In this document: piece after piece, positions 1 to 55,425 of the stretch | How positions within the stretch are numbered: the stretch's first letter is position 1 | How the letters are laid out: the number at the start of each line of letters is the position of its first letter | Assembly: GCA_007694125.1 (NCBI GenBank) | Contig: RECH01000196.1 | Span: forward strand, 1 to 55,425 | DNA: 55,425 nt | Reading direction: 5' to 3' | From: Leptolyngbya sp. DLM2.Bin15 | GTDB lineage: Bacteria; Cyanobacteriota; Cyanobacteriia; RECH01 | Notes under the pieces: generated by a model | What the model was told of the DNA's origin: nothing | The model's input: only the letters and a program-made list of their open reading frames with translations | Database searches by the model: none | Position numbers and translations under genes: made by a program

Positions 1-3000
1 ATCCTGAAGAAGACAATCCTGAAGAAGGAGATGGTGCTGAAGAAAAACAGAATCATACTCATCCTCTTGAAGGTATCTCCGGGCGCTTCCGACTCCAAGA
101 TGGAGTATTACGGGGCGTGACCGATGGGGAGATGGGCGAGGAGCTTGACGAGACTACCAATCTCTACCAGATCACGGCCGGCAGCCTGGCGGCCCATGCA
201 GAACAGGGCGGTTTCCGGGATCAGCGAGGCTGGACGCGCTGGGCTACGGTGCAACGCGATCGCCTGCTGCGATCGCCCCTCACCCTGCAGCAGGCCGACC
301 AAACGGTGACCTATGCCCTCACCTCCAGTCTTGATCCCCTATCGCTGACCGTTGGATCCCATACCTGGCAATTCTGGTTTCGCGATGTGCCCCTGTTGGC
401 CGATAGCCAGCGCTTTGATCGTGATAGGACGCGATCGCCCATTGCCCAGGCGCTACAGTCGGATATTAATGATCCCGAGGCGCGATCGCAGCTCTATAAC
501 GCCCTGAATGGCTACGAATGGCGTTTGGGTAACTCAACGTCCCATGCCTATCTAGATCTCATGGGTCTGCATTTTTATCCTCTCACCCTAGAGGTGGTGC
601 AGGTAGAGCAGGATCGGGTTACCGGTGTGGAGATCATCGGTCGCTTGCAACTGCCCCTGAGCTTGCCTACAGGTGAGCTAGAGGATGTCAGTAATGCTGT
701 GCGTCTGTCGTTTACTCGCTCCGAGGATGGTTTATTCTTATCTGATCTGTCCTTGGAAGCACCAGTATCGGACGATGGAGCGACAGACTCAGCCCTAGTG
801 ATGGCTCACTGGCCGCTAGCGCTCACGGATGGAGAATTGAGCAATGCTCCGATGCTGACTTGGTCGTCGATTCGGCTAGGCGAGCGGGATGGGGCACCGG
901 TGATTCAACTGGGTGATGCGGAGGCGGGCGAGGCGGGTCAGGTGTGGCTGCAGTTTGTGCTCTTTGAGCAGCTTTGGTCAGTTCCTCTCGGCGTGGTTCA
1001 GGTGCCAACTGCTCCCCTCACCTTCAACTTTCCCATGCCATCCGACTTCACCCACCTAGCGCCGGAATGGGTGCGGGTGGAGTTGGATTTGGACAACTAC
1101 CAGCACCAGGTGGTGCTGCAAGTAGAGGTACAGGTTGGTCGGCAGCAGGTGGCGGTGCCCCAGACTGCATTTCTGGCCAAGGTGCAGTTTGATCTGTTGC
1201 AGGATACCCAAACCTGGGCAGCCTCAGACTTTTTCTTTGGCGACCTGCAAGGATCGGCGGAAAGCCAGATCGTGGTGGTTCGACCGGGCACTCTGCAGTT
1301 TCAGTGGCAGGGGTATCAGGTGCCGCTCTCTGCTGATACAACTCTGGTGCAATTACTGCCGGGGATGCATCTGCAAGGTTCTGACCAAGCCCCCGGCTAT
1401 GCAGCCCTGACGTTTACCACTCAGCCCCAGACGCCTCCCCCAGACTCTCGGATGCAGGTGTCAACCCTGCGGTTAGATACGGCTTTCATGGAACTGGTGC
1501 TGTTTTGCCAGTGGGGCGACTTTTTGCAGCAGACCGGGGTAACCCAGGGATCGCGATCGCTCCTCTATGGGTCCTCGGCGGGGGATATGACCGTAGGCTA
1601 CACGGCTCGCTGGCAGCCGACTGAGGCAACCTGGGAAGAATCGCTGTTGCTGAATGGCTTGTTGGAAATCAGAAATCTGCTGTCTTGGCCCTTGGCTATG
1701 GATCTATCCGCTGGCGATGATCCGCAAACTGTGTTGACCTTACCTGCCACGCTGCAAGACGGGACACCCCAGCCCCTCGATCATCTGCGCCACACAGCTC
1801 GGATCTTATTCAATCAGCATAGTTTACCCACCAATATGCTGCGGCCGGGGCAAGACGAACTGTTGTTTGAACTAGTCGAAGATCATCCCTGGCAGTTCCT
1901 AGCTGTGGTGGAGCATCAGATGATCAATGTATTGCCCCAGGCTGCCGATTTAAGCAGCCATCGTTTGGAAGGCGATCGCCGCTGGACAGTTACCCAAATG
2001 GTGCAGATGGGGACTCCCGCTCAACTGCGGGATGCGCTCCTAGCCCAGAGCGATCGCCATACGCTGGATGCAGGAACGGGCATACGTTCCCTAGGGCAGG
2101 CTTTAGGCGGCTCCCTGGGCAACGATCTGCGCGATCATCTAGCCACCGGCGACCAAGCTGCCCTCGATCACCTGGCTCCCCATACGCTGCTGGTGGATCT
2201 AAGCAGTCCCCACTGGATTCGCCAAACGCCCCTCACCGCTGGTACAGCCACAGCACTCCAGTTTCTCCCCAACGGCGCACAGCTCGCCATCCCCAGTAAT
2301 CCCCAAGACTATAGCGGTTCCGATCCCCACGATCCCCTCTGGCTGCTGCTCACCCTGCCCTTCCTGGGTCGCCTCCAGGCCCAGCAGCGGGATTTTGCCC
2401 CATTGGCGCAGTCCACGCTGCACATGGACCCCATTGTGCTGCTATCCCAAGATCCTAGCCACCCCCTAGCCCGTCTCCTGGCTAGCCGAGGCGATCAGGA
2501 ACCCATCGACGTGGCGATCGCCAGCCTCGATACCGCCGTGGGCCGCACCTGGCCGCGCCTCGATCCTCTCTCCCTAGAAGAAAGCTGGTTTCGCCTGCAG
2601 CATCCCCAGCGAGAGCCGGTCGTCAACGATCTGCAAAGCGTCATGGCCACTCGCCCCGAAGCTGCAGCTCGCCTCAGCCGCGCTACGGCTCTGCAACAGG
2701 CGGTGAATGTCCTGCGCCAGACCTATCCACCTCAAGTTAGCCACGAGCCGCCCCCGAACGTACCCCCGAGTCTGCTCGTGATCCCCCAACTGGAAACATC
2801 GGGTGTGCAGGCCCTCTACGATTTTCTCCCCGGCAGCAATCCCAGGATCGTACTCGATAAATCAGGTCTCAGCCCTGCCCTAGATTTGACCATTCAAGAC
2901 AGCGATCGCGTGACCTGGCTAGAGGGCGGTGGTCTCCAAATCCATACCCATACCCTGATTCGCTCCGCTACCGTTCCCCAACGGCTGATCGATGCCTGCC

Positions 3001-5951
3001 GGGAAACGGACGAAATCACGGTTGAAGTCTGGATTACCTTAGAACCTGAGCAGCTTGTGCAGCCAGAGCAAGGGCCGAAGCGAATTGTCACCTTATCGGT
3101 TAATCAAGGCGTTCGTTATTTTACCCTTGGGCAAGGCTTGACGACTGGAGTGCCCGGTGCGGTCTATAACGCCCGCCTGCGCACAACAGACGATGATAAT
3201 GCCGTTCCAGGTATCACTAGCCCTGATAAAACAGCGATCGCTGGTCTCTCTCAGATTGTCTACACCCGCGATCGCCAAGGCCAAGCTCGACTTTACGTCA
3301 ATGGCGTGGAACAGGCCAGCGCCAACCTTCCGGGTGAACTCTTCCCCCAGCGTGCGCCTAGGGATGCAGAGTTTCGCCTGGCCCTGGGTGATGAACTGAC
3401 TAGAGGACGCGCTTGGTTAGGCGACTATCGTCGGCTGGCGCTATATAACCGCGCCTTTTCGGTTCAGGAGGTACAGCGTCGGTACCAAGTTGGGGTTGAG
3501 CGTCTGCGCGAATCCTCGCAACAGCCTACAGCTTGGCACATCACCGGTTTACAGCTTCGCAGCAGCAAACTATGGACGCAAACTGATGCCCCCCATCGCT
3601 ACGCCGCTGCCACCCAACTCCCAGCCCTGCTCAATCTGCAAGGACAGGCCAATCCCCTGCCGGTCAGCCTAGCGGTGAGTCCCTACCTCGGATTAGAGTT
3701 TCGTCCTGCCCGTGGTGAGTATCATCCCCACCTCATGTCTACCGAACTGCTGTGTCTGAACCTCGGAACTCAGCAGCTTCGCCCCGTCGCCAACCATCTG
3801 TGGGACGTCTTGCCCGATGAAGCAGAACAATTGCCGACGCGCATTCTGACCTGGGCTCAACAAACCCACCTGCGCCTGTCTCCCAACTCAGCGATCGCCA
3901 TCCTGCGCTATCGGGTGATCAATCGTCCCGCCCAGGAAAATTCCGAGGAAGCGATCGCCCCCCTCACGGCCACCTACCACTTCCAAGTCGTCACCGACCT
4001 CAACTTACCTGAACAGTTGACCCGTCGTGTGTTTCAGCTTCGCTCTGCCGTCAAACATCTGCGGTTTCGTCAAGGTCAATTTGGCGGTGCCGCTATGCCC
4101 GTAGCGGATGTGAAACCCGTTGACCTTGCGCCACCCCAAGTTGTAGGTGTGCAGCCCCTTTATCTTCCCAAACGCCCTGAATCCAGTGAACCTGGCACCT
4201 GGCCTTGGGGACTGAGTGCCCTACGGTTGACTGTGCATTATACCCAAGACCAAGCGGGCATGGTGGGCAACCTGCAACCCCAAGCGACCCGTTGGTGGCA
4301 GGCACCCCACTACCAAACTCAGTTCCGTTCTGCCCTAGCCAGCGATCGCCCCACCGCTGGACTGCCGCCCTATTTCCGCGCCCAGGCCATTCAGAGCCTA
4401 TTGCCAAATGCCTCCCAAGCGATCGTACCCCCAATAGAGATCGTACCGCCAATAGAAAATAAAGATACAAAGGATCAACCGTGGCAGCCGGTACTGCCCG
4501 GATCCCTGCGCTATATCTTGACGGGCGATCGCGCTGGACTCTTCTTAACCCTGCGCCACCATATTATTCGTCAAGAACCTCAGACAGATAATGCCCTGCG
4601 CTCGGGTAGTATTCCCGTGCAGCATCGTATTCCCCGACCGGTGCCGCTCCCCAACAACATCCATCCCGGCACCGCATTGCAAACCTGGGCTCACTATTTC
4701 CAAATTGATCAGGGCGCGACGATTCGCAAAACTCCTTCTGATAATGCCTTCTTTGCTGGATTTCTAGATAAGAAAAGCAATGGAGATGATAAGCTTTCAC
4801 GCCATCCAGCCCAAGGTTTGGAGATGATTTTAGAGTCTCCTTGGCAAGGGCAGATTGGCGTGGAATGGGATGGTATGGTGCGCTTTAGTATCCACAATCT
4901 GGGGGATGTCGCGGCTAAGGTCACAGACTGGAGCATTGATATTCAACTGCACATTGGCGATCGCACCCTGAGGTACACAGCCCTAGATATATCCTCCGGA
5001 ACCTATGCGTCTGCATCCCCCGCAGATGATCCAACCCCGAGTCTCCAAGACCTCCTCCGCGATCGTAAATCGGGCGATCGCTTGGTGTTGGAAGCACGCG
5101 TGACGCCCCCAGATACAAGTGGCACCGATGCCAGCGGAATGACTGGATTCCATCAAGTGCTGAGTTTCCCCCTACGCATCACCGACCCCGATCGCATTCC
5201 CCTGCCCCTAGAACCCTATTTTATCCAGTTTGAAGATCCCGAATATAACCGCCAGCTAGCATCTTCTGCAGGGCATGCCACCCAGGAACTGCTCATTCCT
5301 GCCGCCGGACAATCTGAGCTGGTGAGTCACTCCGTTCAGCTATCCTGCGATCGCACCGAATACAATCCCGATAGTTCCCTCGCCATCCGCTATGACTGGG
5401 ATGATGAGGGGGACGGCAAGGCCACGCTAGCTATCAACTGGATTCGCAATGGCGTGCCCACGCCGCTTCAGCTAAAAACCATGTCTCTGTCTGACCTGGC
5501 CGCTAAGGAGTTACTACAATTTTCCCTGGCTGAGTTAGTGTATCGAGATCAGAGCGATCGCCCTGCCACCTTGCTGCCAGGCAATACGCTAGAATTTCAG
5601 CTCATGGTTCAAGATAAGGGAGCGATCGCCCTAGCAGATCCAAAACCAGTCGTGCTTACCGTGGAGATTGTGGCCCAGCCTGTAATACCTGCACCGGAAG
5701 CCGCCTATGCTCTCCTGCGCCAGCGCCATCCCCACCAGGTAGAATGCGTGCGCTTTGCCTGGGGGCCCGTAGCTAGCCGTATTGAACTGGTGCAGGCTGA
5801 CGATCTGCGTACCGAAATTGTCCGTCGCCGTGCTGTTTTCCAGTGGACTGATACTACCCGTCTGCCTATCCCCGGTGCTAAACCTACCCAATATGCTATT
5901 CAAAAAATCACTCAGACCGGCTCTACCCATCTGCCACCCATAGGTTCCTGA
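1..5951 (+). CDS. Very large LamG-domain protein, 5' end outside the window
   Basis: The reading frame is open from position 3, so the GTG at 117 is probably internal and the true start lies to the left. The segment before it is acidic and repetitive (NPEED/NPEEGDGAEE). At least 1,944 residues follow. A LamG/concanavalin-like jelly-roll segment is recognisable at about nt 2811-3495: it has a phrase like VEVWITLEP, then RLYVNGVEQA, then a closing LGDYRRLALYNRAFS strand, as in Laminin_G_3 domains. The rest is beta-rich and I do not recognise it. It has no visible transmembrane segment and few cysteines. The gene stops 30 bp from the convergent regulator at 5982. A role in surface adhesion or as a large extracellular or particle component is possible, but only the LamG part has sequence support. 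Confidence 0.85.
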   Translation, partial: PEEDNPEEGDGAEEKQNHTHPLEGISGRFRLQDGVLRGVTDGEMGEELDETTNLYQITAGSLAAHAEQGGFRDQRGWTRWATVQRDRLLRSPLTLQQADQTVTYALTSSLDPLSLTVGSHTWQFWFRDVPLLADSQRFDRDRTRSPIAQALQSDINDPEARSQLYNALNGYEWRLGNSTSHAYLDLMGLHFYPLTLEVVQVEQDRVTGVEIIGRLQLPLSLPTGELEDVSNAVRLSFTRSEDGLFLSDLSLEAPVSDDGATDSALVMAHWPLALTDGELSNAPMLTWSSIRLGERDGAPVIQLGDAEAGEAGQVWLQFVLFEQLWSVPLGVVQVPTAPLTFNFPMPSDFTHLAPEWVRVELDLDNYQHQVVLQVEVQVGRQQVAVPQTAFLAKVQFDLLQDTQTWAASDFFFGDLQGSAESQIVVVRPGTLQFQWQGYQVPLSADTTLVQLLPGMHLQGSDQAPGYAALTFTTQPQTPPPDSRMQVSTLRLDTAFMELVLFCQWGDFLQQTGVTQGSRSLLYGSSAGDMTVGYTARWQPTEATWEESLLLNGLLEIRNLLSWPLAMDLSAGDDPQTVLTLPATLQDGTPQPLDHLRHTARILFNQHSLPTNMLRPGQDELLFELVEDHPWQFLAVVEHQMINVLPQAADLSSHRLEGDRRWTVTQMVQMGTPAQLRDALLAQSDRHTLDAGTGIRSLGQALGGSLGNDLRDHLATGDQAALDHLAPHTLLVDLSSPHWIRQTPLTAGTATALQFLPNGAQLAIPSNPQDYSGSDPHDPLWLLLTLPFLGRLQAQQRDFAPLAQSTLHMDPIVLLSQDPSHPLARLLASRGDQEPIDVAIASLDTAVGRTWPRLDPLSLEESWFRLQHPQREPVVNDLQSVMATRPEAAARLSRATALQQAVNVLRQTYPPQVSHEPPPNVPPSLLVIPQLETSGVQALYDFLPGSNPRIVLDKSGLSPALDLTIQDSDRVTWLEGGGLQIHTHTLIRSATVPQRLIDACRETDEITVEVWITLEPEQLVQPEQGPKRIVTLSVNQGVRYFTLGQGLTTGVPGAVYNARLRTTDDDNAVPGITSPDKTAIAGLSQIVYTRDRQGQARLYVNGVEQASANLPGELFPQRAPRDAEFRLALGDELTRGRAWLGDYRRLALYNRAFSVQEVQRRYQVGVERLRESSQQPTAWHITGLQLRSSKLWTQTDAPHRYAAATQLPALLNLQGQANPLPVSLAVSPYLGLEFRPARGEYHPHLMSTELLCLNLGTQQLRPVANHLWDVLPDEAEQLPTRILTWAQQTHLRLSPNSAIAILRYRVINRPAQENSEEAIAPLTATYHFQVVTDLNLPEQLTRRVFQLRSAVKHLRFRQGQFGGAAMPVADVKPVDLAPPQVVGVQPLYLPKRPESSEPGTWPWGLSALRLTVHYTQDQAGMVGNLQPQATRWWQAPHYQTQFRSALASDRPTAGLPPYFRAQAIQSLLPNASQAIVPPIEIVPPIENKDTKDQPWQPVLPGSLRYILTGDRAGLFLTLRHHIIRQEPQTDNALRSGSIPVQHRIPRPVPLPNNIHPGTALQTWAHYFQIDQGATIRKTPSDNAFFAGFLDKKSNGDDKLSRHPAQGLEMILESPWQGQIGVEWDGMVRFSIHNLGDVAAKVTDWSIDIQLHIGDRTLRYTALDISSGTYASASPADDPTPSLQDLLRDRKSGDRLVLEARVTPPDTSGTDASGMTGFHQVLSFPLRITDPDRIPLPLEPYFIQFEDPEYNRQLASSAGHATQELLIPAAGQSELVSHSVQLSCDRTEYNPDSSLAIRYDWDDEGDGKATLAINWIRNGVPTPLQLKTMSLSDLAAKELLQFSLAELVYRDQSDRPATLLPGNTLEFQLMVQDKGAIALADPKPVVLTVEIVAQPVIPAPEAAYALLRQRHPHQVECVRFAWGPVASRIELVQADDLRTEIVRRRAVFQWTDTTRLPIPGAKPTQYAIQKITQTGSTHLPPIGS

Positions 5952-5981
5952 GCGGACTAAATGATAGTGCTGAGAGGTCTT

Positions 5982-7832
5982 CTATGTATGAAATATCAGG
6001 TTTTCGACCTGTGGGACTGAGAGGGGTTTGTGAAACAGATAACCTTGACCAAACTCACATCCTAAAGAGTGGAGATAGGTCTGCTGATAGTCGGCTTCAA
6101 CACCCTCTGCCACAATGGATATATTGAGGCTTTTAGCAAGAGCAACGATCGCTCGAATGATTTCCAAATTTTCACCTTGGGTGCCTATCCGATTCACAAA
6201 TGAACGATCAATTTTGAGGATATCGACTGGAAAACGGTGTAGATAACTGAGGGATGAATAGCCAGTACCGAAGTCGTCAATGCTGAGCTGAATGTGTCGT
6301 GCTTTAAGCTGCTGCAGAATGTCCATCGCTGCTGTAGAATATTCCATAATGGCGCTTTCTGTGATTTCTAGCTTCAGCAGTTGGCTATCTAAACCAGTTT
6401 CCGCTAAGATACAGTCAATGCGTTGTATGAGATCGGGCTGGGCAAACTGTCGAACCGAAAGATTAACGCTAACGCTGGGAGGAGCTTGATTTACAAGATC
6501 CCTGCGATGGATAGCCTGCTGCTGAAAACGTTCCTTCCATATCTGAAACTGCTGACAAGCTTGTCGCAAAATCCATTCGCCTAAAGGGATAATCAGTCCT
6601 GTTTCTTCAGCGATGGGGATAAAATCTGCAGGTGAGATGAAGCCCTGCTCTGGATGCTGCCAGCGAATTAAAGCCTCAAAGCTCACAATGCGGCGATCGC
6701 TAAAGGCTACAATCGGCTGGTATTGGACAGAAAATTCTTGATGCTCAATAGCTCGTCTTAAGTCTGTTTCTAGGTGAAGACGCTGTACAACATGGGCGTG
6801 CATGGATTGAGTAAAAATACGATAACAGGCTTTTCCCTCAGCCTTCGCCTGATACATGGCGGTATCTGCGTCGCGCAGGACGTCTTGAGGGTGGCGATAG
6901 TGGGGGGCATTGAAGACAATACCGATGCTAATAGACATAAAGATTTCCCGCCCCTGGACTTTGAACGGCACCATCATGGAATGCTGTAGTTGTTCAGCCA
7001 GTTGGGTTGCTTCCCCAGTTTGATGGATGGGTCTGACAAGAATGGTAAATTCATCGCCCCCCAAACGCATGAGGGTTTGCTGCGGAGAAAGTTGAGTCTG
7101 GATCCGTTGGGCGATCGCCACCAGCAGTTGATCGCCGACTAGGTGGCCGAGGGAATCGTTAACGGTCTTAAAGCGATCGCAATCAAGAAACATGAGAGCA
7201 AACAGAGTATTATTCCCTTCTGGGTCTGGCTCTAAGGCCTCTTGGAGACGTCGCATGAGCAGCGATCGATTGGGCAAATTGGTCAGCGGATCATGCCAGG
7301 CTAAATGCTGAAGTCTGGCTTCAATTTGTTTGCGCTCAGTAATTTCTGCTTGTAGGGTCTGATTGAGCCCTTCCAGTTCGGCGGTGCGTTGACGTACGCG
7401 CTCTTCTAGTTCGTCATTGAGCGATCGCAATCGTTGTTGAAGATTACGGAGATTAAGATGATTTTCAACCCGAGCAAGGACTTCCTTGACCTGGAACGGT
7501 TTGGTAATATAGTCTACACCACCGACCCCAAATGCCTTGACCTTGTCTAAGGTTTCATCAACCGCGCTAACAAAGATCACTGGAATGTCGGCTGTTGCCT
7601 CCATCATCTTCAGGCGTTGACAAACCTCGTAGCCATCCATATCTGGCATATTAATGTCTAACAAAATGAGATCTGGTGGAGCAGCCGTTGCTCCCATCAG
7701 ACCCATTTCTCCATTAATGACACTACGTACCTTGTATCCTTGTTCAGACAGCACCGACGTCAGCAATCTGAGATTGTCTGGGGTGTCGTCAATCAGCAAG
7801 ATATTCCCTTTAGAGTAGTCCAATACTGTCAT
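5982..7832 (-). CDS. Response regulator with GGDEF and EAL domains (c-di-GMP turnover)
   Basis: A 616-residue protein. Residues about 10-125 are a receiver domain with the acidic pair D15/D16, phosphoacceptor D59 and K111. A coiled coil follows (about 130-170), then a GGDEF domain with an intact GGDEF motif (RLGGDEFTIL), then an EAL domain with FEALIRWQHP, DDFGTGYSS and AEGVE. Both the cyclase and the phosphodiesterase motifs look catalytically complete. No RxxD inhibitory site precedes GGDEF. It lies 98 bp downstream of the CHASE2 hybrid kinase on the same strand, so that kinase is the likely phosphodonor (inference from position). Net activity, c-di-GMP synthesis or breakdown, cannot be told from sequence. 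Confidence 0.93.
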   Translation of the reverse strand: MTVLDYSKGNILLIDDTPDNLRLLTSVLSEQGYKVRSVINGEMGLMGATAAPPDLILLDINMPDMDGYEVCQRLKMMEATADIPVIFVSAVDETLDKVKAFGVGGVDYITKPFQVKEVLARVENHLNLRNLQQRLRSLNDELEERVRQRTAELEGLNQTLQAEITERKQIEARLQHLAWHDPLTNLPNRSLLMRRLQEALEPDPEGNNTLFALMFLDCDRFKTVNDSLGHLVGDQLLVAIAQRIQTQLSPQQTLMRLGGDEFTILVRPIHQTGEATQLAEQLQHSMMVPFKVQGREIFMSISIGIVFNAPHYRHPQDVLRDADTAMYQAKAEGKACYRIFTQSMHAHVVQRLHLETDLRRAIEHQEFSVQYQPIVAFSDRRIVSFEALIRWQHPEQGFISPADFIPIAEETGLIIPLGEWILRQACQQFQIWKERFQQQAIHRRDLVNQAPPSVSVNLSVRQFAQPDLIQRIDCILAETGLDSQLLKLEITESAIMEYSTAAMDILQQLKARHIQLSIDDFGTGYSSLSYLHRFPVDILKIDRSFVNRIGTQGENLEIIRAIVALAKSLNISIVAEGVEADYQQTYLHSLGCEFGQGYLFHKPLSVPQVENLIFHT

Positions 7833-7930
7833 AACAGGATAGTATGTATGTAACTAATTTAAACCCAGCATTGATGTCCGCTAACATGAGTTCCTTGAAC
7901 CTATCCTAGTTAGGCTGTTCAGCTAAAGTC

Positions 7931-10900
7931 CTATGGAGATTCTGTTTGCTCTAAGTAGGTATGGGTGATGTCTATGATCTGGTCAAATCGAAAGTGATGC
8001 ACCAAATGGAGAATGGTTTGTGCAAGGTCAGGATGACTATGTGCAATCTCCTGAACACATTGATGCACTTGATCTCCGTCAACTTGGGTGGCAGCTTGAT
8101 GAAGCTGGAGAACCCAGGCGGCTGGCAACGTTATGAGCTGCTCTGATTGAATGGGTGAACTCTGACTAGATTGTGACGTCAGGGGCGGTGCAGGAGGGGG
8201 GCTACGATCAGTATAAACATATTGAATCGGTAACTGCTCTGCAATTTTGCCAAAGAGAACGGAGTCTTGAAATGGTTTAAGGATCATATCGTCCCAGAGG
8301 TAGGATCCTGGACTGAGGGTTTCTCTCCTAAAAGCATTAGAAGTGAGCACAATAATTTTAGTTCCTGGCAGCGATCGCTCTGGTTGTTCACCCTCCTCTA
8401 GAGATCGTAGAGACTGGATAGTTGAAGCAGCCGATTGACCCATGAGAGAGTCATTCAGGAGCAGCAGATCAGGTTTCCACATATGCCATTGTTCTGCAAG
8501 GGCATCATAGTCTTCCACAACCCGCACTCTGAATCCGATAGATTCTAGTAAACGGCTGAGTAGATATTGCTGATCCGGTGTGTCATCTGCAACTAGAATG
8601 CGATACTGAGGCTGGTTTGGAACTAAGCCGACAACTGTTCTAAAGGGCTCTTGTACATGGTCAGCGACTTCGGCAATCTCTGCCTGAATGCTGAAGCGGA
8701 ATATGGAGCCGTGATCGATTTGGCTATTAACGCTAATGTCTCCTCCCATTAAGTGGACAAATTGACGACTGATGGCTAGTCCGAGCCCTGTACCTTGTTG
8801 CGATCGCCGTCCACTTTCCGTTTGTTCGAAGGGCTTAAAGAGACGGCTAAGCTCTTCCCCGGAAATGCCAGGGCCGGTATCTTCAACACTAAAATGCAGG
8901 ATGCAAGGAATAGGGTGATGGGGTGTATGACCCTGGTCAGGTGATGATAGGATCTGTTCTGATCGAGCGGACAAAATAATCCGTCCCTGGGGTGTAAACT
9001 TAATGGCATTGCTTAATAAGTTAATGAGAACCTGTCGGAGTTTGCTTTCATCCGCAATGACGTATTCTGGTAGATCTGGATCAGAGTTAAAAATAAGCGT
9101 TATATCTTTAGGTTGAGACTGGAGGGAAAACATATGACTTAACGTTTCCAGCAGTCCACGCAAACTAAAGCGGACTGGTTTAAGGATCATTCGTCCTGCT
9201 TCAATCTTAGACATGGTTAATACATCATTGATCAGGTCGAGCAAATGCTCACCACTGCGGCTAATAATCTGAATGGAGTCTTGCTGTGCTACTGAAAGGG
9301 TGCGATCGCGTCCGAGCAGCTGAGTAAATCCTAAAATGGCATTCAGCGGCGTCCGCAGTTCATGGCTCATTGTAGACAAGAACTGACTTTTGGCTTGATT
9401 GGCTGCCTCTGCTAGCTCTTTAGCTGCTTTCAGGGCCAGTTCTGCTTCTTTGCGGTGGGTGATATCCCGAGCGACCCACAAGACAGTGCGCTCTGAAAGC
9501 GGTGACACATTGGCAGAAAACCAAATCTGAGTATCTCGGATGGGTAAACAATATTCCACGGTGATATCTGGCTGATGATAGATAGCAGGGCGATCGCTAC
9601 GAAAGTATCCTCCAATGCGATAGCGATATAAGGTGCGTTTAATTGCATCTAAGCTAAGGTCGGCAACGTGTTTGGGTAAGATATCGTGAACCGTGCGACC
9701 AATGCGCTGAATGCCTAGTTTATAGGATAGTCTCGGGTTGGGTTGGCGATATTTGAGATAATGTCCTTCTTCATCAAAGACAATGATCGTATCGGTCATG
9801 GCCGCGAAGAGGAGGTTGAGTTCTGCCTCTGCCTGTTGGCGATCGTGGATTTCCTGTTCAAGCTGTTGATTTTTTTCCTGTAGCTCTAGGGTGCGCTGCG
9901 CTACTTTGTGCTCTAGGGTTTGAGAGTATTTTTCTAATTCTTGGTTGGATAGCAGGAGGTTTGTCCAGAGGACATAGCCTTTATTGAGTAAGGCTGCTCC
10001 CATCAGGGCTAGGAGTAAGGGAACAATGGGCACCCACCATCCTTGTAAGAAGAGTAAGTAGGCCGTTATTCCTAAGACCGTGCTGGTTAAAATCGCACTG
10101 CTCGCGGTGCTGAGGGGCGATCGCATCGTCCACCCATACATGGCTCCGATGATCGCGCCTCCTAGAATCCATAACCATTCGATGGGCTCTGTAAAAGGCC
10201 GTAGTCGAGGACGTCCATCTAGGGCTGCACTCAAAATCTGACTGACAAAATCTGCATGAACAACAACCCCCGGCATCCCTGGTAATTCAGTGTAGCGATC
10301 GGAAAAGGGGGTTTGAAAGCGATCGCCCAGGCTGGCCGCGCTGGTGCCAATCAACACGACGCGATCATGAAAAAAGCCAGCGGGGACTCGCCCTTCCAAG
10401 ACCTCGGTGAGGGAGATACTCTCCATAGGTTCTGCCCAGTGCCGATAGGTAGAGAGAATTTGGTAGCCTCCGGCATCAGCTTGCACATACCCGCCACTAT
10501 TGGGGCGTAAGGGTAGAAATTCAGCCTTGCCTAGACCTAAATGCTGGCGATCGCTTTGAATACTGGTTAGGGTAACCCCCTCTTGTTCTAGATAGGCTAA
10601 GGATAGACGAGCAGCCAACCCCAAGACGGTTTGCCCCTGGGGATCGCGAATAGATAGAAGGATGCGGCGTACCATACCATCCCGATCAATCACAATATCG
10701 CTAGCACTGACTTGCCCTAGCTCACCCAAGATCGGTGGAGGGGCGATCGTGGCTCCGTAGGAATCCCCCACGGCTTTTTCAATGCCAATCAGGTTAGGTG
10801 TGCTTTGAAAGACTTGAACTAGATGATCGTGGCCGGGCTCAATCGGTAAATTGCGGTATAAATCAAGCCCAATAACTCGGGGTTCCTGTTGGCGAATTTC

Positions 10901-11170
10901 CTCAATCAGGCTGGCTAGGGTGCTGTCTGAAATGGGCCACTGCTCCAAGTTTTCAATATCAGACTCTTCAATAGAAACAACAACAACTCTTGACTCAGGA
11001 GTTTCAATGGGACGCAAACGGGTAAATTGATCGAGGGCAATCCACTCTAAAAACTGCAGGGCTCCGGTGAGGCGGACGCTCAGAATAACGCCAGTAACGA
11101 GAGGAGCCGTTATTCCAACCCCTCTCCATTTCCAACACTGGTGTTTGATAGCGTTCCACATAGATTGCAC
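7931..11170 (-). CDS. CHASE2-PAS hybrid sensor histidine kinase with degenerate receiver
   Basis: A 1,079-residue membrane sensor. The order is: N-terminal transmembrane helix (about 18-40), extracytoplasmic CHASE2 domain (about 45-330), a cluster of transmembrane helices (about 335-400), coiled coil, PAS domain (about 455-575), HisKA with the H-box MSHELRTPLNAILGF (His603), an HATPase domain with DTGPGISGEEL and GTGLGLAISR, and a receiver domain. The receiver keeps the acidic pair and a LKPF lysine, but Asn906 stands where the phosphoacceptor Asp is expected (PDLLLLN). A short helical C-terminal tail follows, of a kind seen in other cyanobacterial hybrid kinases. A DUF928 gene lies upstream and a GGDEF-EAL regulator downstream, on the same strand. 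The start could also be M4. Confidence 0.92.
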   Translation of the reverse strand: MQSMWNAIKHQCWKWRGVGITAPLVTGVILSVRLTGALQFLEWIALDQFTRLRPIETPESRVVVVSIEESDIENLEQWPISDSTLASLIEEIRQQEPRVIGLDLYRNLPIEPGHDHLVQVFQSTPNLIGIEKAVGDSYGATIAPPPILGELGQVSASDIVIDRDGMVRRILLSIRDPQGQTVLGLAARLSLAYLEQEGVTLTSIQSDRQHLGLGKAEFLPLRPNSGGYVQADAGGYQILSTYRHWAEPMESISLTEVLEGRVPAGFFHDRVVLIGTSAASLGDRFQTPFSDRYTELPGMPGVVVHADFVSQILSAALDGRPRLRPFTEPIEWLWILGGAIIGAMYGWTMRSPLSTASSAILTSTVLGITAYLLFLQGWWVPIVPLLLALMGAALLNKGYVLWTNLLLSNQELEKYSQTLEHKVAQRTLELQEKNQQLEQEIHDRQQAEAELNLLFAAMTDTIIVFDEEGHYLKYRQPNPRLSYKLGIQRIGRTVHDILPKHVADLSLDAIKRTLYRYRIGGYFRSDRPAIYHQPDITVEYCLPIRDTQIWFSANVSPLSERTVLWVARDITHRKEAELALKAAKELAEAANQAKSQFLSTMSHELRTPLNAILGFTQLLGRDRTLSVAQQDSIQIISRSGEHLLDLINDVLTMSKIEAGRMILKPVRFSLRGLLETLSHMFSLQSQPKDITLIFNSDPDLPEYVIADESKLRQVLINLLSNAIKFTPQGRIILSARSEQILSSPDQGHTPHHPIPCILHFSVEDTGPGISGEELSRLFKPFEQTESGRRSQQGTGLGLAISRQFVHLMGGDISVNSQIDHGSIFRFSIQAEIAEVADHVQEPFRTVVGLVPNQPQYRILVADDTPDQQYLLSRLLESIGFRVRVVEDYDALAEQWHMWKPDLLLLNDSLMGQSAASTIQSLRSLEEGEQPERSLPGTKIIVLTSNAFRRETLSPGSYLWDDMILKPFQDSVLFGKIAEQLPIQYVYTDRSPPPAPPLTSQSSQSSPIQSEQLITLPAAWVLQLHQAATQVDGDQVHQCVQEIAHSHPDLAQTILHLVHHFRFDQIIDITHTYLEQTESP

Positions 11171-11515
11171 AGGGATTGCACGGGTGTAGCAGCTCTGGTG
11201 AGACCAATGCTCTCCAACATCGTGCCGCTAGGTTCTTAACCAGTGTGGCATACTTCTGTCAAGGTGCGTTCGATGGTTTTCTGGAGCCAGAACGTTAGGG
11301 TACTCACGTATCAGATATGACGCCGTGCTGCCATGTCTGACAGGTGAGTCAACCAACTGGATAGACCTTGAGGCTGGCCAGTAGAGCGATCGCCATCTAG
11401 AGCCAGCACCGGCACGATAACGATAGATCTGAGCAGGTGCAGAGATCTCTGATCTCAGGTGGCTGCTAACCTTAGACCTGTTCCATGGGTGCTTGCGCTA
11501 GGTGGTCATGAGGCG
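11171..11515. other. Intergenic gap, 345 bp
   Basis: It separates the DUF928 gene from the CHASE2 kinase, both read leftward. It holds an imperfect inverted repeat at 11311-11340 (TCAGATATG and CATGTCTGA arms) and the perfect 12-bp palindrome CAGAGATCTCTG at 11440-11451. No coding potential was seen. The kinase promoter is presumably here, but I could not place it. Confidence 0.5.
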
Positions 11516-12115
11516 TTATTGCCAAGATGGGTAGGAAGCATGGGAGCCTACTCGCTTGACGGTGCCACCAATAGCAACGTCCAGTAAGCGGTTCTCTGGA
11601 TCACAGACGAGGGCAAACATCCAGTAATATCGTTCGCCAACGGCTAAGCCTGGTTGATGCTCGGGTAGAGCGACGGAGACGATATCTGGAACTGCGTCAA
11701 GAGGCATAACGGCTTCGTAAAGCACATGGCCTTCTTCCGTGAGGAAACTAAAGGTGGCAGCGGTTGCGGAGGTTTCTGGTACTTGGATGTCAATGGTGGG
11801 ATAGGGAACGGTGGTTTCTTCGCCAGAGACAACATGGAGGGCGACAGCCTGTGAAGCGGCCTCCATGTTGTCAACTGAGTTAGCTGCAGCCATATCGGCT
11901 GGGCATTGACGTGATCCCCGCGATCCACCTCCTGCCGTTTGGTCTGGTCTATCTTGACCAGGAGGTGGTTCAAAGGTGACTTGATGGATCGGTGAGGCAC
12001 TACTGACCACTTGAGCGATCGCTTGTTGCGGTAACCCAAGGGTGACCAGTAGACTGGTGATCGAGAGCCCGGATAGGATGGATGTCAGGATGAGGAACAG
12101 TTGATTACTTGCCAT
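11516..12115 (-). CDS. DUF928 family secretory protein
   Basis: 199 residues. A signal peptide is visible: a hydrophobic core at about residues 6-28, then an AIA|Q cleavage site near residue 34. The mature part has the DUF928 signature: a FEPPPGQDRPDQTAGGGSRG segment, one Cys soon after it, a long beta-rich middle, and a terminal GERYYWMFALVCDP strand before a final GGTVKRV. DUF928 proteins are common in cyanobacteria, have no assigned biochemical function, and are often found beside CHASE2 genes. That fits the CHASE2 kinase 345 bp downstream. The product is expected in the periplasm. A sensory accessory role for the kinase is inference. Confidence 0.85.
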   Translation of the reverse strand: MASNQLFLILTSILSGLSITSLLVTLGLPQQAIAQVVSSASPIHQVTFEPPPGQDRPDQTAGGGSRGSRQCPADMAAANSVDNMEAASQAVALHVVSGEETTVPYPTIDIQVPETSATAATFSFLTEEGHVLYEAVMPLDAVPDIVSVALPEHQPGLAVGERYYWMFALVCDPENRLLDVAIGGTVKRVGSHASYPSWQ

Positions 12116-12512
12116 GATTGAACCTTGGTGGATCTCTTGGTGGATCTGAGTGATCTGTTATCTTGGCGTTGGTAGACGCAGCCCGGTCATCCTAACGTAT
12201 GCTACAAACAGAAAGGATACTTGGCCGCTGGGATTGTTATCCCATGGGTCACGCAAGAAGTAGGAGCGATCGCTGGTCTGAGTGATGCGCATCTCTAGAG
12301 AGATACAAGCGCTCTACGTCTGTGACTGCAGATCGAATGCCTACGAGTGACACGATGCCCTTAAGTTAAGGTAGTCTATTAGCCTATAGGTTTGCGACCG
12401 AGTTTCCACCGACTAAGTTCCCTCAACAGTCAGATAGTTCAGTCCGCATATTCACTCAATTAGGCTCATATCAAGTCTGGTTGAAGGGCCATTGAAGGGC
12501 CATCGTTGGGAT

Positions 12513-12568
12513 ATCCTGCCTTCGATCCCCTTGCTGCGCCGCTCCATGACCAAGGGGGCTACCAACAT
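12513..12568. repeat. Hairpin repeat family 2, copy 1
   Basis: This shares the segments TCCTGCYTTCRATCCCC and GCTGCGCCGCTC, followed by a TCAAGGGGA-type arm, with 49570-49620. CCCCTTG and CAAGGGG form the stem around the conserved GCTGCGCCGCTC loop. It is non-coding. Only two copies were seen in the window. Confidence 0.6.
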
Positions 12569-12598
12569 CTGGGTGTTGTGAAGCAGGCCTATCTCACA

Positions 12599-12622
12599 AC
12601 AAAGCCCGCAAAGGCGGGCCTT
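12599..12622 (-). terminator. Rho-independent terminator of the 12674-12967 gene
   Basis: On the minus strand the sequence reads GCCCGC, loop CTTT, GCGGGC, then TTTGTTGT. This is a GC-rich 6-bp stem with a T-rich tail, about 50 bp after the stop codon of the 97-residue gene. Confidence 0.75.
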
Positions 12623-12673
12623 GTCATGGTAGGAAGCCTCGGCAGCTACCCTGAGTTCTTAACCTAGCGGAGT

Positions 12674-12967
12674 TTACTGATCGTCGGCGCTTTCATCCGT
12701 TGCGCTGACGTCAGATTCATCCGTTTCTGGCGTAGATTCTTCTAGTTTTGGCGGCTCAGGAGCTGGCTTTGGCTTGGGGCCACGCATGAGAGCCAGGGGC
12801 ACAGCAGGAGTTTTTTCCTGGCGATCGCCCCGTCCTTTTCGATTTCCTGAGGCTTTCCCTTGACCACCCCGTTCCGAACGACGCTCGTCTTGGGATTGAG
12901 GAGTATTGGCCGGCTCTGCGCTGCTACGTTCTGCCCGCTCTGATTTCTTAATCGGTCGCTCGCCCAT
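12674..12967 (-). CDS. Small charged, low-complexity protein of unknown function
   Basis: 97 residues. The N-terminal half is very basic and polar (MGERPIKKSERAERS, then a GRGDRQEK stretch). The middle has a distinctive PLALMRGPKPKP segment, and the tail is acidic (ETDESDVSATDESADD). It is probably disordered, perhaps a nucleic-acid- or ribosome-associated protein, but nothing shows that directly. I believe similar small proteins with an ALMRGPKP core occur in other cyanobacteria (memory, unchecked). A clean terminator downstream supports it being a real transcription unit. An overlapping minus-frame ORF (12742-12978) was rejected. Confidence 0.65.
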   Translation of the reverse strand: MGERPIKKSERAERSSAEPANTPQSQDERRSERGGQGKASGNRKGRGDRQEKTPAVPLALMRGPKPKPAPEPPKLEESTPETDESDVSATDESADDQ

Positions 12968-13083
12968 GACTGAACCATCGTTAACGCCTTGTCGATTCTA
13001 CATCGAAATGGGTGGAGATCATCGTAACGGCCAGACTAATTTCCCTCCCTAGGCTGATTCTTTAGAAGGTTACGGTGAGCCCC

Positions 13084-13119
13084 TAGGATAGCCATGGGCG
13101 ATCGCCCCTGACTATCCTA
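13084..13119. other. HIP1-centred palindromic hairpin downstream of ugd
   Basis: TAGGATAG (13084-13091) and CTATCCTA (13112-13119) flank the 12-bp palindrome GGGCGATCGCCC (13096-13107). The whole can fold as a long hairpin about 140 bp after the ugd stop. No T-tract follows on the minus strand, so terminator function is uncertain. Confidence 0.5.
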
Positions 13120-13185
13120 AGGCTGATGGTTTCCCGCGAGGCAAGCATCTCTTGGGCGCTGCCTTCGTTCACGCTGATCCCTACT

Positions 13186-13215
13186 GGTATGAAATCGCTG
13201 CATTCAGCAACGCCA
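13186..13215. repeat. Fragment of the dispersed 91-bp repeat (one end)
   Basis: It ends in ATTCAGCAACGCC, identical to the terminal inverted repeat seen at 33929-33941 and 41241-41253, and is preceded by a GGTATGA segment like the subterminal part of other copies. It lies just downstream of ugd. The match outside the TIR is weak. Confidence 0.4.
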
Positions 13216-13256
13216 GCTTGAGGGAGATGGAGCTGAACTATGTCGGGGCGATGGCA

Positions 13257-14594
13257 CTAGAGACCAATACCCTCATAGATGGCAACGCTATGCTTGTCTA
13301 ACATGCGCCGTCCGTCGATCACCACGGGCTGAGGATCCAGGGAAGCAATCATCTCTGGCAAGACCTTGAACTCTGCCCAGCGGGTAATGATGATAATGGC
13401 CTGGGCCCCAGCGATCGCTGTGTCTACATCAGGGCAAAAGTTCACCGTCCCTTCCCCAAACACTTTTTGTGCTTCATGTTGGGCGATGGGATCATACCCC
13501 TGCACCACAGCTCCAGCATCCAGAAGGGTTTGAGTCACTGGGAGGGCCGGTGATTCGCGAATGTCATCGGTTCCAGGTTTAAAGGCATAGCCCAACACCG
13601 CAACCTTGACGCCTTTGAGATCAGGATAATGTTTTTGCAGTAAGGTGATCAGCCGAGCTGGCTGTTTTTCATTGACTGCAATCACCGAGTCTAGGATTTG
13701 CATGGCATTGCCTTGTTTTTTGCCGTAGGCAATCAAGGCCTTGACGTCCTTAGGAAAACAGCTTCCCCCAAAGCCACAGCCTGCTTCAATGTAGGTAGTG
13801 AATGACGGCACAATGCGGGTGCCGTCTTCGAGGATGGGGGTGAGACGCTTATCTAGATGAACGCCACGGGTGACTTCCGTGACATCAATGCCGCCGGTGG
13901 AGGTACAAAGATTGGCAATCTCGTTGGAGAAGGAAATCATTGTAGCCAACAGGGAGTTAGCTGTGTACTTAATCATCTCGGCGGTGCGGCAGTTGGTGGC
14001 TAGTTGATCCACCCCCTCAAACACCGCATAGAGCTCTTGCAAAACCTGGATGCTCTTATCGTTGACACCACCGTAGACAATGCGATCGGGATACATGAAG
14101 TCTTCGATCGCTTCCCCTTCTTTGAGGAATTCAGGGTTCATGCCCACCCCAAAATCCACACCAGCTTTCTTACCCGATGCTTCTTCTAGAATCGGCAGCA
14201 CAACTTCGTCGGTGGTGCCTGGAACCACGGTACTTTTCACCACAACGGTGTGATACGTGGTCTTGTCCTTGATAACTTCGCCAATTTGCCGCGCCACTGT
14301 CTTGATGTATTTGAGATCAATCTCATTACCATCAAACGGTGTGCCCACTGCAATCAGGGAAATATCTGTATCTAGAACCGCTTGGCGCAGGTTCGTGGTG
14401 GCCGACAAGGACTGACCAATGTTTTTCTTGAGCAGATCTTCTAGGCCATCTTCATAGATGGGAGGGATGCCCTGGTTAATCTTATCGACTTTGACCGGGT
14501 CAATGTCAATACAGATGATCTCATGTCCTTTTTCTGCCAGGCAAACTCCCGACACCAAACCGACATAGCCTGTACCCGCAACAGAAACTTTCAT
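13257..14594 (-). CDS. ugd: UDP-glucose 6-dehydrogenase
   Basis: 445 residues, the normal length for the family. It oxidises UDP-glucose to UDP-glucuronate with two NAD+. The N-terminal Rossmann motif is GTGYVGLVSG, and the catalytic Cys279 lies in CGFGGSCFPKDVK. The C-terminal UDP-binding domain is complete, including GTDDIRESPALP. The start codon abuts the stop of the upstream decarboxylase-like gene (14594/14595), and the Shine-Dalgarno-like GAGGAGG lies inside that gene's end, so translation is probably coupled. It is the last gene of the nucleotide-sugar operon and supplies the substrate for the enzyme encoded just before it. Confidence 0.96.
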   Translation of the reverse strand: MKVSVAGTGYVGLVSGVCLAEKGHEIICIDIDPVKVDKINQGIPPIYEDGLEDLLKKNIGQSLSATTNLRQAVLDTDISLIAVGTPFDGNEIDLKYIKTVARQIGEVIKDKTTYHTVVVKSTVVPGTTDEVVLPILEEASGKKAGVDFGVGMNPEFLKEGEAIEDFMYPDRIVYGGVNDKSIQVLQELYAVFEGVDQLATNCRTAEMIKYTANSLLATMISFSNEIANLCTSTGGIDVTEVTRGVHLDKRLTPILEDGTRIVPSFTTYIEAGCGFGGSCFPKDVKALIAYGKKQGNAMQILDSVIAVNEKQPARLITLLQKHYPDLKGVKVAVLGYAFKPGTDDIRESPALPVTQTLLDAGAVVQGYDPIAQHEAQKVFGEGTVNFCPDVDTAIAGAQAIIIITRWAEFKVLPEMIASLDPQPVVIDGRRMLDKHSVAIYEGIGL

Positions 14595-15707
14595 TTATGC
14601 CTCCTCTGCTTCGCGGTTGTCTTGATACCAAACGAGCGATCGCCGTAGCCCATCATCAATCATAATGCCAGGGGTGTAGCCCAGATCGGTGCGAGCTTTG
14701 GTGATAATGGGACAGCGACGGTTGGGGTTATCCACCAAATAGGCTTTATCGTCACTTTCCTGGCGAACCACCTTCCCGGTGTAGCCAAAGAGTTCCTTGG
14801 CTAGTTCCACCACGCGGTCGGCTAGGTTAGCCATGGAAATTTCCGGCTCTTCTACCCCAATATTGTAGGCTTCCCCAGGATGTCCCTTAATCAGGATCTT
14901 GTAGTATCCCACAATGGCATCGGCGATATAGCAAAAGGTACGGGTGGGCGATCCATCCGATAGCATGATGATATCCCGCCCGGATAAAACATCCCGAGCA
15001 AAGTCTGGAAGCACGCGCTTGTCGGTAATTTTTAGACCTGGCCCATAGTTATTGAAGGGGCGAGCAGTTTTGATCGGTAGCCCATGCTGTTGGGCAAAGT
15101 TAACGCACAGCGTTTCCCCATAGCGCTTGGATTCGTCGTAGCAGGCCCTTGGCCCTGTGCAGGAGACGTTGCCGCGATAGGTTTCTGGGGTGGGAATATT
15201 TTCGGGGGTTGGATCGCCGTAAATTTCGCTGGTGGAGTAGAACAGAAACCCTTCAACAGGAACGCCTTTTTCCTTTTGTCTTAGGCAATATTCTAAGAGC
15301 GATCGCAGCCCATTCACGTTCGCATCCATAGTTTCAATGGGATACTTGCGGTAATAGGTAGGAGAAGCGATCGATGCGGCATGGATGATGAACTGAAAGT
15401 CGTCGATGTCAGACGGCAGAGGGTGGGTAATATCGTGCTTGGTAAGGGTAAGTGTAGGATTATCCTTGAGGCTCACTAACCAATCAGGAACACCGCGAAT
15501 GTAATTATCAAATACGGTGAGCTGAATCTGTTGATCGGCATCAACCGTGTCATTCCAGTACAAAATCATCTGAACCAGATAATAGCCTAGAAATCCTCCT
15601 CCTCCTACGATCAGGAGTTTTTTCCCAGCCATCACACTCAGTTCTTCTTGTAAATTGCTCCGCATGTAGTCTAAATCGGCAGCAATTACATCACGCGCTG
15701 TTTTCAT
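14595..15707 (-). CDS. UDP-glucuronate decarboxylase-like NAD-dependent epimerase/dehydratase
   Basis: 370 residues, extended short-chain dehydrogenase family. It has the NAD-binding motif GGGGFLGYYL, HAASIASPTYY, and the catalytic Y-x-x-x-K in ACYDESKRYGE, all characteristic of UDP-xylose synthases, followed by NNYGPGL and TRTFCYIADA. The family decarboxylates UDP-glucuronate to UDP-xylose or the 4-keto intermediate. Pairing with ugd immediately downstream gives a two-step route from UDP-glucose to UDP-xylose. The protein has a longer N-terminus than typical (about 27 residues before the Rossmann strand). Another SDR activity on a CDP- or UDP-sugar cannot be excluded. Confidence 0.85.
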   Translation of the reverse strand: MKTARDVIAADLDYMRSNLQEELSVMAGKKLLIVGGGGFLGYYLVQMILYWNDTVDADQQIQLTVFDNYIRGVPDWLVSLKDNPTLTLTKHDITHPLPSDIDDFQFIIHAASIASPTYYRKYPIETMDANVNGLRSLLEYCLRQKEKGVPVEGFLFYSTSEIYGDPTPENIPTPETYRGNVSCTGPRACYDESKRYGETLCVNFAQQHGLPIKTARPFNNYGPGLKITDKRVLPDFARDVLSGRDIIMLSDGSPTRTFCYIADAIVGYYKILIKGHPGEAYNIGVEEPEISMANLADRVVELAKELFGYTGKVVRQESDDKAYLVDNPNRRCPIITKARTDLGYTPGIMIDDGLRRSLVWYQDNREAEEA

Positions 15708-15838
15708 ATGTCAAAACCTAAGATAGACAGGATTGTCATAACGCCTGTAGAGAAACAGGAAACTCCTTTTAGAATGCCCAGAAATCCGTAATTCTAACCA
15801 GAGTTTTCCTGAATCTCTCAAATTAGTCCCGATCAAAC

Positions 15839-17149
15839 TTAAACGGTGGCTAACGGTTTGGGAGCAAAGTAAGCATCCTGCTCTAAACGGAGTTTGACCG
15901 CTAAGCTATCTGTGGGCAACTCAACATCATCATAGGTGAGAACCTGATCTTTCGGGACATCTCGCTTGAGTCGGCAGCCCTCGGCAATCCCCATGGGCAA
16001 GAGACGCTGCTCCATGACAACGTCAGTGTTTTCACACATGCCGTAGGTCATGTAGAAGCCTAGCCCATCAAGGGTTTCGCCGGCCTTGAGGTCAATCTTG
16101 GCGGTGGTCACTACATCGACGACCTGACCACCCAAGGGGGAAATCACGGAGTCATTGAAGAGGGCGACCCGCGCTGCGGAAAGGGGTACCTCGAAAATGG
16201 TCAGGTGGTAGGGGACGTAGAAGCTATACAGCGGCCCCTGACCGAGCTTGCCGTAATTGAGGTAGTGGGCCTGCTGGGCATCATTCTCGTGGGCGGCGTA
16301 GACAAATACCCCAGGGCTAGGTTTTGTTTTCACCACATACTCAACAATTCCGCCTAGCTCGCGCAGTTGGTCGATATCATAGCGATCAATCATGTCGTCA
16401 ATATGACCGTCATACTCATAGCCCAACATGCCGCGCTGCGCCACCTTCATACCCGTAGCATTGGCCACGATCGCTTGTTCAAACGAGATTTTGGTACCAT
16501 CTGCAAAGCTGGTGACCATAGAAGGCGTCTGCCCCCACTGTTTTGCAAAACTTTCTTGGGTTGTGGGGTTGCGGTAGCGATCCTGTAGACCCTTGATGTT
16601 GCCACAGATGAGGGGAGTTAGCCCAATGCTTTTCACAAACCGGTAGAGGTTCATTTGTACCCCTGGCTGATCGCCATCACAACCGGTAAGAATCACGCCA
16701 GCGCGGTCAGCATAGACTTTTAGAATGGGGCCAACCGTGCCATCTAGTTCTGCATTCATCAGCACCATGTGCTTCTTGCACTCGATCGCCTTCATGGTGA
16801 CCTGTGCGCCGAATTCTACATGTCCTGTGGACTCGATCAGGACATCGATATTTTCAGCTTCACATAGCAGATTGGCATCAGCCGTGACCACAAACTTGCC
16901 GGCAGCGATCGCCCCATCCAACTGTTCTACGGTATGGGCCTCCGTGACTTCATCAGCTCCAGCTAAGGCATAGGCCTGCTTAGCATTTTCCACCGTACGG
17001 TTAGAAATAGCGACTAGCTGCATTCCGGGAATGTAGTTGAGGATTTGGTTAGCGATGCCGCGCCCCATGAATCCTGCCCCAATCATACCGACCCGTACAG
17101 GATTGCCTGCCTCCTCCCGAGCCTTCAAAGCCGTATCTACAATAATCAT
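15839..17149 (-). CDS. NAD(P)-dependent oxidoreductase with C-terminal SAF domain (sugar-cluster type)
   Basis: 436 residues. The N-terminus has a Rossmann fold (VGMIGAGFMGRGIANQ) resembling the homoserine dehydrogenase NAD-binding domain, and a central catalytic region follows. The C-terminal ~70 residues look like a SAF domain (LKAGETLDGLG, then LPMGIAEGCRLKRDVPK). Proteins of this build occur in polysaccharide clusters beside rfbF and a 3,5-epimerase. The exact reaction is not known to me, but a step in making a modified or branched sugar is likely (inference). Its start overlaps the rfbC-like stop by 4 nt, with AAGGAG at 17157-17162, so the two are translationally coupled. Confidence 0.8.
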   Translation of the reverse strand: MIIVDTALKAREEAGNPVRVGMIGAGFMGRGIANQILNYIPGMQLVAISNRTVENAKQAYALAGADEVTEAHTVEQLDGAIAAGKFVVTADANLLCEAENIDVLIESTGHVEFGAQVTMKAIECKKHMVLMNAELDGTVGPILKVYADRAGVILTGCDGDQPGVQMNLYRFVKSIGLTPLICGNIKGLQDRYRNPTTQESFAKQWGQTPSMVTSFADGTKISFEQAIVANATGMKVAQRGMLGYEYDGHIDDMIDRYDIDQLRELGGIVEYVVKTKPSPGVFVYAAHENDAQQAHYLNYGKLGQGPLYSFYVPYHLTIFEVPLSAARVALFNDSVISPLGGQVVDVVTTAKIDLKAGETLDGLGFYMTYGMCENTDVVMEQRLLPMGIAEGCRLKRDVPKDQVLTYDDVELPTDSLAVKLRLEQDAYFAPKPLATV

Positions 17150-17691
17150 GACCGAACTCCTTCAGATTTCAACAACGACCAAGACTGATCTTTCTCAGAG
17201 ACTTCCACAGCCGGTAGGGGCCATTCAATGCCTAAGACTGGATCGTCATACCGTAACCCTCCCTCCACACCAGGAGTATAAAACTCACTCACTTGGTACA
17301 ACGCTTCTGACCCATCTTCCAAAGCCTGATAGCCATGGGCAAATAGATCGGGAACATAAAACGCTCGGTGATTATCTGCGGATAACTCTACGCCAACATG
17401 TTGCAAATAAGTTGGTGAGTCAGGACGCATATCTACAATCACATCATAGATCGCTCCGCGAATACAGCGGATTAATTTAGCTTCTGTGGCTGGAGGACGC
17501 TGATAATGAAGTCCGCGCAGCGTTCCCTTTTTGGCATTAAACGATAAATTACACTGGGCTACGGCTGGATTGAGCCCGTGAGCTTCAAACTCTTGTTGAC
17601 AAAATGTTCGTGCAAAGAAGCCACGATGATCGCTTCGAGGCTCCAATTCAATCACATAGGCCCCTTTGAGCTTGGTTTCGATAAACTGCAT
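17146..17691 (-). CDS. rfbC: dTDP-4-dehydrorhamnose 3,5-epimerase family protein
   Basis: 181 residues, normal for RfbC. Recognisable family elements are DHRGFFARTF near residue 25, the catalytic His in GTLRGLHYQ, DVIVDMRPDSPTY, and ALYQVSEFYTP carrying the catalytic-region Tyr. It epimerises a 4-keto-6-deoxy nucleotide sugar. In this operon the partner nucleotidyltransferase is the CDP-type RfbF rather than the dTDP-type RfbA, so the substrate may be a CDP-sugar (inference). An AGGAGG at 17696-17701 lies 4 nt before the ATG and supports this start. It overlaps the next gene by 4 nt. Confidence 0.9.
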   Translation of the reverse strand: MQFIETKLKGAYVIELEPRSDHRGFFARTFCQQEFEAHGLNPAVAQCNLSFNAKKGTLRGLHYQRPPATEAKLIRCIRGAIYDVIVDMRPDSPTYLQHVGVELSADNHRAFYVPDLFAHGYQALEDGSEALYQVSEFYTPGVEGGLRYDDPVLGIEWPLPAVEVSEKDQSWSLLKSEGVRS

Positions 17692-17759
17692 TCATCCTCC
17701 TGTGGCGATCGCTCTATCCCTAAGCTGTAGACTGCACTGCCGATAGTCCGGCACAGATG

Positions 17760-18545
17760 CTACCAAATTTTCCAAGGAGCTTGACCACTCTGCCAGAGTT
17801 TTTCCAGATAGTTTTTGTCCCGCAACGTATCCATCGGTTGCCAAAATCCATCGTGGCGAAAAGCGGAAAGTTGTCCATCATGAGCAATTTTCTGGAGGGG
17901 AGTATGCTCCCACATCACCGAGTCTTCGCCAGCATCATCGGGCACGTAGTCGATCGCTTCAGGCTCCACGACAAAGAAACCGGCGTTGATGTAGGCTCCA
18001 TCTCCCTCGGGCTTTTCCTGAAAACTATCAATCTTGGTTTGCCCTTGGGCTAACTCAATCGCACCAAAGCGTCCAGGGGGTTGGACGGCCGTTAAGGTTA
18101 CCAAGGTTTTTTGCTCTTTATGAAACTTAATCAACTCGGTAATATTAACGTCGCTGACTCCATCTCCGTAGGTAAAGCAGAAGGGTTCTTTGCCAATGTA
18201 CTCACGAACTCGCTTGAGCCGCCCGCCCGTCAGCGTGGTTTCACCCGTGTCGGCTAGGGTGACCTTCCAGGGTTCTGCTTTGGCTCCGTGAATATTCATT
18301 TGGTTGTAGCGCATGTCAAAGGTCACATCAGACATGCGTAAGAAGTAGTTATTGAAAAATTCTTTGATCACATAGGCCTTATAGCCGCAGCAAATAATGA
18401 ATTCATTGATGCCATGGGCTGAGTAGACCTTCATAATGTGCCACAAAATGGGCAACCCACCAATTTCAACCATAGGCTTAGGTCGAATACTAGTTTCCTC
18501 ACTGAGACGAGTTCCTAACCCACCTGCGAGTATTACTGCCTTCAT
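17760..18545 (-). CDS. rfbF: Glucose-1-phosphate cytidylyltransferase
   Basis: 261 residues, family-typical. It makes CDP-glucose from CTP and glucose-1-phosphate. The N-terminal nucleotidyltransferase signature is [14 protein letters not shown], followed by [19 protein letters not shown] marks the metal and sugar site, and [12 protein letters not shown] and [10 protein letters not shown] are conserved in RfbF. It is the first gene of the leftward sugar operon. The usual next gene, CDP-glucose 4,6-dehydratase (rfbG), is absent from this window. Confidence 0.95.
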
Positions 18546-19342
18546 TCTAAACTTGCCTCACATTGTGTCAGTTGTGGATAGTGACGGACATGGGCCAGAG
18601 CCAAGATGATCCAAACTAGCGATCGCTCCTAACCCAGATTCTCTTCAACCTTGTTACTCCAAGCTAGAGAAACGTAATCACAATTTGCTTGTAAAGCTTG
18701 GCATATTTCGACGGGTATGGCATCCCCTTGCCAATTTTGCTTCTGTCAAGATGTCCTTCGAGCCTAGCAGCAAAGGCATCCTTAAGATTCCCTGGTCTGT
18801 CATCAACTCCATAAAACTACTGTTTAGCGTTGACATGGACAGTTCATCGATAATCCCTCTATACAATTCCCTCTATAAAAGTGTTGGGTGATGATACGCG
18901 ATAAAACAGCCGCATGACGTGGGAGGCGGATTAATACCTAAAAGCTTAGACAAGGTGCAGTTGGTCATGAGTCCTAGCAAAATCATATTTGATACGACTT
19001 ATAACTGCAATATCAGCGAATCGCCAAGTTTTTATGAAGTAACTTTACTTGATCTTTAAACTAGACCTACCGTAGTTCTACTGACGTGGGAGGACGTAAC
19101 GCTTGATAAGCATTTTGACGTTGCTCAATGCTCAAATCCTGATGAGAAGAGGGTTGAGCGGAGTCGCAACCCGGCAACTTAGCTTCCTGTCATGGAGTCT
19201 ACCTGAGTGCAAGGAAAATCCTCTCCCCTCGCTGGTTCTATGGTTATGCCAGGTTGAGCCCATGCCTGTGTGATGTTAAGCCATAAGATAAGGGCTAGGC
19301 GATCGCCCTCGGCATGCTCCGGGGGGTGTTCCGGTGAGGGAG
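18546..19342. other. Intergenic gap, 797 bp
   Basis: A long, comparatively AT-rich gap upstream of rfbF. It holds a 12-bp direct repeat, TGACGTGGGAGG, at 18915-18926 and 19082-19093, and two HIP1 sites. Two short overlapping ORFs (18678-18866 minus, 18685-18891 plus) look like chance frames. The rfbF promoter is probably between 18550 and 18900, but I could not fix its boxes. Confidence 0.5.
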
Positions 19343-19759
19343 TTAGTTCGTGGGCTGGTTTCTAGAGGCCTGCATGTCGGTTTCAATGACATCTAGGGTC
19401 TTCATGGCAAGTCGCTTGGCCTCTAGTTTCCAGCCCCAGCGCTGCACGGAGAAGGCTACATAAAAGCCAATGCCGGTTGCTAAAAAGTCGAGGGGTTGAG
19501 AAGCAGAAATGCCAAAAAGCAGACCTAATCCACCAATGCCCCAAAACGGGAGTGCGACGAGTTGGCGGTTGTTTTCAACTAACTTGGCCGGTAGACTCGC
19601 GGGAATCTGGGCAGCGATCGCGGCCCGCACCTCTTGTTGTTGGGGATAGGGTACGGTCAACCCAAATTTTGGCCGCAGTTTTTCAATTTTTCGAGCCTCG
19701 GTGCTGTATTCGGTCAATTCGTCCTCAGCCATCATAACGAGCTGCTGTGCGTAATCCAT
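19343..19759 (-). CDS. Small membrane protein of unknown function
   Basis: 138 residues. The N-terminal ~65 are polar and helical. Two closely spaced hydrophobic stretches follow (about 68-86, rich in Gly and Leu, and about 89-106), then a basic-amphipathic tail with WGWKLEAKRLAMKTLDVIE. I expect a helical hairpin in the membrane with both ends cytoplasmic. I do not recognise a named family. It is a single gene, divergent from the histidine kinase at 20351. Confidence 0.65.
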   Translation of the reverse strand: MDYAQQLVMMAEDELTEYSTEARKIEKLRPKFGLTVPYPQQQEVRAAIAAQIPASLPAKLVENNRQLVALPFWGIGGLGLLFGISASQPLDFLATGIGFYVAFSVQRWGWKLEAKRLAMKTLDVIETDMQASRNQPTN

Positions 19760-20350
19760 GGTGGTATACCAAACCCTTTGTATGACTATCCTAGGTCTGA
19801 GATGTCCAATCCTTCAAGCGTTAAGCGGAGGAGCTGCGAGATAGAATGAAAATGAACACAATACGGAGGCTGTTGAGCTAATAATAGAAAATATGAAATG
19901 GTGTGGTTTCCAAAAGCTCGTGATAACACGTATGAATGTTCCCAAAAACTAGGTCAAAATTGATACAGATTTAGCTTCTGGTTGCATTCACCACAAAGCT
20001 TCATAATTTGCATCTGCTCATCTCATCACGGTACTGCCGATCATCGCAGTATGCTTGTAGAGGTCAATCCTTTGAACCCTACGTCTGATGACAGGCGAAG
20101 CATCATCAGGATTCTTGTATAGTTATACATGGCTACGTATAAGCTGAGGGTGCGATCGCATCCCAGGCTTTGAGCCATTGCATGTTGTTCCCATAGTTTC
20201 ACTGGGGTCTAGATGAGGTTGGTTGTATCAAAACTTGTTGGATACAACGTTCCATCCATCCACCCATCCCTTGCGTTCAACCCCCTGCGATCGCGGTAAT
20301 GCTAGTTGCATGACGTGTTTGCGGCACCTATTATTGATTGTTCCTTGTGT
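19760..20350. other. Divergent intergenic gap, 591 bp
   Basis: It lies between the leftward 138-residue gene and the rightward kinase. No gene was seen. It contains the palindrome TGTATAGTTATACA at 20116-20129, listed separately, and CCAT-rich repeats near 20250-20275. Confidence 0.5.
20116..20129. promoter_or_regulatory. Candidate operator or promoter palindrome
   Basis: TGTATA and TATACA arms with a 2-nt centre form a perfect short inverted repeat, about 220 bp before the kinase start in a divergent spacer. TATA-rich half-sites could double as a -10 box. No -35 is evident. Confidence 0.3.
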
Positions 20351-21928
20351 ATGTCTGATTTGCACTCCCATTTGTCTGCTGACATCCTCGTGGTGGACGA
20401 TATTCCCCACAACCTTCGACTGCTCTCTAGGATGTTGGACATGCAAGGCTACAACGTTCGCTGCACCACGAGTCCTCGAATGGCGCTACAAGCTGCCAAG
20501 ACCAAGCCCCCTGACCTGCTGCTGCTAGATGTCAAAATGCCGCAGATGAGCGGCTATGACCTCTGTCAACTGCTGAAGCAGGATGAGCAAACCCAAGCTA
20601 TTCCGGTCATCTTTATTAGCGCCCTAGATGAGCTGGCCGACAAACTTCGGGGGTTTGAGGTGGGAGGGGTTGACTATGTGACGAAACCGTTCCACGAAGC
20701 GGAAATCTTGATGCGGGTGAAAATGCAAATTACGTTGCAGCAGCAGCGGAAACAGCTTTTAGATCAAAACCAAAAGCTCACCCAGGAAATTCAGAAACGC
20801 CAGCAAACGGAAGTGTCGCTGCAGGCTAGTGAGGAGCAGTATCGAAATTTAGTCGAGCAAACCAGTGACTGGATCTGGGAATGTGATGCTAACTGGCAGT
20901 TGACCTATACCAATGCGCAGATTACTTCTATCTTGGGATATCCGCTGGAGAGGGCTATCGGGCTTTCCTTCCATGACCTGATGGCGGAGGATAGCTATGA
21001 GAGATTTGTGGATGCGTTGAAACACTTGTCGGGCGATCGCGCTTCGACGCAGCTTGAGGTGGGCGTACGCCACGTTTCAGGCGATATTGTTGAATTTGAA
21101 ACCAGCGGCTTGGTGCGGATCAACCCCCAGGGAGTTTTGCAGGGCTATCGAGGAATTGCTCGCGATATCAGCCGCCGCAAGCAGGTAGAGCATGAAATTC
21201 GCCAGGCGCTGAGCCGTCAGAAGGAAATTAACGAATTTAAGTCTCGATTTGTGTCGGTGATTTCCCACGAATTTCGCACACCGCTGACGGTGATTCAGTC
21301 GTCAGCCGATATTTTGCAAAATATTCCCTGCACCGAGAGCGATCGCGAAGAATTGCTGATGCGTATTCAGGCGGCAGTCAATCATATGACACTGCTGGTG
21401 GATGATGTCGTTGTTGTTGGCCAGGCCGAGGCCGGCAAGTTGAAATCTGTGCCAACCCAGTTAAATTTAGAGCAATTTCTGCGCGATCTGCTGCGGGAAT
21501 TTGAGGTGTTGACCCAGCCCAACCACCGGATTGACTTTTTTAGCGAGTCGTCATCGATCGAACTTTCTGTGGATCAAAAGCTATTGCGCCAGACGATCAC
21601 CAACTTAGTGTCCAATGCCATTAAGTATTCTCCTGGCGGTGGGGCGATCGCCATTCATCTCAGACGGCAAAATCACGATGCCATCATTGAGGTCAGCGAT
21701 TCTGGGATCGGTATTCCTCCTGAGGATCAAGAGAACTTGTTTGAATGCTTCCATCGAGCCCAAAACGTGGGCACCATTCCCGGCACTGGCATTGGTTTAT
21801 TTATTACGCGAGAATGTGTCCGTTTACACCAGGGTGATATTGACGTGCGCAGTCAAGTGGGGCAAGGCACAACCTTCACGATTCGGTTTCCCATGGAGCC
21901 CGATGATATTCCAGATGACTTCGTGTAG
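20351..21928 (+). CDS. Receiver-PAS sensor histidine kinase
   Basis: 525 residues from the ATG at 20351. An upstream in-frame ATG at 20306 adds 15 residues that are not part of the receiver fold. The order is: receiver (D16/D17, phosphoacceptor D60, TKPF lysine), coiled coil, PAS with its PAC tail (about 170-290), HisKA with VISHEFRTPLTVIQSS, and an HATPase with NLVSNAIKYSPGG, DSGIGIPPEDQ and GTGIGLFITRE. There is no transmembrane segment, so it is a soluble kinase whose N-terminal receiver takes input from another kinase. No partner regulator is adjacent. Confidence 0.92.
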   Translation: MSDLHSHLSADILVVDDIPHNLRLLSRMLDMQGYNVRCTTSPRMALQAAKTKPPDLLLLDVKMPQMSGYDLCQLLKQDEQTQAIPVIFISALDELADKLRGFEVGGVDYVTKPFHEAEILMRVKMQITLQQQRKQLLDQNQKLTQEIQKRQQTEVSLQASEEQYRNLVEQTSDWIWECDANWQLTYTNAQITSILGYPLERAIGLSFHDLMAEDSYERFVDALKHLSGDRASTQLEVGVRHVSGDIVEFETSGLVRINPQGVLQGYRGIARDISRRKQVEHEIRQALSRQKEINEFKSRFVSVISHEFRTPLTVIQSSADILQNIPCTESDREELLMRIQAAVNHMTLLVDDVVVVGQAEAGKLKSVPTQLNLEQFLRDLLREFEVLTQPNHRIDFFSESSSIELSVDQKLLRQTITNLVSNAIKYSPGGGAIAIHLRRQNHDAIIEVSDSGIGIPPEDQENLFECFHRAQNVGTIPGTGIGLFITRECVRLHQGDIDVRSQVGQGTTFTIRFPMEPDDIPDDFV

Positions 21929-22088
21929 CGCTAAATCCTTCAAGGCGTGATGGATGGATGGTAATCTTTCGTTGGGCTGGCAGCCCGTCTTAGCTTCATC
22001 CCATCTTTATGTTGTCCTTGGTCGGCCAGCCCATGGGGATGGTGTGTGACCGGCTGATGGGGGGGCGCGAACCAGGCAACTCTGGCGT

Positions 22089-22117
22089 GCGGAATCATCC
22101 TACTATTCAGCAACCCC
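22089..22117 (-). repeat. End fragment of the dispersed 91-bp repeat
   Basis: GCGGAATCATCCTACTATTC then AGCAACCCC. It differs from the end of the 33774-33864 copy at only a few positions. The rest of the element is missing. Confidence 0.55.
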
Positions 22118-22130
22118 GTTGAACCCTTAT

Positions 22131-22160
22131 CGACCATACAGCGACCATACAGCGACCATA
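22131..22160. repeat. Short tandem repeat, 11-bp unit
   Basis: CGACCATACAG is repeated 2.7 times immediately upstream of the transglutaminase-like gene. It is too short to assign a role. Confidence 0.6.
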
Positions 22161-22230
22161 GTCTAATACAGGTCATGATGTGGGTATTCTTCTAAAAAGA
22201 ACCGTCTGATGGAAATGGTAGGGAAGTTTC

Positions 22231-23667
22231 ATGGCAGTCATCGTCGGCTTGATTAAACTAGTACTGTATGGCCTGGTCTTCTGCACCCCAATCTTAGGGG
22301 TATGGCTCGTCTCGTCCTTGGTAGCGTTTACGAATGGCCCCATGGGGCTCACCATTTTTTCAGGCCTACTCTTTTTTCCGCTGCTGCCCATTCTCTGGGA
22401 TCTATGGGCTCAACGTAAGCGGCGATCGCAGCCCGGTATTCTCACATGGGGCGATCGCATTACGCTACGCACGTTGGTGCTCAATGTCCTATTCATCGCG
22501 GCATTGTTAGCGTTAAGGCCAGAGACGGCATTCCTCGCCCTTTCTACTCGGGGTGATTGGATGCTGGATGGGCGATCGGGGCAGCCAGTAGAATGGGTGC
22601 GGCAATCGCTGTTTAAGACAGCCGGTGGCTTGGAGTGGCTCTACTCATCTGTGCGCCAAAATCCCTACCGCCAAGATGCGCCAACGATTCGCCCTCGCCC
22701 TACGGACTTAGGACAGACCGCCTCCTCAAGACAGCCTATAAGTTCAGACCAGACTACCTCCCCAAGTACACCGTCGGTGAGCCAAGCTGCCTCGAACTGG
22801 CCCTGGACTGGGATGGGTCTACATCCAGCGGTTGCCCAGATGCCAGCCAATGTTGAAACCTCGATTGCATCCGTGGCGCAATACATTGCCCAGCAAGAAC
22901 CTGATCCCATGCTGCGCATCAAGGCTCTCCATGATTACGTAGCGGATCGGGTTGCCTATGATGTGCCTGCATTGCGGAATCCCAGCGCCCGCCCGTCCCA
23001 GGATGCGAATACGGTGTTTCGAACCCATAAAGCTGTCTGTGAAGGCTATGCCAGACTGATGGTTGCCCTTGGCGAGGAAATTGGCGAAACGATTCTCTAC
23101 ATTTCAGGAGATTCTCGTAGTTTGAGTAACGACTTGAGTGGCCAGGGCCACGCCTGGAATGCGGCTCAGATTAACGGCAACTGGTATCTGCTAGATGCCA
23201 CCTGGGACAGTGGCTTTGTGGATGATACGAGCTTTACCAAGGCCTACAAAACAGATTATCTACTTCCGCCCGCAGATGTGATGGTGATGAGCCATTTACC
23301 AGAGGATCCAGCCTGGCAATTGTTGGCTAAACCTTTATCCATCGGCGAGTTTTTACGCCAGCCGATGCTGCGCCCTAGCTTCTTTGCCCAAGGACTGCGC
23401 TTGATTTCTCCCGATCGCTCCCAGTCCCATGTGGAACGAGAGGCCACAATCCAGCTCGAAAATCCTGACCAACGCTGGATCATGGCGTCCTATCGCCGAA
23501 AAGGTAGTCAGCAGCAAGAACGATGTAGTGATGAAACTTCCCAAGGGCCAACGCTGACCTGTACCTTACCCAGTGCTGGGACGTACCATGTCATGCTATT
23601 TGTCGGAGATGAAGCCTACGGATCTTATTCATCCGTTGGGCAATTTGAGTTTAACCGGCGGTCTTGA
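22231..23667 (+). CDS. Membrane-anchored transglutaminase-like protein
   Basis: 478 residues. There are three N-terminal hydrophobic helices (about 7-29, 37-55, 76-95), then a Pro/Ser/Gln-rich linker (about 145-195). A transglutaminase-core domain carries the full Cys-His-Asp triad: Cys270 in AVCEGYARL, His307 in GHAWN and Asp322 in LLDATWDSG. A C-terminal beta domain (about 375-478) resembles the one that follows transglutaminase cores in KY-type peptidases. In bacteria such domains are usually cysteine peptidases or cross-linkers acting outside the cytoplasm. The substrate is unknown. It appears monocistronic. Confidence 0.85.
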   Translation: MAVIVGLIKLVLYGLVFCTPILGVWLVSSLVAFTNGPMGLTIFSGLLFFPLLPILWDLWAQRKRRSQPGILTWGDRITLRTLVLNVLFIAALLALRPETAFLALSTRGDWMLDGRSGQPVEWVRQSLFKTAGGLEWLYSSVRQNPYRQDAPTIRPRPTDLGQTASSRQPISSDQTTSPSTPSVSQAASNWPWTGMGLHPAVAQMPANVETSIASVAQYIAQQEPDPMLRIKALHDYVADRVAYDVPALRNPSARPSQDANTVFRTHKAVCEGYARLMVALGEEIGETILYISGDSRSLSNDLSGQGHAWNAAQINGNWYLLDATWDSGFVDDTSFTKAYKTDYLLPPADVMVMSHLPEDPAWQLLAKPLSIGEFLRQPMLRPSFFAQGLRLISPDRSQSHVEREATIQLENPDQRWIMASYRRKGSQQQERCSDETSQGPTLTCTLPSAGTYHVMLFVGDEAYGSYSSVGQFEFNRRS

Positions 23668-23704
23668 TCCTTGAGGATTCCATGGTTGATGTGAGCGCTA
23701 CCTG

Positions 23705-24871
23705 CTAAGTGATGGGTGGAAAACAGCGAGGATCATGCAGGCTAGCCTTTTCCGGGGCGCGGGGAAACCAAAAGGCGGTGCGTTTACAGACTTCTACCAG
23801 CATCAGCATGACGGGTACTTCAATCAAAACACCAACCACCGTTGCCAGGGCAGCTCCGGAGTTAAGACCAAACAGCGTGACAGCCGTAGCGATCGCCACT
23901 TCGAAGTGATTGCTCGCGCCAATCAAAGCGGCTGGGGCTGCGTCTTCGTAGACCATATTCAGCTTTTGAGCCGCTAGATATGATATGAGGAAGATCAAGT
24001 TAGTTTGCAGAAATAGAGGAACGGCAATCAGTACAATATGAAAAGGATTACGGACAATCAAATCGCCCTTGAAGGCAAAGAGTAAAATTAGCGTAATCAG
24101 CAGGGCGATGACGGCGATGGGGCTGAGGTATTTCAAAAATACTTGCTCAAACCAGGCTTTACCTTTATGGCGTAGGATCAAGGTGCGAGATATGGCACCG
24201 GCTAGCAGTGGCAACCCCACATAGATCAGCACCGATAGTACAATCGTTTCCCAGGGCACCGTCAGGTTGTTGGCGGCTAAGAGCCAGCGTCCTAACGGAG
24301 CATATAGAAATAGCATAGCCAAGGAGTTGATGGCCACCATCACTAAGGTATGCCCTTGGTTGCTAAAGGAAAGATAGCCCCACATCAATACCATGGCCGT
24401 GCAGGGGGCAATACCTAGGAGAATGGTGCCGGCGATATAGGAGTCCGCGATCGCTAGGGGCGCACCTCGCACCAGTTCTGACCCTTCGATTAGGGGACGG
24501 AAGAGCCAGCCGAGAAAAAATTGGGCAAAGGCTACCATGGTGAAGGGCTTGATGAGCCAGTTCACAACGAGGGTGAGCAAAACTGGTCGGGGGGTTTGGG
24601 CCGCCTTCTTGGCCTGGGAAAAGTCAATCTTGACCATGATCGGATACATCATGAAAAAGAGGCAGATGGCGATCGGCACAGAGACCTGATAGATACTCAT
24701 CGCGTCGAGAGCCTCGGCTACCCCTGGAAAGACTCGTCCTAGGGCAATGCCAGCCCCAATGCATAACAAGACCCAAAGGGTTAAATATCGCTCAAAGGCG
24801 TTGAGGCTTCCCCCAGCCTGGACGGCCCGGCTTGAAGGATCAGGTTTTTCTGTGGTCATGCGGTCACCCAT
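23705..24871 (-). CDS. acr3: Arsenite efflux permease, ACR3 family
   Basis: 388 residues with about ten transmembrane helices. Family hallmarks are [14 protein letters not shown] near residue 73, the conserved Cys in [16 protein letters not shown], and [14 protein letters not shown] carrying the conserved Asn and Glu. It extrudes As(III) as arsenite across the cytoplasmic membrane. It lies 217 bp downstream of arsR on the same strand, a minimal resistance unit; no arsC or arsH is seen here. The start could also be M5. Confidence 0.94.
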
Positions 24872-24948
24872 GATATAAACGATCCAACACTATCAAGCGA
24901 TTCGGTGGCCCTAGTGAGGATACCACTGATCGCCTGACAGTCAACGTT

Positions 24949-25025
24949 GCGATCGCTCAAGATCAAAATCAGCTCAGCGATCGCTTACTCCTAGTCAAAT
25001 CAAAAAAAGTTGTTTTGTCAACCAT
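24949..25025 (-). promoter_or_regulatory. Candidate acr3 promoter/operator region
   Basis: In the 217-bp arsR-acr3 spacer, two HIP1 sites (24949-24957, 24976-24984) form an inverted pair. Next to them is an AT-rich near-palindromic tract, reading TTGACAAAAC then AACTTTTTTTGATTTG on the minus strand (25019-24992). TTGACA could be a -35 box. ArsR-family operators are AT-rich imperfect palindromes, so this is a plausible second ArsR site. It is inference only. Confidence 0.3.
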
Positions 25026-25088
25026 GTCCCGATTTGAGAACATGGGAGCCCCTAGGGAGAATGGCTGTCGGCCGTGCCGTTTCTCAAG

Positions 25089-25409
25089 TTAATCCTCGCT
25101 GCAGGATCGGGATGGGCGCGGGGTAGCCTGTTTTAAGTTGGATAGATACTGTTCTAGCCGGGCAATTTCCGGGAGGTTGAGGCTGTAGTAGCTCCATTTT
25201 CCCTCTTGCCGCGATCGCAGCAGTCCGGCTTCTTTCAAGGTTTTGAGGTGGAAGGATAGTTTAGACTGACGTACCTCTAGGCGATCGCATAGATCACATA
25301 CGCAGAGTTCTTGCTGGCGCAGGAGATCTATAATCTGCAGGCGTAGGGGATCAGAAAGGGCATGAAATCCTGAACAAGCACTGGTGTTGAGTTCAATGAC
25401 GTCTGACAT
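25089..25409 (-). CDS. arsR: ArsR family arsenite-responsive repressor
   Basis: 106 residues, winged helix-turn-helix. The metal-binding helix is ELCVCDLCDRL (Cys36, Cys38, Cys41), essentially the motif of E. coli-type ArsR that binds As(III) and releases DNA. The recognition helix region is QSKLSFHLKTLKEAGLL, followed by the wing RSRQEGKWSYYSL. It lies upstream of acr3, which it presumably represses together with itself. Confidence 0.95.
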   Translation of the reverse strand: MSDVIELNTSACSGFHALSDPLRLQIIDLLRQQELCVCDLCDRLEVRQSKLSFHLKTLKEAGLLRSRQEGKWSYYSLNLPEIARLEQYLSNLKQATPRPSRSCSED

Positions 25410-25424
25410 AGGCCCATTTTCCCG

Positions 25425-25460
25425 ACTATAGCGTCTCTATCCTAACCGTCTCTATCCTAC
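25425..25460 (-). promoter_or_regulatory. Candidate arsR promoter with 15-bp-period direct repeats
   Basis: On the minus strand TAGGATAGAGACG occurs twice, 15 bp apart (plus-strand copies 25432-25445 and 25447-25460), directly upstream of a TATAGT -10-like hexamer (25425-25430) that precedes the arsR ATG by about 15 nt. The arrangement suits an operator, but binding is not shown. Confidence 0.4.
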
Positions 25461-25463
25461 GCC

Positions 25464-25505
25464 CAAAAAACAGCGATCGCCCTGGAGTTGCCAGAGCGAT
25501 CGCCT
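25464..25505 (-). terminator. Rho-independent terminator of the EF-G gene, stem made of HIP1 octamers
   Basis: On the minus strand, GGCGATCGCTCTGG, loop CAACT, CCAGGGCGATCGC, then TGTTTTTTGGG. Each arm carries one HIP1 octamer. The stem has about 13 pairs with one G-T, followed by a T-tract. It lies 28 bp after the EF-G stop and just before the arsR promoter. Confidence 0.85.
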
Positions 25506-25532
25506 TAGGGTTATATCAGAACCCGTTGATGG

Positions 25533-27626
25533 TTAGGAGGCTGCTGCCGCTTGGCGTTCTTTTGCTTCCTTGATCACCTCTTCTGCCACATTGCTGGGGC
25601 AAGGTGCATAGTGATCAAAGGACATGGAGAACTGACCGCGACCGGAGGTCATGGTACGCAGGTCGCCGATGTAGCCAAACATTTCGCTCAGCGGTACATC
25701 TGCCCGAATCCGAGAACCCGTGGGGGTGGGGTTTTGGGACTTGATCATGCCCCGGCGACGGTTCAGGTCACCAATCACATCACCCATGTAGTCTTCTGGC
25801 GTGAAGACATCCACATCCATGATCGGCTCTAGCAGTTGAGGGCCAGCCTTAGGAATGGTTTGACGATAGGCAGCTTTAGCCGCAATTTCAAAGGCGATCG
25901 CCGACGAGTCAACCGGGTGGAAGGCTCCATCGGTGAGGGTCACCTTCAAATCTACACAGGGGAACCCTGCCAACAGACCCTTGACAATGCTGGTCGCAAA
26001 GCCTTTTTGAACCGCTGGCCAATATTCCCGAGGTACGTTACCACCGGTCACCTTCGACTCAAACTGGAAGCCGGTTCCCGGTTCACCCGGTTCAAGGATG
26101 TAGTCGATCTTGCCGTACTGACCAGAACCACCGGACTGCTTCTTGTGGGTGTAGCTGTCGGCAATCTGCTTGGTGATAGACTCGCGGTAGGCCACCTGCG
26201 GACGACCCACTTCCACTTCAACGCCATAGGTACGCTTGAGAATGTCAACCTTAATGTCAAGGTGAAGTTCACCCATCCCTTTGATGATGGTTTCACCGCT
26301 TTCTTGATCGGTTTCCACTTGGAAGGACGGATCTTCCTGCACCATCTTGCTGAGGGCCAAGCCCATTTTCTCATCCCCACCCTTCACCTTGGGCTTCACG
26401 GAGATGGAAATCACCGGCTCGGGGAAGACCATGGGCTCTAGGGTTGCAGGATCCTTGGGATCGCAGATGGTATGTCCAGTCTGCACATTTTTCATGCCCA
26501 CGATCGCCACGATGTCGCCAGCTTGCGCGGTATCGACTTCTTCCCGAGAGTTGGCGTGCATTTCCACCAAGCGACCAATCCGCTCAGTTTTGCCGGTAGC
26601 CGTGTTGAGGATGGTGTCTCCCTTCGACAGACGACCGGAGTAGATGCGCGTAAAGGTCAGGGCCCCAAAGCGGTCATCCATGATTTTGAATGCCAACGCC
26701 CGCAGGGGTTTTTCGTCATCCACAATGGCAAACTTCCCGGTTTCGTTACCCTCAAGGTCAACCTCAGGCTGAGGCGGCACTTCCATGGGGTTGGGCAAGT
26801 AATCTACCACGGCATCTAGGATCAGCTGCACGCCCTTGTTCTTGAAGGAGGAACCGCAGTAGGTGGGGAAGAAGGCCAGCTCACGGGTGCCCTTACGAAT
26901 GCAGCCCTTGATTTCATCAATGGTCAGCTCTTCACCCTCTAGGTATTTCTCCATGAGAGTGTCATCTTGCTCAACCGCCAGCTCGATCAAGGCTTCCCGG
27001 TAGGTTTCAACGTCATCCACCATGTCGGCAGGCACGTCTTTGATGGCATAGTTCTTGGGATCGCCAGAGTCATCCCAGATCCAAGCCTTGCGGGTGAGCA
27101 AATCAACCACGCCGCAGAATTCAGTTTCTCGGCCAATGGGCAGCACCATCACCAACGGCTTGGCCGCCAAAATGGTTTCAACTTGCTTGACGACGTTGAA
27201 AAAGTCAGCGCCGGTTCGATCAAGTTTGTTGACATAGATAATCCGAGCGACTTTGGAGTCGTTGGCATAGCGCCAGTTGGTTTCAGACTGAGGCTCTACC
27301 CCGCCCGACCCGCAAAATACGCCAACCCCACCATCCAGCACCTTCAGGGAGCGGTATACCTCAATGGTGAAGTCTACGTGACCAGGGGTATCAATAATGT
27401 TGAGCTGGTGCTCCTTCCAAAAGCACGATGTTGCAGCCGACTGAATCGTGATGCCGCGCTCCTGCTCCTGCTCCATGAAGTCTGTGGTTGCCGCACCATC
27501 ATGCACTTCACCAATTTTGTGGATTTTCCCCGTGAGACTCAAAATTCTCTCGGTCGTGGTGGTCTTGCCCGCATCCACGTGGGCAAAGATACCAATGTTT
27601 CGATAGCGCGCGATGTCTTTCTTCAT
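25533..27626 (-). CDS. fusA: Elongation factor G (paralogue outside the str operon)
   Basis: 697 residues, full length: GTPase translocating tRNA and mRNA on the ribosome. G1 is [16 protein letters not shown]2 lies in [12 protein letters not shown]3 in [11 protein letters not shown] and G4 in VNKLD. Domains II-V follow, with the conserved domain IV tip region near [10 protein letters not shown]. The neighbours are not rpsL, rpsG or tufA as in the usual str operon. The N-terminus ([19 protein letters not shown]) and the [20 protein letters not shown] region look more like EF-G paralogues than the principal factor. It may be a specialised or second EF-G. The symbol denotes the family, not proof of the main gene. 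Confidence 0.9.
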
Positions 27627-28127
27627 GTCTGATCTCTAGTTCAGTGCGACAAACGATTGTAGGCTCACAGTTAAGGATGACTTAAACGGAGGGTAAAGGT
27701 GCTTCCATAGTCAGCAGAGGGGAGGCTGTAGACGGTGAAAAACCGGCAGCCTGATCCTGCCTTCAGCAATCGTATGAATTATTAAATAATTGTAATGGAA
27801 TCAAGGCACATCAGGGCCATTTTCACCGCTTTGGGTCAGCAATCTGAAATGGGTGACCCTAGAACAGCGACTACTCGTTGACCATACTTGTGTTTAGACC
27901 ACTTGGAGACGCGGGAGGATGTGTTTTTTCGCATACTCCTCTATAGTAGCTGCCAATGGTCAAAACGGCGAATATTTGCTGTTGTTTGGGAGATAGGTCG
28001 ATAGGCTGAACTCCTTGAACTCCTGCTTTGCTGTACTATCTTAGACCTTGCTGCTTTGCCGGCATGGGGATGCTGGAGCATTCAGCGTCTCTCAGTATAC
28101 AGACTATTGGATAGGTAGCCATTATCG
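27627..28127. other. Divergent intergenic gap, 501 bp
   Basis: It separates the leftward EF-G gene from the rightward DMT transporter. It contains an AT-rich perfect inverted repeat, AATTATT-A-AATAATT, at 27777-27791, about 150 bp from the EF-G start, the best promoter candidate here. No small gene was seen. Confidence 0.5.
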
Positions 28128-29090
28128 ATGCTTGGATTTGCCGTCATTTTGATAGGCTCGCTATGTTTGGCGGCGCAAAACGTATTACTACGGGTTATTT
28201 TCTCTGAAAGCCCCATTCTTGGGCAAGGGGTGTGGGGTGGCTTCATTCCGCCTACGGTGGGCAATTCGGTGCTGGTGCTGCAGATGCGATCGCTGCTGAT
28301 TTTGCCGGTGATGCTGATCCTCGCCCCGTGGTTTTATCCGGGTACTCAGCAGGCGTTGAGGGCCTTGGTGAAACCTGACCAGCGATCGCTTCTGTGGCGA
28401 TCGCTGGTCAGCAGCACGTTTTTGTTTCTGTCTCTCACCTTTTTGTTTATTGCCATTGCCACCATTCCCGCCGGGACAGCCACGGTGCTGTTTTTCACCC
28501 ATCCGGTGATCACTGGGCTGGTTTCATGGCGGCTATTTGGCGATCGCCCCAGTTGGGTACGGTTGACCATGACCGGTACGGTGCTCATGGGTAGCGTGCT
28601 GGTGGTGCCGATGGCGGGCGCGATCAGTCCTGATCAAATGTGGTTGGGCGTGGGTGCGGCGCTGGCAGCCTGCGTCACCTACTCGATTCAGGGCGTCCTG
28701 GCCCAGACCTGCTTCCGAACCATTCACCCCGTACCGTTTACCGTGGTGAATTTTGTGGTGATGGCGGTGCTCTCTACCCTGGGTTTGCTGCTGGTGACCA
28801 TTGACGTGCCCGCCGAGGCCTGGGGCGTCCTGTGGGGCATTAGCGCCCTGGCTTCGGCCCTGACCCTAGCGGGGCAGTTGCTCTATAACGTCGGTATTCA
28901 CCTGGTGAGTGCGGCCCTGATGTCGATTGTGGCGGTGAGTAATCCCGTATCTACCACCCTGATGGCCTGGATCTTTTTGCAAGAAACCCTCACCCTGCGC
29001 CAAGGCGTGGGCGTGGGCATTGTGGTCTTAAGTATTGCCATTTTGGGCTACGAAAAAGCCCAGCAGTCCCAGGTCCGTCCGAAGGTCTAG
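28128..29090 (+). CDS. DMT-superfamily (EamA) transporter
   Basis: 320 residues with about ten hydrophobic helices arranged as two EamA repeats (about 1-150 and 165-310). The second repeat ends in the typical SVVAVSNPV-type / WIFLQETLTLRQGVGVGIVV pattern with a conserved Glu after helix 9. EamA proteins export or import amino acids, nucleobases and other small metabolites; the substrate cannot be read. The gene ends tail to tail with pyrE, and the two stop codons share the tetranucleotide CTAG. Confidence 0.9.
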   Translation: MLGFAVILIGSLCLAAQNVLLRVIFSESPILGQGVWGGFIPPTVGNSVLVLQMRSLLILPVMLILAPWFYPGTQQALRALVKPDQRSLLWRSLVSSTFLFLSLTFLFIAIATIPAGTATVLFFTHPVITGLVSWRLFGDRPSWVRLTMTGTVLMGSVLVVPMAGAISPDQMWLGVGAALAACVTYSIQGVLAQTCFRTIHPVPFTVVNFVVMAVLSTLGLLLVTIDVPAEAWGVLWGISALASALTLAGQLLYNVGIHLVSAALMSIVAVSNPVSTTLMAWIFLQETLTLRQGVGVGIVVLSIAILGYEKAQQSQVRPKV

Positions 29091-29659
29091 GAGGACAGGG
29101 GCAGCCCAGCCTGGCACAGCGGACATTGATCCGGGGCGATCGCGTCCATTCCCTCTAGGGGCATGAGAACATCTACGGGACAGCCCAGATTGACCTCAAA
29201 CAGCCCCTTGGTGACTAAAATGCCGACGCCTACCGGTTCAGCACCTGCCTGCCGCACAATCTCCAGCAGTTGCTTAGCGGTGCCGCCGGTGGTGGTGATG
29301 TCGTCTACAACCAAGACGCGATCGCCCGGGCTGAGCTGAAAACCATCAATCAGGTGATAGCGGTGCTGGGTTTGCCGGGCGATGACCACCGGTACCCCCA
29401 AGCGCTTGGCTACCTCAAAGGCTAAGATACTGCCGGCCTCATTGGCTCCCAGAACCCAATCTAGGGGGCGATCGCTAAACCGCTGGGCCAGGGCATCGAA
29501 CACAAACTGCACCTGGTCTGGCTGCTGGAATAGCTTAATGCAGCGAAAAAAACGGCGGGCATGGAGCCCACTGGCAAGGCGAAAATGCCCTGTTTGTAGT
29601 GCTCCAGTTTGTTCTATCAACTGCTCTAGTTGCGCCCTAAATTCTGGGGTCATCAGCAT
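29087..29659 (-). CDS. pyrE: Orotate phosphoribosyltransferase (Thermus-like PyrE subfamily)
   Basis: 190 residues. It converts orotate and PRPP to OMP in pyrimidine synthesis. The N-terminal GALQTGHFRLASGLHA matches the family substrate motif. The PRPP-binding loop is VLVVDDITTTGGTAKQ. The C-terminal CPLCQAGLPL, a CxxC pair, is typical of the Thermus-type PyrE branch also found in cyanobacteria. A related phosphoribosyltransferase with another base is the main alternative. It is a single gene; the last bases overlap the DMT gene stop. Confidence 0.88.
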   Translation of the reverse strand: MLMTPEFRAQLEQLIEQTGALQTGHFRLASGLHARRFFRCIKLFQQPDQVQFVFDALAQRFSDRPLDWVLGANEAGSILAFEVAKRLGVPVVIARQTQHRYHLIDGFQLSPGDRVLVVDDITTTGGTAKQLLEIVRQAGAEPVGVGILVTKGLFEVNLGCPVDVLMPLEGMDAIAPDQCPLCQAGLPLSS

Positions 29660-29929
29660 CTCCTAGCTATAAATGTATCAAGGATGACGAGAGCGGCACA
29701 TGCGGAGACATGCAGGCCAGCACCGCTCAACACCATACCCTAAGACCCATTTAGGGCCAACCTGCTTGCTGCACTAGTTTGAGAAACCCTCAGACAAAGG
29801 TAATGCTGAATACAATTCCATCCGCCATTCAAACCCAAGATATGGGGTATAGTTTTGCCCGGCAGTCACGATTATGTAGCCTGGGCACTGAAGCAAATCA
29901 TTGTACGAACAGGTGAGCGATTAATTCCT

Positions 29930-31066
29930 ATGAAATTGAGCAAACTTCGGCTTCGCAACTGGATGGCATCGGGTCTAGTCATTGCCGCTCTGGCAGGGGT
30001 TGCTGCCTGTCAATCGCCCACTGAAACGCCAACGGCTACAGAAGATAGCACAGACGCCACGACCGACACCGTTGCAGCGACGCCAGAATCCCTAACCACC
30101 GTTCGCTTTACCCTATCTTGGCTTCTGCAAGGTGTAGATGCACCGCTCACCCTCGCTATCGAGCGCGGCTATTTTGTTGAAGAAGGCTTGGATGTACAAA
30201 TTGAGCGGGGCTATGGCTCGGCAGATACATCGAACAAAATCGCTGCAGGTCAGTATGACATGGGCTTTGGCGACATGTACTCAATGATTGAGTTCAATGA
30301 GCGCAACCCTAACGATAAGCTAATCGTCGTAGCTGTGCCCTACAATAAAGCTCCCTTTGCCCTGATTACTACCAAGGAGAGCGGTATCGAGTCGGTGGCA
30401 GATTTGGAGGGTAAAACCCTAGGAGCACCGGCGGGAGATGCGCCGCGTCGCCTCTGGCCGGTGTTGGCGGATGAAGCTGGCATTGATCCCAATTCTGTGG
30501 AATGGGTGACCATGGAGCCCCAGCTCCGAGAGACTTTCTTGCTGCAGGGCAATGTGGATGCTATCAGTGGCTTTATTTATTCCATGATGCCATCTCTGCT
30601 TGCAGGGGGAAAAACCATGGATGACTTGAATATTTTCTATTACAAAGACAACGGACTTGATTTTTACGGCAATGTCGTTTTAGTGCGGGAAGATTTCCTT
30701 GCCGCTAATGAAGAAACGGTGCGGGCTTTCTTGCGCGCCTACATCCGTGGCATTCAAGATATGCTCGTGGATCCAGTAGCTGGCCTAGATAGTGTGGTGG
30801 CAGCGGGGGATGAACTGATGGATCGGGATGCGGAAAAGCTACGGCTACAAATTGCGCTGAACGATTTGCTGATTAACGAAGAGGTTGAGTCCCTCGGTCT
30901 GGGTGCTGTGGATCCGGCACGTTTGGAGGCCACTATCGCCCAAACGGTGAAGGGATTTGAGCTAGCGGCTACGCCTGACGTGAGCGCTGTTTTCACCGCA
31001 GACTATTTGCCACCGTTGGAGGATCGGCAACTGCCCCCTGCCGCAGAGCGCCAAACCCTAGATTAG
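29930..31066 (+). CDS. NMT1/THI5-like ABC transporter substrate-binding lipoprotein
   Basis: 378 residues from the ATG at 29930, with AGGTGAG about 13 nt upstream. The frame opens earlier (29855), but the extra residues are not signal-like. A lipoprotein signal peptide ends in GVAAC, followed by a Thr/Ser/Glu-rich tether. The mature part is a periplasmic-binding fold: TLSWLLQGVDAPLTLAIERG, YFVEEGLDVQIERGYGSADT, then KIAAGQYDMGFGD. Relatives bind pyrimidine thiamine precursors, riboflavin, nitrate-like or sulfonate ligands. No ATPase or permease gene is adjacent, so it is an orphan here. Confidence 0.87.
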   Translation: MKLSKLRLRNWMASGLVIAALAGVAACQSPTETPTATEDSTDATTDTVAATPESLTTVRFTLSWLLQGVDAPLTLAIERGYFVEEGLDVQIERGYGSADTSNKIAAGQYDMGFGDMYSMIEFNERNPNDKLIVVAVPYNKAPFALITTKESGIESVADLEGKTLGAPAGDAPRRLWPVLADEAGIDPNSVEWVTMEPQLRETFLLQGNVDAISGFIYSMMPSLLAGGKTMDDLNIFYYKDNGLDFYGNVVLVREDFLAANEETVRAFLRAYIRGIQDMLVDPVAGLDSVVAAGDELMDRDAEKLRLQIALNDLLINEEVESLGLGAVDPARLEATIAQTVKGFELAATPDVSAVFTADYLPPLEDRQLPPAAERQTLD

Positions 31067-31100
31067 CAACAAGCGGCGATCGCTCTGCCTAGGAGGCCAA

Positions 31101-32090
31101 CTACATAGCTGAAACTGGGGTATTGGATCCATCAAATTCTCCCCAAACACAGCAGCGATCGCGCCCCTCTGCTTTGGCTTGGTAGAGGGCGCGGTCGGCC
31201 CGCTCAAAAATGTCTTCAACGGCTTTGTCTTGAGGGTCGTAAGCAGCAATGCCAATGCTCACCGTGAGTGAGATTGGATCATTTTTAGTGGGAACAGAAA
31301 GTTGGCTGGATAGCATTCGCAGGCGATCGCCCACCTGTCGAGCTAAGTGAAGCGGAATTTCTGGAAGCACGATCACGAACTCTTCCCCACCGTATCGTCC
31401 AAATTGATCAACCTGACGGAGCGATCGCTGGATAGCTTGCGTGAGCTCCTTTAAAACCTCATCGCCCACCCTATGGCCGTAGGTGTCGTTGATCCGTTTG
31501 AAGTGATCAACATCCAACATCAGCAAGGTGAAGACTGATCCATAGCGCTGCGATCGCTCAAATTCCCGATTGGCAATGTCAAACAAACATCGCCGGTTGA
31601 GCACCCCAGTTAAGGAGTCGATGGTGGCCATGCGCTGAACCTCTGAAAGCACGCGCTGAAGCTGGTCGCGGGTGTGCTTCAGCTCCAGATGGGTGCGAAC
31701 GCGGGCCAGCAGTTCGGCTGAACTAAATGGCTTGGTGACATAGTCCACAGCGCCTAGTTCAAACGCCTTCAGCAAGTGATCCTGCCGGTGGCTAGCCGTC
31801 AGGAAGATAATGGGGATTTCTCGAAACTCTGGACTGGCCTTGAGCGTTCTACAGACATCTAACCCGCTCATATCAGGCATCATTAAGTCTAGAACAATCA
31901 GGTCAGGACGTGCTGCCTTCACTCGCTCCAGAGCTTGGGGCCCTGATGTAGAAAAGGTGGTGCCATAGCCCGCCTCATCTAACATCGTCCCTACAATTTT
32001 AAGATTTTGGCGGAGATCATCTACAACCAACACCAGAAAGTTCTGGGGTTGGAAGGAAGGCGCGAGGGATTCTAAATCGGGACTTTGCAT
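31101..32090 (-). CDS. Receiver-GGDEF diguanylate cyclase response regulator
   Basis: 329 residues from the ATG at 32090; an upstream GTG at 32114 is possible but less likely. The receiver has D24/D25, phosphoacceptor D68 and the TKPF lysine. A helical linker leads to a GGDEF domain with the active motif GGEEF. An RQVD (RxxD) inhibitory site lies exactly five residues before it, so product feedback is expected. It makes c-di-GMP when phosphorylated (family knowledge). It is convergent with the binding-protein gene, and its kinase is not in the window's immediate vicinity. Confidence 0.93.
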   Translation of the reverse strand: MQSPDLESLAPSFQPQNFLVLVVDDLRQNLKIVGTMLDEAGYGTTFSTSGPQALERVKAARPDLIVLDLMMPDMSGLDVCRTLKASPEFREIPIIFLTASHRQDHLLKAFELGAVDYVTKPFSSAELLARVRTHLELKHTRDQLQRVLSEVQRMATIDSLTGVLNRRCLFDIANREFERSQRYGSVFTLLMLDVDHFKRINDTYGHRVGDEVLKELTQAIQRSLRQVDQFGRYGGEEFVIVLPEIPLHLARQVGDRLRMLSSQLSVPTKNDPISLTVSIGIAAYDPQDKAVEDIFERADRALYQAKAEGRDRCCVWGEFDGSNTPVSAM

Positions 32091-32272
32091 CGTCTTAACC
32101 CAAACAGCAGGCACTGAGGCAGAACGGTAGACTATCTATTGTGCCATTTTTACAACTGCCTTGTCTTGCGCCTCTTTGCTGAATGAGCGGGAGACAGGAT
32201 CGGCCCGACTAGAGTAGAGGATGTCCTAGACTGATGTCCTAGACTATGACGAGAGAAATTTACGCTAAAGCA

Positions 32273-32620
32273 TCAAGGATCTACACTTTCCACACTGAGG
32301 GGAACCATTTCATCTGCCAGCGTCAGACCTAGCAGCATGGGTTCATGGGGAACTATGGCCTTGCCGGTGAGCCAGCAAATTTCTGATCGACGGGCGATCG
32401 CCGGGATGGTGCAGCGAAGATCACCTAGGGATCGCGGTCTTGGAGGACGATCTGCTCGCTGTTGAACATAATCCCACAAAATGTCTCGAATGAGTGCCTG
32501 ATAGCCTTGCTTATCGGCAAGCTGCTTCAGACGCTCTTTTAGATCGCGTTCAAGACGAATGCTGGTCACCTCCATGTCTGTTGTGGAGGTGCGATGTGGG
32601 ATAGGGTTCACAGAATGCAT
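32273..32620 (-). CDS. Small protein with ribbon-helix-helix-like N-terminus
   Basis: 115 residues (100 if it starts at M16, nt 32575). EVTSIRLERDLKERLKQLAD, followed by a short turn and YQALIRDILWDYVQQR, reads as a beta strand plus two helices, the CopG/Arc-type DNA-binding layout. The C-terminal ~55 residues include two Cys and TGKAIVPHEPMLLGLTLADE, which I do not recognise. A transcription regulator or toxin-antitoxin-like antitoxin is possible, but no toxin gene is adjacent. Confidence 0.65.
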   Translation of the reverse strand: MHSVNPIPHRTSTTDMEVTSIRLERDLKERLKQLADKQGYQALIRDILWDYVQQRADRPPRPRSLGDLRCTIPAIARRSEICWLTGKAIVPHEPMLLGLTLADEMVPLSVESVDP

Positions 32621-32983
32621 GAATGGACGTTACCTCACGGTGATCGAAAACTGGGTTTGTATTACAAGTGTAGTATCTTTGCGGTGGAATGCAAGTAGCT
32701 GGCTCTGGCGGGTGGGCCTCTGCCCATTGAGGTTTTGCGTCAATCTTGCTCTAGTAACGCGGGAGCGCTGGCACCCTACGAGCCTGCTTGGGCAAGATGG
32801 TCATACTGAGCAGGGTTGCTGTGGGCAGGTCAGCCCATCATCCGTCATCAACCTTGATGAATCATGCCTGCATTGTCCTACAAGCTTCCCCATCCTCAGG
32901 TCAGAGCAGGTCAGAGCAGGTCATCACCGTCAACTCAGGTCAAGGATGCTCGGCAGAGAAGGACGATGGGGGCTGGGTGCCGG
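32621..32983. other. Intergenic gap, 363 bp, with a 10-bp tandem repeat
   Basis: AGGTCAGAGC is repeated 2.6 times at 32898-32923, with another AGGTCA nearby. Three overlapping rightward ORFs here (32559-32987, 32788-33009, 32864-33067) have atypical composition and are considered chance. Confidence 0.5.
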
Positions 32984-33487
32984 TTAGGCATGAGCGATCA
33001 GGGTCGTGAGACGGGCCAAGGCAATGTGATTGATTTCTGCGATCGCCTGTTGGTACTCCTGTTCTAGGGTGTGGGTGAGGCGAGTTTCAAAGGTTTGCAA
33101 GATGCTCTCTTTGGTGTGATGCTTCACCGCGACAATGAAGGGAAAGTTGAAGCGCTCTCGATAGGCTTGGTTTAGACGCTGAAAGCGATCGTACTCTTGG
33201 GGCGTGAGGTTTTGTAGCCCAGCGCCGGCCTGCTCTTGCACCGATGCCTCAGCCATGGAAGCCCGGCTGCCCAAATCTGGATGGGCCTGAATTAACGCAA
33301 GCTGCTGGTCATGGTTCATAGACTGTACAATGGTCGCCATGCATTCATGAAGAGCGGCGCAATCACGAAAGGGGCGGTGCTGCCAAGCTTGGTGAGCGAT
33401 CGCTGGCGTATGTTCAAAAATGTCGCCTAAGACCTGGGTAAAGTCTGCTTGGGACATCGAGTTGAGCTGGTCAATCGTGTAGGACAT
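32984..33487 (-). CDS. uraD: OHCU decarboxylase (ureide pathway)
   Basis: 167 residues, the usual size. It decarboxylates 2-oxo-4-hydroxy-4-carboxy-5-ureidoimidazoline to (S)-allantoin in uric acid breakdown. Family features include NSMSQADFTQVLGDIFEHTP, HRPF, IQAHPDLGSR with the conserved His, and RFNFPFIVAVK near the end. Uricase, HIU hydrolase and allantoinase genes are not in this window, so the pathway must be completed elsewhere. It appears monocistronic. Confidence 0.92.
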   Translation of the reverse strand: MSYTIDQLNSMSQADFTQVLGDIFEHTPAIAHQAWQHRPFRDCAALHECMATIVQSMNHDQQLALIQAHPDLGSRASMAEASVQEQAGAGLQNLTPQEYDRFQRLNQAYRERFNFPFIVAVKHHTKESILQTFETRLTHTLEQEYQQAIAEINHIALARLTTLIAHA

Positions 33488-33736
33488 GGGGGGCGATCGA
33501 AGGAGATTGGGTGAACAAGATCATGCAGATGATACTCTTGCTTGAGACAATGTGGTGTTCACCGTAGGCTATGTACCAGGACATTTTAGTTCGTGACTGA
33601 GCACGATAGAACAATTCTGGGTTAAACCCATTGTCCTGACCTATGAAGGTTGATAGTACTTATGGCTTACCAAACAATAGGTGGAAACTTTTTGCCAGAA
33701 AACAGTCTCTATGATGTAATGGCTGTAATAAAAGTC

Positions 33737-33941
33737 GGCGTTGCTGAATCGTAAGATGATTTCGCTCAAGTTCGGATGGTGCTGAATCAGGGTATAAACC
33801 TCTAGCTAGGAGCCCTGAAACTCTATGCAAAATTTTGCGGAATCATCCTGCTATTCAGCAACGCTCAATTTCGAAACGCTCAATTTCGAAGGGAGTTTTA
33901 GGGCCTCGCGCGCGAAGTTCATACCCCAATTCAGCAACGCC
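33737..33941 (+). repeat. Outer copy of the dispersed repeat, split by an inner copy
   Basis: The left end is GGCGTTGCTGAATC at 33737 and the right end is AATTCAGCAACGCC ending at 33941. The left subterminal part (GATGATTTC) and right subterminal part (AAGTTCATACCCC) match the corresponding parts of the 37156-37246 copy. Between them sits the inner copy in opposite orientation. Confidence 0.65.
33774..33864 (-). repeat. Dispersed ~91-bp repeat, copy A (inverted, nested)
   Basis: About 91 bp, aligning along its length with the reverse complement of 37156-37246. Shared blocks are GTGCTGAAT, CCTCTAGCTAG, CTATGCAA and ATTCAGCAACGC. Its central palindrome is GCAAAATTTTGC, where other copies have GCAACATGTTGC: two substitutions that keep the pairing. 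Confidence 0.8.
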
Positions 33942-34197
33942 TAACCGTCAATAGTAATGTCGTAAGGTGGTGGAATGTATGGTTGAAAGGCTCATACTCT
34001 CAGACATTGGCTGTCGATTGTGTCTTGACGGTGTCCAGTATGAGTTCAACAGTAACGAAACGTAGGCATGGGCCACATTTTTTGGCTGTCCTCAGCAGTA
34101 GGAGTTCATGCCTGGGTCTTAGCATCATCGGTGCATAGTGGTGGTTTTCAAGTCTACCAACGTTGAGTGCCCCGTCGTAGCGTAGGGATGACCTTCC

Positions 34198-35712
34198 ATG
34201 ATCTTCAGTTCTCTCCAGTTTGTGTTTCTCTTTTTGCCCATCGTTCTGGGTGTATTCTTTTTGATCGGGCATCGAGGCTGGCATCAGGCTGCCTTGGCTT
34301 GGTTGGTCTTCGCATCCCTATTCTTTTATGGTGTGTGGAATCCTGCCTACCTCATCTTGATTCTATTATCCGTTGCGATCAACTACGCCTTAGGACGTCT
34401 CATCCAAGAGTCGAGAAGCAGCCGCCCTCAATCAGCATCGTATTTAACCATCGCGGGGGTGTTGCTCAATCTTGGATTATTGGGCTATTACAAGTACGCC
34501 AATTTCTTTGTGGATAACTTCAATACCCTGATGGGTACAGATGTTGTTCTAGAGACGATTATTCTACCCCTAGGCATTTCTTTTTTCACGTTTCAACAAA
34601 TGGCCTACATCATTGATGTCTCAAAAGGTCAGATTCGTGACAACAATTTTCTGCGATATTGCTTATTCGTAACTTTTTTCCCTCAGTTGATTGCGGGCCC
34701 CATTGTCCACCATGATGAAATGATGCCCCAGTTTGCTAATCGAGATATTCTCAAGCCCAGTATGCGGGCGATCGCCATTGGGCTCACCCTCTTCACCCTT
34801 GGGTTATTCAAGAAGGTGATGATTGCAGATACCATCGCAGACTATGGGAATTCTATTTTCCAGGCAGCCGCGACGGGTGAAGAGGTCAGCTTCTTTACGG
34901 CATGGTTAGGGGCGATCGCCTACACCTTTCAGCTTTACTTTGATTTCTCTGGCTATGCAGACATGTCGATTGGCATCGCCTACATGCTAAAGATTAAACT
35001 GCCGCTGAACTTTTTCTCACCCTACAAGTCGGTTGACATCATCGACTTCTGGCGGCGGTGGCATATGACCCTGTCAAGATTCCTGAAAGACTATATTTAC
35101 ATTCCTCTGGGTGGCAATCGCAAGGGAAAACTGCGGCGATACGTCAACCTATTGACTACCATGCTGCTAGGTGGACTCTGGCATGGTGCGGGTTGGACGT
35201 TCGTGATTTGGGGTGGGTTACACGGCATGTATTTGGTGATCAACCATGCTTGGCGAGGTCTGGAAAACCGGTTTGGATGGAGCGTTGGAGAGGAATCGGT
35301 GCCTAGGTGGCGATCGCTTTTGTCTATCGCCGTTACATTTATAGCTGTCACGGTGTCTTGGGTCTTATTCCGCGCTGATGATGTGTCAGCGGCTGGGGTG
35401 ATGCTTCAGGGCATGATGGGAGGTCAGGGATTTGCTTGGGTCACATCGAGTTCATTTCTGGATATGCATTGGGCAACAACCTCTGTCCTCATAGCTGCCA
35501 TCGGGTTAGCATTCTTCTGTCCCAATGCCTATGAACTCCTAGAGCGGTATCGTCCAGCCCTAGAAACCTACCGAGTATCAGCGTTTTCAAAAGCTAAGAT
35601 GTGGTTGCACTGGATGCCATCCCAGGCCTGGTCGATCATTATGGGGCTGATGTTTGGTATGTCCATCTTGGGCATGTCGAGAGTGAGTGAATTTCTCTAC
35701 TTCCAGTTCTAA
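34198..35712 (+). CDS. MBOAT family O-acyltransferase (AlgI-like)
   Basis: 504 residues with about ten transmembrane helices. MBOAT landmarks are LPLGISFFTFQQMAYIIDV, FPQLIAGPIVHHDEM, YFDFSGYADMSIG, DFWRRWHMTLSRFLKDYIYI and the invariant His in GGLWHGAGWTFVIWG. The family moves an acyl group, usually acetyl, across the cytoplasmic membrane for O-acylation of a surface polysaccharide. It lies 11 bp upstream of an SGNH-like membrane-anchored gene, the standard two-protein arrangement for polysaccharide O-acetylation. Confidence 0.93.
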   Translation: MIFSSLQFVFLFLPIVLGVFFLIGHRGWHQAALAWLVFASLFFYGVWNPAYLILILLSVAINYALGRLIQESRSSRPQSASYLTIAGVLLNLGLLGYYKYANFFVDNFNTLMGTDVVLETIILPLGISFFTFQQMAYIIDVSKGQIRDNNFLRYCLFVTFFPQLIAGPIVHHDEMMPQFANRDILKPSMRAIAIGLTLFTLGLFKKVMIADTIADYGNSIFQAAATGEEVSFFTAWLGAIAYTFQLYFDFSGYADMSIGIAYMLKIKLPLNFFSPYKSVDIIDFWRRWHMTLSRFLKDYIYIPLGGNRKGKLRRYVNLLTTMLLGGLWHGAGWTFVIWGGLHGMYLVINHAWRGLENRFGWSVGEESVPRWRSLLSIAVTFIAVTVSWVLFRADDVSAAGVMLQGMMGGQGFAWVTSSSFLDMHWATTSVLIAAIGLAFFCPNAYELLERYRPALETYRVSAFSKAKMWLHWMPSQAWSIIMGLMFGMSILGMSRVSEFLYFQF

Positions 35713-35723
35713 GGCACAGGTCT

Positions 35724-37040
35724 ATGAAACTATCAAACTCTGCTTATATTCGCAACTTTTTGTTGTCTACCCTAATTTTTGTTGGAGTAGTAGCCAGCTT
35801 TAATTTCATAGTTGACCCCTATGGATTGTTTCGAGTCGTGGATATTGAGGGCTTCAATAGGCTGAAGCCAGAATTCAACCGTAACCTGATTCATAGTAAG
35901 ACTGCAGCTGTTCGATATGTAAAGCCAGAGTCTATTATTTTGGGGACATCTAGGGCTAATCAAGGCTACGATCCCGACCATCCTGGCTGGGATGATGAAT
36001 CTCCTGCTTCTCGGTTTAATCTAGGGACACCCGCTGCTAACATCTATCGTATGCATCGTCTGGTTCAACATTCTCAGTCAGTTCAACCCCTAAAACAGAT
36101 TATATTAGCCTTAGATTTTCTGAGTTTTAACGCTGCTAGAGGGAATGATGGTGGCATTGATAATTATGTCAATGTTTCTTCGCAAGGCCAGCCCCAACCC
36201 TTAGCACAGCTCCATGGTCTCATCCCTGCTTTTATCTCATTCGATGCCATAGCATCTAGTTTTAAGACGATTCAAGATCAGGATTTAAACCAAACGTCGG
36301 TTACTTACTTACCCAATGGATTTCATTATAAGGTAGGACGTGGAACTCAGCGACGCGTACACTATCTCAACAACTGCGCTCGCTTCGTGCGCTCGGTGTA
36401 TTTTCCGCCGCCTCAACGGCGCTATAGTTTTTATGATGAATCATCCGATCGATCTAGCTTCCGATATTTTCAGAAGTTAGTTGCAAAATCCTATAGAGAT
36501 GGCATTGACTTAAAAATTGCCCTGAATCCTCCCCATGCTTACATGATGGAAGTGATTGCTAAGTCAAACCTATGGGATAAGTTTGAGACCTGGAAACGCA
36601 CCTTAGTCGAGATTAATGAGGAAACAGCAGCCCGATTTGAGACTGATCCTTATCCCATCTGGGACTTTAGTGGTTACAACTCGGTTACGACTCAATTTAT
36701 TCCGGAGGAACGCACCCCAGACACTGATGAGTTTTTCTACTTCGAGTCTTCTCACTTTAAGCCCCTGACGGGAGATCTAATCTTAGATAGATTGTTGGAC
36801 TATCACGATCCCCAGCGCATCATTCCCGATGATTTTGGGGTGCGCCTCACGTCAGCATCGATTGAGCCGCATCTTGCCCAAATCCGTGTCGATCAGGCAG
36901 CGTATCGTCAAACGCATGCTGAGGAAATCCAGGATGTTGAGGAAGCCATTCGAGGGCCTCTGAATCGAGTCCGACGGGCCGGAAACCATGAGCTTGCAGA
37001 AGCTGATCTGAGAGAGGATGATAGCCCAATGGAAGACTAA
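35724..37040 (+). CDS. Membrane-anchored SGNH-like partner of the MBOAT protein
   Basis: 438 residues. An N-terminal transmembrane anchor (about 12-30) is followed by NFIVDPYGLF. SIILGTSRANQGYDP resembles the block I nucleophile region of SGNH-like acyl-transfer proteins. FYFESSHFKPLTGD near residue 345 supplies an S/E-x-H-type block V. The acidic C-terminal tail (about 390-438) is poorly structured. Partners of AlgI-like MBOATs (AlgJ/AlgX-like) carry out the final O-acetyl transfer in the periplasm. The pairing here is by position and motif, not by full family match. Codon use looks more AT-rich than in its neighbours. Confidence 0.75.
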   Translation: MKLSNSAYIRNFLLSTLIFVGVVASFNFIVDPYGLFRVVDIEGFNRLKPEFNRNLIHSKTAAVRYVKPESIILGTSRANQGYDPDHPGWDDESPASRFNLGTPAANIYRMHRLVQHSQSVQPLKQIILALDFLSFNAARGNDGGIDNYVNVSSQGQPQPLAQLHGLIPAFISFDAIASSFKTIQDQDLNQTSVTYLPNGFHYKVGRGTQRRVHYLNNCARFVRSVYFPPPQRRYSFYDESSDRSSFRYFQKLVAKSYRDGIDLKIALNPPHAYMMEVIAKSNLWDKFETWKRTLVEINEETAARFETDPYPIWDFSGYNSVTTQFIPEERTPDTDEFFYFESSHFKPLTGDLILDRLLDYHDPQRIIPDDFGVRLTSASIEPHLAQIRVDQAAYRQTHAEEIQDVEEAIRGPLNRVRRAGNHELAEADLREDDSPMED

Positions 37041-37155
37041 ATGCCGAGCTATCAAAACGGGCATGACTCATGTCAGCGGTATAGGATGTAGAAGAACCTT
37101 GCTTCACGCATATAGTTAGGCAACATACCCGTACCTGAAAGATGGATGTTATCCA

Positions 37156-37246
37156 GGTGTTGCTGAATAGGAGTATGATTCCACACCATGTTGCATAGAG
37201 GTTCAGATCCTCTAGCTAGCGGTTCATACCCTAATTCAGCACCACC
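37156..37246 (+). repeat. Dispersed 91-bp repeat, copy B
   Basis: 91 bp. It begins GGTGTTGCTGAAT and ends ATTCAGCACCACC, terminal inverted repeats with one mismatch. Internal blocks are GAGTATGATTCC, CATGTTGCAT, CCTCTAGCTAG and GGTTCATACCC. It ends one base before the stop codon of the leftward 127-residue gene. Confidence 0.85.
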
Positions 37247-37247
37247 A

Positions 37248-37631
37248 TTATTGATAATATCGTTGCTCTAGCCAAGCGCGCACTTCTTGTTCAGAGTGAC
37301 AGATTATGCGATCGCGTGTGATGGGGTCATAAATTTCATAGATACCTTGTCCATTTTTGTCGATCTGCTCTGAAATCACCGGATCGTGACTACCTAGCAG
37401 AAACTTAAGAAGTCCAGATCCCCAATCAGAAACTGCAGGACGAATGACGTTAGACCAGAGGGTGGCTCGGGGACGTTGTGCGGTCTTATCGTTGTATAAG
37501 GACTCTAATTGATGGCGAGTGGTGACATGATCGGGGTTCATCGCGTCCTCCTGGAGACTCAGTAAAGGAATAGAAAACTTATCCAGCATCTGATCAATGC
37601 TGGGCGATTGTGGTTGCTGCAAGCTAGGCAT
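37248..37631 (-). CDS. Small conserved-looking protein of unknown function
   Basis: 127 residues (97 if it starts at M31). It is soluble, with the segments ATLWSNVIRPAVSDWGSGLL and GQGIYEIYDPITRDRIICHS, then a final EVRAWLEQRYYQ helix. I recall no named family. The C-terminal part looks like a compact beta-hairpin plus helix. It is monocistronic, and its stop codon is adjacent to the 37156-37246 repeat. Confidence 0.6.
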   Translation of the reverse strand: MPSLQQPQSPSIDQMLDKFSIPLLSLQEDAMNPDHVTTRHQLESLYNDKTAQRPRATLWSNVIRPAVSDWGSGLLKFLLGSHDPVISEQIDKNGQGIYEIYDPITRDRIICHSEQEVRAWLEQRYYQ

Positions 37632-38083
37632 AACCGAAAATTTGGCTATGTCAGTTCTCCAGCACCACCTGTGCTGAGTTGAGAGATACTACCTATGGGA
37701 TCAAGATCGAATAAAAACAGCGCGGCTCAGTGTCCACACATCCAATGAATAGGACGTTTTGACCTGTAGATTTGAGTTAAGGACGGATACTGTTGCCATC
37801 ACCTTACTGAGGCTTGAATAAGAGATCAACCGAAAAATCAGATGGCATTCATGAGTAATTTCGATGGAAGGATTGATTCATCCTGTTGTCTCTCCTCAGA
37901 TGGCGATCGCTGCTTGTCTTGACGGTGTTCCTATCAATCTGCGGTATGAATCTAGTATGCTGTGTTACATCTAAACCAAACAGAGGCAGTTCTGCTAAAT
38001 TGTTATGGGTACAGTTCTCGAAAACAAAACTGTGCTGGTAGCGATCGCTCCCAACTGTACTGTTCCTTCTGAAGGTATCGGCC
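37632..38083. other. Divergent intergenic gap, 452 bp
   Basis: It separates the leftward 127-residue gene from the MocR regulator. No gene was seen. The last 80 bp carry repeated ACAGT/ACTGT half-sites, listed separately. Confidence 0.5.
38009..38060. promoter_or_regulatory. Candidate MocR operator with three half-sites
   Basis: GTACAGTT (38009-38016) is a perfect inverted match to AACTGTAC (38053-38060), with an intermediate AACTGTGC at 38028-38035 in the same orientation as the second. MocR-type regulators typically bind paired direct and inverted half-sites just upstream of their own gene. The start at 38084 follows GAAGG at 38071-38075. Confidence 0.45.
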
Positions 38084-39553
38084 ATGGCCATGACTCCCCT
38101 CGATCTAGAATCTGACAAAAGTTTGTATGAGCAGGTGGCCGATCGCCTAGAAAACCTGATTTATGAAGGGACTCTCAAACCAGGCGATCGCCTGCCCTCG
38201 GTTCGTAAACTGCGAGAACAGCTTTCGGTGAGTATTTCTACGGTGCTGGAAGCCTATCGGGTTCTAGAGGATCGGGGCATGATCTGCGCTCGGCCGCAGT
38301 CGGGCTATTATGTGCGGCAAACTGCCCTCCAGCAGCCCCAAGAGCCGGCCACAACGGATCCGCCTAAGCGTGTCTACGATATCGACAACTCCCTCACCTT
38401 TCGGCTCATGCACGCCATCCAGGATCCGAAGATTTTGAAGTTGGGGGCAGCGGTACCCGTGGCGGAACACCTGCCCCTCACTGCCCTCAATCGCCTCATG
38501 GGGCAAGTGTTGCGCCAGCATTCCGCCAAGGCCCATTCCTATGATGCGCCGCCGGGTTGTATTGAGCTGCGTCGTGAGGTGGCCAAGCGCATGCTCACGG
38601 CAGGGTGCTCCATTAATCCCGATCAGATTGTGACCACCAACGGCACCTTTGAGGCGGTCTATCTCTCGCTGCGCGCCGTGACGCAGCCGGGAGACACCGT
38701 TGCCATCGAATCGCCTACCTACTATGGGCTGCTTGAAGCTTTGGAAATGCTGCATCTCAAGGTTTTAGAATTGCCGACCCATCCTCGGGATGGACTCTCG
38801 TTGGATGATTTGGAAACGGCGATGCAGCGTCAGCAAATTACCGCCTGTGTGCTGGTGTCCAACTTTAGCAATCCCCTGGGCACCTGCATGGGCGATGCTA
38901 AGAAAAAGCAGTTGGCCGACTTACTAGAGCGCTACGACATGCCGTTGATTGAAGATGATATTTACGGCGATCTCTATTTTGAAGGCAATCGCCCAAAGGC
39001 TATCAAGGCCTTCGATCGCAGCGGACGGGTTCTGTACTGTGCTTCTTGTAGCAAAACACTGTCGCCGGGAATGCGGGTTGGCTGGGCGATCGCTGGTCGC
39101 TATCAGGCCAAAGTGGAGCAACTGAAGTGGGTCTTGAACCAAACAACAGCGATCGCCCCTCAGCTCACCCTGGCAGCGTTTCTGGCCAACGGTGGTTATG
39201 ATCGCCATCTGCGGCAGTTGCGGCGCAAATATCAGATGCAAACGGCCCAGATGACCCAGGCGATCTGCGACTATTTTCCTGCAGAAACTAAGGTGACGCG
39301 TCCCAATGGTGGTCATGTGCTCTGGCTAGAGCTGCCCCCTGAGTTCGACTCTATCCAACTCTACGAGGAAGCCCTTGCCCAAAACATTAGCATTGCCCCT
39401 GGCGTTATTTTCTCGGCCTCCAGTGGTTATAGGAACTGTTTCCGCCTCAATTGCTCCTTGCCTTGGACTGACGATGTGGAGCAAGCCATGCGCACCATTG
39501 GCTATTTGGCGAAAAAGCAACTGGCTGTGACGATGCTCAGCCAACCTTTCTAA
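38084..39553 (+). CDS. MocR-type regulator: GntR helix-turn-helix fused to aminotransferase domain
   Basis: 489 residues. Residues about 10-78 form a GntR winged helix (LYEQVADRLENLIYEGTLKP, then RLPSVRKLREQLSVSISTV). Residues about 110-480 are a fold-type I aminotransferase with the PLP lysine Lys324 in SCSKTLSPGMRVGWAIAG and TTNGTFEAVYLSLRA upstream. MocR proteins bind PLP and sense an amino acid, amine or vitamin B6 form. The amidohydrolase starts 74 bp downstream on the same strand and is a likely target or operon partner (inference). Confidence 0.93.
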   Translation: MAMTPLDLESDKSLYEQVADRLENLIYEGTLKPGDRLPSVRKLREQLSVSISTVLEAYRVLEDRGMICARPQSGYYVRQTALQQPQEPATTDPPKRVYDIDNSLTFRLMHAIQDPKILKLGAAVPVAEHLPLTALNRLMGQVLRQHSAKAHSYDAPPGCIELRREVAKRMLTAGCSINPDQIVTTNGTFEAVYLSLRAVTQPGDTVAIESPTYYGLLEALEMLHLKVLELPTHPRDGLSLDDLETAMQRQQITACVLVSNFSNPLGTCMGDAKKKQLADLLERYDMPLIEDDIYGDLYFEGNRPKAIKAFDRSGRVLYCASCSKTLSPGMRVGWAIAGRYQAKVEQLKWVLNQTTAIAPQLTLAAFLANGGYDRHLRQLRRKYQMQTAQMTQAICDYFPAETKVTRPNGGHVLWLELPPEFDSIQLYEEALAQNISIAPGVIFSASSGYRNCFRLNCSLPWTDDVEQAMRTIGYLAKKQLAVTMLSQPF

Positions 39554-39627
39554 GAGAAATGACGCTTGCGTTATTGCCCTCTGCGATCGATGATGGCTGA
39601 AACCTCCTATCAATCGGTGCAATCCCC

Positions 39628-41172
39628 ATGGTCGCAACCTCCTATCTCATCCAAAATGCTACGGTTTTACCGTTCACACCCCAAGGAGATGGCTCCCTTG
39701 ATCTGCAACCCCAACAAGTCGATGTGTTGGTGATGGGCGATCGCATCACTCAGGTTGCGCCACATCTTGAGCCACCCACGGCCCAAACCCACGTGATTGA
39801 TGCCACCGATCATCTGCTGATTCCGGGATTTGTCAATGCCCACGCCCATTCAGTGGAGATCTTGGAAAAGGGGCGCTATGAGTCTATGCCCTTGGAATTG
39901 TGGATGCTCTACACCTATCCACCCCTGCAGCGCCAGCATTTAACACCGCGACTTTGCTACCTACGCACCATGCTGGGAGCCCTCGAACAGGTGAAGTCGG
40001 GAGCAACGACGATTCAAGATGACCTGATCGAAATGCCCTACGTCACACCGGAGATTTTCGCCGCTGTGGCTCAAGCTTACTTAGACTTGGGGCTACGGGT
40101 GAGCCTCACCCACCATGTCATTAACCTACCCCTGCATCAAACGATTCCGTTTTTAGGCGATTTCTTGCCGGCTGATCTACGTCAGGAGTTAGAGACCTTA
40201 GAGGGATTATCCGACCAGGATTGGATTTCTCTATGCAAAGATTTCTATCAAACCTGGCATCAGCGCGATGGACTGCTGACCCTAGCCTTGGCTCCCTCCG
40301 CTCCCCAGCGAGTCACCCCTGATCTGATGCACCAAATTGCCGACCTATCTGCGGACTTTAATCTGCCGATTCATACCCATATGCTAGAAACCCGTACCCA
40401 GGCAGTGACGGGGCCGGTCTTCTATGGTGAAGGAGAGTCGGTGGTGAGCTATGCTAAGACCCACGGCATTTTAACCCATCGCACTGCGATCGCCCATGGT
40501 ATTTGGCTCACCGAGCGCGATATTGAGTTGATTGCTGAGGCTGGGGCTACGGTTATTCACAATGTGGTGAGCAACCACCGCCTCTGCAGCGGCATTGCGC
40601 CTATCCGCCAGTTGATGGATGCGGGGGTGACGATCGCCCTTGGCTCAGACGGCATGAGTTCGAATGACTCCTTTAATATGTTTGATGTGATCAAAGCAGC
40701 AGGCTTGACCCACGCCGTCACGCAGCCTGACTATTCACGCTATCCGAAGGCTCGGGATGTGTTGACGTGGGCGACCCAGGGGGGGGCCCGCTCAGCCTTG
40801 CTTCAAGACGACATTGGAGCGATCGCCCCTGGCAAGAAGGCCGACCTGGTGCTCTATGATCTCACCACCACGAGCTTTACCCCCCAAGCTGACCTACCCA
40901 TTCACTTGGTTTATGCGGAACGGGGGCAGTCTATTCGCAAGGTCTTTATTAATGGTCAATTGGTCGTCGATCAAGGGCAAGTCTTGACGGTGAATGAAGC
41001 GGATCTATTAGCTGAGTTGCGATCGCTCTTGCCAGACTATGAAACCCTGCGCCAGGAGATAGTTGACCAAGCAGAGCGATTGAAGCCTGCCATAGAAGCT
41101 ACCTACCAAAAGGCGATGGCAACGCCATTTCCGATCAACCGTTTTAGCCAACTCGATCGTGACTTTGCCTAA
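39628..41172 (+). CDS. Metal-dependent amidohydrolase (ATZ/TRZ/guanine deaminase-like)
   Basis: 514 residues. The N-terminal beta domain leads into NAHAHS (metal HxH pair). HTHMLET and AHGIWLTERD supply the next His ligands and GSDGMSSND the Asp; GKKADLVLYDL closes the barrel. This is the mononuclear-metal deaminase/hydrolase set that acts on C-N bonds of amino-heterocycles or ureides. Substrate is not decidable: purine, hydantoin, triazine and aminated side products are all possible. It follows the MocR gene, and a solo inverted-repeat hairpin sits 50 bp after its stop. Confidence 0.88.
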   Translation: MVATSYLIQNATVLPFTPQGDGSLDLQPQQVDVLVMGDRITQVAPHLEPPTAQTHVIDATDHLLIPGFVNAHAHSVEILEKGRYESMPLELWMLYTYPPLQRQHLTPRLCYLRTMLGALEQVKSGATTIQDDLIEMPYVTPEIFAAVAQAYLDLGLRVSLTHHVINLPLHQTIPFLGDFLPADLRQELETLEGLSDQDWISLCKDFYQTWHQRDGLLTLALAPSAPQRVTPDLMHQIADLSADFNLPIHTHMLETRTQAVTGPVFYGEGESVVSYAKTHGILTHRTAIAHGIWLTERDIELIAEAGATVIHNVVSNHRLCSGIAPIRQLMDAGVTIALGSDGMSSNDSFNMFDVIKAAGLTHAVTQPDYSRYPKARDVLTWATQGGARSALLQDDIGAIAPGKKADLVLYDLTTTSFTPQADLPIHLVYAERGQSIRKVFINGQLVVDQGQVLTVNEADLLAELRSLLPDYETLRQEIVDQAERLKPAIEATYQKAMATPFPINRFSQLDRDFA

Positions 41173-41221
41173 TGTGAGTTCAGCATACTGCCGGTGACCC
41201 TGAGCTGGCCGAAGGATAGGA

Positions 41222-41253
41222 GGCGTTGCCGAATAGCATGATTCAGCAACGCC
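41222..41253. repeat. TIR-only copy of the dispersed repeat (32-bp hairpin)
   Basis: GGCGTTGCCGAAT, loop AGCATG, ATTCAGCAACGCC. The two terminal inverted repeats are directly joined with the interior missing, in the 98-bp spacer between the convergent amidohydrolase and PadR genes. It could act as a bidirectional transcript-end hairpin, although there is no T-tract. Confidence 0.75.
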
Positions 41254-41270
41254 ATCGAGCTTAGGTCAGG

Positions 41271-41831
41271 TTAAACGTTGCTTTGATCCATGCCATTCAG
41301 CCAATCCAGGGTTTCGTCACACCACTCGACCCAATCAGCTTCATAGCGAATACCCCGCCGCAGAGTTCGGTATGTAAACTGCATAGATAAGGTTGCAGAG
41401 TCTAGATCCTGGAAGTGCTCTTGCTCTGTTTGATAATAGTGTTCGAGGCGAAGCTGATGATAGTTCCGCCGCCGTTCTAGCTCGGCGCGAATGACCGCTA
41501 TATCTACCAAGTAGCCGGCTAAAACCTTCACCAACAGCTCTTCTCGGATCGCGGCTGGGTTGGAAGGTTGGACAAGCCAGTCTTTGAGCGTTTTGAGCCC
41601 CAGTTCGGTGACACGATAGAGCTTTTTATTAGGGCGATCGCTTTGGATCACCCGTTCTCCCTCAATCCAACCCTGTTCTTCCATACGGCTCAGTTCTCGA
41701 TAGATCTGCTGTTGGCTGGCTTGCCAATAGCAGGCAATGCGCTCATTGAAATCCTTAACGAGCTCATAGCCCGTGGTGGGATGGTGCACCAGGCTAGCCA
41801 AAATGGTGTGGGCGAGAGACATAGACAGCAC
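41271..41831 (-). CDS. PadR family transcriptional regulator
   Basis: 186 residues. The N-terminal winged helix runs from SLAHTILASLVHHPTTGYEL through QQQIYRELSRMEEQGWIEGE to LYRVTELGLKTLKDWL, matching PadR. The C-terminal helical part (about 95-180) is the longer Vir-like dimerisation region. It is divergent from an RND efflux system. PadR proteins commonly repress an adjacent efflux operon and respond to a toxic ligand. A matched inverted repeat lies between the two starts. Confidence 0.92.
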   Translation of the reverse strand: MLSMSLAHTILASLVHHPTTGYELVKDFNERIACYWQASQQQIYRELSRMEEQGWIEGERVIQSDRPNKKLYRVTELGLKTLKDWLVQPSNPAAIREELLVKVLAGYLVDIAVIRAELERRRNYHQLRLEHYYQTEQEHFQDLDSATLSMQFTYRTLRRGIRYEADWVEWCDETLDWLNGMDQSNV

Positions 41832-41856
41832 TTGACAGGTTTATAGCTCTAGAATA

Positions 41857-41921
41857 CACTGATGTGCATACTCAACAAATTTAGTATTCAACTATATAGC
41901 TAGTCAACTTGCACATCAGTG
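41857..41921. promoter_or_regulatory. Paired operator in the PadR / efflux divergent spacer
   Basis: CACTGATGTGCA (41857-41868) and TGCACATCAGTG (41910-41921) form a perfect 12-bp inverted repeat separated by 41 bp. One arm lies 26 bp before the PadR start and the other ends 5 bp before the efflux adaptor start. The AT-rich stretch between them would hold both promoters. Confidence 0.65.
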
Positions 41922-41926
41922 AAGTC

Positions 41927-43249
41927 ATGACAGAGACTCAGTCCAAGGCAAGGATATCGGTCATCAACGGTCGGCGGCGATGGCAATCTAAGGCAGCGAT
42001 CGCTGGGGTCGTTTTGAGTGCAGGGTGTTGGGTGGGATTGCAGGCTCTCCTGGCTGTGGAGGTGTCTCGCCAGAGTCTGGCTGCTGAGGCGGATGATCTG
42101 ACGATTCTGCCGGTTGCGACCTTGGTCATCCAGCCGGTGCAGGGCTATGACGTGGATCGAGTGTATACCGGTGAGGTGCGGGCGCGACGCAGTAGCGAGT
42201 TGGGGTTTGAGCAGGGTGGTGAAGTCACCCAAATTGTGGTGACGGAGGGGATGGAGGTGACGGAGGGTGCGCCGTTAGCCTATCTCGATACCCAAACCCT
42301 GGAGACCGAGCAACAGGCCGTGCTGGCTCAGCTCGCTGTAGCCCAAGCGCAGCTCCAGGAACTACAGGCAGGGCCCCGTCAGGAAGCGATCGCGGCTGCG
42401 GCTGCAACGGTGGAGGACATGCGCAACCAACTGGATTTGGCAGAGCTTCTGCAGCAGCGGCGGCAGGTTTTGTTCACAGAAGGAGCGATCGCTCAACAAG
42501 ATTTGGATGAAGTGACCTATCAGGTCGGATCCTTACGGGCCCGGCTCACGGCTGCCCAGCAGCAGCAGCAAGAACTGCAGACGGGGACGCGCCCAGAGCA
42601 GATTGCTGCCCAAGAAGCCCGTATCCAACAGCTTCAGGCCAACCTCGCGAGCTTAGATGTAGCCCTGAGCCAACGGGTTCTCTATGCACCGTTTGCTGGA
42701 CAAATTGCCCTGCGCCATGTAGACGAAGGTGTGGTGGTGGGCCCTGGAGAGTCGGTGCTGCGGTTGGTGGAAACCGGATCGTGGGAGGCGCGTGTCGGTG
42801 TGCCGCCCCAGCATGTGCCAAGGGTGGGATCGGCTCAAACAGTAGCGATCGGAGGTACGTCTTATCCAGCTCAAGTACTCTCGATCTTACCTGAAGTTGA
42901 TCCCGTTAGCCGCACTGTAACTGTATTACTCGATGTAGACATTGATGGTGTACCGTCAGGACAAACTGCTCGCTTGACGCTCAGCGATCGCATCTCTAGT
43001 GAAGGCTATTGGGTACCGACAACAGCCTTAGTGCCGGGGGTGCGGGGGCTGTGGACTGTGTATACCGTCACGCCAGATCAAGATGCGCAAGAGCCGGCGC
43101 GTTTGATGGTGAACCGGCAAGAGGTAGAAATCTTGCATATGGAAACAGAACAAGTCTTAGTACGAGGCACGCTGCAGCCAGGCGATCGCTTGGTGGCTGA
43201 AGGTTCCCAGCGTTTGGTGCCCGGTCAGAGGGTTAGGTTACATCCTTAA
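41927..43249 (+). CDS. RND efflux periplasmic adaptor (HlyD/AcrA-like)
   Basis: 440 residues from the ATG at 41927; the frame opens at a TTG (41909) inside the operator, which is unlikely to be used. One N-terminal hydrophobic anchor or signal (about 20-40) is present. A biotinyl-lipoyl hairpin (VRARRSSELGFEQGGEVTQI), a long Gln/Ala-rich coiled coil (about 120-235) and beta-barrel domains follow (YAPFAGQIALRHVDEGVVV). It bridges the inner-membrane RND pump and an outer-membrane channel. The pump gene follows at 43410, separated by a repeat element; no TolC gene is seen. Confidence 0.92.
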   Translation: MTETQSKARISVINGRRRWQSKAAIAGVVLSAGCWVGLQALLAVEVSRQSLAAEADDLTILPVATLVIQPVQGYDVDRVYTGEVRARRSSELGFEQGGEVTQIVVTEGMEVTEGAPLAYLDTQTLETEQQAVLAQLAVAQAQLQELQAGPRQEAIAAAAATVEDMRNQLDLAELLQQRRQVLFTEGAIAQQDLDEVTYQVGSLRARLTAAQQQQQELQTGTRPEQIAAQEARIQQLQANLASLDVALSQRVLYAPFAGQIALRHVDEGVVVGPGESVLRLVETGSWEARVGVPPQHVPRVGSAQTVAIGGTSYPAQVLSILPEVDPVSRTVTVLLDVDIDGVPSGQTARLTLSDRISSEGYWVPTTALVPGVRGLWTVYTVTPDQDAQEPARLMVNRQEVEILHMETEQVLVRGTLQPGDRLVAEGSQRLVPGQRVRLHP

Positions 43250-43256
43250 GCATCTC

Positions 43257-43347
43257 GGCGTTGCTGACTATCTGTATGCTTCTGCAACATGTTGCCTGGA
43301 GGTTCAGAGTCTGTAGCTAGAGGTGCATTCCCTGGTTCAGCAACACC
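43257..43347 (+). repeat. Dispersed 91-bp repeat, copy D
   Basis: Exactly 91 bp between the adaptor and pump genes. It begins GGCGTTGCTGA and ends TTCAGCAACACC. It carries the perfect 12-bp palindrome GCAACATGTTGC and CTGTAGCTAGAG, one base off the second palindrome. Confidence 0.85.
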
Positions 43348-43409
43348 AAAATCTCTAGTCTGCTGTTTTCTGTAACGATCAAGCAAGCCCGTTAGCCTGG
43401 ATCCCAGTC

Positions 43410-46400
43410 ATGTCCAATCTGTTTTTCCGCAATGTGCAACTGTTGATCTTGACACTGGTCATGATTCTTCTATGGGGCACGAGCTCGTTTTTCTCCCTAC
43501 CGCGTTTAGAAGATCCAGAACTGACTGCCCGCAATGCCACGGTAACGACGTTTTTCCCAGGAGCCAGTCCGCAACGGATAGAGACCTTGGTCACCGATCC
43601 CATTGAGCAAGAACTGCGGGAACTGGAGGCTATTGATACGATTACATCGACCTCCCGCCTTGGCATTTCAGTGATTGAGGTGGAACTCAAGGAGGCGATC
43701 GCTAATGTGGATGAAATTTGGTCACAGGTAAGAGATAAAGCGTCTGATGCTATCCCCTTGTTACCAGCCGGAGCTTCGGAGCCAGAGGTAGACATTGCTA
43801 GTATTTCTGCGAATGCTCTGATTGTAGGACTGGTCTGGGATTTGCCAGAGCCTCCTAACTACGGAGTCTTGAGCCGTTTAGCAGAAACCCTTCAAGAGGA
43901 TCTGCGCCGCATTCCAGGGACAAAAACGGTGGAACGTTTTGGGGAGGCAGAGGAAGAGATCCTGGTGCAGGTGGATCCTGTACAGATGGGGCAACTGGGT
44001 ATCACACCCCAGATGTTGGCAGCACAGTTACAGAGTAGTGACGCTCGGGTATCGGCTGGTCAGGTGCGTGGTCTTGAGAATCAGCTATTGCTGGAGCTTC
44101 AGGGAGAGCTAGACTCTCTGGAACGCATCCGCCGTACCCCCATTCAGTTTGGTGCGGAGGGTCAGTTTGCCTATGTGGGCGATATGGCTCAGGTGATGCG
44201 CAGTATTCGGGAACCTCTAGCTGAGAAGGCGCTGCTGGATGGGCAGTCTGCGGTTGTGATCGCTGCTCAGGTAGAATCTCAGGAACGGTTAGATGAATGG
44301 GCCGTGATGGCTCGCTCTAGATTACAGACGTTTCAAGCCTATCTTCCCAGTGGAATTCAACTACAGGTGATTTTAGATCAAAGTCGCTATGTAGAAACCC
44401 GTTTGAATACTGTTTTAGGTAACTTATTGATTGGGGCACTGCTGGTCATCCTTGTCACTTGGGTGATTATGGGCTGGCAATCATCTTTGATTGTGGGTCT
44501 GGCATTGCCGCTATCTTGCCTGATGGTGTTTGGCATGATGAACCTGCTGGGAATTCCGCTACACCAGATTTCGATTACGGGACTGATTATTGCGTTAGGC
44601 CTGTTGATCGATAACGCTATTATTATGGTAGATGAGGTAAAAATTCGCCTGGAATCTGGTTTGAAAGGCTCGCAAGCCGTGGGGCAGAGTGTGCGGTTTA
44701 TGGCAGTGCCGTTGCTGGGATCCACTCTAACCACAGTCCTGGCCTTCTTGCCGATCGCTCTAGCGCCAGGGGGAGTCGGAGAGTTCACGGGCACCATTGG
44801 CACAACGGTGATCCTAGCATTAACCAGTTCCTTAATCCTAGCATTGACGGTTATTCCATCCCTAATGGGACGTCTACATCATCTAGGGGGTACTTTAGGA
44901 ACTGCCTGGTGGCAGATCGGTTGGCACTCTCCCTGGTTAGCTCGTGTCTATCAGAGATCGCTGAAGCTTACCTTTCGCCGTCCTGTCTTAGGTATTCTTC
45001 TAGGATTGGTGCTGCCAGTCCTAGGATTTGCAGTTGCTCCTCTTTTGCCCCAGCAGTTTTTTCCTCCTGCTGGACGCGATCAGTTTTACATTGAGATGCG
45101 TTTACCCATTCAGTCTTCGCTTGCAGCCACAGAAGCCGTAGCTACCCAGGCCTATCAGAAGCTATTAACCTATCCCGAAGTGCAGCAGGTGAGCTGGTTT
45201 CTAGGGACGGCTGCCCCCCGTTTTTACTATAATGTCTTGGGTGGTCAGCAAAACTCTCCAAACTATGCGCAAGCGTTGGTGCAAGTCCATCAAGCTGCCG
45301 ATGCTGATTTTATCCAAGATTTACAGCAAGCTTTAGATGCCGCCCTGCCTTCGGCTCAGGTGTTAGTCAGGCAATTAGAGCAAGGGCCTCCCTTTGAAGC
45401 GCCGATTGAACTACGACTTTATGGCCCAGATCTAGAGCAGCTGCGATACCTAGGAGACCAGATCCGAGCAGTTCTTACCCAAACTCCACAGGTGCGTCAT
45501 ACTCGTGCGACGCTAAGCGAAGCTTTACCTAAACTTGGTCTAACGCTGGATGAAGAAGAAACCCGTCGTATTGGACTGACAAAATCGGAGGTTGCTGCAC
45601 AGCTAGATGCCTATCTAGAAGGTGTTGTGGGTGGCTCTGTTCTCGAAGATAATGAGGAGATGCCCGTGCGGGTGCGAGTGGGCGATGATGTGCGATCGCG
45701 TCTGGATACTATAGACTCTCTTGATATTGTTGGACAGCAACGGGTGCCTTTTTCCACGTTAGGGCAGATGAGTTTAATTGCCGATCAATCTGCGATCGCC
45801 CGCCGACAGGGACAGCGGGTGAATACTATCCAAGCCTATATCACGGCTGGTTTATTACCCTCTCAGATCCTGGCAGACTTTCTAGAGCGTTTGGAGCAAA
45901 GTGACCTGAGCTTGCCACCGGGGTATCGTATTGAGCTAGGAGGAGAAGCGGATGCTCGTGGTGCCTCGATCGCCAACTTACTCTCCACGGTAGGTGTACT
46001 TTTTGTGCTGATGGTTTCCACCCTTGTGCTTTCCTTTAATTCCTTTGCAGCAGCAGGACTTATCTTAGCGATCGCTGGCTGTGCTGCCGGACTGGGTCTA
46101 GGAGCTCTTTATATCTCAGGCTATCCCTTTGGCTTTACCGCTATCCTAGGTACCTTAGGGCTAGTAGGGTTAGCCATTAATGATTCGATTGTGGTGCTGT
46201 CTGCTTTGCGCAATCATCCGTTAGCGCGCCATGGAGATGTACAGGAGGTGATTCATGTGGTCAGTCGTTCTACCCGCCACATTATTGCCACGACATTGAC
46301 CACGTTAGTAGGTTTTGTCCCGTTATTATTTGATGCTACTGGATTTTGGCCACCGTTAGCTATTTGTATCGCTGGTGGCTTAGGCGGCACCACGATTTTA

Positions 46401-46529
46401 GCGCTGTACGCGGTGCCCAGTGCCCATCTGTTGCTGAACAGGTTTCAACGGATACCTCGCACTCAACAGGCGCTGCTAATGTCTAAGACTGGGGAAAATG
46501 ACGCAGTTCCCAATCTTCATCATGACTGA
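43410..46529 (+). CDS. RND-family efflux pump, inner-membrane subunit
   Basis: 1,039 residues, full length, with twelve transmembrane helices in two halves separated by large periplasmic loops. TM1 is at about residues 9-30. TM4 carries IIALGLLIDNAIIMVDEV, with one of the paired Asp residues of AcrB TM4 replaced by Asn. GATVTTFFPGASP-type porter motifs follow TM1, and TM10-11 reads GLVGLAINDSIVVLSALR. The substrate is unknown. With the adaptor it forms a PadR-controlled export system, probably for a toxic organic compound (inference). Confidence 0.93.
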   Translation: MSNLFFRNVQLLILTLVMILLWGTSSFFSLPRLEDPELTARNATVTTFFPGASPQRIETLVTDPIEQELRELEAIDTITSTSRLGISVIEVELKEAIANVDEIWSQVRDKASDAIPLLPAGASEPEVDIASISANALIVGLVWDLPEPPNYGVLSRLAETLQEDLRRIPGTKTVERFGEAEEEILVQVDPVQMGQLGITPQMLAAQLQSSDARVSAGQVRGLENQLLLELQGELDSLERIRRTPIQFGAEGQFAYVGDMAQVMRSIREPLAEKALLDGQSAVVIAAQVESQERLDEWAVMARSRLQTFQAYLPSGIQLQVILDQSRYVETRLNTVLGNLLIGALLVILVTWVIMGWQSSLIVGLALPLSCLMVFGMMNLLGIPLHQISITGLIIALGLLIDNAIIMVDEVKIRLESGLKGSQAVGQSVRFMAVPLLGSTLTTVLAFLPIALAPGGVGEFTGTIGTTVILALTSSLILALTVIPSLMGRLHHLGGTLGTAWWQIGWHSPWLARVYQRSLKLTFRRPVLGILLGLVLPVLGFAVAPLLPQQFFPPAGRDQFYIEMRLPIQSSLAATEAVATQAYQKLLTYPEVQQVSWFLGTAAPRFYYNVLGGQQNSPNYAQALVQVHQAADADFIQDLQQALDAALPSAQVLVRQLEQGPPFEAPIELRLYGPDLEQLRYLGDQIRAVLTQTPQVRHTRATLSEALPKLGLTLDEEETRRIGLTKSEVAAQLDAYLEGVVGGSVLEDNEEMPVRVRVGDDVRSRLDTIDSLDIVGQQRVPFSTLGQMSLIADQSAIARRQGQRVNTIQAYITAGLLPSQILADFLERLEQSDLSLPPGYRIELGGEADARGASIANLLSTVGVLFVLMVSTLVLSFNSFAAAGLILAIAGCAAGLGLGALYISGYPFGFTAILGTLGLVGLAINDSIVVLSALRNHPLARHGDVQEVIHVVSRSTRHIIATTLTTLVGFVPLLFDATGFWPPLAICIAGGLGGTTILALYAVPSAHLLLNRFQRIPRTQQALLMSKTGENDAVPNLHHD

Positions 46530-46687
46530 TGGAGTTGGTTGTAGATGGGAAGGGTTTGAGCGTAAGAATACCACACTGGAAGGCCATGGCTGATTCTGGC
46601 TAGAATCATTAAAGTGTTCTGAACTGCAAAGTGTTCTGAACTGCAGACTGAAAGGATCTAATTGCCTGCGTTAAGCTCGATAGCCAT

Positions 46688-46730
46688 AGCGTTGCCGATT
46701 AATCCATGCTATAGGTAAGCTGTTGCATGG
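46688..46730 (+). repeat. Possible decayed fragment of the dispersed repeat
   Basis: GCGTTGCCGATTAATCCATG followed by CTGTTGCATGG resembles the left half of copies B and D, but with several differences. It lies downstream of metX, in the convergent spacer after the RND gene. Confidence 0.3.
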
Positions 46731-46774
46731 CCTTAATGATGCACCAAGTTCAAATGCTACATCCAAAAGCTTTT

Positions 46775-47902
46775 CTAGCTAAGCACAAACTGGATATAAG
46801 GCGAAAACAAATCAGGCTCTAGCAAAAATGCATCATGGCCCTTATCAGAATGAACGGTAATATATTTAACATTGACCCCATCCTGCTTAAGTGCTTGAGC
46901 GATCGCTGCTTGTTCTTCTGGATAGAAGCAAACATCCGAGTCGATGCCAAAGACTAAATACTGCTGATGAATACATGAGCTGAACATTCCTTGGGTTGAG
47001 CTGGGAAAATACAGGCGCTGCCACATGTCCATAATTCTCAGATAACTGTTTGCATCGAAACGCTCTGCAAACTTTTGCCCTTGGTGGTACATATAGGATT
47101 CGATGGGATGGGACAGGTTGTAGAACTGCCCAATCGGTTCTTGTACGGTGATCTCTTGTCGCGCTCGATGTTCCATAACATTCAGGGAGATGAATGTTTT
47201 GTGGGAAATCATACGGGCTAGAATGACTCCAGACTTGGGCGGTTCTGCATCGTAATAATCCCCATTCCTGAAATTGGGGTCATTTCGGATCGCTAGAATT
47301 TGCTCAAAGTTATGGACTCGATGCAACGGAGTGGTGGCTAACCCTGTCGCAATCGGGATTACAGTTTTAACCCGCTGAGGATAGCTGGTAGCTAAAATGA
47401 GCGCCAACATGCCTCCGAGAGAACCACCAATGACACCATGAAGACAGTCAATGCCTAAATAATCTAGCAAATGCAGTTGGCTACGCACCACATCCCCCGC
47501 ACTGACTTGGGGAAACTTGCTGCCATAGGGTTTACCTGTCCTAGGATTTACAGACCGAGGGCCTGTAGAACCATAGCAACTGCCCAGATAATTAACACAA
47601 ATAATGAAATAGTGATCGGTATTTAAAGCCTTTCCAGAGCCAATAAAGTCGTCCCACCATCCCAACACACAGTCTTCTGTCCATAATGGCTGTATTCCTG
47701 GAATGGAAACATTGGTGCCCGCTGCATGTTGACTGCCTGTAAGTGCATGGAAGACCAAGATGGCATTACTGGCATCAGCATTGAGTGTCCCGTAGGTTTC
47801 ATAGGCTAAGGTGACAGATTCGAGCACCTCGCCAGATTCTAGCTGAAAGGGATCTTCGGCAGTCAACTGGAAAAATTGAGTTTTAACTGGGCCAATACTC
47901 AT
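46775..47902 (-). CDS. metX: Homoserine O-acetyltransferase
   Basis: 375 residues, alpha/beta-hydrolase fold. It activates homoserine for methionine synthesis. The nucleophile Ser is in GVIGGSLGGMLAL, the Asp in FGIDSDVCFYPEE and the His near the C-terminus in SDKGHDAFLLEPDLF. NYLGSCYGSTGPRSVNP is the family oxyanion/substrate segment. It follows metY by 193 bp on the same strand. MetX and MetY together give direct sulfhydrylation of O-acetylhomoserine to homocysteine. Confidence 0.95.
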   Translation of the reverse strand: MSIGPVKTQFFQLTAEDPFQLESGEVLESVTLAYETYGTLNADASNAILVFHALTGSQHAAGTNVSIPGIQPLWTEDCVLGWWDDFIGSGKALNTDHYFIICVNYLGSCYGSTGPRSVNPRTGKPYGSKFPQVSAGDVVRSQLHLLDYLGIDCLHGVIGGSLGGMLALILATSYPQRVKTVIPIATGLATTPLHRVHNFEQILAIRNDPNFRNGDYYDAEPPKSGVILARMISHKTFISLNVMEHRARQEITVQEPIGQFYNLSHPIESYMYHQGQKFAERFDANSYLRIMDMWQRLYFPSSTQGMFSSCIHQQYLVFGIDSDVCFYPEEQAAIAQALKQDGVNVKYITVHSDKGHDAFLLEPDLFSPYIQFVLS

Positions 47903-48095
47903 GGTAAATGGAAAAGCTATGGAAATGGGTAAGCTTGATTGTCGGTGACACGTCGGGGGCTAGGTTGAGGTGCATGGGGAGCGATCGCTACATGAGTGAA
48001 CCTGAAAAGGCAGATCGTGATTCAAGTCAATCATTCAGCGATCGCCCTTTCAGATCAATCGTTCAATCCATATCCTTCAATCCATATCCTTCAAC

Positions 48096-49388
48096 CTATG
48101 TTGTAGCGTGTTTTAGCGCTTGTTGCAGATCCGTCATGATATCCTCAACATCCTCAATGCCGATGGCTAACCGCACCAGTTCTGGCGCAATTCCGGCTGC
48201 TAGTTGATCCTCAGGGGATAGTTGGGAATGGGTGGTGGTAGCTGGATGAATGGCTAGGCTCTTGGCATCGCCAACATTGGCTAGATGGGAAAATAGATTG
48301 AGGTGTTCAATAAAGCGCTTCCCAGCTTCCGCGCCGCCCGTGATACCAAAGACAACCATGGCCCCAAAGCCTTTTTTCAGATAGCGCTGAGCCACGGGAT
48401 AGGTGGGATCGTTCTCCAGTCCAGGATAGCGTACCCATTCAACGGCAGGATGCTCAGACAGGAATTGGGCAACCTTAAGAGCATTTTCACAATGGCGCTG
48501 CATCCGCAAATGTAAGGTTTCAATGCCCTGGAGAAATAGCCAGGCATTATCAGGAGCGATGCAAGCGCCAAGGTTACGCAGGGGCACCAAGCGCATCCGC
48601 AGAATAAAGGCGAGGGGAGAGAGATCGCCTAGATCGTGGGCATAGCGCAAGCCATGGTAGCTAGAATCCGGTTCACTCATCAGCGGGAATTTGCCTGATG
48701 TCCAGTCAAATGTCCCTGAATCCACCACAATGCCGCCAATGCCGGTGCCGTGCCCACCCAGCCACTTGGTGAGGGAATGCACCACAATATCAGCTCCATG
48801 CTCGATGGGGCGCAGCAGGTAAGGCGTTGTAAACGTACTGTCTACAATCAACGGTAGACCTTGGTCATGGGCGATCGCTGCGATCGCTTCTAGATCAGAG
48901 ACCTCTAGACCAGGATTACTCACCGTTTCGCAAAAGACCAGCTTGGTTTGCTCCGTAATGGCACGACGGAAATTCTCCGGATCGCGGGGATCGACAAAAT
49001 GCACCTGAATACCAAACTGCGGCAGGATGTCTTTGAACATCGTGTAGGTGCCGCCGTAGAGGTTGCTGGAGGATACCAGGTGATCGCCAGCTTGGCAAAG
49101 GTTGATAATGCTGTAGAAAATAGCGCTGGTGCCCGAGGCCAGGGCCAGGGCCGCTGCCCCACCCTCCATGGCCGCCACGCGTTTTTCGAGAACGTCTTGG
49201 GTGGGGTTACCGAGACGGGTGTAGATGTTGCCCAGTTCCTTTAAGCCAAACAAATTGGCCGCATGTTCCGTATCCCGAAACGTGTAGGAACTGGTGCGGT
49301 AAATGGGGACTGCCCGCGATAATGTGGTAGGGTCTGGCTCCTGACCAGCGTGCAGACATTGGGTTCCAAGTCCATAGGGTGTGTTCAT
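48096..49388 (-). CDS. metY: O-acetylhomoserine sulfhydrylase
   Basis: 430 residues from the ATG at 49388, chosen because GGAG (49396-49399) sits 7 nt upstream. A TTG start at 49406 is possible but less likely. It is a Cys/Met metabolism PLP enzyme: the PLP lysine lies in [18 protein letters not shown], with [15 protein letters not shown] and [13 protein letters not shown] upstream and [14 protein letters not shown] near the end. Its length of about 430 fits MetY rather than the shorter cystathionine enzymes. It converts O-acetylhomoserine and sulfide to homocysteine and is the first gene of the pair with metX. Confidence 0.95.
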
Positions 49389-49569
49389 CATCTTGCTCCG
49401 CAACAAACAAATAGCTTGGAAATTCTATCTCACGATTAGCCCAAACCTGAAACCTTACGGATTCTCCTCAGATCTTATCGCCCTCCCATGATGCTTGAAT
49501 GTCAAGCGATGTTAAGTGCTGAAACCTTAAGCCTTAAATCCAGTCCGGTTGCATGGGCATGGCTGGAAT

Positions 49570-49620
49570 GTCCTGCTTTCAATCCCCGCTGCGCCGCTCT
49601 TGGTCAAGGGGATGTTGCCT
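49570..49620. repeat. Hairpin repeat family 2, copy 2
   Basis: TCCTGCTTTCAATCCCC, then GCTGCGCCGCTC, then TTGGTCAAGGGGATG. The ATCCCC/GGGGAT arms enclose the same GCTGCGCCGCTC loop as in 12513-12568. It lies in the divergent spacer before the amidotransferase operon. Confidence 0.6.
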
Positions 49621-49686
49621 ACGCTAACAGTTTTTTGTGGATCCTTACGCTAGGGTGGAAAGCGATCGCATGAACCTAGACAGGCT

Positions 49687-50436
49687 ATGAAATTTCTGGT
49701 AATCAAGCATACGAGGTCGGAAGGCTTCGGTATTTATGAACAGTTTTGTCTCGATGCAGGCATCGACGTAGACTATGTTGAGCTAGCCAAGGGCGATCGC
49801 TTCCCCGATCCCCAACGCTACGATGGCCTATGGGTGATGGGCGGGCCGATGAATGTGGAAGATGTAGACCATTGTCCATGGATTGCCGATGAACTGGCGT
49901 TTATCCAAAGGGCGGTGCAGCAGGGGTTGCCCTACCTTGGCACCTGTTTAGGCGCGCAAATGCTAGCCGCAGCTATGGGGGGACAAGTGGGGTTTATGGC
50001 CAAGCCAGAGGTGGGCCTGTTGCCCATTACCCTCAATCCAGCCGGACAACAGCATCCTCTCCTCCGAGGGCTGGATGTTCAACCCAACGTCTTTCAATGG
50101 CATGGTCAGGGAGTGCAGCACCTGCCACCCGGGGCAACGGTGTTGGCCAGTTCGCCCCAGTGCCCCGTCCAGATCTATGCGGTGGGCGATCGCGCCTTTG
50201 GTCTACAGTTTCACAGTGAAGTTACCCCGGCGGTGATGGATCGCTGGGTCTCCATTCCCGACTATCGCCAAGAGCTAGAGCGATCGCTTGGTGTGGCAGG
50301 CCGGGAGGCATTTCATCAGGCCGTCTATGACCAGGCTGCCGCCACGGCCCGCGATGCCCATATCCTATTTGAAAATTTCGTGGCGATCGCTCAATCATCT
50401 AAAATTTCAGTCAAAGAGGTAGGTATTGAATGGTAG
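49687..50436 (+). CDS. Class I (GMP synthase-like) glutamine amidotransferase-fold protein
   Basis: 249 residues, single domain. The triad is Cys87 in YLGTCLGAQMLAAAMGG, with His176 and Glu178 in LQFHSEVTP. GLWVMGGPMNVEDVD supplies the oxyanion strand region. Relatives hydrolyse glutamine for a partner synthetase or cleave gamma-glutamyl compounds. The gene overlaps the next one by 7 nt (50430-50436), so coupling is likely. No synthetase domain is nearby, which makes a gamma-glutamyl hydrolase role worth considering (inference). Confidence 0.9.
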   Translation: MKFLVIKHTRSEGFGIYEQFCLDAGIDVDYVELAKGDRFPDPQRYDGLWVMGGPMNVEDVDHCPWIADELAFIQRAVQQGLPYLGTCLGAQMLAAAMGGQVGFMAKPEVGLLPITLNPAGQQHPLLRGLDVQPNVFQWHGQGVQHLPPGATVLASSPQCPVQIYAVGDRAFGLQFHSEVTPAVMDRWVSIPDYRQELERSLGVAGREAFHQAVYDQAAATARDAHILFENFVAIAQSSKISVKEVGIEW

Positions 50437-52283
50437 CCATCGTAGAATCAACCCCAGCTGAGGATCTGTCTGCACCGTTAGGACAGATAGTGGCAGAGTA
50501 TCGCATCGCTCCAGGAACAGCGATCGCCTACCCTGTCCAAGCGGGACAGTATCTGCAAATCTTAGATGTGCGAGGATCTCAATGTTCAGATTTCCTAGCC
50601 TTTGCGGCGGCGGATGTGAGCGAGGAGCTAGATAGCACGGTCACCCGCACCCTGAATAACTTAGCCATCCCCACCATTGGGTTACATGGTAAATACTTTT
50701 CCAACCGAATGCGGCCCTTGGTGGAGGTGATTCAGGATACCTGCGGGCGGCATGATAGCTTTGTGTTGGCCTGCACGACGAAATATTACGAAGATGCGGG
50801 TTACCCCGGTCATCCAAGCTGTAGCGATAATTTTAACGGTGTGCTGCAGCCCTACGGCATCGCGCCACGTCCCGGCTGGGCAGCTATAAATTTTTTCTTC
50901 AATACCACGGTGGATGATTCAGGGGCGATCGCTTCGGGAGAATCCTGGTCGCGGGCGGGGGACTATGTGCTGCTGCGGGCCCATGAAGATCTGCTCTGTG
51001 CTAGTTCGGCCTGCCCCGATGATATCGATCCTGCCAATGGCTGGCAGCCGACGGAGATCCATGTACGCATTTATGACCAAGGGGAATCGTTTCCAAAGGC
51101 CATTGGCCGTCGCGCCACGGCGGAGTCTGGCCTGCGCCTCACCCAACCCAGCGCGTTTACCCCCTGCATCCAGCGCCTCACCCAGGATCTCTCGGACTAC
51201 AACGGTTTTTGGGTGCCCAATCGCTTCACCCACCACGGCCTGCATGATGAATATTGGGCGCTGCGGGAGCGGGTGGTGTTGATGGATCTATCGGCCCTGC
51301 GCAAGTTTGAGATCGCTGGCGCAGATGCCCTACCGTTGCTCCAGCAGGTTTTCTCCCGCAATGTAGCAGCCTTTGCTGTGGGGCAGTCGGGCTATGGCTG
51401 TTTGCTCAATCGCCACGGCGGCATGGTGGATGATGGCATTGTGTTTCGCCTAGGAGAAACCGAGTTTCGCTATGTGGGCAACTGTGATAGTGATGGGGAT
51501 TACCTGCGGCGGGTGGCGGAGCAGTTGGGGCTACGGGTGACCCTGCAGCCGGTGAGCGATCGCTGGCATAATCTAGCGGTGCAGGGCCCCGAGTCGCGCC
51601 ATCTGCTGCGATCGCTCACGGAGTTTGCCCCCGCTAGTGGACTGAATGCCCTGGAAGACCTAGGCTATTTTCGATTTGCTGCGGCCACGATCGGTGGAAT
51701 CCCCGTGGTGATTTCCCGCACCGGCTATACGGGGGAACTGGGCTATGAACTCTTTGTCCATCCCCGCCACGGCGCGGATCTATGGCAGCGGTTGATGACC
51801 GCCGGGCAGCCCTTTGATCTCTTACCCATGGGTATGGCGGCCCTGGATCGCGCCCGCATTGAAGCCGGCCTGTTGGCACCGGGTATTGAATTTGATGAGC
51901 TGGTGTCTCCCTATCAAGCGGGCATTGGCTGGGCGGTGGCGATGAAAGCTAAAGCCGACTTTATCGGTCGGGCAGCGCTGGAACGGATCAAGCCTTATCC
52001 ACCTCGGGTGGCCGTGGGCCTGGTGCTGGAGGGCAATGAGGTGGCCTGTCAGGGGCAGTGTATTCATCCACCGGGCGATCGCGGTCGGATTGGCCAAGTC
52101 ACCAGCGCCACCTTTTCGCCCATCCTCAACCGCAGTATTGCCATGGCCCAGATTGTGCCGGACTATGCTGACCTCGGTACCCGCCTAGAGGTGGGTGTGA
52201 TGGACGGCATGAAGCGTCGCATGGCTGCTACTGTGGGGCCCTTAGCAGCGTTTGATCCCCAAAAAAGTCGAGTGCGGATATGA
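50430..52283 (+). CDS. DUF1989-GcvT fusion, laid out like trimethylamine N-oxide demethylase
   Basis: 617 residues. Residues about 20-225 are a DUF1989 (urea carboxylase-associated type) domain with Cys52, Cys105, His128/Cys131 in GHPSCSDNF and Cys195 in SACPDDID, a plausible metal site. Residues about 245-610 are a GcvT/aminomethyltransferase fold: VVLMDLSALRKFEIAG, ISRTGYTGELGYELFV, MAALDRARIEAGLL and a C-terminal barrel with GQVTSATFSPILNRSIAMA. GcvT domains bind tetrahydrofolate and receive one-carbon units. The same two-domain order is known in Tdm, which splits TMAO into dimethylamine and formaldehyde. Tdm is longer as I recall, so the substrate here may differ. Both neighbouring genes overlap it. 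Confidence 0.85.
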   Translation: MVAIVESTPAEDLSAPLGQIVAEYRIAPGTAIAYPVQAGQYLQILDVRGSQCSDFLAFAAADVSEELDSTVTRTLNNLAIPTIGLHGKYFSNRMRPLVEVIQDTCGRHDSFVLACTTKYYEDAGYPGHPSCSDNFNGVLQPYGIAPRPGWAAINFFFNTTVDDSGAIASGESWSRAGDYVLLRAHEDLLCASSACPDDIDPANGWQPTEIHVRIYDQGESFPKAIGRRATAESGLRLTQPSAFTPCIQRLTQDLSDYNGFWVPNRFTHHGLHDEYWALRERVVLMDLSALRKFEIAGADALPLLQQVFSRNVAAFAVGQSGYGCLLNRHGGMVDDGIVFRLGETEFRYVGNCDSDGDYLRRVAEQLGLRVTLQPVSDRWHNLAVQGPESRHLLRSLTEFAPASGLNALEDLGYFRFAAATIGGIPVVISRTGYTGELGYELFVHPRHGADLWQRLMTAGQPFDLLPMGMAALDRARIEAGLLAPGIEFDELVSPYQAGIGWAVAMKAKADFIGRAALERIKPYPPRVAVGLVLEGNEVACQGQCIHPPGDRGRIGQVTSATFSPILNRSIAMAQIVPDYADLGTRLEVGVMDGMKRRMAATVGPLAAFDPQKSRVRI

Positions 52284-52786
52284 CCTTGACCGTTGATTTA
52301 CATCCAACATCGTTGATTGATCTAGCAGGACAAGATGGTTTGCAGGGTGCGATCGCCCTCTTTGGTGCCCAGGTGAATCGTATTGCGCCGTTTCAGTCTA
52401 CATCTGTGCAGTGGCAAGGTGTATCCGGTAGTCTCTTGCGGCTTTGTGAAAACAACTTTCGCCTCCGCTGGCAGGGAGATGAGACCGCTATGATTGGGGC
52501 CCTGCAGTCGGCCGCTGGATCCATCTGGGTGCGATCGCTGCCTTGGTTAACGGCGATCGCCTACCCTGCCGCAATCCTAGACGACCTCGTCATCCCCATC
52601 ACCCCTACCCCACCCCATCAGCTTACTGGCCTACCTCTACACTGCGCTGCCGTTGGTCGGTTAGAGGGGCGATCGCTCTTGGTGTGGCACTACGGTCTAG
52701 ATGGTCAACCAGTGGTAGAACTCCAGATGGCGGCGGTCGATCAAGGGATAATCAGCCGCTTGCTGGGTGATGCTACCCATGGCTGA
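52280..52786 (+). CDS. Small protein of unknown function, third gene of the GcvT operon
   Basis: 168 residues, overlapping the previous stop by 4 nt (ATGA). It is soluble, without cysteine-rich or membrane segments apart from single Cys residues. Segments include SLIDLAGQDGLQGAIALFG, then GSLLRLCENNFRLRW, and a terminal VELQMAAVDQGIISRLLG. I do not recognise the family. Its size and place behind a GcvT-type gene recall the gamma subunit of sarcosine oxidase-like complexes, but this is by analogy only. Confidence 0.75.
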   Translation: MTLTVDLHPTSLIDLAGQDGLQGAIALFGAQVNRIAPFQSTSVQWQGVSGSLLRLCENNFRLRWQGDETAMIGALQSAAGSIWVRSLPWLTAIAYPAAILDDLVIPITPTPPHQLTGLPLHCAAVGRLEGRSLLVWHYGLDGQPVVELQMAAVDQGIISRLLGDATHG

Positions 52787-52805
52787 CCCATCGGAAGCAC
52801 ATTCG

Positions 52806-52833
52806 GGCGTTGCAGAATCATACTCCTATGCAG
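52806..52833 (-). repeat. End fragment of the dispersed repeat
   Basis: GGCGTTGC then AGAATCATACTCCTATGCAG. The second block matches the reverse complement of the left end of copy B. It lies directly beside copy E. Confidence 0.5.
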
Positions 52834-52834
52834 T

Positions 52835-52921
52835 GGTGTGGCTGAATCTAAGCACCTCTAGCTAGAAGCTCTGAAACGCCATGCAACATGTTGCATAGCC
52901 ATACTTCTATGCAGCCATGCC
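52835..52921 (-). repeat. Dispersed ~91-bp repeat, copy E (inverted)
   Basis: 87 bp, matching the reverse complement of copy B: GGTGTGGCTGAAT, CACCTCTAGCTAG, and ATGCAACATGTTGCAT, a perfect 16-bp palindrome. It ends in a degraded TIR, GCAGCCATGCC. It follows the end of the GcvT operon. Confidence 0.75.
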
Positions 52922-53091
52922 GTAATTTGCCGTGATCAGGCGCAGTCCCTAGATGAATCTCGCTACCCCCTTTGCTACTTTATGACTAATCAGTTATATT
53001 GTTAAGGGAGGTTACATAAGCTCTATTGCAAAACCCTGAAGCGTTGCCACATGCAGGGGATGCAATTCACTCATTCTTGGAGACTACTGCT

Positions 53092-53304
53092 ATGAAAACG
53101 AATGTTGGTGCAATCGATCGCGTGATTCGCCTCGTATTGGCGTCTGTGTTGTTCTATCTGGGTCTGGTGCTCTACAGCGGCTCGGCTCTGGGCATTGGGT
53201 TGGTGGTGGCAGGCGGCGTATTGCTGGCCACCGCACTGGTTGGTTTCTGTGGTCTGTATCGCTTGCTGGGCATTCACACCAGCCAGACCCGCGAACAGCT
53301 CTAG
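53092..53304 (+). CDS. DUF2892 two-helix inner-membrane protein
   Basis: 70 residues from the ATG at 53092; an earlier in-frame start at 53026 adds unconserved residues. KTNVGAIDRVIRLVLA is the DUF2892 signature, followed by two transmembrane helices (about 12-30, 34-52) and VGFCGLYRLLGIHT with the conserved Cys. This domain is often fused to rhodanese, as in YgaP-type proteins. A separate secreted rhodanese gene lies 1.6 kb downstream. Confidence 0.85.
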   Translation: MKTNVGAIDRVIRLVLASVLFYLGLVLYSGSALGIGLVVAGGVLLATALVGFCGLYRLLGIHTSQTREQL

Positions 53305-53507
53305 GGACACCTACCTCCTCGTTGATGGAGTGCTCCTGGGTGGAGGCGATCGCCAAGGTCATCGCAGCCCTGAATCAGCAAGTCATGGGCATCTTAACCC
53401 ACATCAATCGTGACTCGTGAGACTATTCAGCGAGGTATCGATCGCCTACTCACCCCAACGATGCCCAGCCTTGAAATTATATTATCTAAGGTACGAAAAC
53501 GTTGTTT

Positions 53508-54044
53508 ATGGATACAAATTTTCCGATTGAAGGGCCATCCCTATCGCGGCGGCAGTTGCTGAACTTTTTAACCGGAGCAACGGTTGCTGCCACCGCTGGA
53601 TCAGCTCTCTACGTTGTGGGCAAGGTTTTTATGCCCCCCGCCGAGACAACTGGTGCGGGTGGAGCTATTCTGGCCAAAGATGTTCTGGGAAATCCCATCC
53701 CCGCCCGCCAAATTTTGGCTGAGGCACCGGGCAGCCGTGCTCTGGTGGCGGGTCTGGCTGGAGAACCTACTTATCTCATCGTTCAAGATAATTCCACCCT
53801 CGACCCAATGGGGATTGTTGATAACTGCACCCATCTAGGCTGCACGTTTCCCTGGAATCCACTGGATCAGCAGTTTCAATGCCCTTGCCATGGTTCTCTC
53901 TATGCCCCTGATGGCTCGGTGGTGCGGGGGCCAGCGCCGTTACCCCTTAAACTTGTTCATGTTACGGTGATTGAGGATAGCATTTGGCTATCTCCCTGGA
54001 CTGAGGCTGATCCGCGGACAGGTAACATGCCTTGGTGGGTGTAA
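53508..54044 (+). CDS. petC: Rieske iron-sulfur protein, cytochrome b6f PetC type
   Basis: 178 residues from the ATG at 53508; a TTG at 53502 is unlikely. A Tat-like SRRQLLNF precedes the single hydrophobic anchor (about 18-38) and the flexible hinge. The Rieske cluster ligands are all present: Cys107/His109 in NCTHLGC and Cys125/His128 in CPCHGS, with the stabilising disulfide pair Cys112/Cys127. petA is not adjacent, unlike the usual petCA operon, so this may be an alternative Rieske isoform (inference). It lies among sulfur- and metal-related genes. Confidence 0.92.
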   Translation: MDTNFPIEGPSLSRRQLLNFLTGATVAATAGSALYVVGKVFMPPAETTGAGGAILAKDVLGNPIPARQILAEAPGSRALVAGLAGEPTYLIVQDNSTLDPMGIVDNCTHLGCTFPWNPLDQQFQCPCHGSLYAPDGSVVRGPAPLPLKLVHVTVIEDSIWLSPWTEADPRTGNMPWWV

Positions 54045-54163
54045 AAGCAGGGAAATCCATGGGTCGGAGTAGACCTCCGATCGCTCGTTTGCTCCATGAT
54101 TCCACCACTCCATGACCCATCATCGATCTCCAGCAACTCTGCTAACGTAATCAAGGAAGAATC

Positions 54164-54556
54164 ATGAAAATTGCCATTTCTAGCCAAAACCAAAATCAGG
54201 TGACAGGTCACCTCGGGCGCTGTCAAAAATTCTGGATTTATGACGTGGAAGGCACCACTATCCAAGATAAACAATTGCTCCAAATCACCAAAGAGCAAAG
54301 CTTTCGCGAGAGTTCGCCCAAAGCGCCTCACCCCCTCGATGGCGTTCAAGTGCTCATTAGCGGTGGCATGGGTCGGGGGTTGGCTCGGCGTCTGGAGTCT
54401 AAAAACATTCAGCCGTTGATTACCCCTGAAACTGACCTAGATGCTGCCGTCATGGCCTACCTATCCGGCACCCTTGCGCTCATGACGCCGGAGGAACATC
54501 ACCAGCTCAAACATGGGGACGACCATGAACACCCCGATGGAGACAGCTCCACCTAA
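54164..54556 (+). CDS. NifX/NifB-C-like (FeMo-cofactor-binding fold) protein with His-rich tail
   Basis: 130 residues. MKIAISSQNQNQVTGHLGRC, then KFWIYDVEG, and a later VQVLISGGMGRGLARRLE reads as the small RNase H-like fold shared by NifX, NafY and the C-terminus of NifB. The tail HHQLKHGDDHEHPDGD is rich in His and Asp and may bind metal. No other nif gene is in the window, and stand-alone members occur in non-fixing organisms, so nitrogen fixation should not be assumed. Confidence 0.85.
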   Translation: MKIAISSQNQNQVTGHLGRCQKFWIYDVEGTTIQDKQLLQITKEQSFRESSPKAPHPLDGVQVLISGGMGRGLARRLESKNIQPLITPETDLDAAVMAYLSGTLALMTPEEHHQLKHGDDHEHPDGDSST

Positions 54557-54916
54557 GGTAGCCGGATCCCGCCCTAGGACTGGAAGGTGCTAGGGCTGCA
54601 CCTGGCTGTAGGCTGGACAGGCTTGGGCTTAGACCGGCTCAGCCTGAACGGGAGCCTGCTATCGCCTGGCATTGACGTTGTGCCAGGCAACCAGTCCTAG
54701 CTTGGTATTTTATCTAGTCTGGTTAGATGAGTTATTGATTCAAGGCTTTAGCAGTACCCGGATGTCTGTAACTCTCTTGTCAGGGGCAGCGGTGGATCGA
54801 ATGCAGCATATCCCAGTCATCAAGAGTTAGCCGGATTGGATATGATATCCTCTCAATTTAGCTTCTCTTCATCCTAAATCTTCTTAATACTGGATCCTCT
54901 TAACATAGATAAAGAA
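54557..54916. other. Intergenic gap, 360 bp, with a hairpin
   Basis: GCCTGGCA (54664-54671) and TGCCAGGC (54681-54688) form a perfect 8-bp stem, about 110 bp after the NifX-like stop and without a T-tract. The rest is Gly/Cys-codon-like GC-rich sequence giving way to an AT-rich stretch at 54840-54916 that probably carries the rhodanese promoter. Confidence 0.5.
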
Positions 54917-55425
54917 ATGCTTGTACATCGTTTAAATCGCACTCTTCGGGTTCTTTGCGTTAGTTTTGCTCTGGCGGTTCTACTTCTGTTTGGGACGGGG
55001 CAAAGCTCGGCCATAGCAGCACCGTTGGTTGACCGTAACGCGATCGCCCCGACCACCTCAGACACCTCCCTTGACCTCAACACCGCAGTTGATCGCGTAC
55101 TTACCTCAATTCCTGCTGGCTACTACAAGATTGACGACGTGGCGGAACTCAAGCGCTTGCTGACCACCTCCCAAGCTCTACTGGTGGACGTGCGCGAACC
55201 CTCTGAGTATCAAGCGGGCCATATTCCTGAGGCGATTAATCTACCACTACGCAGCTTGGCCCAGCATCTTGATCAACTGAATCGCGATCGCCCCGTGGTG
55301 CTGTACTGTTCATCGGGCTATCGTTCGGCTATGGGTGTGGTGACGCTGCACCTACTGGGCTACGACAATGTGCAGGGGTTTCCGCCGAGTTTGGCCGGTT
55401 GGCAAGCAGCGGGAGAAGCGATCGC
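54917..55425 (+). CDS. Secreted rhodanese-domain protein, 3' end outside the window
   Basis: The ATG at 54917 opens a frame that continues past the right edge (169 codons visible). Residues about 1-35 are a signal peptide (hydrophobic core, then SSAIAA). The rhodanese domain has LLVDVREPSEYQAGHIPEA, NLPLRSL, and the active-site Cys131 in VVLYCSSGYRS. Rhodaneses carry a persulfide on this Cys for sulfur transfer or sulfide detoxification. The start has only a weak purine-rich AAAGAA upstream. The missing C-terminus should be short, as the visible part reaches the domain's last helix. Confidence 0.9.
   Translation, partial: MLVHRLNRTLRVLCVSFALAVLLLFGTGQSSAIAAPLVDRNAIAPTTSDTSLDLNTAVDRVLTSIPAGYYKIDDVAELKRLLTTSQALLVDVREPSEYQAGHIPEAINLPLRSLAQHLDQLNRDRPVVLYCSSGYRSAMGVVTLHLLGYDNVQGFPPSLAGWQAAGEAI

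Follow-up and report, generated by a model that had tools for sequence, protein, structure and literature searches.

A cyanobacterial gene pair predicted to encode a short TMAO demethylase and a GcvT-fold subunit

Two overlapping genes of Leptolyngbya sp. DLM2.Bin15 probably form a two-gene core unit, encoding a cyanobacterial trimethylamine N-oxide (TMAO) demethylase, Tdm, and a GcvT-fold subunit that would act in a nitrogen-scavenging route. They lie in the window, i.e. the whole analysed stretch of 55,425 nucleotides (contig RECH01000196.1), and are preceded by an amidotransferase gene. The three open reading frames are all on the plus strand, at 49687-50436 (249 aa), 50430-52283 (617 aa), and 52280-52786 (168 aa). 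The amidotransferase and enzyme genes share 7 nt and the enzyme and third genes 4 nt, exactly as an earlier sequence-only reading had described. Pfam assigned GATase (3.5e-20) to the first protein and DUF1989 (2.7e-48), GCV_T (1.1e-63), and GCV_T_C (7.2e-14) to the second, at residues 25-189, 253-502, and 526-608, respectively. The third protein had no Pfam match.

The identification of the middle protein (50430-52283, plus strand) as a Tdm-like enzyme is strongly supported by sequence comparison. Its best PDB match was Tdm of Methylocella silvestris (9q59, E 5.3e-186; further Tdm entries are 9q5l and 9q5a) with 48% identity over 602 aligned residues, and its best NCBIfam model was that of TMAO demethylase, NF053776, with 833.6 bits at model positions 153-762 of 763, which falls under the equivalog cut-off of 1100 bits. 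The DUF1989-then-GcvT domain order of Tdm is also present, and the Tdm-like DUF1989-GcvT fusion recognised from the letters was thereby borne out. The N-terminal DUF1989-like domain of Tdm, with about 165 residues, is absent from the window enzyme and from nearly all of its cyanobacterial relatives. As the match to NF053776 begins at model position 153, the score below the cut-off coincides with this missing domain, and together they mark the window enzyme as a short Tdm-like variant. Proteobacterial relatives (L008-L011) have lengths of 781-802 aa with the N-terminal domain present, and the enzyme of genome G022 has an extra stretch of about 100 residues that is only weakly similar to this domain (P 1e-3). 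The domain has been described as ubiquitous in Tdm homologues in a study that kept only hits above 90% query cover (PMC12560246), so that short forms would have escaped notice. The two halves of the predicted enzyme model (mean pLDDT 81) matched 3siy/3oru and GcvT structures in Foldseek, while 9q59 was not among the best 50 matches, and the match to Tdm thus rests on sequence.

Alignment with Tdm, which had been proposed as a check, placed every published metal-site residue opposite its counterpart in the window enzyme. The zinc ligands C263, C279, and C343 of Tdm correspond to C115, C131, and C195, and the further named residues H276, D346, and D198 to H128, D198, and D54, with H276 and D346 placed at the iron site (PMC12560246). 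On the plus strand, the codon of Cys115 lies at 50772-50774, the stretch from His128 (the proposed iron ligand) to Cys131 at 50811-50822, and that from Cys195 to Asp198 at 51012-51023. All six window residues are invariant in 25 sequences. Among the ligands that had been listed from the sequence, His128, Cys131, and Cys195 stood, while Cys52 and Cys105 do not figure among the published ligands, Cys105 is not invariant in the same 25 sequences, and Cys115 had been overlooked. DUF1989 proteins also include carboxyguanidine deiminases, and metal ligands alone therefore do not fix the substrate. At the folate site, F339 of the window enzyme equals F487 of Tdm, and L472 is found where the Thermotoga T-protein has Arg. 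Tdm itself has these losses, with the Arg position numbered L618, slightly off this alignment (PMC12560246), so that no distinction between Tdm and the window enzyme can be drawn from the folate site. A GcvT half without folate-binding residues had been expected to speak against a Tdm-like enzyme; the losses at F339 and L472 were indeed found, but they are common to Tdm.

The conserved unit across genomes is the pair of enzyme and partner, not the trio. Among 390 cyanobacterial genomes, the enzyme gene and the third gene occurred in 46 each and together in 44 (p-values for co-occurrence were computed ignoring phylogeny). The usual layout is enzyme then partner in adjacent positions, with an overlap of exactly 4 nt in 26 of 37 same-strand pairs, although a few of these loci may be duplicate records. 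Given the co-occurrence in 44 genomes and the recurrent overlap, the arrangement is not due to chance. Both genes are also kept where they are separated: in G188 about 355 kb lie between them, and in G120 each is carried by a contig of its own. Exceptions to the pair were G222, G286, the 69%-complete draft G278, and G038, in which remnants of both genes are found and the two have decayed together.

In the enzyme tree, the cyanobacterial sequences formed one clade with a support of 100/100, opposite five Proteobacterial sequences including the Methylocella Tdm, and long branches part the two. The tree does not fix its root and so fits a cyanobacterial loss of the N-terminal domain as well as a Proteobacterial gain. 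The partner protein was found in none of the plasmids searched and in none of 299 Pseudomonadota genomes, save for one match of 0.0097 inside a 1018-aa frame. In contrast to Tdm of Proteobacteria, beside which no such protein was found, the window enzyme is translationally coupled to a 168-aa partner.

The third protein (52280-52786, plus strand) had been left unrecognised, and a GcvT-type fold can now be assigned to it. Profile comparison and predicted structure show it to be a truncated member of the GcvT fold that lacks the C-terminal barrel and resembles in shape the sarcosine oxidase gamma subunit. Its profile aligned with that of the enzyme's GcvT half (hhalign P 1.4e-8), colinear over 155 columns but restricted to columns 43-208 of 376, and no GCV_T_C was present. 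Weak Pfam matches to GCV_T occurred in 5 of 33 family members, the best with 0.0022. The AlphaFold2 model (pLDDT 93.1, pTM 0.88) retrieved GcvT proteins first in Foldseek, with 1yx2 as the best match (E 2.3e-9, TM 0.78), and also the sarcosine oxidase gamma chains 1vrq_C (TMq 0.66, TMt 0.58) and 2gag_C (TMq 0.67, TMt 0.60).

Three other identities of the partner were rejected. A detached N-terminal domain of Tdm was rejected because the partner had no profile similarity to that domain (P 0.28, compared with 1.4e-8 for the GcvT half), and none to DUF1989 either. A full GcvT aminomethyltransferase does not fit either, as the C-terminal barrel is missing and the folate domain is incomplete. Membership in the SoxG family was rejected with no match to PF04268 in any of the 33 partner sequences, and the likeness is structural only; a comparison with a few SoxG sequences gave no profile similarity but was underpowered, with some of them in the wrong frame. 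Like SoxG (1vrq_C, 2gag_C), the partner is a small protein predicted to have a GcvT fold and encoded beside a GcvT-domain enzyme, whereas in sequence it comes closer to that enzyme's own GcvT half. DmmD is similarly an accessory protein with a GcvT domain that serves in the use of methylated amines, a likeness drawn from its description and not from sequence, but it is encoded in an operon with dmmABC and not coupled to Tdm (PMC5520151).

The gene context of the pair points to TMAO as the substrate and suggests a scavenging of methylated-amine nitrogen in these photosynthetic bacteria. Trimethylamine monooxygenase (Tmm) scored over the NF058570 cut-off in 9 of 390 genomes, all of which carry the enzyme (hypergeometric 2e-9, ignoring phylogeny), and in six of the nine its gene is found close to that of the enzyme or the partner. 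S-(hydroxymethyl)glutathione dehydrogenase (FrmA), which detoxifies formaldehyde, is encoded nearby in L083 (over the NCBIfam cut-off) and, as judged by clustering, in L080. Common neighbours are type III glutamine synthetases (GS-III), with one over and one below the cut-off, and a primary-amine oxidase (Cu-amine oxidase) over the cut-off and an Amt-family transporter below it were also found. At locus L111, the pair has beside it a soxA-like (sarcosine-oxidase-alpha-like) gene, a type III glutamine synthetase gene, and genes whose products contain glutamine-amidotransferase or glutamate-synthase domains, a set composed as in the N-methylglutamate pathway. A GntR-UTRA regulator gene often follows the partner gene; TmoR, the repressor of tmm, is a GntR protein (PMC13390433). 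In Proteobacterial loci L008 and L010, the enzyme gene lies beside genes resembling a TMAO ABC transporter, as judged from sequence starts only.

Such context for TMA or TMAO catabolism occurs in relatives (the Tmm genomes and L111), and none was present in the immediate neighbourhood in the window. Elsewhere, the window's genome encodes a Cu-amine oxidase (contig C152), FrmA (C147), and a type III glutamine synthetase together with Amt and small membrane-protein genes (C280). A PF11927 heme demethylase as the enzyme of the dimethylamine (DMA) step was rejected, as homologues occurred in 13 of 46 enzyme-bearing and 4 of 34 other genomes, which is not decisive, and none was found in the window's genome.

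Among the closest known systems is the TMA catabolic cluster of Roseobacter (tmm, tdm, dmmDABC, gmaS, mgs, mgd, amtB; PMC5520151, PMC13390433). In some cyanobacteria, the surroundings of the demethylase gene share with it a GntR-type regulator as well as genes for Tmm, GmaS/GS-III-type proteins, Amt, and the N-methylglutamate pathway. However, most cyanobacteria have no Tmm and instead carry a flavoprotein, here called c4, and Cu-amine oxidase is common. The use of TMAO and methylamines has been described mainly in Proteobacteria, and cyanobacteria are untreated in PMC5520151, PMC13390433, and PMC12560246. The suggestion that a methylated-amine route had gone undescribed in cyanobacteria is thus supported by the context of Tmm, FrmA, N-methylglutamate, Amt, and Cu-amine oxidase genes, and no paper on it was found.

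Of the 390 genomes, 37 encode the flavoprotein c4 (475 aa, acyl-CoA-dehydrogenase-fold), and 34 of these 37 bear the enzyme. Its copies are at least 81% identical to the query across the class, save for one broken copy. The three c4 genomes without an intact enzyme include G046, with an internally deleted enzyme remnant, and G284, in which the enzyme copy ends at a contig end. Among the 46 enzyme-bearing genomes, c4 occurred in 34 and Tmm in 9, with none sharing both (2e-7 under random assignment); c4 is present in 34 of the 37 enzyme-bearing genomes without Tmm, the window's included. As the exclusion amounts to only two or three switches on the enzyme tree, it is in effect moderately supported. 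At the position of the catalytic Glu of acyl-CoA dehydrogenases (YEGT motif of 8i4p), 24 of 24 c4 members have Gly. PDB matches of c4 include DnmZ, an N-oxygenase, although ordinary acyl-CoA dehydrogenases score higher. In the window's genome, c4 adjoins a solute-binding-protein gene that elsewhere (L142) neighbours the enzyme; c4 homologues lie at G000:C243:11194-12603 and L142:9189-10697. We propose c4 as a candidate alternative TMA N-oxygenase and substitute for Tmm, and as a protein never found together with Tmm it offers a concrete target for enzyme discovery. The mutual exclusion of the two genes is what argues for replacement. The wider proposal, an undescribed cyanobacterial route in which a two-component TMAO demethylase with a GcvT-fold subunit is joined in most genomes by c4 (about 475 aa, Glu to Gly) as a new flavin monooxygenase in place of Tmm, is put forward tentatively, with the chances somewhat against it.

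In the proposed mechanism, the DUF1989 half of the enzyme would bind a metal centre of zinc, probably with iron as in Tdm, and would cleave TMAO to yield formaldehyde and dimethylamine. The formaldehyde would be received by the GcvT half, which possibly hands it over to tetrahydrofolate. The enzyme would have lost, or never had, the N-terminal domain of Tdm, and the partner probably binds to it as a subunit. TMAO would be supplied from TMA by Tmm in some genomes and perhaps by c4 elsewhere, including that of the window, and DMA would presumably pass onward to methylamine and ammonium. If about one in eight cyanobacterial genomes can take nitrogen from TMAO, these phototrophs would not only benefit from cross-feeding but also consume methylated amines directly. 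The roles of the N-terminal and GcvT domains of Tdm were left as a question in PMC12560246, and a short enzyme with a detached GcvT-fold subunit would be a natural experiment on them.

By analogy with the gamma subunit in heterotetrameric sarcosine oxidase, the partner is probably a non-catalytic structural subunit that binds the enzyme. A role unrelated to catalysis, e.g. as an assembly or metal-loading chaperone or as a regulatory protein, would fit its much faster evolution, with 29-43% identity outside the window's genus compared with 64-70% for the enzyme. We regard such a role as rather unlikely, as the closest profile relative of the partner is the enzyme's own GcvT half, its predicted fold is of the GcvT/SoxG type, and translational coupling fits a stoichiometric subunit. 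A further reading takes all three window genes as one pathway unit, in which the amidotransferase would process a gamma-glutamyl-amine and the third protein would be a further enzyme. The amidotransferase (49687-50436, plus strand) is a class I, PRK07053-like protein with the Cys87-His176-Glu178 motif positions present, and the close relative G002 of the same genus has the same three genes, order, and overlaps. The 7-nt overlap occurs in both enzyme-bearing genomes of this genus (G000, G002) and only there, while at almost every other cyanobacterial locus the enzyme gene has no amidotransferase gene next to it, and the amidotransferase stands outside the conserved core. Related GATase genes, which L086, L087, and L135 carry in the vicinity of the enzyme gene and Proteobacterial L010 at 1.3 kb behind it, allow for a looser amidotransferase link, and the frequent type III glutamine-synthetase neighbours also speak for this reading. 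As the third protein has neither the GcvT C-terminal barrel nor a catalytic family match, we consider the three-gene unit unlikely. The sequence-only reading had taken the trio as one unit, and across cyanobacteria the gene order is kept for the enzyme and its partner, whereas the amidotransferase does not share in it.

The substrate itself may also differ from TMAO. Tdm chemistry on another tertiary amine N-oxide or methylated nitrogen compound could operate in Tmm-lacking genomes, and Tmm is present in only 9 of the 46 enzyme-bearing genomes and missing (NF058570) from the window's own. The long branches towards Proteobacterial Tdm and the other small nitrogen compounds used by DUF1989 proteins elsewhere are consistent with such a shift. 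However, the metal-site residues are identical to those of Tdm, and a single family comprises the enzymes with and without linked Tmm, both kinds having about 65-74% identity to the window enzyme. We therefore judge another substrate unlikely, and TMAO is retained as the inferred substrate of the pair. The enzyme of G120 is nested among Tmm-linked enzymes at a supported node, and Tmm-linked and Tmm-lacking loci alike have Amt, GS-III, binding-protein, and PhyH genes as neighbours.

The flavoprotein of acyl-CoA-dehydrogenase fold, a candidate alternative TMA N-oxygenase, lies in the window genome on contig C243 at 11194-12603 (9189-10697 of locus L142). It is strongly conserved, with identities to the query of ~81% or more across the class, and carries Gly in place of the catalytic Glu. 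Of the 46 genomes that carry the enzyme, 34 also have the flavoprotein, and no genome carried both it and Tmm. The class comprises the window genome and 36 other genomes.

A PhyH-family Fe/2-oxoglutarate dioxygenase adjoins the enzyme at 16039-16944 of locus L082 and likewise in many other loci, and is a candidate for the missing DMA demethylase. It occurs next to the enzyme in Tmm-type and flavoprotein-type genomes alike.

N-methylglutamate-type pathway genes immediately adjoin the enzyme-partner pair in one cyanobacterium (G266, contig C517; L111, 3-6480), comprising soxA-like, 190-aa small subunit, GS-III, amidotransferase, and glutamate-synthase domain protein genes. On contig C376 of the window genome (L130, 3107-10691), a type III glutamine synthetase gene lies close to genes for an ABC transporter and for a Rieske oxygenase that scores 133.6 bits, against a cut-off of 670, as a weak match to glycine betaine monooxygenase GbcA.

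The Amt-like transporter has a small membrane protein of ~140 residues as a regular neighbor (L101, 6714-7148; L109, 7145-7570; L129, 12535-12999), and the one member searched had no match in Pfam or NCBIfam. In the Pseudomonas locus L009, Amt is followed by an ORF whose start resembles that of this protein.

The cyanobacterial enzyme of genome G022 (L091, 8553-10715) has a longer N-terminus of ~100 additional residues, the first segment being DUF1989-like (P 1e-3), and this extension may be what is left of Tdm's N-terminal domain. In genome G046, the enzyme gene is decaying to an internally deleted ORF (L144, 13144-13740) with its neighbors still intact, and in G038 (L105) the enzyme and partner genes are both decaying and present as fragments.
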